Below are positions 1-64,000 of a DNA stretch of 64,000 nucleotides, one piece after another. A model generated the notes under the pieces. It did no database searches and was not told where the DNA came from. It saw only the letters and a list, made by a program, of their open reading frames with translations. The position numbers and the translations under genes are program-made. Location of the stretch: the NCBI RefSeq assembly GCF_003994255.1, contig NZ_ML133853.1, forward strand, positions 124,001 to 188,000, given 5' to 3'. Source of the stretch: Brachybacterium paraconglomeratum. Lineage in GTDB: Bacteria; Actinomycetota; Actinomycetes; Actinomycetales; Dermabacteraceae. Position 1 is the stretch's first letter. Each line of letters starts with the position of its first letter.

Positions 1-1748
<1,748 letters not shown>

Positions 1749-1772
1749 GCTGCTCCTTCGGGGTGGGGACGC

Positions 1773-2690
1773 TCACCGGGCGGTGGTGCCGCGGCGAGCC
1801 AGGGACTGGAGGATCAGGGTGGACATCTCCTCGACCGACTTGCTGGAGGAGTCGACGAAGTCGATGCCGTGCGTGTCGTACACGCGGCGGGCCCTCGACA
1901 GCTCCCAGCGGGTCTGCTCGAGGGAGGCGTAGCGGGAGGAGGCGCGGCGCTCGGAGCGCACGGCGGTCAGCCGCTCGGGAGAGGTCAGCAGGCCGAAGCA
2001 GCGGTCCGCGACGGCGGAGATCGAGCCGGGCAGCACCTCGCCGGCCAGGTCCTCGTCCACCAGCGGGTAGTTCGCCACGAAGATCCCGTGCATCAGCGCG
2101 AGGTACATCGAGGTGGGGGTCTTCCCGCAGCGGGACGGCGCGATGAGGACGACATCCGCTTTCTCGATCGCGCGAACGGACTGCCCGTCGTCGTGCTCGA
2201 TCGCGAACTCGACCGCCTGCATGCGGCGGTTGTAGCGGCGGGAGTCGCCGACGCCGTGGAGCCGGGCGGGGGCGTGGTCGCCGGTGACGCCGAGCTGCGC
2301 CTCGAGCTGGGCGAGATGGCCGCTGACGAAGTCGATCACGGGTGCGCGGGTGCGCAGCAGCTCCTCGCGCACCGACTCGTCGACGACGGTGAGGAACACC
2401 AGCGGCGCGATCTCGCCGTCCATCGCCGCGTCGAGGTCCTCGCGCACCTCCCGCGCCTCCTCGACGGTGCGGAGGAAGGGGATCAGCCGACGTTCGAAGG
2501 GGACCGACGGGAACTGCAGCAGCAGCGCGTTGCCCATCGTCTCGGCGCTGATGCCGGTGGAGTCGGAGATGAAGAAGACGGGGACCGCATCGGCCGCGGG
2601 ACGCTCCGCGGCAGGGCGCGGGCGGGGGCTCGCGGAGGCGGTCCGCCCCGCGGCGGGCAGCGGCGGGGGGATCGGAAGCGATGCGTTCAT
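1773..2690 (-). CDS. ppsR: PEP synthase regulatory kinase/pyrophosphorylase (DUF299)
   Basis: Bifunctional regulator which, in characterised relatives, inactivates PEP synthase by ADP-dependent threonine phosphorylation and reactivates it by phosphate-dependent dephosphorylation. The 305-residue protein begins its domain with [17 protein letters not shown] near residue 38 and carries the characteristic P-loop-like [17 protein letters not shown] near residue 180. I chose the ATG at 2688-2690 because AAGGGG lies a few bases upstream; the frame runs further upstream to 2843 but without domain homology. The first 35 residues are Pro/Ala-rich and probably disordered. The close upstream position to ppsA supports PEP synthase, rather than pyruvate phosphate dikinase, as the target. 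Confidence 0.93.
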
Positions 2691-2873
2691 TCGGCGCCCC
2701 TTGCGGTGGGCCCGGCCGGGGCCGGGGACACGTCGGTGTGCTGGGGCCACCGTAACCGCGAGCGCCGTCGCCGCGTGCGCCCGACCACGAAGGTGGCGCG
2801 GCTCACCTCCCGACTGCGCGAGATCGCCGAGGTGAGCGCGCACCCGAGCGTGATCGTGCAGGACCGAGGGCGC

Positions 2874-3125
2874 TCACTCCTGCGACGCCGGAGTCGCAGG
2901 AGCGCGCATCGGCCAGCGCCGCACCAGCTCGCCCTGCATGCGCTGCTCTCGGAGGCCCAGCACCGCCGCGAGCAGGATCCCGGCGACGACCACGGTCCCG
3001 AAGAGCACCCCGAGGCCCACCATCACGTGAAGGGAGGCCCGGAGGGCCTGGCGCTGCAGCGCCGGTCCGAGGCCGACGGGCAGCACCCGCCAGCGCGACT
3101 GCGCGATCGGAGCGGGCTCACCCAT
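2874..3125 (-). CDS. small single-span membrane protein
   Basis: Unrecognised 83-residue protein. It has one strongly hydrophobic segment, from about residue 33 to 59 (VMVGLGVLFGTVVVAGILLAA), flanked by Arg-rich segments, and a polar C-terminal tail, so it is probably a single-pass membrane protein. Its ATG overlaps the last 8 bases of the methyltransferase gene upstream, which argues for translational coupling and for the gene being real. Function unknown. Confidence 0.55.
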   Translation of the reverse strand: MGEPAPIAQSRWRVLPVGLGPALQRQALRASLHVMVGLGVLFGTVVVAGILLAAVLGLREQRMQGELVRRWPMRAPATPASQE

Positions 3126-3738
3126 GCTGGAGCACCCCCACCAGGAAGTCGTCCGCGGCCGGGCGGAGATCCCAGGTGGAGAAGCGCTGGGCGAGCACGA
3201 GCCCGGCCGCGGCGGCGTCGGCCGTGAAGTCCTCGACCGCGTAGCCGCGGTCGAGGCCGAAGCCGACCACCAGGCGACCCTCCGGCGCGAGATGCGCGGC
3301 CAGCGCCGTGAGCGCCGGCCGGCGCTCCGCCCCCGCGAGGAAGGTCAGCACGTTGCCCGCACACACCTCGAGATCGAACTGCTCGCGCTCCCCCTCGCCA
3401 TCGATCAGGTCCAGCTCCGCGAGGTTCCCCACCTCCCACCGGCCCCGGGGCTGCTCAGCCCGTGCCACCTCGATCAGATCCGCATCCAGATCCACACCGA
3501 CGACCTCATGCCCGGCCCGCGCCAGACGCCCGCCGACCCGCCCCGTGCCGCACCCGGCATCGAGGATCCGCGAGCCGCGCGGTGCCATGGCGTCGACCAG
3601 CCGCGCCTCGCCGTCCAGGTCCTGTCCGGCCGCGGCGAGGCGCTTCCAGCGTGCGGCGTAGCCGGCCGCATGCTCAGGGTTGCGCCGCACCGCGGCCGTC
3701 CACAGGTTCTCGTCAGGGCCGATGCCAGAGGTCGTCAT
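3118..3738 (-). CDS. class I SAM-dependent methyltransferase
   Basis: Cytoplasmic methyltransferase of 206 residues with unknown substrate. The SAM-binding glycine motif ILDAGCGTGRVGGRLA is near residue 58, followed by the acidic residue that binds the ribose (VVGVDLDADLI) and a post-motif segment ending VCAGNVLTFL. Size and motif order fit the Methyltransf_25/11 families, which act on small molecules or tRNA, so family does not fix the substrate. It overlaps the downstream small membrane protein gene by 8 bp and lies 22 bp from the end of the CNNM gene at 3761, but which transcript it belongs to is not visible. Confidence 0.85.
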   Translation of the reverse strand: MTTSGIGPDENLWTAAVRRNPEHAAGYAARWKRLAAAGQDLDGEARLVDAMAPRGSRILDAGCGTGRVGGRLARAGHEVVGVDLDADLIEVARAEQPRGRWEVGNLAELDLIDGEGEREQFDLEVCAGNVLTFLAGAERRPALTALAAHLAPEGRLVVGFGLDRGYAVEDFTADAAAAGLVLAQRFSTWDLRPAADDFLVGVLQHG

Positions 3739-3760
3739 GACCCCATTGTCGGGCCCGTCC

Positions 3761-4801
3761 TCAGGCGTACGCGCGTGAGTCGTCCCGGATCTGGCCCACG
3801 AGCTCCTCGAGCATGTCCTCGAGGGTGACCACGCCGATCACCTCGCCGCCGGGACCGGTCGCGGCGCCGAGGTGCGCGCCGGAGCCCTGCATCTCGGCGA
3901 GCGCGTCGCGCAGCGGCTGGTCGCCGCCGATCCGGGGAAGCACCCGAATCCGCTCCGCGGGGATCGGGTCGTCGCGCGTGGCCTGGACGGCGTCGAGCAG
4001 GTCCTTGATGTGGACGTAGCCGGTCAGGCGCCCGTCGGCCGCCTTCACGGGGAAGCGGGAGTAGCCCTCGACGGCCGCGGCCTCCGCCTGGGCGGCGGTG
4101 GCGCCCTCGGGCAGGGTCGAGACCTGCTCGAGCGGGATGACCAGGTTCGCGACCGAGCGGGCCTCGAAGCGCAGGGCGCCCAGCAGCAGCGCCTCGTCGT
4201 TGTCCTCGAGCAGTCCGCCCTCGCGGGACTCGCTCACCATCGCCGCGACCTCGTTGCGGGTGAAGGCACTGGTGACCTCGTCCTTCGGCTCGATGCCCAT
4301 CATGCGCAGCACGAGGTTGCCGATGGAGTTCAGCAGCCACAGCAGCGGCCGCAGCACGGTGACGATGCCCATCAGCACCGGCGCCAGGATCAGCGCCATC
4401 CGCTCGGGGCCGGCGAGCGCGATGTTCTTGGGCACCATCTCGCCGAAGACGACGTGGAGGTAGGTGACCAGGGACAGCGCGATCACGAAGCTGATCGGGT
4501 GGGTGAGCGCACCCGGCACGCCGATCGCCTCGAAGGGGCCCTCGAGCAGGTGCGCGATCGCGGGCTCGCTGATCGCGCCGAGCGCGAGGGAGCAGACGGT
4601 GATGCCCATCTGGGCGCCCGCCATCATGAGCGAGACCTGCTCCATCGCGGAGATCGTGACCTTCGCGGCCCAGTTCCCCTCGAGCGCCTTCGGCTCGATG
4701 ACGGAGCGCCTCGCGGAGATCAGCGCGAACTCCGCGCCGACGAAGAAGGCGTTCAGGAGCAGCAGGACCAGGGTGGCCAGCAGGCCGACGTAGTCGCTCA
4801 T
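3761..4801 (-). CDS. CNNM/CBS-domain membrane protein (CorC/HlyC family), second of pair
   Basis: Membrane protein of 346 residues, related to CorC/MpfA-type magnesium efflux and to proteins annotated as hemolysin-like. The CNNM transmembrane domain (first 190 residues) has the start GLLATLVLLLLNAFFVGAEFALISARR and the conserved stretch YLHVVFGEMVPKNIAL. Two CBS domains follow (about 210-335), ending VIGVVTLEDMLEELVGQI. Unlike its partner at 4798-6174 it lacks the C-terminal CorC_HlyC transporter-associated domain. Its ATG overlaps the partner's stop (ATGA, 4798-4801), so the two are translationally coupled and probably form a heteromeric complex. Transport of Mg2+ or another divalent metal is inferred from family only. 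Confidence 0.88.
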   Translation of the reverse strand: MSDYVGLLATLVLLLLNAFFVGAEFALISARRSVIEPKALEGNWAAKVTISAMEQVSLMMAGAQMGITVCSLALGAISEPAIAHLLEGPFEAIGVPGALTHPISFVIALSLVTYLHVVFGEMVPKNIALAGPERMALILAPVLMGIVTVLRPLLWLLNSIGNLVLRMMGIEPKDEVTSAFTRNEVAAMVSESREGGLLEDNDEALLLGALRFEARSVANLVIPLEQVSTLPEGATAAQAEAAAVEGYSRFPVKAADGRLTGYVHIKDLLDAVQATRDDPIPAERIRVLPRIGGDQPLRDALAEMQGSGAHLGAATGPGGEVIGVVTLEDMLEELVGQIRDDSRAYA

Positions 4802-6174
4802 CGGGCCACCTCCTCGTCCTCGGCCCGCACATCCGTCTCGTCGGGCGCCGCCTCGACGATCACGTGCACGGTCTCGATCCGCATCCCGTCGATCTCGACG
4901 ACGACGATCCGCAGGCGCGCCGGCTCCTCGCCGGGCACCGGGTCGGTGTCCACGACGATCTCGTCCCCGACCTCTGCCAGCCGGCCGAGCTCCATCGTGA
5001 CCAGGCCGCCGAGAGTGTCGTAGTCCTCGTGCTCGGGCACGGTGACGCCGAGCCGCTCGGTCGCCTCGTCGGGGCGCATGCGCGCATCGAGATCCCAGGA
5101 GCCGTCGGGCTCGGGGGTGTCGTCCGTCTCCTCGTCGTGCTCGTCGCGGACCTCGCCGACGATCTCCTCGACGAGATCCTCGAGGGTGATGAGGCCGGCG
5201 TGGTCGCCGAACTCGTCGACGACGACGGCCATCTGCAGGCCACCGGCGCGGAGGGTGTCCATCAGGTCGTCCAGCGGCACCGTGTCGGGCACGAACGTCG
5301 CCGGCCCCATCACGGCGTCGACCCTCGTGGTGGGCCGCTCGTCGAAGGGGACGGCGAGGCCGTGGCGGATGTGCGCGACGCCCGCGATCTCGTTCTCGTC
5401 GTCCTGCACGGGGAAGCGGGAGTGCCCGGTCTCGCGGGCGAGCTCCAGCAGGTCGGCGACGGTCTGTTCGACCTCCAGGGAGTCGACCCGGCCGCGGGGC
5501 ACCATCGCGTCGTGCGCGCGCCGGTCGCCGAAGGCGAGGGTGCGCTGCACCAGCGAGGCGGTCTCCTCGGCGAGGGCGCCCTCGTCGGCCGAGCGCTTGA
5601 CCAGGACGGACAGCTCGTCGGCGCTGCGGGCGGAGCTCAGCTCCTCCTGCGGCTCGACGCCGAGCGCACGCACGACCGCGTTCGCGTTGCCGTTGAACAG
5701 GCGGATCGGGAGGCCGAAGATCGTGCTGAACAGGCGCTGGAAGCCGACGACCAGCTTCGCGGTGCGCAGGGGCTGCGCGATCGCCATGTTCTTGGGGACC
5801 AGCTCGCCGAAGATCATGGTCATGCCGGTGGCGAGGACCAGGGCGAGGGCGACGGACGCGGAGCGGGCCGCGACCTCGCTGAGCCCGGCGTCCACGAGCG
5901 GCGGGCCGACGAGGGCCGCGATCGCGGGCTCGGCGAGGAAGCCGATGCCGAGGTTGGTGACCGTGATCCCCAGCTGCGCTCCGGAGAGCTGCGTGGAGAG
6001 GGTCTTCATGCCCCGCAGGACACCGCCGGCGCGCTTGTCGCCGCTCTCGGCGGCGGCCTCCACGTCATTGCGGTTGACCGTGATCAGGGAGAACTCCGCG
6101 GCGACGAAGGCGCCGCAGGCCAGCACGAGCAGGAGCCCGATCGCCAGCGAGACGAGGGGACCGATCAGATCCAT
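4798..6174 (-). CDS. CNNM/CBS/CorC_HlyC membrane protein, first of pair
   Basis: Full-length 458-residue member of the CNNM/CorC family. An N-terminal transmembrane domain (LACGAFVAAEFSLITVNRNDV at about 20-40; FGELVPKNMAIAQPLR near 120) is followed by two CBS domains (about 215-345, with MAVVVDEFGDHAGLITLEDLVEEIVGEV) and a C-terminal CorC_HlyC domain (about 360-440, with DYDTLGGLVTMELGRL). It is predicted to be an inner-membrane divalent-cation exporter gated by nucleotide or Mg2+ binding to the CBS pair; this is family inference. It is the first gene of a two-gene unit with the shorter paralogue at 3761-4801. Confidence 0.9.
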   Translation of the reverse strand: MDLIGPLVSLAIGLLLVLACGAFVAAEFSLITVNRNDVEAAAESGDKRAGGVLRGMKTLSTQLSGAQLGITVTNLGIGFLAEPAIAALVGPPLVDAGLSEVAARSASVALALVLATGMTMIFGELVPKNMAIAQPLRTAKLVVGFQRLFSTIFGLPIRLFNGNANAVVRALGVEPQEELSSARSADELSVLVKRSADEGALAEETASLVQRTLAFGDRRAHDAMVPRGRVDSLEVEQTVADLLELARETGHSRFPVQDDENEIAGVAHIRHGLAVPFDERPTTRVDAVMGPATFVPDTVPLDDLMDTLRAGGLQMAVVVDEFGDHAGLITLEDLVEEIVGEVRDEHDEETDDTPEPDGSWDLDARMRPDEATERLGVTVPEHEDYDTLGGLVTMELGRLAEVGDEIVVDTDPVPGEEPARLRIVVVEIDGMRIETVHVIVEAAPDETDVRAEDEEVAR

Positions 6175-6257
6175 GGAAGGATCCCCCCGTGGGAAGTGAA
6201 TGAGTGCAGGCCCGAAGGCCTGGGACTGTCACTGGGGGCGTCGCTGGCGGCGCTCAT
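6165..6257 (-). CDS. possible 30-residue leader ORF ahead of the CNNM pair
   Basis: A 30-codon frame (begins MSAASDAPSD, ends GGILPWI) starts 3 nt after an AGGAG Shine-Dalgarno element and ends at TGA 6165-6167, overlapping the ATG of the CNNM gene at 6174 in another frame. That arrangement would allow translational coupling or leader control. Inside it lies the hairpin-forming stretch AGGCCTTCGGGCCT. It has no homologue that I recognise, and it may simply be untranslated leader. Confidence 0.25.
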   Translation of the reverse strand: MSAASDAPSDSPRPSGLHSFTSHGGILPWI

Positions 6258-6357
6258 GATCTCCTGGTGCTCCTAGGGATCCCGCCGTCTCTCGGCGTGG
6301 ATTGCAGGAATGCTACAGCCCGCCCCCTGGACGGCGGGAGGGAATGCGGGGGAGCGC

Positions 6358-7020
6358 TCAGCGCCCGTCCGCGTCGGCGGCCCGACGCTGCAGGAAGGCG
6401 GCGACGGCCCGGAGCTCGATCTCGTCGACCGCGTGCCCGAGCTGCGGGCGGCGCTCCTCCTCGAGCGCAGTGTGCGCGCTCATGAACTCGCGGACCGCCT
6501 GCTCCCGCTCGGGATCGTAGAGGGGGTCCATCCCGCCGTGGCCCCACAGCGCGGGCGGACGCACCTCGGCGAGCGCGGTATCGCCCTGCATCGCAGCGGG
6601 GAACGGGAAGCCGGAGAGGTTCACGACGAACCGGAGCGCATGCGGATCGCGGCGCAGCAGCTGCAGGGCGACGGCGCCGCCCTGGGAGAACCCGATCGCG
6701 CCGACGACGGGGCGGTCCTGCGCGGCGATCCACTCCTCGACGGCCGCGGAGGAGGCCTCGATCGCCTCGGGCCGGTCCGGGGCCACGGGCATGTCGAACC
6801 AGGCGAAGCCCTGCACGTACCGGAAGATCCCGCGCACGGAGACGTACTCGAAGACGGGCGGGAGGAAGGGCACGAGGCTCGCGAGGTCGCGCTCGTCGCT
6901 GCCGAGCCCGTGCATCAGCAGCACGATCGGGGCGTCCTGCGCGCCGCCGCGCACCACGGCGCTGGGGTCGAGGTGCGGGGAGATCAGCTCCACGGGGCCG
7001 TACTGGGGCGAGGTCGTCAT
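6358..7020 (-). CDS. alpha/beta-hydrolase, phospholipase/carboxylesterase family
   Basis: Cytoplasmic serine esterase of 220 residues. It shows the oxyanion-side motif LLMHGLGSDERDL near residue 33, the nucleophile elbow GAIGFSQGGAVA near residue 103 (Ser in GFSQG), the acid region GHGGMDPLYDP near residue 160 and the catalytic His in QLGHAVDEIEL near residue 195. This is the layout of the Abhydrolase_2 family (carboxylesterases, acyl-protein thioesterase-like enzymes). The natural ester is unknown. It has no signal peptide and stands alone on the minus strand. Confidence 0.88.
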   Translation of the reverse strand: MTTSPQYGPVELISPHLDPSAVVRGGAQDAPIVLLMHGLGSDERDLASLVPFLPPVFEYVSVRGIFRYVQGFAWFDMPVAPDRPEAIEASSAAVEEWIAAQDRPVVGAIGFSQGGAVALQLLRRDPHALRFVVNLSGFPFPAAMQGDTALAEVRPPALWGHGGMDPLYDPEREQAVREFMSAHTALEEERRPQLGHAVDEIELRAVAAFLQRRAADADGR

Positions 7021-7293
7021 GGCACGAGGCTATCGACCCGCAGGCGTCAGGGCAGGGAAGAACCCCCAGGTCGCGCGGTGCGCTGGTCGGAAGGACGAGG
7101 TCCGACCCCTGGGGGTCCCGGCAGCTCGGTGGTATTCGCTGCGCGTCCGTAGGAACGGTCGCCTCAGCGGCGAGCCACCTCACATGTCCGATAAGAAATC
7201 ACTTCTCGGATCACCTCCTTCCCTGTGTGCTCACACCGTAGGCCCGTCGTCACCCGCGAGCAACGGATTAAACGGGGACGGCGTCGCTGCAGG
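7021..7293. other. intergenic region upstream of the esterase
   Basis: About 270 bases without a normal gene. Apart from the putative short leader ORF and the 16S-3'-end-like sequence at 7208-7220, the stretch GTCCGATAAGAAATCACTTC (7186-7205) is AT-richer than its surroundings. I see no clear sigma-70 promoter hexamers. Confidence 0.4.
7164..7202 (-). CDS. possible 12-residue leader peptide with a perfect extended Shine-Dalgarno
   Basis: GTG at 7200-7202 opens the frame MISYRTCEVARR, stop at 7164-7166. The bases just upstream on the minus strand (7208-7220) read AAGGAGGTGATCC, an exact 13-nt complement of the usual 16S rRNA 3' end. It lies 144 bp ahead of the esterase gene, and a GACCCC...GGGGTC pair lies in between (about 7098-7112). 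Whether this is a true leader or a chance match is open. Confidence 0.22.
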   Translation of the reverse strand: MISYRTCEVARR

Positions 7294-7584
7294 TCAGGGC
7301 AGGGGCGGTTCCTGCTCGGGGAGGATCTCGTCCAGTCCCCCGTCCTCGCGGGCGAGCTGGTCGAGCGGCTCGTCGTCGACGTCGGCCTCCATGCGGTCCT
7401 CGTCGCGGTTGCCCTGCTCGGCGGCAGCGGACTCGTCGGCTCCGCGCGCGACGTCCTCGTCGAAGCCGTACCCATCAGCGTTGCGGGAGTCGCGCCCCTC
7501 GGCGACGACCCGGTCCGTCTCCAGGGCGTCGTCGATGCTCGTCTCGTCGGGCTCGGCGGCGATCGGATCGAAGCTCTCGGTCAT
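7294..7584 (-). CDS. small acidic hypothetical protein
   Basis: Unrecognised 96-residue protein with no membrane segment. About one residue in three is Asp or Glu (for example RDEDRMEADVDDEPLDQL), so it should be highly acidic and probably disordered. The start at 7582-7584 is backed by a strong AGGAGG six bases upstream. It lies 10 bp after the DJ-1/PfpI gene on the same strand and is probably co-transcribed with it; a stress-related role is only guilt by association. Confidence 0.6.
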   Translation of the reverse strand: MTESFDPIAAEPDETSIDDALETDRVVAEGRDSRNADGYGFDEDVARGADESAAAEQGNRDEDRMEADVDDEPLDQLAREDGGLDEILPEQEPPLP

Positions 7585-7594
7585 GGACTTCCTC

Positions 7595-8149
7595 CTAGGC
7601 GGTGAGCGCGTCGATGATCGCGGCGTTGAAGGCGTCGAGATCATCAGGGGTGCGCGAGGTGATCAGGCGATAGCCACCCGCCTCGTCGACGACGACCTCC
7701 TGATCGGTCCAGTTCGCGCCGGCGTTGACGAGGTCGTTGCGGATCGTGGGCACCGAGGTGAGGTCGCGACCCGCGGCGAGGCCGGCGTCCACGAGCAGCC
7801 AGGGGGCGTGGCAGATCGCGGCGACGGGCTTGGCGTCCGCGGCGAAGGCGCGCGTGACGTGCTGGACGGTCTCGTCGGCGCGCAGCTGGTCGCCGTTGAG
7901 GGTGCCGCCTGGGAGCACGAGGGCGTCGAAGTCGGAGGCCTTCACCTGGTCGTAGGTGGTATCCACCGGGACCTCGGGGCCGGGGTCCCGATCACCGGCG
8001 AGCGTCTTCACGACGCCGGGCTCCGTCGCCGCGACCGTCACGGTCGCTCCCGCCTCCCGCAGCGCGGCGATCGGCTTCATCAGCTCGTCGGATTCGGTGC
8101 CGAAGTTGGTGGTCATCACGAGGATGCGTCGATCGTCCAGGGCAGCCAT
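7595..8149 (-). CDS. DJ-1/PfpI family protein (class I glutamine amidotransferase-like)
   Basis: Cytoplasmic protein of 184 residues with the flavodoxin-like DJ-1/PfpI fold. The nucleophile elbow is VAAICHAPWLL near residue 109 (Cys in AICHAP) and the conserved acidic region is FDALVLPGG near 75. The pattern matches the YhbO/PfpI subgroup reported to act as stress proteins, deglycases or proteases; which of these applies here cannot be told. AGGAG precedes the ATG. Downstream gene is the acidic hypothetical at 7294. Confidence 0.88.
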   Translation of the reverse strand: MAALDDRRILVMTTNFGTESDELMKPIAALREAGATVTVAATEPGVVKTLAGDRDPGPEVPVDTTYDQVKASDFDALVLPGGTLNGDQLRADETVQHVTRAFAADAKPVAAICHAPWLLVDAGLAAGRDLTSVPTIRNDLVNAGANWTDQEVVVDEAGGYRLITSRTPDDLDAFNAAIIDALTA

Positions 8150-8238
8150 GGGGCTCTCCTTCCGTCGGGAACACCGTCGACGCTAGCACCGCCCGGCAGT
8201 CGGAGCCCCCCGCTCGACCGACCGTTCGGGGGTGCCCC

Positions 8239-9660
8239 TCAGGTGCCGCAGAAGGTCATGAAGGCATCGCCCCCGTCGCCCGGCCCCTCCAGATCCTCGA
8301 GCCCCTCTCGCCGCTCGAAGGGCGAGCCCACGGCGTCGAGCGTCCTCAGCACCGGTGCCGTGTCCCCCAGGTGCGCGGCCCGCAGCGCCGCCTCGAGGTG
8401 GACGTTGCGGGGGACGTACAGGGGGTTCGCGCGGCACACCGCCGCACGGGCCTCGTCGGCCGACACCCCGTCGCCCCGCAGCGCTTCCCAGCGCCGCCAC
8501 CAGTCCTCGAACGGTGCCGGCTCCGCGAACAGCCCCGCCGCCGTGCCCCCGCCGAGCTCCTGGAAGAACCCCGTGTGGTCCACCCGCTGCTCCTCGAGGA
8601 GGGTGAACAGCTCCTCCCCGAGCTCCCGCACCTCGCCCCGCTCCCCGCGGACGCCGAGCTTCGCCGCGAGCCCGTCGGCGTACGCGTCGAGATACCTGCT
8701 CTCGAACCTCTCGAGGACCGCAGTCGCCCTGGTCACCGCAGTATTCGGCTCCTCATCGATCACCGGCAGCAGCGCCTCGGCGAAGCGGGAGAGGTTCCAC
8801 AGCGCGATGCCGGGCTGGTTGCCGTAGGCGTAGCGGCCGCCGCGGTCGATCGAGCTGAACACGGCGCCGCGGCGGTGCACGTCCAGCACGGCGCAGGGCC
8901 CGTAGTCGATGCCCTCGCCGGACAGCGCCATGTTGTCGGTGTTCATCACCCCGTGCACGAAGCCGAGCAGCATCCACTGCGCCACCAGCTCCGCCTGCGC
9001 CTCGGACACGGCCTGCAGCAGCCCCAGCGGCCCGTCGGCCGACGGGTGGTGCCGGGCGATCGCGTGGTCGACGAGCCGCCCCGTCACCTCGGGCCCCAGG
9101 TGCCAGGAGGCGTACTCGACGGTCCCCACCCGCAGGTGGCTCGCGGCGACCCGCACCAGCAGCGCCCCGGGCTCGTCCGTGACGCCCTGGCGCGGCGCGA
9201 TCCTCTCCCCGGTGGTGAGCACGGCGAGGGCGCGCGTGGTGGGGACGCCGCAGGCGTGCAGCCAGCGCCCGATCACGGCCTCGCGCAGCATCGGGCCGAG
9301 CGGCGCCTTCCCGTCCCCGCCCCGCGCGAAGGGCGTCCTGCCCGCCCCCTTCAGATGCAGGTCCCGTCTTTTGCCCCGGGCGTCGACGATCTCCCCCAGC
9401 AGCACCGCCCGCCCGTCGCCGAGCTGCGGGTTCGCGGTGCCGAACTGGTGGCCGGCGTAGGCCTGCGCGACGGTGCCCTCGATCTGCCCGGTCAGCAGCG
9501 CCATCCCGTCCTCGCCCCGCAGCCACTCGGGATCCAGCCCCAGCTCGCGGGCGAGCTCCTCGTCGAGCCAGACGAGCTCCGGACGCGGCGGGACGTCGGC
9601 CCGCCACGGCGTCGAGAGCTCGGGCAGCTCGGCGGCATAGGTCTGATGGATCTCGGGCAC
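8239..9660 (-). CDS. selO: protein adenylyltransferase SelO
   Basis: Pseudokinase-fold enzyme which in characterised members transfers AMP from ATP to Ser/Thr/Tyr of target proteins during oxidative stress. The 473-residue length is normal. Visible signatures are the N-terminal AYAGHQFGTANPQLGDGRA near residue 68, the nucleotide-binding LKGAGRTPFARGGDGKAPLG near 104, the catalytic-loop segment VMNTDNMALSGEGIDYGP near 240 and the conserved C-terminal FMTFCGT, where eukaryotic SelO has selenocysteine. Here the codon is an ordinary Cys. It is transcribed alone; a GC hairpin (8207-8212 with 8227-8232) lies just past its stop. Confidence 0.92.
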   Translation of the reverse strand: MPEIHQTYAAELPELSTPWRADVPPRPELVWLDEELARELGLDPEWLRGEDGMALLTGQIEGTVAQAYAGHQFGTANPQLGDGRAVLLGEIVDARGKRRDLHLKGAGRTPFARGGDGKAPLGPMLREAVIGRWLHACGVPTTRALAVLTTGERIAPRQGVTDEPGALLVRVAASHLRVGTVEYASWHLGPEVTGRLVDHAIARHHPSADGPLGLLQAVSEAQAELVAQWMLLGFVHGVMNTDNMALSGEGIDYGPCAVLDVHRRGAVFSSIDRGGRYAYGNQPGIALWNLSRFAEALLPVIDEEPNTAVTRATAVLERFESRYLDAYADGLAAKLGVRGERGEVRELGEELFTLLEEQRVDHTGFFQELGGGTAAGLFAEPAPFEDWWRRWEALRGDGVSADEARAAVCRANPLYVPRNVHLEAALRAAHLGDTAPVLRTLDAVGSPFERREGLEDLEGPGDGGDAFMTFCGT

Positions 9661-9776
9661 GGCTCACCTCTTCCCCACCAGGCTACGCCGCGACCATTGA
9701 CACTCCTCCGAGTCGTCCCGGAGGCTTCGAGGAGTCGGCCCGCGAGGGCGGGCCGCGTGAAGGCAAGGAGGCCTCC

Positions 9777-11003
9777 ATGTCCAGCAACCGCGCGATCGCC
9801 TACCAGGGCCCGGGGAAGGTCGACGTCGTCGACATCGACTACCCGACCTTCGAGCTGAAGGACGGTCCCGGGGTGAACCCCGCGAACGTCGGCCGCAAGC
9901 TCCCCCACGCTGCGATCCTGAAGGTCGTCACCACCAACATCTGCGGCTCGGACCAGCACATGGTCCGCGGCCGCACCACCGCCCCCGAGGGCCTCGTGCT
10001 CGGCCACGAGATCACCGGCGAGGTCGTCGAGACCGGACCGGGCGTGGAGTTCATCAAGGAAGGCGACCTGGTCTCGGTCCCCTTCAACATCTCCTGCGGC
10101 CGCTGCGAGATGTGCAAGACGGGCCGCACCGAGATCTGTCTGAACGTGAACCCGGACCGTCCCGGCAGCGCCTACGGCTATGTCGACATGGGCGGCTGGG
10201 TGGGCGGCCAGGCCGAGTACGTGGTGGTCCCCTATGCCGACTGGAACCTGCTGAGGTTCCCGGACAAGGACCAGGCCATGGAGAAGATCCTGGATCTGAC
10301 CATGCTCTCGGACATCTTCCCCACCGGCTTCCACGGCGCGGTCTCCGCGGGCGTCCGCCCGGGCAAGTCGGTGTACATCGCGGGCGCAGGCCCCGTCGGC
10401 ACCGCCGCCGCCGTGGGCGCGCAGCTGCTCGGCGCGTCGGTCGTGATCATGGCCGACATGAACGCGGACCGCCTCGCGAACGCCGCGACGTTCGGCTGCG
10501 AGACGATCGACGTCTCGAAGGAGGACCCGCGCGAGGGCATCGCCCGGATCCTCGGCCGCGAGGAGGTCGACGCGGGCGTGGACGCCGTGGGCTTCGAGGC
10601 CCGCGGGCACGGCAAGGACGCGGCCGAGGCTCCGGCGACGGTGCTGAACACCCTCATGGACATCACCCGTGCCGGCGGCGCGCTCGGCATCCCGGGCCTG
10701 TACGTCACGGGTGATCCGGGCGGCGTCGACGAGAACGCGAAGGTCGGCTCGCTCTCGATGCGACTCGGGCTCGGCTGGGCGAAGGCGCTCAGCTTCACCA
10801 CCGGCCAGTGCCCGGTGATGCGCTACCACCGCCAGCTCATGGAGGCGATCCTCCACGACCGTGTCCAGATCGCCGACGCCGTCAACGCCACCGCGATCTC
10901 GCTGGACGACGCCCCGAAGGGCTACGCCGAGTTCGACTCCGGCGTCGCCAAGAAGTACGTCATCGACCCGCACGGCGTGACCGGCAAGGTCCAGGCCGTC
11001 TGA
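9777..11003 (+). CDS. fdhA: glutathione-independent formaldehyde dehydrogenase
   Basis: Zinc-dependent, NAD-linked medium-chain dehydrogenase that oxidises formaldehyde (or dismutates it) without added thiol. In the 408-residue protein the catalytic-zinc cysteine is Cys56 in TNICGSDQHM, the structural zinc site is CGRCEMCKTGRTEIC near residue 110, and the NAD-binding glycine motif is YIAGAGPVGTAAAVGAQLLG near 200. The long N-terminal segment before Cys56 and GRKLPHAAILKVVTTNICG are typical of the Pseudomonas putida FdhA family rather than of mycothiol-dependent enzymes. AAGGAGG precedes the ATG. A strong hairpin follows the stop. Confidence 0.92.
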   Translation: MSSNRAIAYQGPGKVDVVDIDYPTFELKDGPGVNPANVGRKLPHAAILKVVTTNICGSDQHMVRGRTTAPEGLVLGHEITGEVVETGPGVEFIKEGDLVSVPFNISCGRCEMCKTGRTEICLNVNPDRPGSAYGYVDMGGWVGGQAEYVVVPYADWNLLRFPDKDQAMEKILDLTMLSDIFPTGFHGAVSAGVRPGKSVYIAGAGPVGTAAAVGAQLLGASVVIMADMNADRLANAATFGCETIDVSKEDPREGIARILGREEVDAGVDAVGFEARGHGKDAAEAPATVLNTLMDITRAGGALGIPGLYVTGDPGGVDENAKVGSLSMRLGLGWAKALSFTTGQCPVMRYHRQLMEAILHDRVQIADAVNATAISLDDAPKGYAEFDSGVAKKYVIDPHGVTGKVQAV

Positions 11004-11015
11004 CCTGGCACGACG

Positions 11016-11060
11016 CCTGACATCGGTGTGAGGGCGACCAGACCTCACACCGATGTCAGG
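11016..11060 (+). terminator. 18-bp perfect inverted repeat after fdhA
   Basis: CCTGACATCGGTGTGAGG (11016-11033) and its exact reverse complement (11043-11060) are separated by a 9-base loop. It begins 12 bases after the fdhA stop. There is no T-run, so if it terminates transcription it does so as an L-shaped actinobacterial hairpin; it could act in both directions, but the next gene starts 90 bp later on the same strand. Confidence 0.75.
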
Positions 11061-11149
11061 TCACCCGACGTTCACCCCGACACCACCCAGGTGTCCCCCA
11101 GGTCACATACGGTGCTCGAGGCCCTCCCCTCCAGCGAGCAGGATCCTCG

Positions 11150-14100
11150 ATGCCCTCCGTGCCCCGCACCCCCGCCCTCACACAGACCCGCTGGCTCGCG
11201 CTCCTCGCGGCCTTCGCCCTCCTCCTCCCCGTCCTCCCGACCGCTCCCGCCGCGGCGGAGGTCACCGACGAGCAGCTCGCCGAGGGCGGGGTGCTGCGCG
11301 ACTCGCAGGACTACCGCGTCGCGCCGGGCCTGGACCTCACCACCTTCTCCCGCCTCGAGGAGGGCGGCTGGAAGGAGGGCAGCGTCCTCACCGCCGACCT
11401 CACGGAGTCGACCCTCTCGGTCGACGTCACCGACGACGGCACCGTCACGGGCCGCTCCCCGCTGAGCGACGTGATGCACGCCGGCGAGCGCGGTGACCGC
11501 GCCGTCGCCGCGGTCAACGGCACCTTCTTCGACATCAACCATTCCGATGCGCCGCTGCGCACCTCGATGAGCTCCGACGGCGTGCGCATGGGCACCTCCC
11601 AGGCGATGCCCGCCCTCACGCTCGCGGACGGGAAGGCCGCGATCCAGGCCCTCTCCGCCTCCGGCGAGCTCACCACGGCCGACGGCGCCGTCCGCGAGCT
11701 CGAGGGGATCAACAACCCCTCCCTGCCCGAGGACGGGATCGGGGTGTACACCGCGGCGTGGGGCGACTACACGCTGGACCGGCCCGTCGGCGCGCCCGAG
11801 GCGATGTCCGAGGAGATCGCCCTGGCGACCATCGTCGACGGCACGGTCACCGAGGTCACGGAGGTGCAGGACTCCGCCGGCGACCCGGAGATCCCCGAGG
11901 ACGGACAGGTGCTGCTGGGCCGCGAGGACGGTGCCGGCATGGTCGCGGACCTCGAGGTGGGCGACGAGGTCGACATCGAGATCGGCCCCGACCAGGACGT
12001 CGACCTCGGCATCGCCGGCAGCCACCAGATCCTCGAGGACGGCGAGGTGCCGGACATGGGCGAGGACTCCCTGGTCACGACCTCCCATCCCCGCACCGCC
12101 GTGGGCGTCAGCCGGGACGGCAGCGAGCTGTTCGTGCTGGTCCTGGACGGCCGCAGCACCGCCTCCACGGGGATGACCCTGCCGGAGCTGGGGCAGATCC
12201 TCTCGGACATGGGCGCGCACAACGCCGTCAACCTCGACGGCGGCGGCTCCTCGGCGCTGGCCGCCCGCACCGCCGGCAGCGAGAGCGAGGCGATCTGGAA
12301 CAGCCCGTCGGACGGGGTCGTGCGCGAGGTGCCCAATGCGCTGGTGTTCTACTCCGACGCCCCCGCCGAGGAGCTCGCCGACGTGCAGACCTCCCTCGCC
12401 CTCGAGGGCGAGGACGCCGTCTTCCCCGGCCTGCAGCGATCTCCCGAGGCGACCGGTCTCGCCGCCGACCTCTCCCCGCTGATGGCCGACGGCGCCTTCA
12501 CCGCGGAGGGCGCGGTGGAGCTCGAGCAGTCCGACCAGGCCGGCGCCGCCGTGCGCGGCACAGGTCCCGGCGGCGGCGCCGTCACCTACACCGCCGCAGG
12601 CCATGAGGCACGGCAGGAGCTGCGCGTGCTCGGCGAGCCCGTCGGCCTGCAGGCCTCGGAGCGCTCGCTGAACCTCCCGGACGCAGAGACCTCCCGCACC
12701 GTGGCCCTGACCGGCTACGACGCCGACGGACGTCGCGCCCGGATCGAGACGGCGGATGTCGAGGCCACGGTCTCCGACGGCTTCGAGGTCACCGACGACG
12801 GCCTGGGGAGCTGGGGCGTGCGCGCGACCGGCGAGGCCGCCACCGGCACGCTCACCCTCCGCGCCGCGGGCCTGTCGACCACGGTCCCCCTCACCCACGG
12901 CACCGAGGAGCAGCAGGTCCTCGACTTCTCGGACCTCTCCGCCTTCAGCGACGACGCGGCTCGGGCGACCGGCTCCTTCGAGGCGGCCGAGGGGCCGGCC
13001 GGCGAGGACGGCGAGCCGACGCCCGGCGTGCGCATGACCTACGACTTCACCACCTCCTCGGCGACCCGCGGCTACTACCTGGTCGCGGACGAGCCGGTGA
13101 CGGTGGAGGGCTCCACGCAGGCGCTGACGATGGACGTGCTCTCCGACGGCAGCGGTGCCTGGCCCCGGCTGCAGGTGCGCGACGGCGAGGGCACGGTGAC
13201 GAACCTCGACGGCGAGAACCTGGACGGCGAGGGCTGGCAGAGCGTGCGCTTCACGGTGCCGGAGGGGCTGCCGCAGCCGCTGACCGTCGAGCGCCTGCGG
13301 ATCATGGAGACCCGCCCGGAGGCGCAGTACACGGGCGACATCACCGTCGCGAACCTCCGCGCGACCACCACCCCGCAGGCCGAGCTGCCCGAGGAGCCGC
13401 GGATCCATGACGCGGCGCTGCTGGCGAACGGCGACGTCTCGGACCGTCCGCAGCGGATCGCGGTGATGAGCGATGCCCAGTTCGTCGCCGCCTCGCCGGA
13501 CTCGGACGCCGTCGAGGGCGCGCGCCGCACCCTGCGGGAGATCCGGGAGGCGTCCCCGGACCTGCTGGTCATCAACGGCGACCTGGTCGACGAGGCCTCG
13601 CCGGAGGACTTCGCCCTGGCCCAGCGGATCCTCGAGGAGGAGTGGACGAGCGACATCCCGTACGTCTACGTGCCCGGCAACCACGAGGTGATGGGCGGGG
13701 ACATCGCGAACTTCGAGGAGGCGTTCGGGCCGACGTCGACCGCGCAGGATCTCGGAGCGACGAAGGTCATCACGATGAACAGCGCCCCCGGCACGCTCGC
13801 CGGGGACGGCCTGGGCCAGCTCGAGATGCTCGAGGAGCAGCTGGGCGAGGTGGCGGAGTCCGATGCGCTGACCGGTGCGGTCGTGTTCTTCCACCACCCG
13901 ACCGACGATCCGCTGCCGAGCGAGTCGAGCCAGCTGTCCGACCAGCGGGAGGCGCGGGCGATCGAGGAGCAGCTCGCCGAGTTCCGGCGCACGACGGGCA
14001 AGTCCGTCGCGCTGGTGAGCGCCCATGCGGGCGTGTTCCACGGCGGCGCGGTCGAGGGCGTGACCACGCTGGTGAACGGCAACTCGGGCAAGTCCCCGGC

Positions 14101-14542
14101 GGGCACGCCGGCGACGGGCGGATTCACGGGCTGGACGATGCTGGGCATCGATCCGGCCTCGGGGGTGGTCGGCCGGAATCCCGCCACGCAGGATCGGGTC
14201 GACTGGCTCGCGGCGGAGACCCGCCCGTGGGTCGACTCCCTCGCGGTCGAGGGCCGGGACCAGCTGGCGGTGGGCGAGGTCGGGGAGGTCTCGGCGACGC
14301 TCACGCAGGACGGCCGGGAGGTGCCGGTCGCGTGGCCGGTCACCGCCCAGTGGGGCGGCACCGGGGTGCATGTCGCGACCGGCGGAGCGGGCGACGAGCA
14401 TCCGGACCGGCGTGACGTCGTCCGCGTCGATCCGCGCACCGGCGAGATGACCGGGCTGCGCCGCGGCGCCGCGACCGTGACGGTCACGGTGAACGGCGAG
14501 ACGGCGCGGATGACGGTGAAGGTCGCCGGCGAGGGCCGGTGA
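11150..14542 (+). CDS. secreted phosphodiester glycosidase fused to a calcineurin-like phosphoesterase
   Basis: Large exported protein (1130 residues). A signal peptide covers residues 1-36 (hydrophobic WLALLAAFALLLPVLPTAPA, cleavage near AAAEV). The phosphodiester glycosidase (NAGPA) domain spans about 100-405, with AAVNGTFFDINHSDAPLR and the closing SDMGAHNAVNLDGGGSSALA. A beta-rich middle follows, then a metallophosphoesterase domain from about 767 with MSDAQF, VINGDLVDEASPEDF, VPGNHEVMGGD and a VSAHAG segment that supplies metal-binding residues. The tail resembles a bacterial Ig-like fold. It probably trims phosphodiester-linked sugars from wall polymers or extracellular glycans; the real substrate is unknown. 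The signal Asp of the first phosphoesterase motif is DAQ rather than the common DXH, a family variation or a weakened site. Confidence 0.86.
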   Translation: MPSVPRTPALTQTRWLALLAAFALLLPVLPTAPAAAEVTDEQLAEGGVLRDSQDYRVAPGLDLTTFSRLEEGGWKEGSVLTADLTESTLSVDVTDDGTVTGRSPLSDVMHAGERGDRAVAAVNGTFFDINHSDAPLRTSMSSDGVRMGTSQAMPALTLADGKAAIQALSASGELTTADGAVRELEGINNPSLPEDGIGVYTAAWGDYTLDRPVGAPEAMSEEIALATIVDGTVTEVTEVQDSAGDPEIPEDGQVLLGREDGAGMVADLEVGDEVDIEIGPDQDVDLGIAGSHQILEDGEVPDMGEDSLVTTSHPRTAVGVSRDGSELFVLVLDGRSTASTGMTLPELGQILSDMGAHNAVNLDGGGSSALAARTAGSESEAIWNSPSDGVVREVPNALVFYSDAPAEELADVQTSLALEGEDAVFPGLQRSPEATGLAADLSPLMADGAFTAEGAVELEQSDQAGAAVRGTGPGGGAVTYTAAGHEARQELRVLGEPVGLQASERSLNLPDAETSRTVALTGYDADGRRARIETADVEATVSDGFEVTDDGLGSWGVRATGEAATGTLTLRAAGLSTTVPLTHGTEEQQVLDFSDLSAFSDDAARATGSFEAAEGPAGEDGEPTPGVRMTYDFTTSSATRGYYLVADEPVTVEGSTQALTMDVLSDGSGAWPRLQVRDGEGTVTNLDGENLDGEGWQSVRFTVPEGLPQPLTVERLRIMETRPEAQYTGDITVANLRATTTPQAELPEEPRIHDAALLANGDVSDRPQRIAVMSDAQFVAASPDSDAVEGARRTLREIREASPDLLVINGDLVDEASPEDFALAQRILEEEWTSDIPYVYVPGNHEVMGGDIANFEEAFGPTSTAQDLGATKVITMNSAPGTLAGDGLGQLEMLEEQLGEVAESDALTGAVVFFHHPTDDPLPSESSQLSDQREARAIEEQLAEFRRTTGKSVALVSAHAGVFHGGAVEGVTTLVNGNSGKSPAGTPATGGFTGWTMLGIDPASGVVGRNPATQDRVDWLAAETRPWVDSLAVEGRDQLAVGEVGEVSATLTQDGREVPVAWPVTAQWGGTGVHVATGGAGDEHPDRRDVVRVDPRTGEMTGLRRGAATVTVTVNGETARMTVKVAGEGR

Positions 14543-14543
14543 G

Positions 14544-16268
14544 CTAGAACGGCGGGTCGCCGAGCGCGGCGATCGCGTCGGGATCCGGGGCCCGGAGTCG
14601 GCTGCGCAGGTGGGGGTGGGCGATGGCCATCGCCTCGCGACGCTGCTCGTCGACCCGTTCTCGTCGTGGCCTGGACTTCTCCGCGGCGGCGTGCCGCTCC
14701 GCCTCGGCGTGGAGGCGCTGGTGGATCCGCCACGCGGCCTCGAGGGCCTCTGCGGTGACGGGGGTGACGAGGTCGGTGTGCTCGACGGTGCGGGCGCGGA
14801 CGCCGCCGTCGATCTCCCAGTCGGTGGTGATCGGGCCGGGTGCGTCGTCGGGCTCGCGGGTGGGGTCGAGGAGACCGGCGGTCTTGAGCTGGTGGTGCCT
14901 CCAGCACAGCCGGTGCAGGTTCTGGAGCGAGGTCGGGCCGCCCTCGTCGGGGTGGTCGTGGTCGTACTCGACGATGTGGTCGTCCTCCGCGGCGAGGCGG
15001 GTGGGCCGTTCGCATCCCGGCACCGCGCAGAGCGGATGGCGCAGCCGCAGCTGGAGCCTCGCCTGGGCGGTGGGGTGGTAGGTCTCGGCGACCGCGTCGC
15101 ACGGCGCCCCGATGATCGGGTCAGTGAGGATCCGCAGCCAGGTCGGCTCCCCGGCGGCGAGGTCCCGGGCGAGCTCGGCCGGGATCGGCGTGAGCCCGTC
15201 GAGCATCGCGGGGGTGTTCTCCAGTCCCAGCAGCGTCGTGACCGGCACGGTGACGAGGATCTTGTAAGGGCTGCGGGTCTCCTGGACCGGGTCGATGTCC
15301 AGCACGGAGTGGGTGAGGATCGCGTAGCGCAGGGTCGCGAGGGAGTGGGCGCGGCCCCGCTCGGCGAGGTCGCCGTCGATGTCGAAGGGCAGCGGTCCGT
15401 CCTCGCCGTCGCGCAGGGCGGCGCGCTGCGCCTTCTGGACGGTGCGCGCGGCGACGTCGAGCCGGTGCGCGAGACCCTGGATCTCGGGGATCGGGCCGGT
15501 GACGTAGAGCGAGGCGGTGCCGGCCTTCGTGTCGACGTCGAGCAGCTCGACGGAGCGGGAGGCTCGCGGCGGCTCGGGGACGGTGCCCGCGGTCGCGAGC
15601 CGCACGGCGAGGCGGACCTGCGCCTCGAAGGTGGCCTTGGAGACCGCGGGGATCTCCACCCCGGCGAGGTGGCGGTCCACGGCCTCCTTCTGCTCGTCGT
15701 CCAGCCTCCGCACCTGTCGCAGCAGGTAGCGGTGGAAGTCCTCGGGCATGTCGCCGCGCGCGAGGTGGACGAAGGTCGCCGGCATGAGATCCACGGAGGT
15801 GCGCGCGTCCAGCACCATCGACCAGGCGCGGGCGGCGGAGGTGCGCAGGCCCACGGCGACCTTCACGCCGGTCATATCAGCGTTCTCGGGGATGCCGCCG
15901 GTCTCGGGGTCCTCGCGGAAGAACACCGCGAGCTGACGCAGCTGGTGAGCGTAGAGCCGCGCCCTCGTCTGCATGGTGCGATGCAGTGCGAGCACCCGCG
16001 ACGCCTCGATCGTGCCGGGCTCCACCTCGGCGAGCAGCTGCTCCTGGTCCAGCGGCCGACGGGCTCGCACTCTCCAGCGCGGGGCGGGAGACTGCGTCGC
16101 GCCGTCGGTCACGGCGGGTGTCCCGGCTGTGGCGATGCTGCCCTGGGTGGCTTCGTCGGCGGTCGCCGGGTCAGCAACGCTGCCGGCGCCGGTTCCCGTG
16201 CCGGCGTCGGACTCGGACCCGCACGCAGACTCGAGCGGGGCCTCCGGCCCCTCGTCGAGTTCACCCAT
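14544..16268 (-). CDS. DUF222 / HNH endonuclease-domain protein
   Basis: Protein of 574 residues of the actinobacterial DUF222-HNH family, often found in many copies per genome. DUF222 lies at about 65-400. The HNH motif is at about 412-462, with the zinc Cys pair CAVPGCERP, then EDDHIVEYDHDHP and LCWRHHQLKTAG. The start at 16266-16268 follows GGGAGG. The first 60 residues are Gly/Ala/Thr-rich and low complexity. Function is unproven; links to mobile intron-like 13E12 repeat proteins of mycobacteria are by homology. It converges on the glycosidase gene, whose stop codon lies one base away. Confidence 0.85.
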   Translation of the reverse strand: MGELDEGPEAPLESACGSESDAGTGTGAGSVADPATADEATQGSIATAGTPAVTDGATQSPAPRWRVRARRPLDQEQLLAEVEPGTIEASRVLALHRTMQTRARLYAHQLRQLAVFFREDPETGGIPENADMTGVKVAVGLRTSAARAWSMVLDARTSVDLMPATFVHLARGDMPEDFHRYLLRQVRRLDDEQKEAVDRHLAGVEIPAVSKATFEAQVRLAVRLATAGTVPEPPRASRSVELLDVDTKAGTASLYVTGPIPEIQGLAHRLDVAARTVQKAQRAALRDGEDGPLPFDIDGDLAERGRAHSLATLRYAILTHSVLDIDPVQETRSPYKILVTVPVTTLLGLENTPAMLDGLTPIPAELARDLAAGEPTWLRILTDPIIGAPCDAVAETYHPTAQARLQLRLRHPLCAVPGCERPTRLAAEDDHIVEYDHDHPDEGGPTSLQNLHRLCWRHHQLKTAGLLDPTREPDDAPGPITTDWEIDGGVRARTVEHTDLVTPVTAEALEAAWRIHQRLHAEAERHAAAEKSRPRRERVDEQRREAMAIAHPHLRSRLRAPDPDAIAALGDPPF

Positions 16269-16919
16269 CACGCCTCCCTTCCCCGGTCCGTGGACGGGAC
16301 GGCCTCGGTGCCGTCCGCTGTCGAGACAGAGAATCTCTTTCAAGACTCCCGACAACTCACATAATATCGTCGAAACGGACATTCCATAAGGGCTCAGGCG
16401 CAATGGGGATGAATTTGTGGATAACCCACCTGTGGGGAGGAGAGGTCTCGGCCGGCGTGGGATGCGACGGTCGCTCGGGGGCGGGGGCAGGGCGCTGCGG
16501 AGGTGGGAGCGGAGGCAGGGACCAAAGCATCGCGCTGTGGGGGTGGGAGCAGGGGCAGGGATGGGAGCAGGGTGTTCCGAGGGCGGGAGGGCGGGCGCGA
16601 GCAGGGGTGCTGCGGGGGCGGGAGCACGTGCCCGACGGGAACGGGCGCCGAACGAATCCCGAACGGTGACGAAACCAGAGTGGACAGGTGCAGGACAAGG
16701 CAGTCCTCGTGAACACCGGAATCTTTGCCATCCCCGCCCGTCGTGAATTGTCAACAGCATCCCCAAGAATGTGGAAAAGCGCGTCTGGGGAGGAGTCGTC
16801 GGAATTGATTCTCCCGATGAAGACGACGTCGTGCGGCGCACGTCGGCGCGTGCGGAGGGACCCCGCACGCACCACCCGCACCGGCGACCGCGCGCCCCGC
16901 ACCGAGTAGTGTCATCCCC
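16269..16919. other. 651-bp intergenic region with AT-rich patch, DnaA box and G-rich repeats
   Basis: No credible gene. Three parts are visible. First, 16328-16390 is AT-rich for this genome (contains ACATAATATCGTCGAAACGG) and probably holds the promoter of the HNH gene. Second, a perfect DnaA box TGTGGATAA is at 16416-16424 and a one-mismatch box TGTGGAAAA at 16770-16778. Third, 16474-16630 is a purine-rich, imperfectly repetitive run of GGGAGCAGGGGCAGGG-type units on the plus strand that could form G-quadruplexes. Confidence 0.6.
16416..16424 (-). promoter_or_regulatory. perfect DnaA box upstream of the HNH gene
   Basis: TGTGGATAA, the exact complement of the TTATCCACA DnaA box, directly next to the AT-rich patch. 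A related TGTGGGGAG follows 15 bases later. Confidence 0.5.
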
Positions 16920-17471
16920 ATGACCGAACGCACCACGTACCTCCTGGTGGACGGTGAGAACATCGACGCCACCCTCGGCGTCTCGGTGCTCGGCCGACGA
17001 CCCCAGTCCGACGAGCGCCCCCGCTGGAACAAGCTGCTCCAGCACGCCGAGCACGCCTGGCACCAGCCGGTGCGGGGCCTGTTCTTCCTCGCCGTCGGCG
17101 ACAGCCTCCCCTCCGGGTTCGTGCAGGCCCTGATCGCACTGGGGTACAAGGCGATCCCGCTGCGCGGCGAGGGCAAGGTCGTGGACATCGCGATCCAGCG
17201 GACCGCCGAGGCGCTGCAGGACCGCCCGGCGGACGTCATGCTGGTCAGCCACGACAAGGACTTCGTCCCGCAGATGACGGACCTCGCGGCGACCCCGGAC
17301 CGGCGCACGGCGCTGGTCGGGTTCCGCGAGTTCATGGCCACCGACCTGCAGGACATCCCCGGGATCGAGTTCCACGACCTCGAGTACGACGTGCACGCCT
17401 TCACGAGCCGTCTGCCGCGCGTGCGGATCATCGACATCGACGAGTTCGACCCGCTGGAGTTCATCCTCTGA
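16920..17471 (+). CDS. NYN-domain (PIN-like nuclease) protein
   Basis: Protein of 183 residues consisting of one NYN/PIN-like domain. The first acidic motif is YLLVDGENIDATLG (Asp10, Glu12, Asp15), the central RGEGKVVDIAIQRTAEAL near residue 79 carries a further acidic residue, and VMLVSHDKDFVPQM near 105 supplies the C-terminal Asp pair. These acidic residues form the metal site in PIN-type ribonucleases, so RNA cleavage is likely; the RNA target is unknown. The ATG at 16920 starts exactly at the domain; the region upstream contains no SD stronger than GAGTAG-like bases, so the transcript may be nearly leaderless. Confidence 0.83.
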   Translation: MTERTTYLLVDGENIDATLGVSVLGRRPQSDERPRWNKLLQHAEHAWHQPVRGLFFLAVGDSLPSGFVQALIALGYKAIPLRGEGKVVDIAIQRTAEALQDRPADVMLVSHDKDFVPQMTDLAATPDRRTALVGFREFMATDLQDIPGIEFHDLEYDVHAFTSRLPRVRIIDIDEFDPLEFIL

Positions 17472-17475
17472 CTGG

Positions 17476-17497
17476 CCGACGACCGATCGGTCGTCGG
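17476..17497. repeat. 22-bp perfect palindrome between NYN and aldehyde dehydrogenase genes
   Basis: A perfect palindrome with inner 20 bases CGACGACCGATCGGTCGTCG and no loop, starting 5 bases after the NYN stop and ending 39 bases before the next ATG. Lack of a loop and its position favour an operator for a homodimeric (for example TetR-like) repressor over a terminator, but a terminator cannot be excluded. Confidence 0.55.
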
Positions 17498-17536
17498 ACT
17501 GTACACACCTCGGGGTGGGCCCTGAGGGTGGGGAAC

Positions 17537-18913
17537 ATGGCTGGATACACCACGACCAACCCGACCACGGGACGCACCGACGAGCAGTTCCCTGCGCTGG
17601 ACTCCGCGGGCGTGGAGGACGTGCTCCGACGGACGCACACCGCCTTCCCGGACTGGCGGGGGACGCCCCCGGAGCGACGCGCCGAGATCCTCGAGCGCGT
17701 CGCCGACGCCTACGACTCCCGCTCGGAGGAGCTGGGACGACTGATCGCCACCGAGATGGGCAAGCCCCTGGCGCAGGGGATCGGCGAGGCCGAGCTGGCC
17801 GGATCGATCTACCGGTGGTACGCGACGCACGGCCCCGAGCTGCTCCAGGACGAGCTGCTGGACCCGCAGGGAGCACAGGAGTCGCTCGTGCAGACCGAGC
17901 CGATCGGCCCGCTGGTCGGCGTGATGCCCTGGAACTTCCCGTACTACCAGGTGGCCCGCTTCGTCGCCCCCAACCTGATGACCGGCAACACGATCATCCT
18001 CAAGCACGCGGAGATCTGCGCCGGCTCCGCCGAGGTGATGGCCGGGATCCTGCACGACGCCGGGGTCCCCGACGACGCCTACGTGAACGTCTTCGCCGAT
18101 CACGACCAGATCGCCGAGATGATCGCCGATCCGCGCGTGCGCGGCGTGTCCCTCACCGGCAGCGAGCGAGCAGGAGCCGCCGTCGCCCGGACCGCGGCGG
18201 AGCACCTCAAGAAGTCCGTGCTGGAGCTGGGCGGCTCGGACCCGCTGATCGTGCTCGAGGACGCCGACATCGACCGGGTCGCCCGCACGGCGGCCGCCGC
18301 ACGGCTGTCGAACGCGGGGCAGGCCTGCAACTCCCCCAAGCGCATGATCGTCCCGAGCGCACGGCTCGACGAGTTCGTCGCGGCGATCGTCGAGGAGTTC
18401 GAGGGCGCGACGCTCGGGGACCCGCTGGACGAGAGCGTCGACGTCGGTCCGCTCTCCTCGCTCGGCGCGCGCGACGGCGTCGTCGAGCAGGTCGCCCGCG
18501 CCGTCGAGCAGGGAGCGACTCTGCACACGGGAGGCGACGCGCTGGACCGGGAGGGCGCATTCATGCGGCCCGCCGTGCTCACAGGGGTCACCCCCGACAT
18601 GGACGCCTACTCCGAGGAGATCTTCGGCCCGGTGGCGGTCATCTACGGTGCGGAGTCCGTCGATCACGCCGTGGAGCTGGCGAACGACGTGTCGTTCGGG
18701 CTGAGCGGCTCCGTCTGGAGCGAGGACCTGGCCCGGGCGCAGGAGGTCGCCGACCGCCTGGACGTGGGGATGGCGTACGTCAACGAGCACGGGACGACGC
18801 TGCCCGGGCTGCCCTTCGGCGGGGTGAAGCGCTCCGGCTACGGCCGCGAGCTCGGCCGCTGGGGCATGGGCGAGTTCGTCAACGTCCGCCTGCGCCGCAC
18901 CGCCGTGCGCTGA
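17537..18913 (+). CDS. NAD(P)-dependent succinate-semialdehyde/aldehyde dehydrogenase
   Basis: Aldehyde dehydrogenase of 458 residues. The cofactor region GVMPWNFPYYQVAR is near residue 127, the general-base Glu is in SVLELGGSDPLIV near 228, the catalytic Cys in SNAGQACNSPKRM near 262, and the C-terminal EEIFGPVAVI and LPFGGVKRSGYGRELG motifs are intact. The length and the compact N-terminus fit the Sad/GabD2-like succinate-semialdehyde dehydrogenase subgroup, though substrate needs a test. The ATG at 17537 follows GAGGGTGGGG; an in-frame GTG nine bases earlier is possible. A perfect palindrome upstream may be its operator. Confidence 0.88.
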   Translation: MAGYTTTNPTTGRTDEQFPALDSAGVEDVLRRTHTAFPDWRGTPPERRAEILERVADAYDSRSEELGRLIATEMGKPLAQGIGEAELAGSIYRWYATHGPELLQDELLDPQGAQESLVQTEPIGPLVGVMPWNFPYYQVARFVAPNLMTGNTIILKHAEICAGSAEVMAGILHDAGVPDDAYVNVFADHDQIAEMIADPRVRGVSLTGSERAGAAVARTAAEHLKKSVLELGGSDPLIVLEDADIDRVARTAAAARLSNAGQACNSPKRMIVPSARLDEFVAAIVEEFEGATLGDPLDESVDVGPLSSLGARDGVVEQVARAVEQGATLHTGGDALDREGAFMRPAVLTGVTPDMDAYSEEIFGPVAVIYGAESVDHAVELANDVSFGLSGSVWSEDLARAQEVADRLDVGMAYVNEHGTTLPGLPFGGVKRSGYGRELGRWGMGEFVNVRLRRTAVR

Positions 18914-19008
18914 GCGGGGCCGGGGGACGCACTCCGCGGCGGCGATCGACGGCAAGTGCTCAGCCTGTCGTCACCCGCTGGCCACTTCCCGGTGCTGGGG
19001 TGGAGCGC

Positions 19009-20778
19009 ATGCTCCACGCACCCCGGACCCCCGCCCGCCGACACGACTCCTCGCTCGCCCTCCCTCCCCTCGGCCGACGCACCCTCCTGATCGGGGCGGG
19101 CCTCGCGCTCGGCGGCACCGCCGCCTCGACCCTCCCCGCCCAGCGCGCCTTCGCAGAGGACGCGGGCCTGGACCCCGCCGGCACCACCCTCGAGGCCGTC
19201 GCGGTGCCCGAGGCCGGGGAGAACGACTCCTACCGTCGTCTCACCGCCGGCCCCGGCTACGCCTTCGAGGTGCGCGAGGACGCGCTGGACCACGCCGCGC
19301 AGGCCTCCCGGGCGGACACCCGCGTGCCGCTCGCCTCGTTCGTCCAGTTCACGGACCTGCACGTGCTCGATGCGCAGTCCCCGATGCGCTTCGAGTTCCT
19401 CCACGACATCACCGGCTCGGCGTTCCGCCCGCAGGAGTCGCTGACCACCCAGGGCGCCGTCGCCCTCATCGAACGGGTCAACGAGCTGCGCCGCGGCCCC
19501 CACACCGGGCGCGACCTCGACTGCGTGGTCACCACCGGCGACAACACCGACAACCACGAGCACGTGGAGCTCGACTGGTTCCTCGCCCTCATGAACGGCG
19601 GGGAGATCACCGCGAACACCGGGGCCGACGGGACCTGGGAGGGCGTGCAGACGGGCGGCTCGACCCACTACTGGCATCCCGGCGGCGAGGTCGAGGACCG
19701 CTACGCCGAGGCCGGGTTCCCGCAGCTGCCCGAGCTGCTCGCCGGTGCCATGACCACCCACACGAGCCCAGGCCTGGACATCCCCTGGTTCAGCGTCTTC
19801 GGCAATCACGACGACTCGATCAGCGGCACCCTCCCCACGGACTGGGACTTCCTGCGGGAGATGTACACCGGCTCGTGGAAGTTCACCGGCTTCGCCTCGG
19901 AGACCGCGAACCGGCAGCTCGAGGCGCAGGTGCGCACCGCGGAGGCCGGCGGCACCGGCGAGGCGCAGCGCCAGGCGCTCTCCAGCTCCCTCGACCCCGA
20001 GCGCAAGTACGAGATCACCCCCGACGAGCGCCGCGAGCCCTTCACCCCCGAGGAGTACATCCGCGCCCACCTGGGCCAGACCCCGCGCGTCGGCGCCCCC
20101 GGGCACGGCTTCACCGAGGAGAACGCGGTGGAGTCGACCGGCTACTACACCTTCGAGATCGCGCCGGGGGTGGTCGGCATCGCGCTGGACTCCACCAACC
20201 GCGCCGGCTTCACGCAGGGCTCCCTGGGCCACGCCCAGTACCGCTGGCTCGAGGAGACCCTCGAGGAGGGCTCCAGCCGGTACTACGACGGGATCGGGCG
20301 CCTCCAGCGCACGCAGTCCGAGGACACGTACTTCGTGGTCTTCAGCCACCACACCCCGGACACGATGAACAACCTGCTGCTCGAGCCGGGCAACGGGGAA
20401 CTGCGCCATGCCGGCTGGGACGTGGAGAACCTGCTGGGCCGCTTCCCGAACGTGCTCGCCTGGGTCAACGGCCACACGCACACCAACACGATCGCGCTGC
20501 ACGGCGACGACGTCGCCGAGCGCCGCTACTGGAAGATCACCACCGCCTCGCACGTCTACTTCCCGCAGCAGGCGCGGGTGCTCGAGGTGGTCGACAACCG
20601 CGACGGGACGCTCTCGCTGCTCAGCACCCTGATCGAGGCGAAGGCCCCGTACCAGGGCGAGGGACTGGCGAGCCTGTACCGGGAGCTGTCCTTCAACGAC
20701 CTCCACGCCGAGCGGGCCCAGGAGGGCGAGGGCCGGGACCGCAACGTCGAGCTGCTGCTGGCGGCGCCGGGGCACTGA
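19009..20778 (+). CDS. Tat-exported metallophosphoesterase (TIGR03767-like)
   Basis: Exported phosphoesterase of 589 residues. The N-terminus has twin arginines (LGRRTLLIGAGLALGG, residues 22-37) and an Ala-rich cleavage region ending AQRAFAEDA, a typical Tat signal. Calcineurin-like metal motifs follow in order: FTDLHVLDAQ near 116, VVTTGDNTDNHEHVE near 178, SVFGNHDDSIS near 263, FSHHTPD near 446 and NGHTHTNTIA near 485. The substrate is unknown; relatives are annotated as phosphodiesterases or phosphatases of the outer surface. The ATG at 19009 is preceded by GGTGGAG; GTG at 19000 is in frame too. Confidence 0.87.
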   Translation: MLHAPRTPARRHDSSLALPPLGRRTLLIGAGLALGGTAASTLPAQRAFAEDAGLDPAGTTLEAVAVPEAGENDSYRRLTAGPGYAFEVREDALDHAAQASRADTRVPLASFVQFTDLHVLDAQSPMRFEFLHDITGSAFRPQESLTTQGAVALIERVNELRRGPHTGRDLDCVVTTGDNTDNHEHVELDWFLALMNGGEITANTGADGTWEGVQTGGSTHYWHPGGEVEDRYAEAGFPQLPELLAGAMTTHTSPGLDIPWFSVFGNHDDSISGTLPTDWDFLREMYTGSWKFTGFASETANRQLEAQVRTAEAGGTGEAQRQALSSSLDPERKYEITPDERREPFTPEEYIRAHLGQTPRVGAPGHGFTEENAVESTGYYTFEIAPGVVGIALDSTNRAGFTQGSLGHAQYRWLEETLEEGSSRYYDGIGRLQRTQSEDTYFVVFSHHTPDTMNNLLLEPGNGELRHAGWDVENLLGRFPNVLAWVNGHTHTNTIALHGDDVAERRYWKITTASHVYFPQQARVLEVVDNRDGTLSLLSTLIEAKAPYQGEGLASLYRELSFNDLHAERAQEGEGRDRNVELLLAAPGH

Positions 20779-20838
20779 GACGGGGCGCGGCCCGCCGCTG
20801 CGGGCCGCGCCGCCCGCCGCAGCACCCGGACATGAAGA

Positions 20839-20868
20839 ATCCCCTCTGACCTGCTGGTCAGAGGGGAT
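20839..20868 (-). terminator. terminator hairpin after tRNA-Leu
   Basis: 13-bp perfect stem (20839-20851 with 20856-20868) and TGCT loop, 10 bases past the tRNA 3' end on the minus strand, 60 bases past the phosphoesterase stop on the plus strand. It probably serves both converging units. Confidence 0.8.
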
Positions 20869-20877
20869 GTCTCGCGG

Positions 20878-20961
20878 TGCGCAAGGGGGGACTTGAACCC
20901 CCACGCTGTTGCCAGCACACGGACCTGAACCGTGCGCGTCTACCAATTCCGCCACTTGCGC
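20878..20961 (-). tRNA. tRNA-Leu (anticodon CAG)
   Basis: 84-nt type II tRNA. The acceptor stem is GCGCAAG/CTTGCGC with discriminator A; the D-arm contains TGGTAGACGCG; the anticodon loop reads TTCAGGT within an ACGG/CCGT stem, giving CAG for Leu codon CUG; the long variable arm is present, followed by the T-arm GGGGGTTCAAGTCCCCC. CCA is not encoded. Confidence 0.95.
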
Positions 20962-21008
20962 GTATCTCCGGCACCGGGTCTCGTGGCACCGAGGCCGAAG
21001 GTTCCCTT

Positions 21009-21037
21009 AGATTACCCCCGCTGAACCCTGAGCCCAA
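21009..21037 (-). promoter_or_regulatory. probable promoter of tRNA-Leu
   Basis: On the minus strand TTGGGC (21032-21037) and TAATCT (21009-21014) are separated by exactly 17 bases, about 48 bases upstream of the tRNA 5' end. Confidence 0.6.
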
Positions 21038-21093
21038 GCCGACATCCTGCACAGTAACGAACGCCACTCCGGGACCGTTCAGCGCCTCGGCGC

Positions 21094-22524
21094 TCAGCGC
21101 ATCGACTCGGCCTCCTCGAAGGCGGAGTCGATGTCGGCCGGATCGATGCGGCGACGGCCCACCACGACGTACAGGACGGTCGCGACGATCACCGCGGGGA
21201 TGCCGACCATCGCGGCGACCTGCATGCTGGGCCGCACGAACACGGTCGCGAAGACGGCGGCGAGGCCCACCAGGCCGAACCCCGCGGTGACCACGCCGCC
21301 CGGCATGCGGAAGGTGCCGCCCCGCTCGCCGCGTCGGCGGAAGGCGATGTAGGTCGCGAGGATCAGCGCCCACACCATGATCACCGAGAACACCACGAGG
21401 CTCATCATGTAGCCGAACACCCCGCCCACGCCGCTGAAGGCCAGCAGCGCCGCACCGATCAGGCCGATCGAGCTCAGGGCGATGCCGACGGCGGGGACGC
21501 GGCGGGCCGTGACGTGCGCGGCGAAGCGCGGCGCGAGCCCGTCGGAGGCGAGGGAGTGCAGGATCCGGCTGCCGGCGTAGAGGTTCGCGTTCGCGGCCGA
21601 CAGCGCCGCGACCAGCACCAGCAGGTTCGTGATGTGGGCGGCGCCGGGGATGCCGATCCGGTCGAAGACCATCACGAAGGGCGAGGTGGCGACGTCCTCG
21701 CCGGTGCCGGCGGCCTGCTGCCAGGGGACCAGGCACACGACGATCCCGATGCACAGCACGTAGAAGAAGGCCAGGCGCGCGATCGTGGTGCGGGCGGCGG
21801 TGCGGATCGAGCGGGCGGGATCCTTCGCCTCCGCGGCGGTGATGGAGAGCAGCTCGATGCCGCCGAAGGAGAACATCACCACCGACAGGGCGACCCACAC
21901 CGCGGCCCAGCCCATCGGGGCGAAGCCGCCGTCGGCCGTGAGCTCGACGAAGCCGGGCGCCTCCTGGCCGGGCATCCCGAAGAGCACCAGCACGGCGCCG
22001 ATCAGGATGAACACGAACACCGCGATCACCTTGATCGAGGACAGGAAGAACTCGATCACGCCGAAGGAGCCGACGCTGGAGAGGTTGATCGCGATGATCA
22101 GCGCCGCGAACAGCAGGATCCCGGCCCAGATCGGCACCGCGGGCACCCAGTAGGCGAGATAGGCGGCACAGGCCACCAGCTCCGCGCCGGTCACGCAGAC
22201 GGTGACGATCCAGTACAGCCAGCGGCTGAGATAGCCCCAGAACGGGGAGAGATAGCGGGCGGCGAGGGTGCCGAAGCCGCCACGCACGGGGTGGCGGGAG
22301 GCCATCTCGCCCATCGCGAGCGCGATCGTCGCGGCGATCATGGCGCCGAGCGCGAAGGAGATGATCACGGCGGGGCCGGCGATGCCGATCGCCTCGCCGG
22401 AGCCGAGGAACAGGCCGGTGCCGAGCGCGGAGCCCATGGCGATCATCGCCATCTGGCCGTGGCCGAGCGAGCGGGCGAGCTGCCCGTCGGCGCGCTCGTC
22501 GGAGGAGGGGGTCTGGGTGGTCAC
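21094..22524 (-). CDS. amino acid permease, APC superfamily (AAT type)
   Basis: Inner-membrane proton/amino-acid symporter of 476 residues with about 12 hydrophobic segments. The first helix carries MAMIAMGSALGTGLFLGSGEAI near residue 25, the signature of the amino acid transporter (AAT) family (AroP, GabP, CycA, ProY types). The conserved GGIELLSITAAEAKDPARSI near residue 225 matches the loop after TM6. The Asp/Glu/Arg-rich tail is cytoplasmic. Substrate cannot be fixed from sequence. It stands alone, 132 bases from tRNA-Leu. Confidence 0.88.
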   Translation of the reverse strand: MTTQTPSSDERADGQLARSLGHGQMAMIAMGSALGTGLFLGSGEAIGIAGPAVIISFALGAMIAATIALAMGEMASRHPVRGGFGTLAARYLSPFWGYLSRWLYWIVTVCVTGAELVACAAYLAYWVPAVPIWAGILLFAALIIAINLSSVGSFGVIEFFLSSIKVIAVFVFILIGAVLVLFGMPGQEAPGFVELTADGGFAPMGWAAVWVALSVVMFSFGGIELLSITAAEAKDPARSIRTAARTTIARLAFFYVLCIGIVVCLVPWQQAAGTGEDVATSPFVMVFDRIGIPGAAHITNLLVLVAALSAANANLYAGSRILHSLASDGLAPRFAAHVTARRVPAVGIALSSIGLIGAALLAFSGVGGVFGYMMSLVVFSVIMVWALILATYIAFRRRGERGGTFRMPGGVVTAGFGLVGLAAVFATVFVRPSMQVAAMVGIPAVIVATVLYVVVGRRRIDPADIDSAFEEAESMR

Positions 22525-22566
22525 CCGTCGAGGGTAGCCCCGACCTGCGGCCGGGGTCGGGACCTG

Positions 22567-22791
22567 TCAGCCCTCGGTGTCGAGGTCGTCGCGCACGGTG
22601 GCGTTCAGTCCGACGAGCAGCAGCACGCCGGCCGGGACGAGGACGAGAAGGCCGATGTCGGCGATCTCGGGGACGAGGGTGAGGCCGTAGCCGGCCGAGA
22701 GCAGGAGCACGGCGAGGGCGACGAGCCACATCGCGGAGGGTCCGCGGGGGCGGCGGGTCGGAGGGCGGGCGGGCTTCTGGAAGGTCGTCAT
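22567..22791 (-). CDS. small two-span membrane protein
   Basis: Unrecognised 74-residue protein with an N-terminal Pro/Arg-rich segment and two adjoining hydrophobic stretches (MWLVALAVLLLSAGYGLTLV and IGLLVLVPAGVLLLVGL). The ATG at 22789-22791 is favoured; a GTG at 22824 would add 11 residues. It follows the intergenic gap behind the L7/L12-like gene on the same strand. Function unknown. Confidence 0.55.
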   Translation of the reverse strand: MTTFQKPARPPTRRPRGPSAMWLVALAVLLLSAGYGLTLVPEIADIGLLVLVPAGVLLLVGLNATVRDDLDTEG

Positions 22792-22891
22792 GTCCTGACT
22801 CTTCCGGATCCCGGCGACGGGCACATCCTGCGATGGGAGGAGCCGGCGGCGGGGATGGTCGGGTGACGGTCCGACGATGGTCGCAGTCCGC

Positions 22892-23176
22892 TCAGGCGAC
22901 GCCGCGGCTGCGGTCGATCGCGTCCTTGGCCTCCTTGAGGCCCGCGCCGGTGTGCTCGCGGTACACCTTGATCGCCTCGATGACCTTCCCCTCCGCGATG
23001 AGCCGGCGGCACTCCTCCGGCACGCGCGGAGCGCCCGACTCCTCGCGGAGCCGCTCGAGCTCCGCCTCGCCGACGCCGGCCCGCTCGGCGAACAGGCCGA
23101 CGAGGCCCTCGAGCCGTGCGTTCTGCGCCTGGAGGTTCTCGATCATGGTCTGCTGCTGCCTGGTGCGTCCGAACAT
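22892..23176 (-). CDS. ribosomal L7/L12 C-terminal-domain-like protein
   Basis: 94-residue protein. An N-terminal predicted coiled coil (QQQTMIENLQAQNARLEGLV, then AELERLREE) leads into a short domain, residues 57-90, with VIEAIKVYREHTGAGLKEAKD, which is the L7/L12 C-terminal fold that in ribosomal L12 contacts translation factors. It is not rplL itself: the L10-binding N-terminal domain and hinge are absent. Proteins of this kind are common near actinobacterial genes of unknown role. A terminator separates it from the rplI operon upstream, so it has its own promoter. Confidence 0.72.
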   Translation of the reverse strand: MFGRTRQQQTMIENLQAQNARLEGLVGLFAERAGVGEAELERLREESGAPRVPEECRRLIAEGKVIEAIKVYREHTGAGLKEAKDAIDRSRGVA

Positions 23177-23235
23177 GGCGACAACCTATCCGGCAGGCGG
23201 CCCGAGGGGCCCTCGACGAAGGTCTCGGGAACGCA

Positions 23236-23270
23236 GCAGCGCCCCGCACCGTGAGGGTGCGGGGCGCTGC
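23236..23270 (-). terminator. terminator of the rpsF-ssb-rpsR-rplI operon
   Basis: 15-bp perfect GC-rich stem (23236-23250 with 23256-23270), loop GTGAG, 18 bases past the rplI stop codon. No T-run is visible. Confidence 0.82.
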
Positions 23271-23288
23271 GGGGTCGATCAGGCCGGA

Positions 23289-23759
23289 TCAGGCCTTGGC
23301 GGCACCCTTGGCGGCGACGACCTGGACGACGAGGTTCGCGAAGATCTCGTCGTGCAGGCGCACGGTCGCCTTGTGCTCGCCGAGCGAGCGGATCGGGGTG
23401 GCGAACTCGACGGTGCGACGGTCGATGTCCTTGTCGAACATCGCCTTGACGCCCTCGGCGACCTCCTTGGAGGAGACCGCACCGAACAGACGGCCGTTCT
23501 GGCCGGCGCGCTCGGCGATGACGACGGGCTTCGACTCGAGCGACGCCTTCAGGGCCTGCGCCTCCTCGATGTTCGCGATGGCGCGCTTGCCGCGGGCCGC
23601 ACGGATCTGGTCGAGCTGACGCTGACCGCCCTTGGTCCACGGGGTCGCGAGACCGCGGGGCAGGAGGAAGTTGCGGGCGTAGCCGTCCTTGACCTCGACG
23701 ACATCGCCGGCGGCACCGAGGCCGGTGACCTCGTTGGTGAGGATGAGCTTGCTGGTCAT
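23289..23759 (-). CDS. rplI: 50S ribosomal protein L9
   Basis: Two-domain 23S-rRNA-binding protein of 156 residues. The N-terminal globular domain has LILTNEVTGLGAAGDVVEVK and GYARNFLLPRGLA, the L9 signature. A long helix (about 45-75) and the C-terminal domain containing GRLFGAVSSKEVAEGVK and the ending VRLHDEIFANLVVQV follow. Start at 23757-23759 with GAAGGGAAG upstream. Last gene of rpsF-ssb-rpsR-rplI, 17 bp after rpsR. Confidence 0.97.
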   Translation of the reverse strand: MTSKLILTNEVTGLGAAGDVVEVKDGYARNFLLPRGLATPWTKGGQRQLDQIRAARGKRAIANIEEAQALKASLESKPVVIAERAGQNGRLFGAVSSKEVAEGVKAMFDKDIDRRTVEFATPIRSLGEHKATVRLHDEIFANLVVQVVAAKGAAKA

Positions 23760-23776
23760 GTGCTTCCCTTCCTCGC

Positions 23777-24013
23777 TCAGCGACCGGAGGTCGAGTACGG
23801 CAGCAGGGCGATCTCGCGGGCGTTCTTCACGGCCTTCGCGATCTTGCGCTGCTCCTGGACGGAGACGCCGGTGACCCGACGGGCGCGGATCTTTCCGCGG
23901 TCGGAGATGAACTTGCGCAGCAGCGCGGCGTCCTTGTAGTCGACGGTCTCGAGACCGGCGGCCTTCAGCGGGTTCTGCTTCTTCTTCGGCTTGCGAAGAA
24001 CAGGCTTGGCCAT
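23777..24013 (-). CDS. rpsR: 30S ribosomal protein S18
   Basis: 78-residue protein with the S18 hallmark [19 protein letters not shown] and [20 protein letters not shown]. The start is Met at 24011-24013 ([17 protein letters not shown]), with AAGGAGCACC upstream; the frame extends 12 codons further upstream without homology. It lacks the four zinc-type cysteines found in some paralogues (rpsR C+ form), so this is the zinc-independent version. Confidence 0.97.
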
Positions 24014-24112
24014 CGTGGTGCTCCTTCTTTCTGAGGGGAGCCCGGGCATGCACCCGGGATGGGGTTGTTCTGTGGGGTTCTCTGCGCGGGGTGCCGGGAT
24101 CCGGCGCGCCGA

Positions 24113-24670
24113 TCAGAAGGGCGGGTCGTCGTACCCGCCCTGGTTGCCTCCGCCGGCCCACGGGTCGGCGTTGGGAGCGCCCTGGGGCGCGCTGTAGCCG
24201 CCCTGACCGCCCTGGTTGCCGTATCCGCCCTGGCCGCCGAAGCCGCCCTGGCCGCCGCCCTGCGGGCCGCCGCCGAAACCGCCTCGGCCGCCGCCACCGC
24301 CGCCGCGCTGGACCTTGGTGGCCTTCGCGGTCGCGTAGCGGAGGGAGGGGCCGATCTCGTCGACGTCCAGCTCGATGCTGGTGCGGTTGTTGCCCTCGCG
24401 GTCGGTGAAGGAGCGCTGCTTGAGGCGGCCCTGTGCGACCACGCGGGAGCCCTTCTCGAGCGACTCGGCCACGTTCTCCGCGGCGTCGCGCCAGATGGAG
24501 CAGCGGAGGAACAGCGCCTCGCCGTCCTTCCACTCGTTCGACTGGCGGTCGAAGGTGCGGGGGGTGGACGCGATGGTGAACGACGCGACCGCGACGCCGG
24601 ACTGCGTGAAGCGCAGCTCGGGGTCCGCGGTGAGGTTGCCGATCACCGTGATGACGGTGTCATTCGCCAT
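24113..24670 (-). CDS. ssb: single-stranded DNA-binding protein
   Basis: Homotetrameric ssDNA-binding protein of 185 residues. OB fold at residues 1-110 ([21 protein letters not shown] at the start, [20 protein letters not shown] near 88). A Gly/Gln-rich flexible linker with [20 protein letters not shown]-like repeats covers 125-178, and the acidic tip is YDDPPF, which recruits replication and repair proteins. Second gene of the rpsF operon, which ties single-strand coating to ribosomal gene expression in most bacteria. Confidence 0.97.
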
Positions 24671-24726
24671 GGGTGCTCCTCTGCTCCGGGGGTGTGGTGG
24701 ATCGTGCGGGGGTCAGAGACGGCAGG

Positions 24727-25017
24727 TCACTCGGCGTCGAGACGCATGAGCTTGGTGCGCATGACCGACTCGTTGAGCCCGAGCTGACGGTCCAGCTCCT
24801 GCGCGGTCGACGACTTCGCGGTGAACTGCAGGACGATGTAGATGCCCTCGGACTTCTTGTCGATCTCGTAGGCGAACTTCCGCTTGCCCCAGACGTCGAC
24901 GTTGTCGATGGTGCCGCCCTCGGTCGGGACGACCTGGACGAGCTTCTCGAAGGTTCCGGTGACGGTCCGCTCATCGACGGACGGGTCGAGGATCACGACC
25001 ATTTCGTACTTGCGCAT
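24727..25017 (-). CDS. rpsF: 30S ribosomal protein S6
   Basis: 96-residue ribosomal protein that pairs with S18. [18 protein letters not shown] at the start and [20 protein letters not shown] in the middle are the S6 core. The chosen ATG (25015-25017) has AGGAGGTGGG 8 bases upstream; the frame extends further but without homology. First gene of its operon. Confidence 0.97.
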
Positions 25018-25048
25018 GTTCTGGTACCCACCTCCTGTGGTCTCTGCG

Positions 25049-25067
25049 GCCACGGTCTCTCCGTGGC
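25049..25067 (-). promoter_or_regulatory. hairpin in the rpsF leader, possible S6:S18 autoregulatory site
   Basis: A 7-bp stem GCCACGG/CCGTGGC with a 5-base loop sits 31 bases upstream of the rpsF start. Many bacteria have an rpsF leader structure bound by the S6:S18 complex; whether this hairpin matches that motif cannot be judged by eye. Confidence 0.3.
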
Positions 25068-25263
25068 AGGAGGGTTCATGCCGCCCGCGCGGGCATCGGC
25101 GATGCACGTCACGGACCGCAACAGCCTACCCGTGCCCAGGAGCATCGGCCAGGGCGTGTCGGCCGGTGCGCGGCGCATCACAGGGCGTGCGACAGCGGAG
25201 CCGGGCGGCGCGGCACGACCGATCGGTCCGTCCGCACCACCGCGCCCGCCCTACCGTGGGTGG

Positions 25264-26592
25264 ATGACCAGCACCGATGAGCGCCCCACGCTGCGCCGCA
25301 CCGTCACCACCACCGGGCTCTTCCTGTTCATCCTCGGGGACGTGCTCGGAGCGGGGGTGTACGTGCTGGCCGGGGAGATCGCAGGCATCGCCGGTGGCGC
25401 CCTGTGGGTGCCGCTCGTGGTGGCGCTGCTGCTGGCCCTGCTGACCGCCGGCTCCTACGCCGAGCTCGCGACCAAGTACCCCCGTGCGGGAGGCTCCTCC
25501 CACTACGCCACGCGCGCGTTCGGCCCCTTCGCGGGGTTCCTCGTCGGGTTCTGCATGCTCTCGGCCGGCATCGTGTCCGTCGGCGCGCTCGCGCTGGGCT
25601 TCGCCGGGGACTATCTCGGCGCCTTCGTCAGCCTGCCCGCCGTGCTCGTGGTGGTCGTGTTCCTCGCCCTGCTCGCGGCGCTGAACACCCGCGGCATCTC
25701 CGAGTCGCTGGGTGCGAACCGCGTGGCCACCCTGATCGAGGTGGGCGGCCTGCTGCTGGTGATCGTGCTGGGCGCGATCGTGATCGGCCGGGGCGAGGGC
25801 GACCTGGGCCGGCTCACGGAGCTCGGGACCCCCGAGAACGGACCGGTCGCGGCGGTGCTGGCCGGCACCGTCCTCGCGTTCTACTCCTACGTCGGCTTCG
25901 AGACCAGCGTGAACATCGCCGAGGAGACGAAGGACCCCTCGCGCTCCTACCCTCGCGCCCTGTTCGGGGCGCTGATCGTCACCGGTGTGGTCTATGCGCT
26001 GATCGGGGTGGTCGCCTCCGCCGTCGTGCCCACCGAGGAGCTCGCGGGCTCCTCCGCACCGCTCGCCCTCGTGGTCGAAGCGGCGGGCATCGTGCCGCCG
26101 GTCGTGTTCAGCGCGATCGCGCTGATCGCGGTGGCGAACGGGGCGCTGCTGACGGGCATCATGAGCTCCCGGCTCGCCTACGGCATGGCGTCCGACGGGC
26201 TCCTGCCGCGGGTGCTCACGCGGGTCCTGCCCGGACGCCGCACCCCGTGGGTCGCGATCCTCGTGACCACGGCGCTGTCGATCCTCCTCGCCCTCACCGG
26301 GACCATCGACGTGCTCGCGGGCACCATGGTGCTGCTCCTGCTGGTGGTCTTCCTCTCCGTGAACGCGGCCGTGCTGGTGCTGCGCCGCGACCGGCCGGAG
26401 CACCGCCACTTCCGCGTCCCGGCCGTGCTCCCGGTCGGGGGCCTGATCTCGTGCCTGCTGCTGATGACGCAGGTCGAGTGGGCGGTGTGGCGACTGGGGC
26501 TCCCGTTCCTCGTCGTGGCGGCGCTGCTCGCGGGCCTCGCCGCATGGCGGCGGCGCCGAGCCGGTGAGCACACCGGCGCCGACGCCGCCTGA
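25264..26592 (+). CDS. APC superfamily amino acid permease
   Basis: Membrane transporter of 442 residues with about 12 hydrophobic segments. TM1 carries GLFLFILGDVLGAGVYVLAG, and AFYSYVGFETSVNIAEETKDPSRSYPRAL near residue 205 is the conserved TM6-loop motif of APC-type transporters close to the APA/CAT groups. It is not closely related to the AAT-type permease at 21094. Its stop codon and the katE stop face each other 3 bases apart inside a small palindrome. Confidence 0.86.
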   Translation: MTSTDERPTLRRTVTTTGLFLFILGDVLGAGVYVLAGEIAGIAGGALWVPLVVALLLALLTAGSYAELATKYPRAGGSSHYATRAFGPFAGFLVGFCMLSAGIVSVGALALGFAGDYLGAFVSLPAVLVVVVFLALLAALNTRGISESLGANRVATLIEVGGLLLVIVLGAIVIGRGEGDLGRLTELGTPENGPVAAVLAGTVLAFYSYVGFETSVNIAEETKDPSRSYPRALFGALIVTGVVYALIGVVASAVVPTEELAGSSAPLALVVEAAGIVPPVVFSAIALIAVANGALLTGIMSSRLAYGMASDGLLPRVLTRVLPGRRTPWVAILVTTALSILLALTGTIDVLAGTMVLLLLVVFLSVNAAVLVLRRDRPEHRHFRVPAVLPVGGLISCLLLMTQVEWAVWRLGLPFLVVAALLAGLAAWRRRRAGEHTGADAA

Positions 26593-26601
26593 GGCTCAGG
26601 C
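26587..26601. terminator. palindrome joining two convergent stop codons
   Basis: GCCTGA-GGC-TCAGGC, in which TGA ends the permease and TCA (TGA on the other strand) ends katE. A 6-bp stem is short for a terminator, but it is the only structure between the genes. Confidence 0.4.
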
Positions 26602-28812
26602 CCCCGCGGGGAACCGCTCCCAGACGCGGTGGCTCCCGAGCAGGGCGATGATCTCGCCGAGCACGCTCTCGCCGTCCTCGCCGACGACGAGCCCTGCGCC
26701 GCCGGGGGCGGTGCGCGCCTCGAGCGCCTCGCGGCCCGGCCCCCAGGCGCCGATCGCCTTCGCGTGGCGCCAGCATTCGTCGATCAGCTTGCCCACCCGC
26801 GGCTCGACCTCGCCGTTCCCGGGCGCGCCGGCCTTCGGGTCCACCGAGGGGCGGGAGTCCGGGGCGAGGAGCGGGTTGCCGGCGAGCAGCAGGGCGTCCA
26901 CCTCGACGGAGGCGGCGGTGCCGAGCGTGCGAGCCACCGCCACTCCGGCGACCTCGCCGCCGCGCGGTGCGATGACCAACGGGGTCATCGAGGCGGCGAC
27001 GATCGCCTCGTGCAGCGCCGGCAGGTCCGCGTTGTCGGCCTCGGGGTCGACGACGATGCCGATCTTCCTGCCGTCGACGGGCCAGCTGCCGCCGAGCTGG
27101 GACAGCGGTGCGCTGATGGCCGGCCCCTCCTCGGGCCCGTCGGCCGGGACCGTCGGCTCCGGGGCGGGCAGGCCGAGGGCCGAGGCGACCCGCGCGCAGA
27201 GCTCGCCGTCGATGTTCGCCAGGCTCTGCAGCTGGCGCTCCTTGATCGTGTTCTCGTAGCACTTGCCGAGCTCGAAGGAGTACGCGTCGACGATGTGGTC
27301 CTTCTCGACCGGCGTCATGCTTCGCCAGAACAGGCGGGTCTGGCTGAAGTGGTCCTCGAAGGTGGCCGAGAGCTCCCGCTCCTTCACGCCCTCGGGCACG
27401 CGGACCGGCAGGTCCTCGAAGGCGTCGTCCATCTCGCCGGCCATGAACGGGCAGCCCCCGTCCAGGGAGTTCGGCTGATAGGGCGCGACACCGGCGTGGT
27501 CGCCCTGCTGGCCGTAGCCGTCCCGGAGCATGTCGTTGACCGGGGCGTGCGCGCGGTTGATCGGCAGCTGCGCGAAGTTCGGCCCGCCGAGCCGGGTGAG
27601 CTGGGTGTCGACGTAGGAGAACAGCCGCACCTGCAGCAGCGGGTCGTCGGTGACGTCGATGCCCGGCACCAGATGGCCGGGGTTGAAGGCCACCTGCTCG
27701 GTCTCGGCGAAGTAGTTGCTGGGGTTGCGGTCCAGGGTGAGCCGGCCGATGGGCTGCACCGGCGCCAGCTCCTCGGGCACGAACTTCGTGGGGTCCAGCA
27801 GGTCGATCCCCTCGAAGCTCTGCTCCTCGTCGTCGGGGAACACCTGGATCCCGAGCTCCCAGCTGGGGTGGGCGCCGGACTCGATCGCATCGGCGAGGTC
27901 GCGGCGATGGAAATCCGGGTCGTTGCCGCCCAGGAGCTGCGCCTCCTCCCAGGTCAGCGAGTGCACGCCGAGCTGCGGCTTCCAATGGAACTTCACCAGC
28001 GAGGTCTCCCCGGCGGCGTTCGCGAGCCGGAAGGTGTGGATCCCGAAGCCCTCCATCATCCGGTAGGACCGCGGGATGCCGCGGTCGCCCATGAACCACA
28101 GGGTGTGGTGCTGGGCCTCGGTGTGCAGGGAGACGAAGTCCCAGAAGGTGTCGTGCGCGCTCTGGGCCTGGGGGATCTCCCGATCGGGATGGGGCTTGGC
28201 GGCGTGGACGACGTCGGGGAACTTGATGCCGTCCTGGATGAAGAACACCGGGATGTTGTTGGCGACCAGGTCGAAGGTTCCCTCGTCGGTGTAGAACTTC
28301 GTGGCGAAGCCGCGCGTGTCCCGGGCGGTGTCCATCGAGCCGCGCGAGCCGACGACGGTGGAGAAGCGGGTGAAAACCTCGGTGCGCTTCCCCTTGGCGA
28401 GGAATCCGGCCCGGCACACGGGCTCCGCGGTGCCGTACCCCTCGAAGACGCCGTGGGCGGCGGCACCGCGGGCGTGGACCACTCGTTCCGGGATCCGCTC
28501 GTGGTCGAAGTGGGTGATCTTCTCGCGCAGGTGGTGGTCCTGCAGCAGCACGGGGCCGCGTCTGCCCGCCTTCAGCGAGTGGTCGGTGTCGCGCAGGCGC
28601 GCTCCCTGCGAGGTGGTCAGGAAGGCCCCCTGCTGGGCGTTCGTGCTGTGCTCCGGGCCCGGCTCGGCGCCGGTGGGCGTGCGCGGCTGCGCACCCTGCT
28701 GATCGGGCTTCGGCGGGAGGGGCCCGTCCGGCGTGGTCGGCTCCTCGAGCTGGGGCGGGCGGCTGCCGGGCCGGCCGGGAGCGGGGGTGGGGGTCTTCTT
28801 CGGAGGGGTCAT
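26596..28812 (-). CDS. katE: large-subunit catalase (KatE/HPII type)
   Basis: Monofunctional haem catalase of 738 residues, clade 2. The distal His lies in RVVHARGAAAHGVFEGY near residue 112, the distal Asn in NNIPVFFIQDGIKFPD near 185, and the proximal haem-ligand Tyr in VRLFSYVDTQLTRLGG near 400. A C-terminal flavodoxin-like (class I glutamine-amidotransferase-like) domain, about 585-738, distinguishes it from small-subunit catalases. The N-terminal 50 residues are Pro-rich. AGGAGACACGTC precedes the ATG. Two GATCGGTCCG repeats 22 bases apart lie 113-144 bases upstream and may be an operator. Confidence 0.95.
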   Translation of the reverse strand: MTPPKKTPTPAPGRPGSRPPQLEEPTTPDGPLPPKPDQQGAQPRTPTGAEPGPEHSTNAQQGAFLTTSQGARLRDTDHSLKAGRRGPVLLQDHHLREKITHFDHERIPERVVHARGAAAHGVFEGYGTAEPVCRAGFLAKGKRTEVFTRFSTVVGSRGSMDTARDTRGFATKFYTDEGTFDLVANNIPVFFIQDGIKFPDVVHAAKPHPDREIPQAQSAHDTFWDFVSLHTEAQHHTLWFMGDRGIPRSYRMMEGFGIHTFRLANAAGETSLVKFHWKPQLGVHSLTWEEAQLLGGNDPDFHRRDLADAIESGAHPSWELGIQVFPDDEEQSFEGIDLLDPTKFVPEELAPVQPIGRLTLDRNPSNYFAETEQVAFNPGHLVPGIDVTDDPLLQVRLFSYVDTQLTRLGGPNFAQLPINRAHAPVNDMLRDGYGQQGDHAGVAPYQPNSLDGGCPFMAGEMDDAFEDLPVRVPEGVKERELSATFEDHFSQTRLFWRSMTPVEKDHIVDAYSFELGKCYENTIKERQLQSLANIDGELCARVASALGLPAPEPTVPADGPEEGPAISAPLSQLGGSWPVDGRKIGIVVDPEADNADLPALHEAIVAASMTPLVIAPRGGEVAGVAVARTLGTAASVEVDALLLAGNPLLAPDSRPSVDPKAGAPGNGEVEPRVGKLIDECWRHAKAIGAWGPGREALEARTAPGGAGLVVGEDGESVLGEIIALLGSHRVWERFPAGA

Positions 28813-28993
28813 GACGTGTCTCCTCGGGGGGCTCGCGCGGGTCGTCGCTGACGCACGTCACGGTAGGCGTGCACGCGGCGGAACGACAGTCTCCCGAGCG
28901 TCCGTGCAGGGCAGTGCGCAGAACGATCGGTCCGTGCGGCCAGGCTGATCGGTCCGAGGAGATCAGCAGGCGCCTGCCTGGCCGACCTCGCGA
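28813..28993. other. katE upstream region with paired GATCGGTCCG repeats
   Basis: GATCGGTCCG occurs at 28925-28934 and 28947-28956, starts 22 bases apart, and once more at 25221-25230 ahead of the permease gene. GCAGGCGCCTGC (28966-28977) is a 12-bp palindrome just past the stop of the zinc-ribbon gene and may terminate the PBP unit. Confidence 0.45.
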
Positions 28994-29206
28994 TCAGCCC
29001 TTCGACCGGTTCCCGCGCATGGCGCGCTTGGCGCGGGCGAACCAGCCGCCGGTGGAGATCGCGTTCGGGACGCCGCCGCCGGCCATGAAGCCGGCGGTCT
29101 GCCCCATCAGGCGGGTGTGGCAGCTCTCGCACAGCCGGCGTCCCGTGATCGAGCGGTGCACCGTCCCGCGGATCCGGTTGCGGCACTGCTCGCAGCGGGT
29201 GGCCAT
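28994..29206 (-). CDS. zinc-ribbon protein
   Basis: 70-residue protein with two Cys pairs, CEQC near residue 5 and CESC near 27, a zinc-ribbon spacing. A Gly/Ala segment (GQTAGFMAGGGVPNAISTGG) follows, and the C-terminus is basic (FARAKRAMRGNRSKG), which suggests nucleic-acid or phosphate contact. Its ATG is 2 bases after the penicillin-binding protein stop, so the two share a message. Function unknown. Confidence 0.7.
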   Translation of the reverse strand: MATRCEQCRNRIRGTVHRSITGRRLCESCHTRLMGQTAGFMAGGGVPNAISTGGWFARAKRAMRGNRSKG

Positions 29207-29208
29207 GG

Positions 29209-31830
29209 TCAGTCCCCTCCTCGGCCGCCGTCACGGCCCTCGCGGCCGCCGCCGAGCCCCTGGCCCTCGCCGGGCAGCAGGTCCTCGACCTCGGGGAGAC
29301 CCGCGTCGGCCTCCTCCTCGCCGCCCTCCTCGTCGGCCGGCGGCTCCTCGGTGGGCTGGTCCGCGGGAGGCTCCTCGTCCGCGGGCGGCTCCTCCGACGG
29401 GGGCTGCTCGGTGGGCTCGGGCTCCTCCGTCGTCGGCTCCTCCGTGGGCTCGGGCTCCTCCGTCGTCGGCTCCTCCGTCGTCGGCTCCTCGGTGGTCGGC
29501 TCCTCCGTGGTGGGCTCCTCGCTGGGCTCCTCCTGCGTCGGCTCCGGGGCCTGGGTCGGCTCGGGCTCCTGCGTGGGCGGCGGGACGTAGCTGCGCTCCT
29601 GCGTCTCGTTGTCCAGCTGCACCTCCTCGGGGAACTCGAGGTACTCCTCGCCCTCCAGGGAGGTCGACATGATGTCGCCCCAGATCTGGGTGGGGAAGGT
29701 GCCGCCGGTGATGTTCTGCTCCCCGCCGAAGGGGGTCAGGGTCTCCTCGGAGGTGCCGTCGGCCGAGGGCTGGAACATGCCCACGGCGGTGACCAGCTGC
29801 GGGGTGAAGCCCACGAACCAGGCCGAGCGGAAGCTCTCAGAGGTGCCGGTCTTGCCGGCGACCGGGCGGCCGCCCATGACGTTCTGCAGGTCGCGGGCGG
29901 AGCCCTGGGTGGGCGGGCCCTGGAGGGCCACGGTCGCGTTGATCGCGACCTCCTCGTCCATGCCCTGGGTGTCCGTGGTCTCGTGCTCGTAGCGCGAGGA
30001 GCCGTCGGGCCGGGTCACGGACTGCACGACGTAGCTGTCGCGGTGCACGCCGCCGGAGGCGATCGAGCCGTACACCTCGGCCATCTCCGCGACCGTCGGG
30101 GAGGCGGAGCCGAGCACGTTCGAGGCGTCGGGGAACAGGCCCGGGGTCTTCTCCGGCAGGCCCAGGGAGATCGCCGTCTCCATGGTGCGCTCGGGACCGA
30201 CCTCGAGGTTCGCCTCCGCGTAGGCGGTGTTGATCGAGCTGGTGGTCGCCTTCTCGAGGGTCACCCGGCCGTAGTCGATGTCGTTGAAGTTCTTCACCGT
30301 CCAGCCGCCGCGGAAGGTCTTCGGCGAGTCGCCGTCCCAGCGGGAGTCCAGCGGGTAGCCGTCCTCGAGCGCGGCGATCAGGGTGAAGGTCTTGAAGATC
30401 GAGCCGGCCTGCATCCGGGACTGGGTCGCGTCGTTCTGCGCCTGGGTGACGTAGTCCGCGCCGCCGTACATGCCGCGGATCGCGCCGGTGGAGGGGTCCA
30501 TCGTCACGGTGCCCACGCGGTTGTTCTCGGGCCGGTCCTCGGGCAGGTTCTCGACTGCCTGGACGGTGTTCTCCTGGATCGCCGGGTCGATCGTGGAGAC
30601 GATGGTGAAGCCGCCGGTGTTGATCTCGTCCTCGGTGAAGCCCTCGGAGATCAGCTCGTTGCGCACCTGCGACAGGAGGTAGCCGTTGGTGCCGCCGAGG
30701 GAGTTCTCGGAGTTCGGCTCGACCGTCGTCGGGAACTCGAGGGCGTCCGCCTCGGCGGGGGTCATCTGCTCCTCGGCGACCTGACGGGTGATCACCCGGT
30801 CCCACAGCTGCGTGGACTTCTCCGGATCGTTCGCCGGGTCGTAGGTCGAGGGGCTCGGGATCACGGCGACCAGCAGCGCGGCCTCCGCGTCGGTGAGCTC
30901 GGAGGCGTTCTTGCCGAAGTAGGCCTGGGAGGCCTCCTGCACGCCGTAGGCGCCGCGGCCGAAGTAGATGGTGTTGAGGTAGCGGGAGAGGATCTCGTCC
31001 TTGGAGAGCTCCTGGTCCGCCTTCAGCGCCATGATCGCCTCCTTCGCCTTGCCGACGTAGGAGGTCTCGGTGCCGGTGTAGTACCGCTCCACGTACTGCA
31101 TGGTGATGGTGGAGCCGCCCTGGCGGGCCCCGCCCTGGAGGTTGTTGACGAAGGCGCGGACGATGCCGCGCGGGGAGACGCCGCGGTTCTCGTAGAAGCT
31201 CGAGTCCTCGCTCGCGACGACGGCCTGCTTGACGTTGTCGGGGATCTCGTCGGCCGGGAGCTCGGTGCGGTTGATCTCGCTGAACTTGCCCATCTCGGTC
31301 TCGCCATCGGCGAAGTAGACGCGGGAGGTCTGGGCGAGCGCGAAGTCGGAGGGCTCGGGCACCTCGGTGTCGTTGTACAGCCACACCGCGAAGCCGAGCC
31401 CTGCCAGCACGAACAGCGCCATGGCGCCGACGATCATGCGCAGCGAGGGAATCCAGCGCCAGGGGTTCTTCCGCCCGGCGCGGGGGTAGTTCAGGAAGTT
31501 CGTGGCCGCGACCTTCTTCCCGCGGCCATTCCCCGCGCCCTTCGGGGCGGCGCCGGCGTGGCGGGCGCTCACGGAGGTGCGGGAGGTGGGGCGCTTCGCG
31601 GAGCTCGCGGGGGCGGCCGACGTGCTGGCGGCGGCGCCTGTCCCTGCGCCGGAGGTCCCCTTCGACGAGGTGCGGCTGGTGCCCTTGGCGCTGCCGGTGC
31701 TCTTCGAGGACCCTCTGCGGCTGCTGCCCTGGGCGGCGCCGCCCTTCGCGGACTTCCCGGAGGGCGTGCGGCGCACACCCGCGGCGCGGCGGTTGCCGCC
31801 GCCGCTCGACGGGCGTCGGGACTCGCTCAT
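29209..31830 (-). CDS. bifunctional penicillin-binding protein (glycosyltransferase/transpeptidase)
   Basis: Class A PBP of 873 residues. The 120-residue N-terminus is basic and low complexity (many Lys/Ser/Thr/Gly), followed by a membrane anchor (AMALFVLAGLGFAVWLY, about 132-150). The GT51 glycosyltransferase has EDSSFYENRGVSPRGI near 211 and GGSTITMQYVERYY near 245. The transpeptidase has SxxK in AGSIFKTF near 478, SxN in SSINTAY near 531 and KTGT near 658. After residue 745 comes a 125-residue Pro/Glu/Thr tail with repeated TTEEP units. The ATG at 31828-31830 follows CAGGAGCAGCC. It builds and cross-links peptidoglycan. Confidence 0.92.
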   Translation of the reverse strand: MSESRRPSSGGGNRRAAGVRRTPSGKSAKGGAAQGSSRRGSSKSTGSAKGTSRTSSKGTSGAGTGAAASTSAAPASSAKRPTSRTSVSARHAGAAPKGAGNGRGKKVAATNFLNYPRAGRKNPWRWIPSLRMIVGAMALFVLAGLGFAVWLYNDTEVPEPSDFALAQTSRVYFADGETEMGKFSEINRTELPADEIPDNVKQAVVASEDSSFYENRGVSPRGIVRAFVNNLQGGARQGGSTITMQYVERYYTGTETSYVGKAKEAIMALKADQELSKDEILSRYLNTIYFGRGAYGVQEASQAYFGKNASELTDAEAALLVAVIPSPSTYDPANDPEKSTQLWDRVITRQVAEEQMTPAEADALEFPTTVEPNSENSLGGTNGYLLSQVRNELISEGFTEDEINTGGFTIVSTIDPAIQENTVQAVENLPEDRPENNRVGTVTMDPSTGAIRGMYGGADYVTQAQNDATQSRMQAGSIFKTFTLIAALEDGYPLDSRWDGDSPKTFRGGWTVKNFNDIDYGRVTLEKATTSSINTAYAEANLEVGPERTMETAISLGLPEKTPGLFPDASNVLGSASPTVAEMAEVYGSIASGGVHRDSYVVQSVTRPDGSSRYEHETTDTQGMDEEVAINATVALQGPPTQGSARDLQNVMGGRPVAGKTGTSESFRSAWFVGFTPQLVTAVGMFQPSADGTSEETLTPFGGEQNITGGTFPTQIWGDIMSTSLEGEEYLEFPEEVQLDNETQERSYVPPPTQEPEPTQAPEPTQEEPSEEPTTEEPTTEEPTTEEPTTEEPEPTEEPTTEEPEPTEQPPSEEPPADEEPPADQPTEEPPADEEGGEEEADAGLPEVEDLLPGEGQGLGGGREGRDGGRGGD

Positions 31831-32002
31831 GGCTGCTCCTGGTCCTTCGGGGGCATGGACGGATGAGGGCGCCGCAGCGTCCAGCTCCCCAGTATGAGCA
31901 CGCCCCCGGTCCCGACGGAACGATCCGGCGGCGAAACACACAGGGTGTGCACGAGCCGTGCGGCCTCGCTCACACCGCCCCCGAGCGACGCGCCGAGGAC
32001 CC

Positions 32003-33481
32003 CTACCCCTCGGTCCGGGCCTCCCACCAGGCACGCAGCTCCTGCTCGGCGCGCTCCTGGCCGAGCGGGCCGTGCTCCATCCGCAGCTCGAGCAGATGCT
32101 TGTACGCCTCGCCCACCTCGCGTCCGGGCGTCAGGTCGAGGATCTCCATGATCCGGTTGCCGTCGAGGTCGGGACGGATACGCCCGATCTCCTCCTGCTC
32201 GGCGAGGTGGTCGATGCGGGCCTCGAGCTCGTCGTAGGCACGGGCGAGGGTGCGGGCCTTGCGCCGGTTGCGGGTGGTGACGTCGGCGCGGGTGAGGCGA
32301 TGGAGGTGCTGGAGCAGGTCGCCGGCGTCGGTGACGTAGCGGCGCACCGCCGAGTCGGTCCACGGCGAGTCGACATAGCCGTGGAAGCGCAGATGCAGCT
32401 CCACCAGGCGCGCCACCTTCTTGGTGGTGTCCTTGTCGAAGGTCAGGGCCTTCATCCGCTTCGCGGTCATCTTCGCGCCGACGGTCTCGTGGAAGCGGAA
32501 GGTCACCGCGCCGCCGTCCTCGAAGCGGCGCGTGGCGGGCTTGCCCACGTCGTGCATCAGCGCGGCGAGGCGCAGCACCAGGTCGGGGCCCTCGCACGGC
32601 CCGCCCGAGCCGGCGGGGCTCTCGAGGTCGATCGCCTGGTCGAGCACGGTGAGGGTGTGCTCGTAGACGTCCTTGTGGTGGTGGTGCTCGTCGATCTCGA
32701 GCTGGAGAGCCGGCAGCTCGGGCAGCACGTGCGCGGCAAGGCCCAGCTCGGTCATCAGCTCGAGGCCGCCGCGGGGGTGGGCGCCGAGCATGAGCTTGAC
32801 GAGCTCCTCCCGCACCCGCTCGGCGGAGACGATCGTGATCCGCTCGGCGAGCTGCTCGATCGCGTCGGCCGTGGCGTCCTCGATCCGGAAGCCGAGCTGG
32901 GCGACGAAGCGGACCGCCCGCATCATCCGCAGCGGGTCGTCGTCGAAGGACTGGACGGGCGCGACGGGGGTGCGCAGCAGGGTGCGGGCGAGGTCGGCGA
33001 GCCCGTCGAAGGGGTCGACCAGCTCGAGGGAGGGCAGGCGCACCGCCATCGCGTTGACGGTGAAGTCGCGGCGGGAGAGATCGCCCTCGAGGGTGTCGCC
33101 GTACTCGACCTGCGGCTTGCGCGAGGCCGGGTCGTAGGACTCGGTGCGATAGGTCGTGATCTCGACCTTCACCCCGTCCCGCATCCCGCCGAGGGTGCCG
33201 AAGTCGCGCCCCATGTCCCAGATCGCCCCGTCCCGCGTCCAGGAGCGGAGGATCGCCTCGGTCTGCTCGGGCCGGGCGGAGGTGGTGAAGTCGAGGTCGG
33301 CGCTCGAGCGGCCCAGCACCGCGTCCCGCACCGGCCCGCCCACCAGGGCGAGCTCGTGGCCGCCGGCCTCGAACAGCCTCCCCAGCTCGTGGACCTCCTC
33401 GGGCAGGGCCCGGAACATCGAGGCGGCACGGGTGCGGGCGGTCGCGAGGCGCTCGGCGGTCTCGTCGGCAGGTTCGGTCAC
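32003..33481 (-). CDS. cca: CCA-adding tRNA nucleotidyltransferase
   Basis: Adds or repairs the 3' CCA of tRNA, needed here because at least the tRNA-Leu above does not encode CCA. 492 residues from GTG at 33479-33481 (VTEPADETAERL). The nucleotidyltransferase motif GGPVRDAVLGRSSADLDFT (about residue 47) and the tRNA-binding/RRDFTVNAMAVRL segment (near 138) are followed by an HD domain with LAALMHDVGKPATRRF (near 307). The divergently located DUF6049 gene starts 96 bp away. The neighbourhood matches the mycobacterial pcnA region, without the NUDIX gene. Confidence 0.93.
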   Translation of the reverse strand: MTEPADETAERLATARTRAASMFRALPEEVHELGRLFEAGGHELALVGGPVRDAVLGRSSADLDFTTSARPEQTEAILRSWTRDGAIWDMGRDFGTLGGMRDGVKVEITTYRTESYDPASRKPQVEYGDTLEGDLSRRDFTVNAMAVRLPSLELVDPFDGLADLARTLLRTPVAPVQSFDDDPLRMMRAVRFVAQLGFRIEDATADAIEQLAERITIVSAERVREELVKLMLGAHPRGGLELMTELGLAAHVLPELPALQLEIDEHHHHKDVYEHTLTVLDQAIDLESPAGSGGPCEGPDLVLRLAALMHDVGKPATRRFEDGGAVTFRFHETVGAKMTAKRMKALTFDKDTTKKVARLVELHLRFHGYVDSPWTDSAVRRYVTDAGDLLQHLHRLTRADVTTRNRRKARTLARAYDELEARIDHLAEQEEIGRIRPDLDGNRIMEILDLTPGREVGEAYKHLLELRMEHGPLGQERAEQELRAWWEARTEG

Positions 33482-33577
33482 GGGCGGTCCTGTCCAGGGG
33501 AGGAGGGGATGGAGATGTCGTGGAGGCGGGCGCGCCTCCTCGGCGCCTCTACGGTAGCGGCCGCTTACAGTGTCCCC

Positions 33578-35992
33578 ATGCCGTCGTCCCAACCTGCCGT
33601 GCGCCCGGTGCTCGCGGCACTGCTGGCGGCACTGGTCATCGCCTCATCAGTGCTGGTCAGCGGCCCGGCGACCGCGCTCCCGGGCGCGCAGGCCGCGCGC
33701 GTGGAGAGCCCGTCGGCCCCGTCCGTCCCGGACGACGACGCGCCGGTGACCATGGACCTCGTCTCACTGACCCCCACCTCCCTCGCCCCCGGCGGCACGC
33801 TCCGGGCCGAGGTCGAGGTGACCAACGCCTCCTCCGCGCCGCTGACCGACCTCGACCTCGAGCTGCGCACCCGCACCTCCCGGGTCACCGACCGGGAGGC
33901 CCTCGCGAGCTGGCAGGCGGAGGCCGGGCCCGACGTCGAGGGACCGGCGCTGGCCACCGCCTCCGGGACCCCGCCCGCGAGCCTCGCGCCCGGGGAGAGC
34001 ACCACCCTCGTCGTCGAGGCCACCGCCGAGGAGCTCGGTTACTCGGAGGAGACCTATTACTGGGGGACTCGCCGCGTCTCCCTCACCGCCGTCGCGGACG
34101 ACGAGCCGCTCGCGGGTCTGCGCACCTTCGCGGTGTGGCGGCCCGACGGCGCCGAGGAGACCATCACCCAGTCCACGCTGCTGCCGGTGTCCGAGGCCGA
34201 CGCCGCCTCCGCGGTGCTCGCCCCGGAGGAGCACGCGGCCTCCGCCGAGCAGGGGCGGCTCGCCTCCCTGCGGGCCCTCGCCGCCCGCGAGGACGTCGAC
34301 TGGTGGCTGGATCCCGCGCTGATGGATCCGCCGACCCTGCCCGAGCCCGAGGCCGCGGGCGGCGAGGAGGCGGAGGGCTCCTCGGCCGCGCCGTCCCTGC
34401 GCCCCGACCCGGCGTCCACCGCGATCGCCGACGAGCTCGACACCGCCGTCGGCGAGCGCACCGTGCTCGCCACCCCCTACGCGGGCGCCGACCTGGTGAG
34501 CCTGCGCGAGTCCGGGGCGATGCTGCTCGAGGGCGCCGCCCGGGACGCGGCCGACGAGGTGTGGGAGGCCCGCGGCATCTCGCCCCGCGCCCAGGTCCTC
34601 GGCGTCCCCGGCGCGGAGGCGGACGCCGAGGCCCTCGAGGACGCGATCGAGGTCGGCGCGACCGCCGCCGTGGTGCCCTCCAGCTCGCTGCGCCCCGACC
34701 CCAGCTCCGCGGTGACACCGAGCTCGGTGGGCGTGTACGAGTCCTCCCGCACCGAGGGCGCGCAGCTGTCCGTGCTCGCCCCCGATCCCGTGCTCTCCGA
34801 GGAGTTCTCGCAGCTGACCGGGGACTCGGACGCGGAGCAGACCCGTCAGCGGCTGCTCGCCGAGACCGCCACGATCGCCTCCGAGTACTCCCGCGCGCCC
34901 CGCCACCTGCTGATCTCCCCGTCGGCCGGGGCGGACCTGGACCCCGCGGCCGCCGGTGCGGTGCTCGACGCCTTCGCCGAGGCGCCCTGGATCGAGTCGG
35001 GCCGCACCTCGACGCTGCTGGACACCGCGGACCAGCAGGCCTGGACCACCGACCCGGGTGCCGACGGCGGGGAGCCGTACGCCCTCGGCCGGCTGCAGGC
35101 CGAGGACGTGCACCCCTCCGGCCCGTCCGACGGGAGCTGGCGGGTGCTCGAGGCGACGACCGAGGCGCAGCTGCTGGACCCGGCGGTCCTCGAGGACCTC
35201 GAGGGCACCTGGCGCCGGCTCGACGCGCTCGGCGAGGCGATGGAGGACGACGCCCCGCTGGACGCCGCGCGCCGCGAGATCCTCTCCGCGACCTCCCTCG
35301 CCTGGCGCGGGGACCCCGGGACCCCGGCCTCCCGGGCGCAGGACGCCGCCGAGCGGGCCGACGCCCTGCAGGACCGGATCCAGGTGGTCCCCGCCTCCGG
35401 CTACAACGTCGTCTCCGACACCGCCGCCGTGCCCATCACGATCACCAACGGCCTGGACACCCCGATCACGGTGAAGGTCACGGTCACCTCCGACCGGCCC
35501 CTGGTCCAGGTCGGGGAGCCCGCGGTGGTCACCGTCCCGGCGCACGGCCAGACCAACGCGAGCGTGGACGTGGAGGCGGTCGCCAACGGCTCCGTCACCC
35601 TCACCACCACCCTCACCACCGAGGACGACCGGCAGCTGACCGACCCCGTCGACGTGCCGCTGACGGTGAACCCGTCGTGGGAGAACTGGACCACGCTCCT
35701 GCTCGTCATCGCGATGGGCCTGCTGGTCGTCGTCGGCGTCGCCCGCGCCCGCCGCACCGGCTCCAGCACCCGCGCCCCCGCGATCCGGGGCCCCGAGGAC
35801 CCGGAGGAGCTCGCCCGCACGGGCCGCACCACGCTGGACACCTCGGTGCCGGAGCGGACCTGGACCGAACGGGGGAGGCACCGCGACGGGGACGCGGCCG
35901 ACGGGCCCGACGAGAGGCCCGGGACCGCGCCCGACCCGAACGACATCCCTGACCACGACCCCGACGACACCCCCGAGGAGGACCCCCGATGA
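33578..35992 (+). CDS. DUF6049 family membrane-anchored surface protein
   Basis: 804-residue protein with an N-terminal signal (ALLAALVIASSVLVSGPATALPG, about 10-33), beta-rich repeats beginning VSLTPTSLAPGGTLRAEV, a long middle part and one C-terminal membrane helix (TTLLLVIAMGLLVVVGVA, about 705-722) followed by an acidic cytoplasmic tail. The family (DUF6049; Rv3909 in M. tuberculosis) lies next to mviN in many actinobacteria, which ties it to envelope assembly. Start ATG 33578. Function not known biochemically. ATGA overlap with murJ. Confidence 0.85.
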   Translation: MPSSQPAVRPVLAALLAALVIASSVLVSGPATALPGAQAARVESPSAPSVPDDDAPVTMDLVSLTPTSLAPGGTLRAEVEVTNASSAPLTDLDLELRTRTSRVTDREALASWQAEAGPDVEGPALATASGTPPASLAPGESTTLVVEATAEELGYSEETYYWGTRRVSLTAVADDEPLAGLRTFAVWRPDGAEETITQSTLLPVSEADAASAVLAPEEHAASAEQGRLASLRALAAREDVDWWLDPALMDPPTLPEPEAAGGEEAEGSSAAPSLRPDPASTAIADELDTAVGERTVLATPYAGADLVSLRESGAMLLEGAARDAADEVWEARGISPRAQVLGVPGAEADAEALEDAIEVGATAAVVPSSSLRPDPSSAVTPSSVGVYESSRTEGAQLSVLAPDPVLSEEFSQLTGDSDAEQTRQRLLAETATIASEYSRAPRHLLISPSAGADLDPAAAGAVLDAFAEAPWIESGRTSTLLDTADQQAWTTDPGADGGEPYALGRLQAEDVHPSGPSDGSWRVLEATTEAQLLDPAVLEDLEGTWRRLDALGEAMEDDAPLDAARREILSATSLAWRGDPGTPASRAQDAAERADALQDRIQVVPASGYNVVSDTAAVPITITNGLDTPITVKVTVTSDRPLVQVGEPAVVTVPAHGQTNASVDVEAVANGSVTLTTTLTTEDDRQLTDPVDVPLTVNPSWENWTTLLLVIAMGLLVVVGVARARRTGSSTRAPAIRGPEDPEELARTGRTTLDTSVPERTWTERGRHRDGDAADGPDERPGTAPDPNDIPDHDPDDTPEEDPR

Positions 35993-37737
35993 GCACCACC
36001 CGCCGGGTCCACAGGGTTCATCACATTCCCCGCCACCGCCGCCACGGCAGCCCCTCCAGCCGCTCGCGGCTGCTGCAGGCGAGCGTGCTCATGGCCTCGG
36101 GCTCGATGGTCTCCCGCCTGCTCGGCTTCGTGCGGAACTTCCTGTTCGGCGCGATCCTCGGCGGCTCCATGTCCTCGGCGGCCAACGCCTTCTCCGCCGC
36201 GAACACCCTGCCCAACACCATCTGGCTGCTCGTGGGCGGCGGCACCCTGAACGCGATCCTGGTGCCCGCGATCGTGCGCGCCGTGAAACGGCCCGATCGC
36301 GGCAGCGACTACATCTCGCGCCTGATGACCCTGGTCGCGGTGCTGTCCCTCGGCGTGACCGTCGTGTGCATGGTGGCGGTGCCGCTGCTGCTCACCCTCA
36401 CCAGCGGCGTGCTGCCGCCGGCGACCTATGCGCTCGCGGTCCAGCTGGGCTACTGGATGATGCCGCAGATCTTCTTCTCGGCCCTGTACGTGATGTGCGG
36501 GCAGCTGCTCAACGCCCACGACTCCTTCGGCCCGTACCAGTGGGCGCCGGTGCTCAACAACCTCGTCGGCATCGTCGGGGCGGCGCTGTTCCTGGGCCTG
36601 TGGGGCACCGTCGGCGATCCCGCGCAGTGGACGATCCCGATGATCGTCGCGATGGCGCTGATCAACGTCGGCGGCTCCGCGGCGCAGGTCGTGTTCCTGT
36701 TCTGGTACGTCAAGAAGCTCGACCTGCGCCTGCGCCCGAAGTGGGGGCTGCGCGGCCTCGGGCTCGGCAAGCTCTCCCGGATCGGGCTGTGGTCGCTGGC
36801 GATGCTCGGGCTCGGGCAGCTGGGCATCTGGGCGTCCCGCTGGGCGACCGGCGGCGCGGTGCGGATGACCGAGCAGCTGCAGGGGCAGCCCGAGCTCGCG
36901 GCCCGCTATCCGGCGCTGCTGACCCTGGAGTGGGCATATCTCGCGTTCATGATCCCCCAGGGCATCATCGCGGTCACCCTGGTCACCGCCGCGTTCCCGT
37001 CCATCTCCCGCAGCGCCGCCGCGGAGGACCATGCCGGGGCGCTGGCCCGCTACACGGACACCAACCGGATGCTGTCGGTGCCGATGGTGCTGTGCACCGC
37101 GGTGTTCGTCGCGCTGTCCGGACCGATCATGTGGGTGATCGGCGGCGGCACCGGCGAGATCGGCGCCCGCGCCAACGGCAGCGTGCTGGTGGCCTACATG
37201 CTGGGGCTCATGCCCTTCGCGTCCCTGTACCTGATCAAGCGGCTGTTCTACGCCTACGAGGACGCGCGCACCCCGTTCCTCGCGCAGATCCCGATCGCCG
37301 CGGTCACGCTGATCTCCGTGCCGGTGATCCTCACGCTCGTGGATCCGCAGTACGCGGCGATGAGCGCGGCCGGCGCCACCAGCCTCGGCAACCTGCTGGC
37401 CTGGCTGTTCGGTCTGTGGCAGCTGCGCCGGCACGCGGCACGGCACGAGGTGGCGCCGCCGAGCCTGCGCGCCGAGGCGCTGCTGCTCGGGAGGCTGATC
37501 GCCGCCGGCGCGGTGAGCTGGGCGGCCGGCACGGGCCTCGTGGCCCTGCTCGACGGCCTGATCTGGCAGCACCGCGCGCTCGCGGTGGTGCTCGGCATGG
37601 TGATCGGCGCGGTGATGATCGTGGTGTTCACGGCGGCGGGGCACGTGCTGCGCGTGCCGGAGGTGCGCCAGCTGGTCGGCACGACGCGACGCCTGGTCCT
37701 GAGGCTGCGCCGTCGCGGAGCGGGGGCGACCTCGTAG
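35989..37737 (+). CDS. murJ: lipid II flippase MurJ (MviN)
   Basis: Polytopic membrane protein of 582 residues that flips lipid II from the cytoplasmic to the outer face. SGSMVSRLLGFVRNFLFGAILG near residue 37 is the MurJ TM1 signature, with NAFSAANTLPNTIWLLVGGG next, and about 14 hydrophobic helices follow. In mycobacteria the protein continues into a pseudokinase and an extracellular domain; here the frame stops at 37735-37737 and those parts are encoded by a separate downstream gene. Overlaps DUF6049 by 4 bases. Confidence 0.93.
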   Translation: MSTTRRVHRVHHIPRHRRHGSPSSRSRLLQASVLMASGSMVSRLLGFVRNFLFGAILGGSMSSAANAFSAANTLPNTIWLLVGGGTLNAILVPAIVRAVKRPDRGSDYISRLMTLVAVLSLGVTVVCMVAVPLLLTLTSGVLPPATYALAVQLGYWMMPQIFFSALYVMCGQLLNAHDSFGPYQWAPVLNNLVGIVGAALFLGLWGTVGDPAQWTIPMIVAMALINVGGSAAQVVFLFWYVKKLDLRLRPKWGLRGLGLGKLSRIGLWSLAMLGLGQLGIWASRWATGGAVRMTEQLQGQPELAARYPALLTLEWAYLAFMIPQGIIAVTLVTAAFPSISRSAAAEDHAGALARYTDTNRMLSVPMVLCTAVFVALSGPIMWVIGGGTGEIGARANGSVLVAYMLGLMPFASLYLIKRLFYAYEDARTPFLAQIPIAAVTLISVPVILTLVDPQYAAMSAAGATSLGNLLAWLFGLWQLRRHAARHEVAPPSLRAEALLLGRLIAAGAVSWAAGTGLVALLDGLIWQHRALAVVLGMVIGAVMIVVFTAAGHVLRVPEVRQLVGTTRRLVLRLRRRGAGATS

Positions 37738-37792
37738 CATGGTCGACGCAGATGACGGGCATCGACCCGCCGGACGAGGAGAGGGAGGGTCC

Positions 37793-40663
37793 GTGAGCAC
37801 GAACCCCGAGCAGGATGCACTGCACGCGAGGTGGACCCTCGAGGGCAGGATCCCGCTGTCCGGTGTGGCCGACGGCGCCGTCTGGCGCCGCGCCCGCTCC
37901 GTCGCGACCGGCGAGTCCGTGGTGCTGTTCATCGTCCGCGGCGAGGCCGCGCTCGAGGCGGCCGATGCGGTGCGCCGCGCCTATCTCGTCGAGGAGCCCC
38001 GTCTGCTGCCCGTCCGGGAGATCGTCGTGCTCGACGACCCCCGGGAGGAGTCCGACACCACCTCGACCGGTGCGCCCGAGGACGGGCCGACGACGGTCGT
38101 GGAGTACCCGATGCCTCCCGCCCCGCCGCTCGCGGCGCTGCTGACCGATGGCCCGATGCACCCCGAGACGGCGCGCGCGATCATCGGCGAGGCCGCGACC
38201 GGTCTCGAGGCCGCGAGGCGCCGCGGCGTGCGCCATCAGTTCCTCGACTCCAACCGCGTCTTCGTCGACGCCCGCTCCGGCGGCGTGCACATCCTCGGCA
38301 TCGGCGTCGAGGCCGCCTCGCACCCCGGTCTGGACCGCTCCCGGGAGGTCGCCTCCTTCCAGGACACCGCGGCGCTGGTCGCGCTGCTCTACCGGGCGCT
38401 CACGGGCCGCACCCCCCAGCACGACGGCACCGGCACCGTGCCGCGGCCCTCGACGCTGGTGGACACCGACATCCCCGCGGACCTCGACCTGCTGTGCGAC
38501 CTGGTGCTCAACGAGTCCGCCGACGACATCCCCGAGACCACCCGCGGGCTGATCGAGGCGCTCGAGCCGTGGCAGTCCATCCCGGTGACCTTCGAGGCGT
38601 ATCCGCGCGGCGCCGCCGGCGGAGTGTCGGCGGCCGGAGCTGCGCCGGGCGACGGTGCGACGCCGAGCGATGGTCATGGCTCGGAGGCCGCTGCGGAGAC
38701 CCCAGGGGCGGTCGGCGGCGAGTCCGGTGCCCGGGACACGCGGGAGGACGCGGAGCGGGGCGCCGCCGGTCCGGCCGTCGGGGCCGGCGCGGTGACAGGT
38801 GCCGCCGTGGTCGCGGGCGCGGGGGTGACCGGTGACGACGCCGGCTCCCGCCCGGATGCGGACGGCACCGGCGATGCCGGCTCCGACGCTGCTGATCACG
38901 CCTTCGGCGCCGCGTCGGCCGATGCCACCTCGGCTGATGCTGCCCGGGCCGAGAACGGCCCTGACGACGCCGAGCCCGCCGACGTCGAGCCCGGCGACGC
39001 CGCCGAGAGGACCGCGGCGCTGCCGCCCGTCGACGACGCCGCGGTGGGCACAGGCGAGGATCAGGTCGTCGACGAGCGGTCGGAAGACGCTCGAGTGGAC
39101 GAGACGCAGGCCGCGGCGAGCGAGACCGCTTCGGTTCCCGCTGCGAGCGCAGCCACGATCGGCGAGGACCTGTCCGCGGAGGACGGCTCCTCCTCGAGCC
39201 AGGACGCCCCTGCCGGCGAGGAGACGCCTGCGGAGACCTCCGGGGAGACCCCTGCGGCGCCGCGGGAGGACCACTCCGCGGCGGCCGCGACCCTCGTGAA
39301 GGACCTGCATCTCGACGAGAAGCGGGGCACCAGCCCCTTCCCGGGCCACCTCGACATCACCCAGCTCCGTCGGCCCCAGGCGGAGGCCGCTCGGACGACC
39401 GACGCGGCGCAGGACTCCGCCGTGTCGGGAACCGGTGCGGTGGCCGCGGCGGGCCTCGCCGGAGCCGCCGGCGCGGCGGGAGCCGCAGGCGCCGCCGCGG
39501 CGCAGTCCGCGTCGACCCAGCAGTCCCCGTCGACCCAGCAGGCCCCGTCGGCAGGACAGTCCCCGTCGGCCGAGCCCGAGGCCACGCAGCAGGTCCCCTC
39601 GCGCACCTCGGGGACGCACTGGCCGCTGAGCCCCGCCGGTTCGCCCGCGGGCAGCGATGGGCGCGCCGAGCAGCCCGGGACCGGCGCGATCGCGCCGACG
39701 GCGGACCATGCCGCCCCCACCCCGTCGGTCGCTCCCCAGCCGTCCAGCGCAGCGGGGCCGAGCGGGACCGCGGGCGAGGACGAGCCCACCGCGGCGATGC
39801 CCGCCGTCGGCGCCGCCGCAGGACCCGCCGCGCACGAGACCGGGCCGATCGTGGTCCAGGGCCGTCGCAACTCCTACCTGGACAAGACCCCCGAGGAGAC
39901 GACGATCCCGCACTCGCGCGGCTCCCTGCTGCGCGACGTGGTCGGCGTCGCCGTCGACGCCGACGATCCGGACACCTTCGCCCTCGGCCCCCGGGACCGT
40001 GAGAAGCGCTCCCTGCAGTCGCAGTGGATCGTCGTCGGCGGCGTCATCGTGGTGATGTTCGCACTGGTCCTCGCGGTCACCGCCATCACCCGCGACCTCC
40101 GCGAGATCATCGCCGACCCGCTGGCGACCGCCACGCCCCAGACCACCGCCCCCGTCGAGGAGGACACCGGCGAGGCGCCCGCCGAGCCGACCCCGACGGA
40201 CACGGAGGAGCCGGAGCTGCCCGCCCCCGAGCTCACCGGCGTCGAGGTGTTCACCCAGGGCACCGACCTCGAGCCCGACAACGCCGATCAGCAGGACCGC
40301 ATGACCGACGGTGACCCGGGGACCTTCTGGTCGACCAAGCACTACCAGAGCGCCGACTACGGCGGCCTCAAGGAGGGGACGGGCGTGCGCCTGACCTTCG
40401 CCGAGCAGTCCACGCTCAGGACCGTCAAGGTCACCACCGCGCGCAACAGCGGCGGGCTGATCGAGCTGCGGGCCGTGCACGACGACGGCTCCCTCGGCGA
40501 CGTGCTCGCCAGCGGCGAGCTCGCCGGCGACGGCGAGGTACTTCTCGAGACCCCGGAGCCCGTCGAGGCCGACGAGGTCGCGCTGTGGATCCCGGAGCTG
40601 CCCCCGGACAGCAACGAGCAGGGCCGCTACCGCGCCCGCATCGCGGAGATCCAGGTCGGATGA
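37793..40663 (+). CDS. membrane-spanning pseudokinase with discoidin-like ectodomain (MviN C-terminal half)
   Basis: 956-residue protein from GTG 37793, preceded by GAGGGAGGG; an ATG at 37739 would add 18 residues. Residues 15-250 look like a protein kinase fold that has lost its catalytic residues: at the HRD position reads RHQFLDSNRVF and at the DFG position VHILGIG. A 480-residue Ala/Asp/Ser/Thr-rich linker follows, then a membrane helix (WIVVGGVIVVMFALVLAVTA, about 744-764) and an F5/8-type C-like domain (815-956) with TDGDPGTFWSTKHYQS. In M. tuberculosis the same parts are fused to MviN and, when phosphorylated, recruit an FHA protein. Here it probably acts in trans with MurJ. Confidence 0.85.
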   Translation: MSTNPEQDALHARWTLEGRIPLSGVADGAVWRRARSVATGESVVLFIVRGEAALEAADAVRRAYLVEEPRLLPVREIVVLDDPREESDTTSTGAPEDGPTTVVEYPMPPAPPLAALLTDGPMHPETARAIIGEAATGLEAARRRGVRHQFLDSNRVFVDARSGGVHILGIGVEAASHPGLDRSREVASFQDTAALVALLYRALTGRTPQHDGTGTVPRPSTLVDTDIPADLDLLCDLVLNESADDIPETTRGLIEALEPWQSIPVTFEAYPRGAAGGVSAAGAAPGDGATPSDGHGSEAAAETPGAVGGESGARDTREDAERGAAGPAVGAGAVTGAAVVAGAGVTGDDAGSRPDADGTGDAGSDAADHAFGAASADATSADAARAENGPDDAEPADVEPGDAAERTAALPPVDDAAVGTGEDQVVDERSEDARVDETQAAASETASVPAASAATIGEDLSAEDGSSSSQDAPAGEETPAETSGETPAAPREDHSAAAATLVKDLHLDEKRGTSPFPGHLDITQLRRPQAEAARTTDAAQDSAVSGTGAVAAAGLAGAAGAAGAAGAAAAQSASTQQSPSTQQAPSAGQSPSAEPEATQQVPSRTSGTHWPLSPAGSPAGSDGRAEQPGTGAIAPTADHAAPTPSVAPQPSSAAGPSGTAGEDEPTAAMPAVGAAAGPAAHETGPIVVQGRRNSYLDKTPEETTIPHSRGSLLRDVVGVAVDADDPDTFALGPRDREKRSLQSQWIVVGGVIVVMFALVLAVTAITRDLREIIADPLATATPQTTAPVEEDTGEAPAEPTPTDTEEPELPAPELTGVEVFTQGTDLEPDNADQQDRMTDGDPGTFWSTKHYQSADYGGLKEGTGVRLTFAEQSTLRTVKVTTARNSGGLIELRAVHDDGSLGDVLASGELAGDGEVLLETPEPVEADEVALWIPELPPDSNEQGRYRARIAEIQVG

Positions 40664-41226
40664 CCCCCCGCGATGTGCGCCGGGGGCCCGCACGACGTGC
40701 GGGCACCGGCAGGCCGCGCATCCGCTCGGTGCTCGGCATCCCGCTGCCGATGATGATCCTCGCCCTGATCATCGCGGCCCTGCTCGGCGTGCAGCTCGCC
40801 ACCGCGCTGGAGCAGTCCACCACCAGCGCCTCCCACATGACCGGGGCCTCCGTCGACTCCGGCTCCGGCACCGGGAAGAATTCTGCCGGTCTGACCGTTG
40901 TCACGGAGGCGAGCGTCGGCACCGAGGTCCAACGGCTCGTCGACACCGGCACGATCCAGCCGATGACGAGCTTCGACGCCGCGCAGTGTCAGCAGGAGCA
41001 GGGCATCACCGAATCGATCCTGATCATGGAGGAGGTCTCATGGGGCGGGGAGGACACCAACGGCTGGCTGCTCGTCCACGGCCCCGTGGACCGCGACACC
41101 CTGCGCGCGAACGGCGGCATCATCTCCGCGACGGTCGTGCTTCCCACCTGCGGGACCGGCGCGAACGACGAGGACCCCGGACAGGACCGGCTCTGGGCCG
41201 GCCACGTGATGATCGGCCCGCTCTGA
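40660..41226 (+). CDS. single-span membrane protein of unknown function
   Basis: 188-residue protein. Basic N-terminus, a membrane helix (IPLPMMILALIIAALLGVQL, about residues 28-47), then a soluble extracytoplasmic part with two cysteines (near 115 and 165) that could form a disulphide. Its ATG overlaps the stop of the pseudokinase gene (ATGA at 40660-40663), so it belongs to the same operon. It occupies the place where mycobacteria have the SigM anti-sigma factor, but I see no anti-sigma signature and no sigma gene next to it. Confidence 0.72.
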   Translation: MTPRDVRRGPARRAGTGRPRIRSVLGIPLPMMILALIIAALLGVQLATALEQSTTSASHMTGASVDSGSGTGKNSAGLTVVTEASVGTEVQRLVDTGTIQPMTSFDAAQCQQEQGITESILIMEEVSWGGEDTNGWLLVHGPVDRDTLRANGGIISATVVLPTCGTGANDEDPGQDRLWAGHVMIGPL

Positions 41227-41311
41227 CCCCGTCGGCCCCTCCGCAGGCCTCATACTGGACAGCGGTCCTCCCGCCGACCGCCTCCGCCCCATTCCACGGA
41301 AGGACACCCTC

Positions 41312-42385
41312 ATGACCCAGCCGATCCAGGCCCTCAACATCCTCGGCGGCCCCGCACCGGCCGCGCAGCCGCTCGTGCAGCCCGTCGCGAACGACGACGG
41401 CACCGTGCACGAGGTCGTCATCGTCGGCTCCGGCCCGGCCGGCTACACCGCCGCGATCTACACGGCGCGCGCCGAGATGAAGCCGATCGTCATCGCGGGC
41501 GCCCTCGACGCCGGCGGCGCGCTCATGACCACCACCGACGTCGAGAACTTCCCCGGCTTCCCCGAGGGCGTGCAGGGCCCCGAGCTGATGGCCTCCTTCC
41601 AGGAGCAGGCCGAGCGCTTCGGCGCCGAGGTCGTCTACGAGGACGCCGTGGATCTGCAGCTCGACGGCGACGTGAAGAAGGTGACCCTCGAGGACGGCAC
41701 CGTGTACCGCGCGAAGTCGCTGATCATCACGACCGGCTCCGCCTATCGCAAGCTCGGCATCGACGGAGAGGCGGACCTCTCCGGCAAGGGCGTCAGCTGG
41801 TGCGCGACCTGCGACGGCTTCTTCTTCAAGGACCAGGACATCGTCGTGGTCGGCGGCGGCGACAGCGCCGTCGAGGAGGCCACCTTCCTCACCCGCTTCG
41901 GCAAGTCCGTCACCCTCGTCCACCGCCGCGACGCGCTGCGCGCCTCGAAGATCATGGCGCGCCGCGCCGAGGCCGATCCGAAGCTCACCTTCGCGTGGAA
42001 CAGCGAGATCGTGCGCATCAACGGCCGCGACAAGGTCGAGTCCGTGACCCTGCGCGACACCGTCACCGGCGAGGAGCGCGACCTCGTGACCTCCGCCGTG
42101 TTCGAGGCGATCGGCCACCTGCCCCGCACCGACCTCGTGCGCGGCAAGCTCGAGCTGGACGACGAGGGCTACATCGTCTGCCAGGGCCGCAGCACGTTTA
42201 CCTCCGTGCCCGGCGTCTTCGCCGCCGGCGACGTCGTGGACCACACCTACCGCCAGGCCATCACCGCCGCAGGCACGGGCTGCCAGGCCGCGCTGGACGC
42301 CGAGCGCTGGCTCGCCGACCGCGCCGCCGGCATCGACGCCGCGGCCGACGCCGAGCAGCCCGTGGTGGAGGCCGTCTCGCAGTGA
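41312..42385 (+). CDS. trxB: thioredoxin reductase
   Basis: NADPH-dependent flavoenzyme of 357 residues that keeps thioredoxin reduced. FAD-binding VVIVGSGPAGYTAAIYTARA is near residue 35, the redox-active Cys pair is in SWCATCDGFFF (Cys164 and Cys167), the NADPH motif VVVGGGDSAVEEATFL is near 180, and the C-terminal FAD segment is GVFAAGDVVDHTYRQAITAAG. A 33-residue N-terminal extension precedes the domain. AGGAC upstream of the ATG. The next gene starts inside its stop codon. Confidence 0.96.
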   Translation: MTQPIQALNILGGPAPAAQPLVQPVANDDGTVHEVVIVGSGPAGYTAAIYTARAEMKPIVIAGALDAGGALMTTTDVENFPGFPEGVQGPELMASFQEQAERFGAEVVYEDAVDLQLDGDVKKVTLEDGTVYRAKSLIITTGSAYRKLGIDGEADLSGKGVSWCATCDGFFFKDQDIVVVGGGDSAVEEATFLTRFGKSVTLVHRRDALRASKIMARRAEADPKLTFAWNSEIVRINGRDKVESVTLRDTVTGEERDLVTSAVFEAIGHLPRTDLVRGKLELDDEGYIVCQGRSTFTSVPGVFAAGDVVDHTYRQAITAAGTGCQAALDAERWLADRAAGIDAAADAEQPVVEAVSQ

Positions 42386-42888
42386 CCGTCCCGGCGGTGC
42401 CCGAGCCGGCAGTGCCCGAGCCCGAGTCCCCCGTCCGCCCTCCTCGCGGCCCCTCCCGGGGGAGCGCGGGGAGGGCGGACGTCGTCCTGCCCGCGCAGCA
42501 GCGCGCCCACGGCAACGGCCCGCCTGACGCATCGCGGGACGCGGAGCGGGTGCCGGTCCTCGTGCTGGTGAGCGCGGACTGGGCGGCGCCGTCCCGGCCC
42601 GCCCCCACGCTGCTCAGGGAGCTCTCACGACGCTGGGGGACGTCCATGCGGTGCCTCCTCGTCGAGGATCCTGAGGACGCTTTCCTGGATCGCTGGGACA
42701 TCGAGCACCTGCCCACCTGGCTCCGCTTCGTCACCGACGACGTAGACGGGGAGCAGAGCGAGCTGCACGGCCTCACCCCCGGGGGAGAGGAGCTCGTCCT
42801 GGGCGGCCCGTGGCGGCTCACGCACCGGCGCAGCGGAGCGCTGCCCAAGCACGTCGTGGACGCGGAGCTCGGACCCGAAGCCGGTTGA
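42382..42888 (+). CDS. thioredoxin-fold protein lacking the CxxC active site
   Basis: 168-residue protein starting at GTG 42382 within the trxB stop region (GTGA), so translationally coupled to trxB. After a Pro-rich, probably disordered N-terminus (about 1-50) comes a thioredoxin-like strand-helix segment VLVLVSADWAAPSRPAPTLL near residue 58. At the position of WCGPC it reads WAAPSR, so both catalytic cysteines are missing. A later LPTWLRF near 110 matches the cis-proline loop of thioredoxin. It therefore cannot be an ordinary redox partner of TrxB; a structural or binding role is more likely. Confidence 0.7.
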   Translation: MTVPAVPEPAVPEPESPVRPPRGPSRGSAGRADVVLPAQQRAHGNGPPDASRDAERVPVLVLVSADWAAPSRPAPTLLRELSRRWGTSMRCLLVEDPEDAFLDRWDIEHLPTWLRFVTDDVDGEQSELHGLTPGGEELVLGGPWRLTHRRSGALPKHVVDAELGPEAG

Positions 42889-42926
42889 GGGGAGCCTCTG
42901 CGGCCGTGGGATCGCCGGCGGCCGCA

Positions 42927-42944
42927 CCGGTCTCTCGAGACCGG
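42927..42944 (+). terminator. weak hairpin after the thioredoxin-fold gene
   Basis: 7-bp stem CCGGTCT/AGACCGG with a CTCG loop, 39 bases past the stop codon. No T-run. Confidence 0.4.
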
Positions 42945-43212
42945 GCTGTCGCGCCCGCGGGCAGGACGAGCTCAGCAGCCACGCCGTGTTCACGATCCAG
43001 TCGTGGTCGTCGCGACCGCGCGCGGGACGAGCTGTCGGGGGGCGACGTCCCGACACATGCTGCCGTGTCCGCATCTGGCTGCGCCCAGGCGAGGTCGACG
43101 CCGCGGCCAACGCGACGGACTCGCGCTGCGCCCGACGGAGCGTGTCATGCGAGGCGTCCTCCACGTCGTGTCAACCTAGGTGCAACCGCCCGCGCTGACG
43201 TGCATGGACGGT

Positions 43213-43456
43213 GTGTCCACATCGGTATTCACATGGTTATCCACAGAGCTGTCCTGGTCTTTCCACAAGGTTGTCCACAATTGAGTGTGGATGACGGTGG
43301 AACCTCTCTGACCACGACCTTCGTCACAGAAGTGCCCCTGACCTGCGGCTTCAGATGATCTCCGAGTCCTGCTGACGTCGGCCCGGGGATGTGCTACGGG
43401 AAGCTGCTGTATCGCAGGTCACATTCTGGACAGTTGGCCCGAAGAGGTTGTCCACA
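43213..43456. promoter_or_regulatory. DnaA box cluster, left flank of the parS array
   Basis: Perfect boxes: TTATCCACA at 43237-43245, TTGTCCACA at 43271-43279 and at 43448-43456. One-mismatch boxes: GTGTCCACA at 43213-43221 and TGTGGATGA (other strand) at 43286-43294; CTTTCCACA at 43259-43267 is weaker. All but one point the same way. Confidence 0.65.
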
Positions 43457-44253
43457 GGGTTCTGCACACTGTGCATGACCATAGAAGGTGCACGTGAATC
43501 ACAAGGCGAGCGGCGGGAGCAGGCGCGCCGTACCGCGCCGCCCACGTGGGCGTCCGCCTCCTTCGTGCAGACATCGAGACTCCGAACAACAGCTCCGGGC
43601 TCCGTGCCGCACTCGCTCCGCGCGGGAGGCCGATGTCTCTCCCCGTGCACCAGAAGCGACGCTCTGTGCCCGATCCACAGGAGCCGCGCCGGCTCGAACA
43701 GCACAGGGGTCGGCGGTGGGAGGAGAGTGAGCAGGTCACGTGCGGCTCGCTCGGACAGGCTCCACTGGCCCGTCGATCATCACAGCGCCATGTTCGCTGT
43801 GAAACTCTCCTGATCTGTTGAGGTAGGCCTCCGCCGCCCGCGGGGTTGTCCCCTCAGCGATTCCCCGGGCGCGCCCGTGCACTGGTAGAGGGGTTTCACG
43901 ACAAACGGCGTCTCGCCGGAGACACGCTCCCTTGGACGGAATACGCATGCGCTCAGGGCCGACGGAGGAAGCCTCCACGCCACGTGGGCAACGCGTTAGT
44001 CGTTGGTCATGAGGTACTGGAGATGCCACCGCCCCGGCGGTCCCTCCGCTCGGCTGGATGATCCATACAGCGGTTCCACGTGCAACGAACAGGGCCGAGA
44101 GCGCGCAGCGTGCAGAGCATGTACGGCGTGACGCCACTCCCGCCACGTCAGGGGGAGAGCCCTTCTGGTGAGACGGAGCCCCATGGTCGACAGCACGGGA
44201 TGGGGAAGGTGAAGCAGCGCAGCGCAACTGACGACCAGCAGAGCCCACCTGCC

Positions 44254-44267
44254 GTTTCACGGGAAAC
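44254..44267. promoter_or_regulatory. parS: parS-like site, 13/14
   Basis: GTTTCACGGGAAAC; the single mismatch is in the central dyad. Confidence 0.75.
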
Positions 44268-44835
44268 CGATGGGCCTGCTGCGAGTGCAGGGGGGCCGCC
44301 TCGATGCTCTGCCGTAGAACGGTTTGACGTGAACCAGGCTCAGTCCCGGGGGGCAGCGCAACGCACAGCTCTGGACTGGGGCTCACGATGTGGAGTTCTG
44401 CACTCATCGGCGTTTCACGGGGAACGCTTCCACTCCCCACTGGAGGCGAGTCGCGGCACGAGATCGTCAGCTTCTCCTTGGATTCGCGCGATCCGACGTG
44501 CATCCACCGAGACGGGCCCTCAGAGTCGCCACTGGGAGGTTCCAGCACCATGTTTCACGGCAAACGCTGTCGTAGGACTGGCGGTTGAGAGCTCGTCTTC
44601 CCAAGAATGCAACCGGCAACATGGGATGAGCACGCGAAGCCTCCAGCCCAAGACACGGCGCTACATTTGTGCTTGATGCAGCCGGAAGCGGAGCTATACA
44701 GCATCACCATCACGAACAGCAGTTCCATGCGAAACCTCAAGGGCCGGGGTCCACCGGCGCACCTGGCAGTCGCTCGGATGCAGGCGGACGGACTCGCCAC
44801 ACAGTCGTCGCGATCGGCTGCGCCTGCCAACCCGA

Positions 44836-44851
44836 TGTTTCACGCGAAACA
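44836..44851. promoter_or_regulatory. parS: parS-like site, 15/16
   Basis: TGTTTCACGCGAAACA, one central mismatch to the full 16-bp consensus; the best copy in the array. Confidence 0.82.
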
Positions 44852-45203
44852 AGGATCAGGGACACTACCCGTGCATTTCTGATGCGTGGCCCGCCAGACA
44901 CTCAGGGTGAGCGGGAGAGTGATCGCGTCCTACTCTGCCCGGTCTAGATGCTGCTGCGCGCGCAGGAGGAGCGGGCGCGTCGGCTCGTTTCACGTGGATC
45001 CCCGCACTCACGATCACCACACCGCCGACTCGGTAATCCGCGACGACACCGCTCATGCCCGGACACGTGCGATTCACGGGAAACATCGGCGGCCCGAAAG
45101 TTCTGTGCTCCTCAGGGACGGGCTTTCCCTCGCTGCGCATACGTCGGTCGAAGTTCATGGAGTGAACACCGTTGACACCCCGGGGAGGGGGCGACCCTGT
45201 GAG

Positions 45204-45217
45204 GGTTCACGTGAAAC
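45204..45217. promoter_or_regulatory. parS: parS-like site, 13/14
   Basis: GGTTCACGTGAAAC: right half-site perfect, one outer mismatch on the left. Confidence 0.75.
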
Positions 45218-45762
45218 CACGCCGCACCACGGTTTTGACGACACTTCCGACACCGGAACTCTGCCTATGACCCATGAGGCGTCGCGCGAAGCAGAATAAG
45301 AGCGGTCCGAAAGCCCTGGTCGGCGGACTTTGGCCAGCGTTTCGCGTGGAACAGTGCACTGGGCAAGTTGACATGACGGGATCACTGCGACGGATACGGC
45401 ACTGTTCCCCGCGACGGACATCTTCCACGTGGGTACCACCGGCCCGGCAGAGGCGGGGCAGCTCGTCCCCCGCATACCGCGGACTCTCCTCCTTCGAGGA
45501 TCGTGCACCGCGAGCCCTGGAACGCACGTCCCAGGACCAGGCGACTCGGTTTCCCGTGGAACTCCCCAGGGGAGCGAGTCAGCCGAGGCCAGCGTTGCAT
45601 GAATGGCATCAGATGCTCGCACAGGCATCCTCAGGAGACCGGAGCATCTCAGTGCCGACACCTGCGGCCCTCGCAATCTGCAGCGGGGAGCCACATGTTT
45701 CCCGGGAAACCACGAGGGACCGAGGCACGTAAGGACTCCGCTTCCACAAGGGTGCACACATC

Positions 45763-45824
45763 TGTGGACAACCACTCTCCGGTGGAGAAGTGCAGTCCAC
45801 AGAGTTGTACACAACGGTGGACAA
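45763..45824. promoter_or_regulatory. DnaA box cluster, right flank of the parS array
   Basis: Perfect TGTGGACAA at 45763-45771, one-mismatch TTGTACACA at 45805-45813 and GGTGGACAA at 45816-45824, with a weaker CAGTCCACA between. It begins 53 bases after the last parS-like site. Confidence 0.55.
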
Positions 45825-46018
45825 GCTCCGTTCTGGACCCTGGCCTGCACCGATGGCGCGGATTCATCCCCCGGTACGAGGGCGACGCGGGGCTGGGGAA
45901 GGGGCTGCGGAGGGAAGAGGAAGACAGGTGCGTCCACACCGCGAGCACCGTACGGAGCTGACACACATAGCGTCTATGGCAGATCCGTGTTTACTGTGAC
46001 ACCGCTCACACTAGAGGA

Positions 46019-46042
46019 GGGACCCTTTCGCTGAAGGGTCCC
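46019..46042. terminator. hairpin downstream of parB
   Basis: 9-bp perfect stem GGGACCCTT/AAGGGTCCC, 6-base loop, about 190 bases past the parB stop. It may end the parA-parB transcript. Confidence 0.55.
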
Positions 46043-46232
46043 CTCGGGATGCTGGTATTCCTCGCGGGCGAACGCGGAGTTTGACCGGCGGGAGGGGGAC
46101 GGGACGAGCACGCTCTCGTCGGTCAGAAGAGGAGCGCGCTCGTCATCGGGACGACGGCATGGCGCACGTTCCACACCGCAGCACGTCAGCGCTGCAGCGA
46201 GCGGGTGCGGAACGGACTCCGCACTCCCCGAG

Positions 46233-48470
46233 TCACTCCGGGGCCGGGAGCTCCAGGCCCATGTTCTCGATGAGGCGCTCGAGGTCCTCGAGGTTCGTGA
46301 ACTCGAGGGTGATCTTGCCCTTGCGCTTGCCCACATCGATCCGCACAGGCGCCTCGAGGCGGTTCGACAGCCGGCTCGTCAGGTCCACGACGTGCGGATC
46401 GTAGGTGCTGCGGCGAACGGTGCGGGGAGCCTGCTGCTGTCCGCCGCGTGCCACCAGACGCTCCACGGCGCGCACGGAGAGGCCCTCGCTCACGATCCGC
46501 TGGGCCAGCTCCTCCATGAGGGTCGGATCGTCCAGAGAGAGCAGCGCACGGGCGTGGCCGGCGCTGATCGCTCCGCTGGCGAGACGGCGCTGCACGAGGG
46601 CGGGGAGCCGCAGCAGGCGGAGCGTGTTCGTGATCTGCGGGCGCGAGCGCCCGATGCGCTCTCCCAGCTCGTCCTGCGTGCACCCGAAGTCGTCGAGCAG
46701 CTGCTGGTAGGCGTTCGCCTCCTCCAGCGGGTTCAGCTGGGTGCGGTGCAGGTTCTCGAGGAGCGCGTCGCGCAGGAGGTCGTCGTCGCTGGTCTCGCGG
46801 ATGATCGCGGGGATGGCGGTGAGACCGGCACGGCGGGCGGCGCGCCACCGGCGCTCGCCCATGACGAGCTCGAAGGACTCCCCGTCCTCGGTGACCGGGA
46901 TCGGGCGCACCACGACGGGCTGCAGCACGCCGACCTCGCGCAGCGAGTACGCGAGCTCGTCGAGCTCCTCCTCGTCGAACATCGTGCGCGGGTTGCGGGG
47001 GTTCTCCCGGACCTCGTGGATCGGGATCTCCGCGAACTCCGCGCCAGGGACGCTGACGAGGCCCTGGCTCGCGAGAGGAGCTCGCTCCGAGCCGGCGGCG
47101 GACTGGTCGGCAGCGTCGGAAGGCGCTTCCCCGGCGTCATCGCGCGCATCCCCATCGGGACCGACCGCAGCTGCGTGCTCGGAGTCCGTCTCAGCGGGCT
47201 CGTCGGTCGCAGGGTGCTCGCCGGCCGGCGCGGAGCTGTTCTGAGCGGCAGGGGCTTCCTGAGGGGCGGCAGCAGGCAGCTCGGTCGTGGAGGGCTCGGC
47301 AGGCGCTGCCGGCTCGGCGTCCTCCGACGGGGCGGTGTCGCGCACTCGGGTGTACTCGACCGCCTCGACGTCGACGATCGGGCTGTCCTCGCCGCGCAGG
47401 GGGGCCTCCGACTCCGCGGAGCCGGCCTGCGGAGCCTCCTCCGGCGCGTCATCGGTCTCGGACTGCGCATCCTGCGCACTCGACGCCGGGGCCGTCGCCT
47501 CGTTCTCTGCGGCGGCAGGAGCGGCCTGCGAAGAAGCCTGCTCCTGCTCGGCCGACGAGGAGGCGACGGTCGGGACCTCGTCGGTCCTGACCGGAGCGGT
47601 CTCGTCGACTGCTCCGCCCGTCGCGGGGGCGGGGGTGGGAGTGGTCGGCGCCGAGGTGGGCCGAGCGGTCGCGCTCGCGTCCTTCGAGGCGGCGGTGCCC
47701 TCCGCGGTGCCGGTCGAGTCGGCGGCAGCCGTGGGCACGGCCGCGCTCTTCGCGCCGGTGGATCGCTTCGCCGGGGAGGAGGCGCCCTTCGAGCTGGAGG
47801 TGCTCCTCGCGGGCGAGGAGGTCCTGGACGAGGAGGTGCTCTTGGCAGTCCCGGTGCTCTTCGCGGCTCCTGAGCGCTTCGCGGTCGTCGACGGCGCGGA
47901 CGTCGCCGAGGTGCTCTTCGAGGCAGTGCTCTTCGACGCAGTGCTCTTCGCCGTCGTGCTCTTCGAGGTGGTGCTCTTCGACGTGGTGCCCTTCGAGGCG
48001 GTGCCGGAGTCCTTGGACGCGGTGCCCTTGGACGAGGTCGAGCGGGAGCCGGTGCCCGCCGAGCTCGACGTGCCGCGCTGTGCCGCCGTGCCCTTGGAGG
48101 TCGTCGAGGCCTCGGCGGCCGTCCCGGCGCCGGAACCGCTCGCGTCCGCGCCACCGGAGGAGTTCCCGGCTCCGGAGCGCTTCGCGGTCGACGAGCTGCC
48201 GGAGCGGCCCGCGGTGCGGCCGCGTCGCTCGGCGGCGGCGCGCGCCATGCCGGTCGCCAGGTCACGGGCGCCGCCCCGCTGGGGGGCGTCCTCGGAGGAG
48301 ACCTTCTCGCCGGAGAAGAACATGTCCACCGGGCGCGTGCTCGACGCGGCGGAGCTGCCCTCCTCCTGCGGACGGGTGCGCGTGCGCAGCTCCTGCTCAG
48401 GAGCGGGCGAGGAGCCTGCCCCCGGGATCAGGGCGCCGAGACCTCTGCCGAGTCCTCGCTTCTGCGTCAT
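46233..48470 (-). CDS. parB: chromosome-partitioning ParB with a very long low-complexity insertion
   Basis: CTP-dependent clamp that loads at parS and organises the origin region. 745 residues, about twice the usual 320-380. The N-terminus is the ParA-contacting QKRGLGRGLGALIPG (2-17). Then about 455 residues of low complexity: roughly 95-235 is Ser/Thr/Ala/Lys-rich with short units such as TSKSTTSKSTTAKSTASK, and roughly 235-470 is Glu/Asp/Ala/Pro-rich. The standard part starts near 478: EIPIHEVRENPRNPR, the CTP-site segment VMGERRWRAARRAG near 535, the HTH region (TQDELGERIGRSRPQITNTL, about 590-612) and the C-terminal dimer domain ending LENMGLELPAPE-like. Start at ATG 48468-48470. Follows parA by 85 bp. 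Confidence 0.93.
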   Translation of the reverse strand: MTQKRGLGRGLGALIPGAGSSPAPEQELRTRTRPQEEGSSAASSTRPVDMFFSGEKVSSEDAPQRGGARDLATGMARAAAERRGRTAGRSGSSSTAKRSGAGNSSGGADASGSGAGTAAEASTTSKGTAAQRGTSSSAGTGSRSTSSKGTASKDSGTASKGTTSKSTTSKSTTAKSTASKSTASKSTSATSAPSTTAKRSGAAKSTGTAKSTSSSRTSSPARSTSSSKGASSPAKRSTGAKSAAVPTAAADSTGTAEGTAASKDASATARPTSAPTTPTPAPATGGAVDETAPVRTDEVPTVASSSAEQEQASSQAAPAAAENEATAPASSAQDAQSETDDAPEEAPQAGSAESEAPLRGEDSPIVDVEAVEYTRVRDTAPSEDAEPAAPAEPSTTELPAAAPQEAPAAQNSSAPAGEHPATDEPAETDSEHAAAVGPDGDARDDAGEAPSDAADQSAAGSERAPLASQGLVSVPGAEFAEIPIHEVRENPRNPRTMFDEEELDELAYSLREVGVLQPVVVRPIPVTEDGESFELVMGERRWRAARRAGLTAIPAIIRETSDDDLLRDALLENLHRTQLNPLEEANAYQQLLDDFGCTQDELGERIGRSRPQITNTLRLLRLPALVQRRLASGAISAGHARALLSLDDPTLMEELAQRIVSEGLSVRAVERLVARGGQQQAPRTVRRSTYDPHVVDLTSRLSNRLEAPVRIDVGKRKGKITLEFTNLEDLERLIENMGLELPAPE

Positions 48471-48555
48471 GGCCGTTGTCCTTCCGAGAAATGTCGTCAC
48501 CGTGGGGGTGACCTCCGTGCCGGGCGCGACATCGCGCGGTGAGGGGAGGTCGAGG

Positions 48556-49485
48556 TCAGGGAGCGGGCCGGGAGTTCAGCTCGAAGGCCGCCGCCCGGTA
48601 GGCGAGCGCCCCGCTGGAGCCGGGATCGTAGGTGAGCACGGTCTGGCCGTAGCTCGGCGCCTCGGAGATCCTCACCGATCGCGGGATCGTGGTCTCGAGG
48701 GTCTGGTCGGGGAAGTGGTCCCGCACGTCCTGGGCGACCTGTGCGGCGAGGCGCGTGCGCGCGTCGTACATGGTCAGCAGGATCGTGGAGACCACGAGAT
48801 CCGGGTTCAGGTGCTGCCGGATCAGGTCGATGTTGTTCAGCAGCAGCGTCAGGCCCTCGAGCGCGTAGTACTCGGCCTGGATCGGGATCATCACCTCACG
48901 GGCCGCGACCAGCGCGTTGACCGTGAGCAGGCCGAGGGAGGGCGGGCAGTCGACGAGCACGTAGTCCAGGCGGGGCAGGCCCTGGGCCTCCCGCTCCTCG
49001 AGGTGCTCGCGGATGGCGTTGCGCAGCCGGTTCTCGCGGGCGACGAGGGAGACCAGCTCGATCTCGGCGCCGGAGAGATTGATCGTCGCGGGGGCGCACT
49101 GCAGGCGCTCCATGTCCGGGACGTCCTGGACCACCTCGGACAGCGGCGCGGACTCGACCAGCACCTCGTACATGCTGGGCACCTCGGCATGGTGCTCGAT
49201 GTTCAGCGCCGTGGAGGTGTTGCCCTGCGGGTCGGCGTCGATCACGAGCACGTGCAGGCCGCCCATGGTCAGCGCGGCCGCGAGGTTCACGGTGGTGGAG
49301 GTCTTCCCCACCCCGCCCTTCTGGTTCGCGATGGTCACGATCCTGGTGTGCTCGGGGGAGGTGAACTCGACCTCCTCCAGCTGCCGGCGGCGGGCGTGGT
49401 CCCGGGTGAGCTCGCGCATCAGCGGGGTGTCGTCCATCGACCCCGCCCCCTGGGAGGAGCCCTCGCGCTTCTCAGCCACGCGCAT
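48556..49485 (-). CDS. parA: chromosome-partitioning ATPase ParA (Soj)
   Basis: Deviant Walker ATPase of 309 residues that moves ParB-parS complexes along the nucleoid. ANQKGGVGKTSTTVNLAAAL near residue 52 is the deviant Walker A (with signature Lys), HVLVIDADPQGN near 80 the A' motif, and YVLVDCPPSLGLLTVNAL near 175 the Walker B. The N-terminal 45 residues extend beyond the minimal family. The start overlaps the rsmG stop by 14 bases (ATG at 49483-49485), so the genes are translationally coupled. Confidence 0.96.
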   Translation of the reverse strand: MRVAEKREGSSQGAGSMDDTPLMRELTRDHARRRQLEEVEFTSPEHTRIVTIANQKGGVGKTSTTVNLAAALTMGGLHVLVIDADPQGNTSTALNIEHHAEVPSMYEVLVESAPLSEVVQDVPDMERLQCAPATINLSGAEIELVSLVARENRLRNAIREHLEEREAQGLPRLDYVLVDCPPSLGLLTVNALVAAREVMIPIQAEYYALEGLTLLLNNIDLIRQHLNPDLVVSTILLTMYDARTRLAAQVAQDVRDHFPDQTLETTIPRSVRISEAPSYGQTVLTYDPGSSGALAYRAAAFELNSRPAP

Positions 49486-50137
49486 CTCCCTTCCTGCTCG
49501 CCTTCGGCCGGCGACGCACTTGGACCACTGTAGTGGGAACCTCGACCTCGCCCATCCCGTACCGGGTGATGGTGGGGTCGATCCCGCCGAGCTTCGTGAG
49601 CACCTTCTGGGCCCTCTCGATCTCGTCGGCGGCCGAGGAGCCCTTCATCGCCAGCAGCAGCCCCTCCTCCTCCACCAGCGGGAGGGTCCAGCGGGCCAGC
49701 TTGTCCAGCGCCGCGACGGCCCGGGCGGTGACCACCTCGAACTCCCGCTCGCCGTGCAGCTCCTCGGCACGGGCGCGGACGACCTCGAGGCCGAGGCCGA
49801 GCTCGGCGTCGACCTCCTCCAGCCAGGTGGTGCGACGCTGCATCGTCTCGATCAGCATCACCTGCAGCTCAGGGCGGGCGATCGCGATCACGACGCCGGG
49901 CAGCCCGGCCCCGGAGCCGACGTCGGCCAGGGTCCTGACCGACGAGTCGATGGCGTCGGCCATCAGCGCGCAGTTGAGCAGGTGGCGCTCCCAGAGCCGC
50001 TCCACCTCGCGCGGTCCGATCAGACCGCGCTCGGGACCCTGCTCGGCGAGCAGGGCGGCGAAGCGCTCGGCGAGCTCGAGCCGGTCGCCGAAGAGGCGCT
50101 CGGCCAGGGGTCGGAGCGATGCGGGGAGCGTCGTCAC
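49472..50137 (-). CDS. rsmG: 16S rRNA (guanine-N7)-methyltransferase
   Basis: Methylates G527 of 16S rRNA (E. coli numbering), the site that affects streptomycin sensitivity. 221 residues. ERLWERHLLNCALMADAI near residue 46 and the SAM motif LADVGSGAGLPGVVIAIARP near 70 are diagnostic for RsmG/GidB. It lies 8 bp after jag and overlaps parA, the standard origin-proximal order. Confidence 0.95.
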   Translation of the reverse strand: MTTLPASLRPLAERLFGDRLELAERFAALLAEQGPERGLIGPREVERLWERHLLNCALMADAIDSSVRTLADVGSGAGLPGVVIAIARPELQVMLIETMQRRTTWLEEVDAELGLGLEVVRARAEELHGEREFEVVTARAVAALDKLARWTLPLVEEEGLLLAMKGSSAADEIERAQKVLTKLGGIDPTITRYGMGEVEVPTTVVQVRRRPKASRKGDARG

Positions 50138-50145
50138 GGCAGGCC

Positions 50146-50811
50146 TCAGGACGTCGGGTAGATCACGACGTGACGGCCCTTGCCGTCGCCGTCGGACTCG
50201 GAGCGCAGCCCCTCGCGCTTGGCGACGTCATGGGCGACCTTGCGCTCGAAGGGGTTCATCGGCCGCATCGGGACCGGCTGCCCGGACTCCTTCGCCTCGG
50301 CGATCGCGGAGGCGGCGAGCTCCTCGAGTCCGCCCTTGTGCTCGGCACGGAAGCCGCCGATGTCCAGCATCAGGCGCGACCGGGCGCCGGTGCGGGTCTG
50401 GACCGCGAGGCGCGCGAGCTCCTGCAGGGCGTCCAGCAGCTCGCCCTTGGGGCGGTTCAGCTCCGCGAGACGGTCCGCGCCGCGGATCTCCACGGAGGCG
50501 CGGTCGCCGTCCACGTCGATGTCGATGTCGCCGTCGAGGTCCGCGATGTCCAGCAGCTCCTCGAGGTAGTCGGCGGCGATGTCGCCCTCCTCCTCGAGGC
50601 GGCGCAGGCGCTCCTCGTCGGACTCGCCGTCGGACTCGTCCTCGGACTCGCTCTCGACCGCGTCCTGCGTCTCGGCGGCCTCGGCGGAGCCGGCGGAGTC
50701 CGCGGGGGCGGCGGTCTCCGCGGCCTCGGCGGCCGGGGCGTCCGTGCCCTCGTGCGCCTGCCGGGCGGCGGTCTCGTCGGCCGACGACGGATCGGTGATG
50801 GTCTCGTTCAT
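50146..50811 (-). CDS. jag: KH/R3H RNA-binding protein Jag (KhpB)
   Basis: RNA-binding protein of 221 residues that pairs with KhpA in other bacteria and influences cell elongation. The first 75 residues are acidic and low complexity (SESEDESDGESDEERL), replacing the Jag-N domain. A KH domain covers about 80-150 (RPKGELLDALQELARLAVQ) and an R3H domain 155-221 (MNPFERKVAHDVAKREGL, with the RxxxH pattern). Start at 50809-50811. Confidence 0.92.
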   Translation of the reverse strand: MNETITDPSSADETAARQAHEGTDAPAAEAAETAAPADSAGSAEAAETQDAVESESEDESDGESDEERLRRLEEEGDIAADYLEELLDIADLDGDIDIDVDGDRASVEIRGADRLAELNRPKGELLDALQELARLAVQTRTGARSRLMLDIGGFRAEHKGGLEELAASAIAEAKESGQPVPMRPMNPFERKVAHDVAKREGLRSESDGDGKGRHVVIYPTS

Positions 50812-50875
50812 TCAGGGTCCTCCGGGAATGCAGGGATGGACGACCCGGGAGCGACCGTGCTCCCGGGCCGTGAGG

Positions 50876-51979
50876 TCACTTCTTCCGCTTCTTCTTGCCC
50901 TTGTCCAGGGGGGAGCTCTTCGGCGGGGGCACCGGGAAGTCACCGGACTCCTCCTGCGCCCTGCGCCGCTCCTCGGCGGCCTTGGCGCGGGCCTCGCGGG
51001 CGCGCTGCAGCTTCTCCTCGTCGGAGAGCTTCTTGCCGCCCTTGTTCTTGGAGGTGGGCTGTACGCGGATGTTCCGCTCGGGCTCCGGATCGGGCTCGGC
51101 GACCTTCTTCGGCGGGGTGAAGTCCAGCGGCTCCAGACCCTTCCGCTCGCGCTTGGCGTTGATGCGCTCCTGGCGCTCCTTCTCCGCGTCGGAGCCGGGG
51201 GTGGGGGTCGCGCGGATGACGATGTACTGCTGGACGAAGGTCCACACGTTGGTGGTCAGCCAGTAGATGAGCACACCGATCGGCATGCCCGGCCCCGTGA
51301 TCACGTAGATGAACGGGAGCATGTACAGCATCATCTTCTGGGTGCTGGCCATGGGGCCCTCGAGGGCGGCCTTGGGCATGTTCTTCATGGTCAGCGACTT
51401 CTGGGTGAAGAAGGTGACCGCGCACATCGCCGCGATGATGATGCCGGCGACGATCTTGGTGGTGATCCCGCCGTCGCCGGAGTTCAGGAAGCTGTCGGCG
51501 ATGGTGACGTTGCCGAGGATGGTCGAGTTGCTGGCGCTCTGGGCCAGCTCGGTGGTCAGGGGCCCGAAGGGCTTCCCCTCGGCCGCGTCGGGCAGCTTGT
51601 TGAACAGCACCCGGAACAGGCCGAAGAAGATCGGCATCTGGAGCAGCACCGGCAGGCAGGAGGAGAACGGGCTGGCGCCGGCCTCCTTGTAGACCGCCAT
51701 GGTCTCCTCGGCCATCTTCTGCCGGGACTCCTGGTCGGTCTTGCCCTTGTACTTCTTCTGCACCGCCTGCAGCTCGGGCGAGACCATCTGCATCGCGCGC
51801 GAGGCGCGGATCTGGCGCACGAACAGCGGGATGATCAGGGTGCGGACCACGGCGGTGAGCCCGACGATGGACAGCACCCAGGTGATGCCCGAGTTCGGAT
51901 CCATGAACAGCGACAGCACCGCATGGAACTTCACCATGAGCCATGCGACGGCCCACTCGATCGGATACAGGGGATTCAT
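50876..51979 (-). CDS. yidC: membrane protein insertase YidC
   Basis: Oxa1/YidC insertase of 367 residues. The first helix follows MNPLYPIEWAVAW; the conserved cytoplasmic hairpin has SPELQAVQKKYKGKTDQESR near 88, and PVLLQMPIFFGLFRVLFN near 130 is the substrate-groove helix. Five membrane segments in all, then a long basic C-terminus (rich in Lys/Arg, ending DKGKKKRKK) that contacts the ribosome. Gram-positive type, without a large periplasmic domain. It lies 65 bp upstream of jag on the same strand. Confidence 0.95.
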   Translation of the reverse strand: MNPLYPIEWAVAWLMVKFHAVLSLFMDPNSGITWVLSIVGLTAVVRTLIIPLFVRQIRASRAMQMVSPELQAVQKKYKGKTDQESRQKMAEETMAVYKEAGASPFSSCLPVLLQMPIFFGLFRVLFNKLPDAAEGKPFGPLTTELAQSASNSTILGNVTIADSFLNSGDGGITTKIVAGIIIAAMCAVTFFTQKSLTMKNMPKAALEGPMASTQKMMLYMLPFIYVITGPGMPIGVLIYWLTTNVWTFVQQYIVIRATPTPGSDAEKERQERINAKRERKGLEPLDFTPPKKVAEPDPEPERNIRVQPTSKNKGGKKLSDEEKLQRAREARAKAAEERRRAQEESGDFPVPPPKSSPLDKGKKKRKK

Positions 51980-52064
51980 CGGCCTGGTCTTCCTGCCGCA
52001 CGGATGCGCATGTCGTTCATGCGAGGTGCCGGCTGTGGTCGGGAGTCTCGGACAAGGGTAGGCC

Positions 52065-52388
52065 CTAGGGGGCCGGGTGCCGCAGTCGGCGTGGATTGCT
52101 CCACATGCCCGGCGCCGGGACCGGATCGAGGCCCCCGCGGGTCAGGGGGTTGCAGCGGAGGATCCGCCAGGTGGTGAGCAGGATCCCCTTGAGGGCCCCG
52201 TGCGTGCGCAGGGCGTCCATGCCGTACTGCGAGCAGACGGGGTCGTACCGGCAGGCGGGCGGGGTGTACGGCGAGATGCCCACCTGGTAGCCGCGCACCG
52301 GCAGCATCAGCAGCCGGCGCGGCAGGCGGCCCAGGCGCCGCAGCGCGCCCTCGCGACCTCGCGCGCGCTCCGGCGGGACGCCGCTCAC
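52065..52388 (-). CDS. yidD: membrane protein insertion efficiency factor YidD
   Basis: 107-residue protein. The family core [30 protein letters not shown] with its Cys pattern is at residues 30-60, and [22 protein letters not shown] at 70-92 completes the signature. It assists YidC. Its ATG overlaps the rnpA stop (ATGA at 52385-52388). Confidence 0.94.
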
Positions 52389-52753
52389 CGCGACCGCTCC
52401 TCGCGGCGGGCGAGCTTGCGGGAGGCGGAGGCGAGCGCCGAGTCCACGTCCTCGCGGAGCTCGGCGAAGGGCTGAGCCTCGATGCCCGGCAGCGCCCGCA
52501 GCACGATCGCGCTGCCGGCGGGGAGGGTCTCGAGATGCGGGCGCACGATCTCGCGCAGGCGCCGGGTGACGCGGTTGCGCACCACGGCGTTGCCGATCTT
52601 CTTGGACACGACGAATCCCACGCGGGGTGCCTCCTCCTCCTGCGTGAGCAGGGTCAGGTGCACGACCACGTGGGATCGAGCGCTGCGCGCGCCACCGCGG
52701 GTGACCGCACGGAACTCGTCGCCGCTGTGGAGCCGGCGACTAGACCAGTACAC
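52385..52753 (-). CDS. rnpA: ribonuclease P protein component
   Basis: Protein subunit of RNase P, 122 residues. [27 protein letters not shown] near residue 45 is the RNR motif that contacts the RNA subunit and the tRNA leader. Short basic protein, as usual. It follows rpmH after 35 bases; the two are almost always co-transcribed. Confidence 0.95.
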
Positions 52754-52788
52754 GACGACGTGACGCCTCGGCCCTGGTCACCGTCGTC

Positions 52789-52926
52789 TCAGGCGGAGAG
52801 CTCGGCGCGGCCCTTGGCGCGACGGGCGTTCAGGATGCTGCGGCCGGCGCGGGTGCGCATGCGGGCGCGGAAGCCGTGCTTCTTGGCGCGGCGGCGGTTG
52901 TTCGGCTGGAACGTGCGCTTGCTCAT
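52789..52926 (-). CDS. rpmH: 50S ribosomal protein L34
   Basis: 45-residue, strongly basic ribosomal protein, [16 protein letters not shown] at the start and [15 protein letters not shown] at the end. AGGAGAACC precedes the ATG at 52924-52926. A consensus promoter lies upstream. Confidence 0.97.
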
Positions 52927-53079
52927 GGTTCTCCTCGATCGTGGGCACGGGCGTGCCCCTCGCGGTGGCGTGTGGTCTGCTGCGCGAACGGATGTCCGGG
53001 CGCACCCGCCGGGGCGGGGCGGCTGCCGTGTCCCACATCGGGACGGTGCCGTCGGGCGGCGCGCAGCGCTGACTGCACG

Positions 53080-53108
53080 ATTTTAGGCGCGGGGGTGCAC
53101 GGGGTCAA
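53080..53108 (-). promoter_or_regulatory. rpmH promoter
   Basis: On the minus strand TTGACC (53103-53108), 17 bases, TAAAAT (53080-53085): a near-consensus sigma-70 promoter, the best in the window, 150 bases ahead of rpmH. Confidence 0.8.
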
Positions 53109-53292
53109 CGGAGGAGCCCCGTTGAGGGCCGGTTGTGGCCCGATTCTCACTTCCGGGGGCGTGTCGTGACGGCCCCGAGGGCCCGTCGTGCCCTTCGGGT
53201 CCTGTCCCTCCGACCCAGCGACGCCCGACGGGGCGGCGCCGCTCACATCGTCACGGTCGTCCCGGTCACGTCGGAGGCGGTTCCCCGACCTG

Positions 53293-53336
53293 TTGTCCAC
53301 ATCAGCGATCCACAGCGGTGAGGATAATGTGGAAAA
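53293..53336. promoter_or_regulatory. DnaA boxes in the dnaA promoter
   Basis: Perfect TTGTCCACA at 53293-53301, weaker CGATCCACA at 53306-53314 and one-mismatch TGTGGAAAA on the other strand at 53328-53336, overlapping GATAAT. The layout fits autoregulation of dnaA. Confidence 0.68.
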
Positions 53337-53375
53337 CTGTGGCGACCCGCGCCCGAGACCTGAGGGGGACACCTG

Positions 53376-55076
53376 ATGCCGGAGGCGAACGCCGACGCGA
53401 TCTGGGACAGCACGCTGAGCATCCTGCGCCGCGACGACACCGTCTCCCAGCGTGTGATGGCCCTGCTCACCCTCTCCCGCCTGATGGCCGTGGTCGCGGA
53501 CACCGCCCTGCTCGCCGTGCCCTCCACCTCGGCGAAGGAGCTGATCGAGAACCGGATCGCGGGCTCCCTGAAGGCCGCCCTCAGCGAGGCCACCGGCAAG
53601 GACCTCCGCTTCGCCGTGACGGTCGACGAGTCGCTGCTGCTGGAGGGGGACGACGAGGACGAGGCCCCTGCACCGCCGCTGACCTCCTCCTCGACCGCCC
53701 GCAGTGCACATCCTGTGGACAACGATGTGGACAGTTCCACGGGGGGTGTCCACACCCCGCCCTTCCGTCGTGGACGGGGCTCCGTGCTCCCCTCCGAGCC
53801 CGCCTCCGGCCGGCCCGCGCTGCCCTCGAGCAGCACCCCGGACTCGGCCGCCTCCGCCGCCTCGCGCTTCGGCCGCGGGGAGGACGAGTTCCACGGCTCC
53901 GCGGCCGACGATCCCAGCGCCTATGCGGGGATGTCCGCCCTCAGCGGCGCCTCCGCCCCCTCCCCGGGACCGGCGCCGCCCCGCCCCGCCCCCGCCGGCG
54001 GCGCCTTGACCCTCGGCGAGGACTCGCGCCTGAACAGCAAATACACCTTCGACACCTTCGTGATCGGCTCCTCGAACCGCTTCGCGCAGGCGGCCGCGTC
54101 GGCCGTCGCGGAGACGCCCGCGAAGGCGTACAACCCGCTGTTCATCTACGGCGGATCCGGTCTGGGCAAGACCCACCTGCTGCACGCGGTGGGCCACTAC
54201 GCCCAGAGCCTCTACCCCGACGTGGTGGTGCGCTACGTGAACTCGGAGGAGTTCACCAACGAGTTCATCAACTCAGTGCAGTCCGGCCAGTTCGGCAAGG
54301 CGCAGGAGTTCCAGCGCCGCTATCGCGACATCGACATCCTGCTGATCGACGACATCCAGTTCCTGCAGCGAGCGCCGGAGACGATGGAGGCGTTCTTCCA
54401 CACCTTCAACACGCTCTACAACTCGGACAAGCAGATCGTGATCACCTCGGACCTGCCGCCGAAGGAGCTCGGCGGCTTCGAGGACCGGATGCGCTCCCGC
54501 TTCGAGATGGGCCTGATGACGGACGTGCAGCCGCCGGACCTCGAGACCCGCATCGCGATCCTGCGCAAGAAGGTCGCCCAGGAGAACACCGGCGAGGTGC
54601 CGCACGAGGTGCTGGAGTACATCGCCAGCCACATCGCCACGAACATCCGCGAGCTCGAGGGCGCCCTGATCCGCGTGCAGGCGCTGCACTCCCTCTCCCG
54701 CCAGCCGATGGACGTCACCCTCGCCGAGTCCGTGCTGAAGGATCTGCTCTCCCACGACGACGGCGCGCAGATCACCGCCTCGACGATCATCGCCCAGACC
54801 GCGACCTACTTCGGGCTCTCGGTGGAGGAGATCGTGGGCACCGGCCGCAGTCGGCGCCTGGTCTCCGCGCGGCAGATCGGCATGTACCTGTGCCGGGAGC
54901 TGACGGACATGCCGCTGATCCGCATCGGCGAGGAGTTCGGCGGCCGCGACCACACCACCGTCATGCACGCGAACAAGAAGATCAGCGAGCTGATGAAGGA
55001 GCGTCGGGCGATCTTCAACCAGGTCACGGAGCTCACGGCGAGGATCAAGAGCTCGAGCTCCTCGGCCCGGCAGTGA
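53376..55076 (+). CDS. dnaA: replication initiator DnaA
   Basis: ATP-dependent initiator of 566 residues. Domain I is at 1-90; a variable Ser/Pro-rich domain II covers about 90-215; domain III (AAA+) has [19 protein letters not shown], Walker [17 protein letters not shown] near 258 and [10 protein letters not shown] near 325; the C-terminal DNA-binding domain has [14 protein letters not shown] near 525. GAGGGGGAC precedes the ATG. Three DnaA boxes lie inside the domain II coding sequence (53714-53754). Confidence 0.97.
53714..53754. promoter_or_regulatory. three DnaA boxes inside the dnaA coding sequence
   Basis: Perfect TGTGGACAA (53714-53722), one-mismatch TGTGGACAG (53726-53734) and one-mismatch GTGTCCACA in the opposite direction (53746-53754). 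They encode part of the poorly conserved domain II, where codon choice is free to accommodate them. Confidence 0.6.
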
Positions 55077-55564
55077 CGCGGGAATGACGCGGCAGTGACG
55101 CAGCCGACCGCGTGAGCATGCCGGAGAATGTCATCCCAGGTCAGGCCGACGTTCTCCCCAATTGTGGATAACTCTGTGGACAGTGTGGAATGACGAGCAT
55201 CTGCGCAGGAGCCGATGTGCATGGAGGAATGACAAGAATCTGACGGCGGCGGCGATCCGTGCACAGGTCGTGCACGAGCTTCCTGTGATTGTCGACGAGT
55301 CGTCCACGTCGACAGTGTCGGCTATGACCTGCTGAGATGTCGGTTATCCACGAGATCCACAGCCGTGATGATGAGGTCTGTAGGTTCTTGCTCGTCGTGG
55401 ATGTGGAGGGCGGGGGGTCGGCAGCAGCGGCCGAGGAGCACGGAGGAGCAGGGGCGGAAGTCAAGGATCTGCGGCGGTGTGTCGTCGGACGGCTCCGAGA
55501 ACCGATACGCTGTCCACCGTTCGATCACGATCAGGCTTTCGACCACTGTGAAGGAGTGGCAACG
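55077..55564. other. dnaA-dnaN intergenic region, candidate oriC
   Basis: 488 bp without a gene. Boxes seen: perfect TGTGGATAA at 55163-55171, TGTGGACAG at 55175-55183, TGTGGAATG at 55184-55192, TTATCCACG at 55344-55352 and AGATCCACA at 55353-55361. Only one box is perfect; I see no long AT-rich unwinding element. This is the usual place of the actinobacterial origin. Confidence 0.65.
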
Positions 55565-56689
55565 GTGAAGTTCCACCTCGACCGCGGCGTCCTCGGCGAC
55601 GCCGTCTCCTGGGCCACCCGCACCCTCCCTGTCCGTCCGGCGATGCCGATCCTGCAGGGCGTGCGCATCGTCGCCGATGCGGGCGGCGAGCTGCAGCTCT
55701 CGACCTTCGACTACGAGGTCAGCGCCCAGATCCGTCTCGAGGCGGAGATCGAGCAGCCGGGCGAGGTGCTGGTCCAGGGGCGCATGCTCTCGGACATCGT
55801 CCGCGCCCTGCCGAACAAGGACGTCACCGTCGCGCTCGAGGGCACGAAGCTCCAGGTCCGCTGCGGCAGCGCCCGCTTCGCGCTCGCGACCCTCCCGGTC
55901 GAGGAGTACCCGCAGCTGCCCACCATGCCCCCGGTCGCCGGCACCGTCGCGGCCGACGTGTTCGCCGAGGCGATCTCGCAGGTCACCGTCGCGGCCTCGA
56001 AGGACGACACCCTCCCGCTGCTGACCGGCGTGAAGGTCGAGATCAGCGGCGAGACCATGACCCTGATGGCCACCGACCGCTACCGCCTGGCGCTGCGCGA
56101 GCTGACCTGGAACCCCTCGTCGCCCGGCGCCGAGCTCACCGCCCTGGTCCGCGGCCGCACCCTCCACGAGGTCGCCCGCTCGCTCGCGACCGGCGGCGGC
56201 GTCGAGATCGCGCTGTCCGACGAGGACTCCGCGAACCTGATCGGCTTCGAGGCCGGCGGCCGCCGCACCACCTCCACCCTCGTCGACGGCGACTACCCGC
56301 CGGTGCGACGCCTGTTCCCCGAGACCACCGCGATCACTGCCGTCGTCTCCACCGGCGCGCTGATCGACGCGGTCAAGCGCGTCTCCCTGGTCGCCGAGCG
56401 GAACACTCCCGTGCGCCTGTCCTTCTCCGAGGGCCAGGTCGCGCTCGAGGCCGGCGCCGGCGACGACGCCCAGGCCAGCGAGGTGCTCGAGGCACAGCTC
56501 GAGGGCGAGGACCTCGTCGTCGGCTTCAACTCGGGCTTCCTGCTCGACGGCCTCGGCGCGCTCGGCAGCGAGTTCGCCCGCCTGACCTTCACCGACTCGA
56601 TCAAGCCCTCGGTGATGACCGGGCAGGACTCGCTCGAGGGCGAGCCCGACAACTCCTACCGGTACCTCATCATGCCGATGCGGATCTGA
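55565..56689 (+). CDS. dnaN: DNA polymerase III beta sliding clamp
   Basis: Ring-shaped processivity clamp of 374 residues. The GTG at 55565 follows AAGGAG and starts at VKFHLDRGVLGDAVSWATR, the expected N-terminus. The end YRYLIMPMRI is the family's conserved C-terminus, and three clamp repeats can be followed. 20 bases precede recF. Confidence 0.97.
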   Translation: MKFHLDRGVLGDAVSWATRTLPVRPAMPILQGVRIVADAGGELQLSTFDYEVSAQIRLEAEIEQPGEVLVQGRMLSDIVRALPNKDVTVALEGTKLQVRCGSARFALATLPVEEYPQLPTMPPVAGTVAADVFAEAISQVTVAASKDDTLPLLTGVKVEISGETMTLMATDRYRLALRELTWNPSSPGAELTALVRGRTLHEVARSLATGGGVEIALSDEDSANLIGFEAGGRRTTSTLVDGDYPPVRRLFPETTAITAVVSTGALIDAVKRVSLVAERNTPVRLSFSEGQVALEAGAGDDAQASEVLEAQLEGEDLVVGFNSGFLLDGLGALGSEFARLTFTDSIKPSVMTGQDSLEGEPDNSYRYLIMPMRI

Positions 56690-56708
56690 GGGAGGGCGAG
56701 CTCCCTCC

Positions 56709-57968
56709 GTGCACCTGACCGCGCTCGAACTCACCGACTTCCGCTCCTACCGGCAGCTGAGCCTGCCCGTCCGTCCCGGCATCACCGTCATGGTGGGCCC
56801 GAACGGGCAGGGCAAGACCAACATCGTCGAGGCGCTGTGGTACCTCGCGACGCTCTCGAGCCATCGCGTCCCCCACGACGCCGCGCTCGTGCACCGCGGC
56901 GAGTCCACCGCGATCGTCCGCGCGAGCTTCGAACGCGCCGGCCGGCCGCTGCAGATCGACCTCGAGATCACCCCCGGCAAGGCGAACCGCGCCCGGCTCC
57001 AGGGACAGAACGTCTCCCGGCTGAGTGACCTGCTCGGCGAGGTGCGGGCGGTGCTCTTCGCCCCGGAGGACCTGGGACTGGTCAAGGCCGATCCCGAGGG
57101 CAGGCGCCGCTTCCTCGACGAGCTCCTGTTCGAGATCGCGCCCCGCTTCGCCTCGATCAAGGCCGACTACGACCGGGTCCTCAAGCAGCGCGGCAACCTG
57201 CTCAAGCAGATGCGCTCGATGCGGCGCGGCGGCTCGGGACGCAGCGTCGGCGGGCTGGACCCGGCCGAGTCGGCGGCCTCCACGCTCGAGGTCTGGGACC
57301 AGCAGCTCGCCCGTCACGGCGCCGAGCTGCTGCGCGCCCGGCTCCACCTCGTGAACCGTCTGCGCCCCCACCTGGGGTACTCCTACCTGCGGGTCTCGAC
57401 CGACGAGGGGGCCGAGCAGGCGCTCGACCTGCCCCCTGACCAGCGCGGCGAGGTCGCCTCCCCGGCGGACGTCCGCTACCGCTCCGACGTGCTCGACGAG
57501 CTCGGCGCCGCGCCCGGGGAGCTTCCCGGCACCCGCGAGATCCACGACGCCCTGCTCGCCCTGGTCTCCGCACGGCACGACGAGGAGATCGACCGCGGCA
57601 CGAACCTCACCGGCCCGCACCGCGACGACCTGGAGATCCGCCTGCACGACTTCCCCGCGAAGGGCTACGCGAGCCACGGCGAGTCCTGGTCCCTCGCGCT
57701 CGCCCTGCGCCTGGCCAGCTACGACCTGCTGCGCCTCGAGGAGGGCGACCTCGGCGACGGCGAGCCGATCCTGATCCTCGACGACGTCTTCAGCGAGCTG
57801 GACGTCCATCGCCGCGAGCGGCTCGGCAGGATCGTCACCGACGCCTCGCAGGTGCTGATCACGACCGCGAACGACACCGACATCCCCGCCTCCCTCGACG
57901 GCGAGATCCACGTGGTCGACGTGACGCTCGGCGAGGCGGTCCCGCGCAGCGGGGGCGGGCTGCGATGA
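56709..57968 (+). CDS. recF: recombination protein RecF
   Basis: SMC-like ATPase of 419 residues that helps load RecA at gaps. GTG start at 56709 gives VHLTALELTDFRSYRQL. Walker A is GPNGQGKTNIVEALWYLA near residue 33, the signature is GYASHGESWSLALALRL near 318, and Walker B ILILDDVFSELDVHRRERL near 355. The start is preceded by GAGGGAG. Coupled to dciA by an ATGA overlap. Confidence 0.96.
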   Translation: MHLTALELTDFRSYRQLSLPVRPGITVMVGPNGQGKTNIVEALWYLATLSSHRVPHDAALVHRGESTAIVRASFERAGRPLQIDLEITPGKANRARLQGQNVSRLSDLLGEVRAVLFAPEDLGLVKADPEGRRRFLDELLFEIAPRFASIKADYDRVLKQRGNLLKQMRSMRRGGSGRSVGGLDPAESAASTLEVWDQQLARHGAELLRARLHLVNRLRPHLGYSYLRVSTDEGAEQALDLPPDQRGEVASPADVRYRSDVLDELGAAPGELPGTREIHDALLALVSARHDEEIDRGTNLTGPHRDDLEIRLHDFPAKGYASHGESWSLALALRLASYDLLRLEEGDLGDGEPILILDDVFSELDVHRRERLGRIVTDASQVLITTANDTDIPASLDGEIHVVDVTLGEAVPRSGGGLR

Positions 57969-58780
57969 ACGGCGGTGCTCCGCGCCCGAGGATCGCGAAC
58001 CCGTACGGGCTCGGCACCTGGAGCGGGGCAGCGGCGGGGTCCGAGGAGCAGTCGACCTCGCCGACGGCTCCGGCTGCCGTGCCCGTGCGGGGCGGTGCCC
58101 GGAACGGGGACGGTGCCGAGCGTGCCCGCGGCGGAGCGCGGCCGGGCGGCGAGGAGGCTCGTGGGTCCGTCGCGTCCCGCTCCGGCGCACCGACGCCCGT
58201 CGGCCCCGGGGATCCCGACCGCGAGGAGCAGGTGCTCTACGATCCGCCGGACCTGCCGGCGCCGGCGGATCCCTTCGAGCTCGCCCGCCGCACCGTCAAC
58301 CGCTCCCGTGCCGCCGCCCGCGACCGCGGCCTCTTCCCGATCTCCGCGAAGACGCAGGCCAGGGACGTGCGCGACCGGTCCGGCCGGGCGCCCGGCTACT
58401 CCGGCTCGCGCCCGGACCCGCGGGACCCGCAGGGCATCGAGCTGGTGCTGAAGAAGGTGCTGGGGAACCTCGGCTGGAACGCCGGGATGAGCACCGGACG
58501 GGTGCTGGACGAGTGGGACGAGATCGTCGGCGAGCGGCTCGCGACGCACTGCCGCCCGGTCTCCTTCGAGGACGGGGTGCTGGTGGTCAGCGCCTCCTCC
58601 TCGGCGTGGGCGGCGCAGCTGCGGATGCTCACCCCGCAGCTGATCACCACCATCGAGGAGCACGTCGGCTCCCACGTCGTCTCGGAGCTGAAGGTCACCG
58701 GCCCGGCCGCCGCCGAGCGCAGCTGGAAGAAGGGCCGACGGACGGTGACCTGGCGCGGACCCCGGGATACGTATGGCTGA
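57965..58780 (+). CDS. dciA: DUF721 protein, DciA-type replicative helicase loader
   Basis: 271 residues. The first 90 are low complexity and poorly conserved. A helical segment (PFELARRTVNRSRAAARDRG, 97-116) is typical for actinobacterial members. The DUF721 domain is about 158-255, with VLDEWDEIVGERLATHCRPV and LTPQLITTIEEHVG. DciA proteins support loading of DnaB in bacteria without DnaC/DnaI. ATGA overlap with recF. Its last two codons lie inside the first 54-bp repeat copy. Confidence 0.88.
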   Translation: MNGGAPRPRIANPYGLGTWSGAAAGSEEQSTSPTAPAAVPVRGGARNGDGAERARGGARPGGEEARGSVASRSGAPTPVGPGDPDREEQVLYDPPDLPAPADPFELARRTVNRSRAAARDRGLFPISAKTQARDVRDRSGRAPGYSGSRPDPRDPQGIELVLKKVLGNLGWNAGMSTGRVLDEWDEIVGERLATHCRPVSFEDGVLVVSASSSAWAAQLRMLTPQLITTIEEHVGSHVVSELKVTGPAAAERSWKKGRRTVTWRGPRDTYG

Positions 58781-58938
58781 TCGACGTGCTGCGAGGGACG
58801 AGCGGTAGGAGATCAGCGGGTGGGTGGAGCCTGATCGACGTGCTGCGAGGGACGAGCGGTAGGAGATCAGCGGGTGGGTGGAGCCTGATCGACGTGCTGC
58901 GAGGGGCGAGTGGTAGGAGATCAGCGGGTGGGCGCCGG
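58777..58938. repeat. 54-bp tandem repeat, three copies
   Basis: Copies start at 58777, 58831 and 58885. Copies 1 and 2 look identical; copy 3 has changes in the middle and diverges at its end. Each carries CTGATC near the start and GATCAG near position 37, an inverted pair 26 bases apart. The first copy overlaps the dciA stop codon. Confidence 0.85.
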
Positions 58939-59274
58939 GTAGTGCGTCTGATGGATGGGCGGCGGCGTTCATCCGCCGTCATCCTCCCGGCCGACCCTGC
59001 TACGGTGTGCTCTCGACGAGCTGATGATGCTCGCGTGCACTGGGGTCGGTGAAATTCCGAGCCGGCGGTGACAGTCCGCGACCCGAGGGCCCATGGCCCG
59101 AGGCTGACCAGGTGGAACTCCTGGACCGACGGTGAGAGTCCGGATGGGAAGCGCACGCGGTCGACGTCGCCTGGCGTCCCTGCCGACCCTCCGGGCCCGG
59201 CCGGCGCCCCCGGTGACGTCGTCCCCTTACTTCCTCTCCCTCCGGGACCGCGAGCAGCGGACGGAGGAGAGGCC
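58939..59274. other. ribD leader region
   Basis: Apart from the riboswitch it holds a possible -10 element TACGGT at 59001-59006, about 35 bases before the riboswitch. No gene. Confidence 0.5.
59038..59158 (+). promoter_or_regulatory. FMN riboswitch (RFN element)
   Basis: The conserved RFN blocks appear in order: GGTCGGTGAAATTCCGAGCC, GGCGGTGACAGTCCGCGA, a variable hairpin (GGGCCCATGGCCCG), CAGGTGGAACTCCTGGACC, GACGGTGAGAGTCCGGATGG and GAAGC. It sits 117 bases upstream of ribD and should repress the operon when FMN is abundant. Confidence 0.96.
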
Positions 59275-60375
59275 ATGGACCCCGGCACCACGCAGGACGC
59301 TGCGAGGATCACCCCTGCGGAGATCGCCGCGTTGCGCCGCGCACTCGAGATCGCCGCGGACCCCGCTGTGCCGCTCGGCCCGAACCCCCGCGTCGGCTGC
59401 GTGCTCCTCGCCGCCGACGGGACGATCCTCGCCGAGGGCCATCACCGCGGGGCCGGCACCGCCCACGCCGAGGCCGACGCCCTCGCCCGTGCCCGGGAGC
59501 TGCCGGGTGCCCCCGCGGCCCTGCGCGGCGCGACGGCCGTGGTCACCCTCGAGCCCTGCGACCACACCGGTCGCACCGCCCCCTGCACCCAGGCGCTGCT
59601 CGAGGCCGGGATCGCCCGTGTCGTCATCGCGAGGCGCGACCCGAACCCGCAGGCCGCAGGCGGCATCGACCGCCTGCACGCGGCCGGGGTCGAGGTCGTC
59701 GGCGACGTCCCCGCCGAGCTCGCCGCCACCGCGGCGGCCCTGAACCGAGGCTGGGAGCACGGCCTCGTCCATGCCCGGCCCCTGGTCACGGCGAAGACCG
59801 CGCTCACCCTCGACGGGCGCGCTGCCGCGGCCGACGGCACCAGCCGGTGGATCACCGGCCCCGCCGCCCGCGAGGAGGTGCACCGGCTGCGCACCACCTG
59901 CGACGCCGTCCTCGTCGGCACCGGGACCGCCCGCAGCGACCGCCCCACGCTCACGGCCCGTCGGCCGGACGGGACCCTGCACCCCCGCCAGCCGCTGCGC
60001 GTCGTGATGGGCACCTCCGAGGCGCCGGACCTTCCCGCCGTCGACGGGGCCGGCGAGGCGCTGCACCTGCCCACCCGCGACCCGTCGGCCGTGCTCGCGA
60101 CGCTCTTCGACCGCGGGATCCGGCACGTGCTGCTCGAGGGCGGGCCCACCCTCGCCGCCGCCTTCCTCCGCGCCGGGCTCGTCGACGAGCTGATCGTGCA
60201 CCTGGCCCCCACCCTGCTCGGCGCCGGCCGTCCCGGCGTCGCCGACCTCGGGATCACCACCCTCGCCCAGCGGCTCGACCTCGAGCTCACGGACGTCGCC
60301 TCGCTGCCCACCCCGGGCGGCGCGAGGGACCTCCGCCTCACCCTCCGTCCCCGCACCACCCCCGCCCCGGCCTGA
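59275..60375 (+). CDS. ribD: riboflavin biosynthesis deaminase/reductase RibD
   Basis: Bifunctional enzyme of 366 residues. Residues 1-145 are the zinc deaminase: LGPNPRVGCVLLAADG near 33, HAEADALARA near 62 and EPCDHTGRTAPCTQALLEAG near 87 supply the metal ligands. Residues 150-366 are the reductase: TLDGRAAAADGTSRWITG near 180 and HVLLEGGPTLAAAFL near 285. AGGAGAGGCC precedes the ATG. Confidence 0.95.
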   Translation: MDPGTTQDAARITPAEIAALRRALEIAADPAVPLGPNPRVGCVLLAADGTILAEGHHRGAGTAHAEADALARARELPGAPAALRGATAVVTLEPCDHTGRTAPCTQALLEAGIARVVIARRDPNPQAAGGIDRLHAAGVEVVGDVPAELAATAAALNRGWEHGLVHARPLVTAKTALTLDGRAAAADGTSRWITGPAAREEVHRLRTTCDAVLVGTGTARSDRPTLTARRPDGTLHPRQPLRVVMGTSEAPDLPAVDGAGEALHLPTRDPSAVLATLFDRGIRHVLLEGGPTLAAAFLRAGLVDELIVHLAPTLLGAGRPGVADLGITTLAQRLDLELTDVASLPTPGGARDLRLTLRPRTTPAPA

Positions 60376-60392
60376 CCAGGAAGGACACCACC

Positions 60393-61027
60393 ATGTTCAC
60401 CGGAATCATCGAGGAGCTCGGCACCGTCGAGGCGCTCGACCTCGGCGCCGACCCCGCCGCCCTGCGGATCCGCTCCCCGCGCGTGCTCGAGGGCATCGCG
60501 CTCGGCGACTCGATCGCCGTGAACGGCTGCTGCCTCACCGTCACCGCCGTCGTCGGCGAGACGTGGAGCGCCGACGTCATCGCCACCACCCTCGCCGCGA
60601 CCACGCTCGGCGAGCTCCGCCCCGGCGACCGCGTGAACCTCGAGCGCTGCGTGCGGGCCGACGGCCGCCTGGACGGGCACATCGTGCAGGGCCACGTCGA
60701 CGGCGTCGGCGAGATCCTCTCCCGCGACGAGCAGGCCGGCACCACCCTCCTGCGCCTGCGCCTGCCGGGCGGCCTCTCCCGCTACGTGGTGCCCAAGGGC
60801 TCCCTCGCCGTGGACGGGGTCAGCCTCACCGTCGCCGCGATCGACGGCGACGAGGTCACCATCGGCCTGATCCCCGAGACCCTCGAGCGCACCACGCTGG
60901 GCACCCGCGCCGTCGGCGAGGGCGTGGACCTCGAGGTCGACGTGCTCGCGAAGTACGTCGAGAAGCTCACCGCCGGTCTGCTGCCCGCGGGCGCCCCGGA
61001 GGCCGTGACCGGGTCGGAGCAGGGACG

Positions 61028-61031
<4 letters not shown>
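60393..61031 (+). CDS. ribE: riboflavin synthase, alpha subunit type
   Basis: Makes riboflavin from two lumazine molecules. 212 residues, two lumazine-binding repeats: the first starts [15 protein letters not shown] and has [10 protein letters not shown]; the second has [10 protein letters not shown] and [29 protein letters not shown] precedes the ATG. 17 bases after ribD. Confidence 0.95.
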
Positions 61032-62373
<1,342 letters not shown>

Positions 62374-62377
<4 letters not shown>

Positions 62378-62856
62378 GCGGCCACGGCGCCCCCACCCCC
62401 CAGATCACCGCCCGCCCCGACGCCCGCGTCGCGATCGTCGCCGCGTCCTGGCACGAGGAGGTGATGGACGGCCTGGTCGCCGGCGCCCTGCGCGCCTGCG
62501 CCGAGGCCGGCATCGACCATCCCACCCTGGTGCGCGTGCCCGGCTCCTTCGAGCTGCCCGTGGTCGCGGACCGCCTCGCCCGCAGCCACGAGGCCGTGAT
62601 CGCCCTCGGCGTCGTGATCCGCGGCGGCACCCCGCACTTCGACTACGTCTGCTCCGCGGCGACCGACGGGCTCAGCCGGGTTTCCCTCGACCACGGCGTC
62701 CCCGTCGGATTCGGGCTCCTGACCTGCGACACCGACGAGCAGGCACGGGATCGGGCCGGCCTTCCCGGCTCCGTGGAGGACAAGGGGCACGAGGCGGCCG
62801 CGGCGGCGCTCGCCACCGCCGAGGTGCTCGCGGGGCTCCCGGACGCCGCCCGCTGA
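62374..62856 (+). CDS. ribH: 6,7-dimethyl-8-ribityllumazine synthase
   Basis: Lumazine synthase of 160 residues. [17 protein letters not shown] near 54 and [16 protein letters not shown] near 77 are the active-site loops, and the catalytic His is in [12 protein letters not shown] near 138. CCGGAGG precedes the ATG at 62374, which overlaps the ribBA stop. Last gene of the operon. Confidence 0.95.
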
Positions 62857-63278
62857 GCCCCGTGCGGTACGCCCGAGAGCGGACATCCCAGGCGCGCCTG
62901 TGCCGCCTCCGAACCCCCTCGGGCGTACCCGCCCCCATCCGAGGCTCCCGGAGCGCGTTGAAGAGGCCGTCACGAAGCGTCTGGGACGCATCCAGCGTCG
63001 CGTCGTCCACAGGAACGGGGCGTCGAATAGGCCCAGCACCCGTTCTCCGATAGGATGAGGGCGGTTCGGCCGACGTCGACCGGGGTCGAAGCAGCCCGGT
63101 CACCTCGATGCCGTCGGGCCCGATCGACGAGGCCTGCGGGTGCCGCTCGCGCGCGTGCGCGAGGAGCTCCTGCGGATCCCGCACGCGTCGGGCCGCAGGG
63201 ACACCGCCGCACGGTGCCGCCGGACCACCCTCGGTCCGTCCGACCGAGGGACGACCGGACTGCGAGGAGCCACATCAG
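62857..63278. other. ribH-gyrB intergenic region
   Basis: 422 bp. It contains the inverted repeat at 62866-62929 and, closer to gyrB, no clear gene. The gyrB promoter must lie here; TAGGATGAG near 63052 is AT-richer and could hold a -10. A minus-strand frame (starting near 63184) reads as possible protein but has no homology that I recognise. Confidence 0.5.
62866..62929 (+). terminator. inverted repeat ending the riboflavin operon
   Basis: 12-bp perfect arms GGTACGCCCGAG (62866-62877) and CTCGGGCGTACC (62918-62929) enclose 40 bases that contain the 12-bp palindrome CAGGCGCGCCTG (62889-62900). It begins 10 bases after the ribH stop. Confidence 0.6.
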
Positions 63279-64000
63279 GTGAGCGACAGCGACCGCCCCA
63301 TGCCCGACCAGGACCTGCCCGAGGGCACCTCGGACCCGTCACCGGGAGCGGACGGCGCAGCACCGGCCCCCGAGGCGGCGACGGCCCCCGCGGCCCCGGC
63401 GCCGACCACCGCGGGGGAGAAGGCGGCCCGCGCGCCCGAGCACTACGAGGCCTCGGACATCACCGTCCTCGAGGGCCTCGAGGCGGTGCGCAAGCGGCCC
63501 GGCATGTACATCGGCTCCACCGGTGAGCGCGGCCTGCACCACATGGTCCAGGAGATCGTCGACAACTCCGTGGATGAGGCGATGGCCGGCCACGGTGACA
63601 CCATCGAGGTCACCCTCCTCGCCGACGGCGGCGTGCGCGTCGTCGACCACGCCCGCGGCATCCCCGTGGACATGCACCCCACCGAGAACAAGCCCGCCGT
63701 CGAGCTGGTGCTCACCGTGCTGCACGCCGGCGGCAAGTTCGGCGGCGGCGGCTACGCCGTCTCCGGCGGTCTGCACGGCGTCGGCTCCTCCGTGGTCAAC
63801 GCCCTCTCCGTCCGCATGGAGGTCGAGATCCGCCGCCAGGGCCACGTCTGGCGCCAGGCCTACGCCCGCGGCGTCCCCGTCGCCCCGCTCGAGAAGGGCG
63901 AGGAGACCGACGAGACCGGCACCACCATCACCTTCTGGGCCGACGGCGAGATCTTCGACTCGACCGTGTACGACTTCGAGACGCTGCGCAAGCGGTTCCA
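63279..64000 (+). CDS. gyrB: DNA gyrase subunit B, 3' end outside the window
   Basis: 240 residues visible from GTG at 63279 (GAGGAG 10 bases upstream); an ATG seven codons later is an alternative. About 50 Ala/Pro-rich residues precede the ATPase: [21 protein letters not shown], the Mg-ATP Asn segment [16 protein letters not shown] near 95 and [13 protein letters not shown] near 165. The gene runs off the window. Confidence 0.96.

Follow-up and report, generated by a model that had tools for sequence, protein, structure and literature searches.

Where does replication of the Brachybacterium paraconglomeratum chromosome begin, if the gap between dnaA and dnaN, the conventional position of oriC, carries exactly one perfect DnaA box (TTRTCCACA)? 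We studied this question in a stretch of 64,000 nucleotides, hereafter the window. Its gene order, parB, yidC and dnaA-dnaN, is the usual actinobacterial one, while rnpA, rpmH and recF are putative assignments made by position. The gap is bordered by the end of dnaA at 55076 and the start of dnaN at 55565. Among named genomes, the closest YidC relatives belong to Brachybacterium. The genome collection covered the same genus with 37 genomes and the rest of the family with nine more. From 41 relatives the region from parB to dnaN was taken, which together with the window gave 42 loci; three of these lack the gap, and the whole gap was obtained from 38 relatives and the window (39 gaps). The features discussed below are collected in Table 1.

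Table 1. Features in and around the dnaA-dnaN gap, in window coordinates.
Feature	Coordinates	Strand	Basis
DnaA boxes upstream of dnaA (probably dnaA regulation)	53293..53336		box scan
dnaA	53376..55076	+	aligned with PDB 8btg chain A
Three DnaA boxes inside dnaA	53714..53754		box scan
dnaA-dnaN gap, proposed oriC	55077..55564		box enrichment; conserved blocks in 39 aligned gaps; best matrix match of the window
Perfect DnaA box TTATCCACA	55163..55171	-	first of the minus-strand pair with 12-bp spacing
DnaA box, 1 mismatch, 12 bp after the perfect box	55175..55183	-	box scan; recurrence in the family
Weak box-like block TGTGGA	55184..55192	-	conserved in gap alignment
TGTGCA core, possible weak box	55216..55221		gap alignment
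TGCACA core, possible weak box	55260..55265		gap alignment
First tandem box TTATCCACG	55344..55352	+	1 mismatch; alignment; matrix score 28.4
Second tandem box AGATCCACA, directly adjoining the first	55353..55361	+	2 mismatches; same 9-bp register in other families
Three DnaA-trio-like triplets, 3'-ACT-5' x3 (TGATGATGA on plus strand)	55366..55374	-	plus-strand A at +7, +10, +13
Decayed box CCCTCCACA; several relatives have a better one there	55402..55410	-	TGTGGA (nearly) invariant in alignment

DnaA boxes in the dnaA-dnaN gap

When boxes were counted by mismatches to TTRTCCACA, the gap was found to hold one perfect box, three boxes with at most one mismatch and nine with at most two. The perfect box lies on the minus strand at 55163, the one-mismatch boxes at 55175 (minus strand) and 55344 (plus strand), and six further boxes have two mismatches. 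This recount (one perfect, two one-mismatch and six two-mismatch boxes) agrees with the initial annotation, which had seen a single perfect box and a handful of weak ones. Shuffled gaps contain 0.007, 0.16 and 1.9 boxes at zero, at most one and at most two mismatches, respectively. In 2000 Markov shuffles of the gap, three boxes with at most one mismatch were rarely reached (P = 0.0015) and nine boxes with at most two mismatches were never attained. Perfect boxes in the gap are few, and the boxes in total are clearly enriched; a box cluster between dnaA and dnaN, one of the criteria for oriC, is found here. Genome-wide there are 24 perfect boxes, of which eight lie inside the window. Folded as a single strand, the gap is unremarkable (z of -0.13).

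For comparison, 51 further loci were tried, of which four were dropped for want of a dnaA or dnaN match and 47 were kept (45 from outside the family and two from Dermabacteraceae), and their boxes were counted by the same rule. The medians over these 47 actinobacterial gaps are 0, 4 and 9 boxes at zero, at most one and at most two mismatches. The counts of the window sit in the middle of this range, and therefore its gap is not box-poor. The initial annotation had contrasted the gap with origins of Streptomyces and mycobacteria, and only the first half of this contrast stands: the three Streptomyces-like gaps (f20; the family names of f20, f5 and f36 are inferred) have 11-17 boxes with at most one mismatch and 22-26 with at most two, whereas the four mycobacteria-like gaps (f7) have 2-3 and 4-9. 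The label of f7 comes from one DnaN fragment with PDB entry 5ah2 as its best match, which we take to be a M. smegmatis entry. The oriC of M. tuberculosis is described in PMC2607554 as having 13 boxes, which are called imperfect there.

Judging from the alignment of the family gaps, the box layout is a recurrent one across Dermabacteraceae. Minus-strand boxes 12 bp apart, each with at most one mismatch, are present as a pair in 34 of the 39 gaps, and 23 of these 34 have a plus-strand box (at most one mismatch) 157-178 bp beyond the pair; where such a box is missing at this threshold, the aligned site is weaker. Among the conserved blocks of the 39 aligned gaps are the boxes, including the weak ones at 55184, 55216, 55260, 55353 and 55402. 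Further conserved blocks cover the triplet stretch and lie toward the dnaN end of the gap.

A candidate unwinding module of tandem boxes and triplets

The initial annotation had reported no clear unwinding element. We do find a candidate at 55344-55374, which combines tandem boxes and a triplet repeat, has the best matrix score and coincides with the least stable stretch when averaged over 39 loci. After the two boxes at 55344 and 55353, the plus strand continues with GCCG and then with TGATGATGA. Comparable box pairs of other families precede CC-TAC-TAC-TAC or a variant of this sequence, which reads as the DnaA-trio 3'-GAT-5' on the opposite strand. The search rule for basal unwinding systems (BUS) given in PMC8287927, from which we also took the DnaA-trio consensus, asks for tandem boxes within two and four mismatches of the standard and no more than 3 bp apart, together with at least three triplets 3'-NAN-5' within 16 bp of the box; for the function of the trios we follow PMC6669920. 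The adjoining boxes TTATCCACG and AGATCCACA form a tandem pair of the kind that this rule describes.

The register of the triplets was counted from the end of the second tandem box. In 31 outgroup groups, each represented by one gap, the plus strand has A at all three of +7, +10 and +13 in 26 groups, at two in three groups and at none in two, and the neighbouring registers show three A in 0/31 and 1/31 groups. Among the 39 Dermabacteraceae gaps, A is found at all three positions in 34 and at two in five.

A weight matrix of 38 positions was then built from other families, with the Dermabacteraceae left out. Its top score in the 64 kb is 28.4 at 55344, followed by 20.2 (54394, inside dnaA) and 18.3 (43441). 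The best score falls inside the gap in all 39 Dermabacteraceae loci that hold it, the window included, and the three loci without the gap reach at most 9.9. The possibility, raised in the initial annotation, of an origin at this place with weak sites is strengthened by these data: the weak boxes stand at conserved places, and a matrix from other families points to the gap in every locus having one. A relaxed text pattern, derived from the family alignment, has its single match in the own genome at 55344; it matched 31 of 47 family genomes with exactly one match per genome, and the backward control gave 0.

Two other ways of searching were dropped. Without boxes, scoring places the triplets of the window no higher than 84th over the 18.5 kb scanned, and they are of no use as a site finder. 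A strict text pattern for classical trios matches in 82 of 295 genomes of the class, the own genome not being among them, and was not kept as a count of origins because some matches lie away from dnaN. Inspection of the family alignment by eye showed no canonical 3'-GAT triplets beside the minus-strand boxes at 55163 and 55175.

Averaged over the 39 loci, the duplex is weakest 20 bp past the point where the tandem pair begins. Taken one by one, 26 of the loci have their minimum 15-24 bp past this point and 13 have it elsewhere, among them the window, whose weakest single 30-mer is found 130 bp to the left of the tandem boxes and not at the triplets.

Altered triplets and the trio-binding pocket of DnaA

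The first trio usually starts with G. In the window, the trios read 3'-ACT-ACT-ACT-5', with C as the middle base in the register that is shared with other families. Among 38 Dermabacteraceae rows (L105 being treated separately), nine share these three triplets, 14 have ACT-TCT-TCT, and 31 have ACT as trio 1. Trios 1-3 of these 38 rows amount to 114 cells, and 99 of them have C in the middle. According to PMC10721633, exchange of the middle A for C keeps a similar separation rate in B. subtilis, C being tolerated because its amino group meets Asn187, and the cryo-EM structure has the first trio base G contacted by Arg202 and Glu228.

The residues of this pocket were read by alignment to PDB 8btg chain A. 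In DnaA of the window, codon 313 encodes Gln (Arg202 in B. subtilis), 333 Ala (Lys222), 334 Pro (Glu223) and 339 Ala (Glu228), while Glu183, Asn187 and Ile190 are retained and Val replaces Ile193. Positions 222, 223 and 228 are Ala, Pro and Ala in 38 of 38 Dermabacteraceae rows, and the Arg202 position is Gln or His in the family. Of 110 rows outside the Dermabacteraceae, 102 retain Lys222 and seven have Arg there, with one row unread. In addition, DnaA of the 38 Dermabacteraceae rows has three extra residues past position 195 when compared to B. subtilis, which fall within 54282-54320 in the window, beside the single-strand binding motif.

The row set apart, L105, is labelled as belonging to the same family (genus g5). 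It has Lys, Thr and Glu at positions 222, 223 and 228 and the triplets GAT-AAT-GAT. Its branch on the DnaA tree is very long, and its family label deserves a check.

Residue 228 and the first trio base were compared across Actinomycetes. From 180 sequences tried, 172 gave both gap and DnaA; trios were called in 149 rows and remained uncalled in 23, of which 11 belong to f5. Two genomes stand twice among the 149 rows (L119/L161 and L120/L240). The calling rule ignores the first trio base but uses the A positions, and the constancy of the third base is therefore to be taken from the register counts at +7, +10 and +13 and not from the called rows. Where Glu228 is kept (88 rows), trio 1 starts with G in 77 and with another base in 11; where it is lost (61 rows), no trio 1 starts with G. 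The losses are found in f1 (Ala), f5 (Ala, once Ser) and f36 (Gln). Counted by family, again with L105 apart, 36 families have Glu and mostly G, three have Glu and not mostly G (f2, f17 and f21), none has lost Glu and carries G, and three have lost Glu and carry no G, which gives a Fisher p of 0.0017 if families were independent. In f2, the trio base has changed while Glu228 stays. The middle trio base over the 149 rows is C in 217, A in 183, G in 34 and T in 13 cells; in the Actinomycetes sampled, C is about as frequent as A in the middle, and the third base (T) is the steadiest.

Accordingly, the guanine-capturing glutamate would have been lost from DnaA in the Dermabacteraceae, f5 (probably Microbacteriaceae) and f36 (probably Bifidobacteriaceae), whose origins show A instead of the guanine. 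We tentatively regard this as a co-adaptation of origin and initiator, at slightly less than even odds. A search of the open-licence literature for a published link between residue 228 and trio 1 found none. Inheritance only, with a few old lineages carrying both states by chance, also has a substantial chance of explaining the association, though one below a half. On the DnaA tree, which was made with the pocket columns left out and has many unresolved forks, residue 228 needs at least two changes and the trio base eight. Independent losses are therefore few and an independent-pairs test is powerless, so that co-adaptation is suggested and not proven. Other DnaA columns correlate as well: when 337 columns were ranked by family-weighted mutual information, which ignores ancestry and favours variable columns, position 425 came first, 228 second and 223 fourth. 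Against inheritance only speaks that residue 228, second in this ranking, had been named beforehand from its contact in the cryo-EM structure (PMC10721633), and that the three families have three residue outcomes (Ala or Ser, and Gln) and one base outcome. Nor does the GC content of the gap offer an explanation, as it overlaps between rows that lost Glu228 (0.33-0.70) and rows that kept it with G (0.35-0.78).

One uncalled f5 row, L181, has a G-first triplet behind a very poor box pair (score 10.0). We do not think that this triplet is the site; it is the nearest to a counter-example.

The trio code need not have changed at all if the triplet register is shifted by one base to 3'-CAC-TAC-TAC-5', which places A in the middle, in line with the published rule. 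Only in this shifted register does the window offer three 3'-NAN-5' triplets. We consider this reading unlikely, since the family does not maintain the shifted register (at plus-strand +8, 19 of the 39 gaps have T and 20 have A) and conservation between families is seen at +7, +10 and +13.

Box clusters outside the gap and the position of the origin

Boxes also cluster elsewhere in the window. The interval from yidC to dnaA has at least one box with at most one mismatch in each of 39 loci, and the coding part of dnaA does so in 38 of 39. A non-coding locus of 3.3 kb adjoining parB (42888-46232) holds 15 parS-like sites (at most three mismatches to what we take to be the parS consensus) and eight DnaA boxes near its two ends. 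In 200 shuffles of this locus, no parS-like site was found in 178, one in 21 and two in one. The region on the parB side has 6-18 parS-like sites and at least two boxes in 42 of 42 loci, one of which has only 1.6 kb there. We read the 3.3-kb locus as a centromere with a DnaA-box cluster, and this cluster perhaps serves titration or coupling to ParA. The clusters at the dnaA promoter, in the dnaA gene and in the parS locus may be regulators of initiation. Three further boxes (at most one mismatch) lie within 363 bp at 16416-16778, upstream of an ORF starting near 16920.

The initial annotation had considered that the origin lies partly elsewhere. The clusters are real and recurrent, but the best scores outside the gap are 20.2 and 18.3 against 28.4, which does not favour this view. 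Since an unwinding module is visible in the gap, with the top matrix score in 64 kb, and the clusters elsewhere come without such a module, the origin most likely lies in the gap. Neither GC skew nor third-position skew was strong enough over 184 kb to locate a switch.

The box clusters could still be required if the origin were bipartite: the unwinding site would lie in the gap, and DnaA would be loaded with the help of boxes clustered at the dnaA promoter, within dnaA or in the parS locus, as is the case for the two B. subtilis box regions around dnaA. The recurrence of boxes between yidC and dnaA and inside dnaA would fit such an arrangement. However, DnaA boxes at the dnaA promoter are expected anyway for dnaA autoregulation, and the gap alone matches other actinobacterial gaps in layout and box number. 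Bipartite origins with dnaA as the spacer are known (PMC4285127), and we give this arrangement a small chance here. That the parS-rich locus at 42.9-46.2 kb is itself the main origin is highly improbable: it has four perfect boxes against one in the gap, is AT-richer than its surroundings and has boxes in 42 of 42 loci, but the matrix scan found no module of tandem boxes and triplets there (best score 18.3 against 28.4), and a parS array beside parB suffices to explain why the locus is kept.

We thus return to the gap as the chromosomal origin, with an ordinary actinobacterial build, an opening at triplets that is seeded by tandem boxes, and triplets and DnaA that have shifted in the family; for this reading as a whole we estimate a probability of roughly 85%. 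The perfect box and the chain of conserved weaker boxes would gather DnaA in the gap. The tandem pair at 55344/55353, which points to the right, would then seed a DnaA-ATP filament on one strand of the adjoining triplets at 55366-55374, and the duplex would be opened at this repeat as in the B. subtilis BUS. In the Dermabacteraceae, 3'-G(A/C)T-5' triplets appear to have given way mostly to 3'-ACT-5' and 3'-TCT-5'. Their DnaA would have lost the contacts to the trio guanine (Glu228 to Ala; Arg202 to Gln or His) and kept Asn187 for the middle base. The data show the sites with their conservation and register, and the residue changes with their association to the triplets; binding of DnaA and opening at the gap are predicted from sequence, as is a functional tie between the changes in triplets and residues.

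With this reading, there is no longer reason to suspect that the origin is missing or displaced, and a likely unwinding site can be given to the base. An origin of the usual kind, most of whose boxes are weak, accounts for most of the observation that raised the question. What remains noteworthy is that the triplets have changed and that DnaA has lost the corresponding guanine contacts. Several lineages seem to be without both the guanine and its contact, which would make them a natural test of the nucleobase-capture model of B. subtilis, and many lineages use C where this model predicted that C works. Searches that insist on A as the middle base would overlook some such origins. If the co-adaptation is true, the trio code would be lineage-specific and readable from DnaA.

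Comparison with known origins

The candidate module resembles the B. subtilis BUS (DnaA-boxes 6/7 and DnaA-trios; for the trio DNA we used what we take to be its sequence) in its co-oriented tandem boxes, a short GC-rich spacer, a triplet repeat and its place between dnaA and dnaN. It differs in having the triplets 3'-ACT-5' and not 3'-GAT-5', and the window DnaA is without Lys222, Glu223, Glu228 and Arg202. The Streptomyces-type oriC, as represented by the three f20 gaps, shares the tandem boxes at a distance of nine bases, with triplets after them and then a minus-strand box. Unlike the window, these gaps are 857-1229 bp long, have 11-17 boxes with at most one mismatch and carry classical 3'-GAT triplets. 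The mycobacterial type, represented by the four f7 gaps, is similar to the window in gap length and, by the same rule, in box counts, whereas its trio 1 is mostly 3'-GAT or AAT and Glu228 is kept. In M. tuberculosis itself, PMC2607554 maps opening near the dnaA end, unlike the position of the module in the window.
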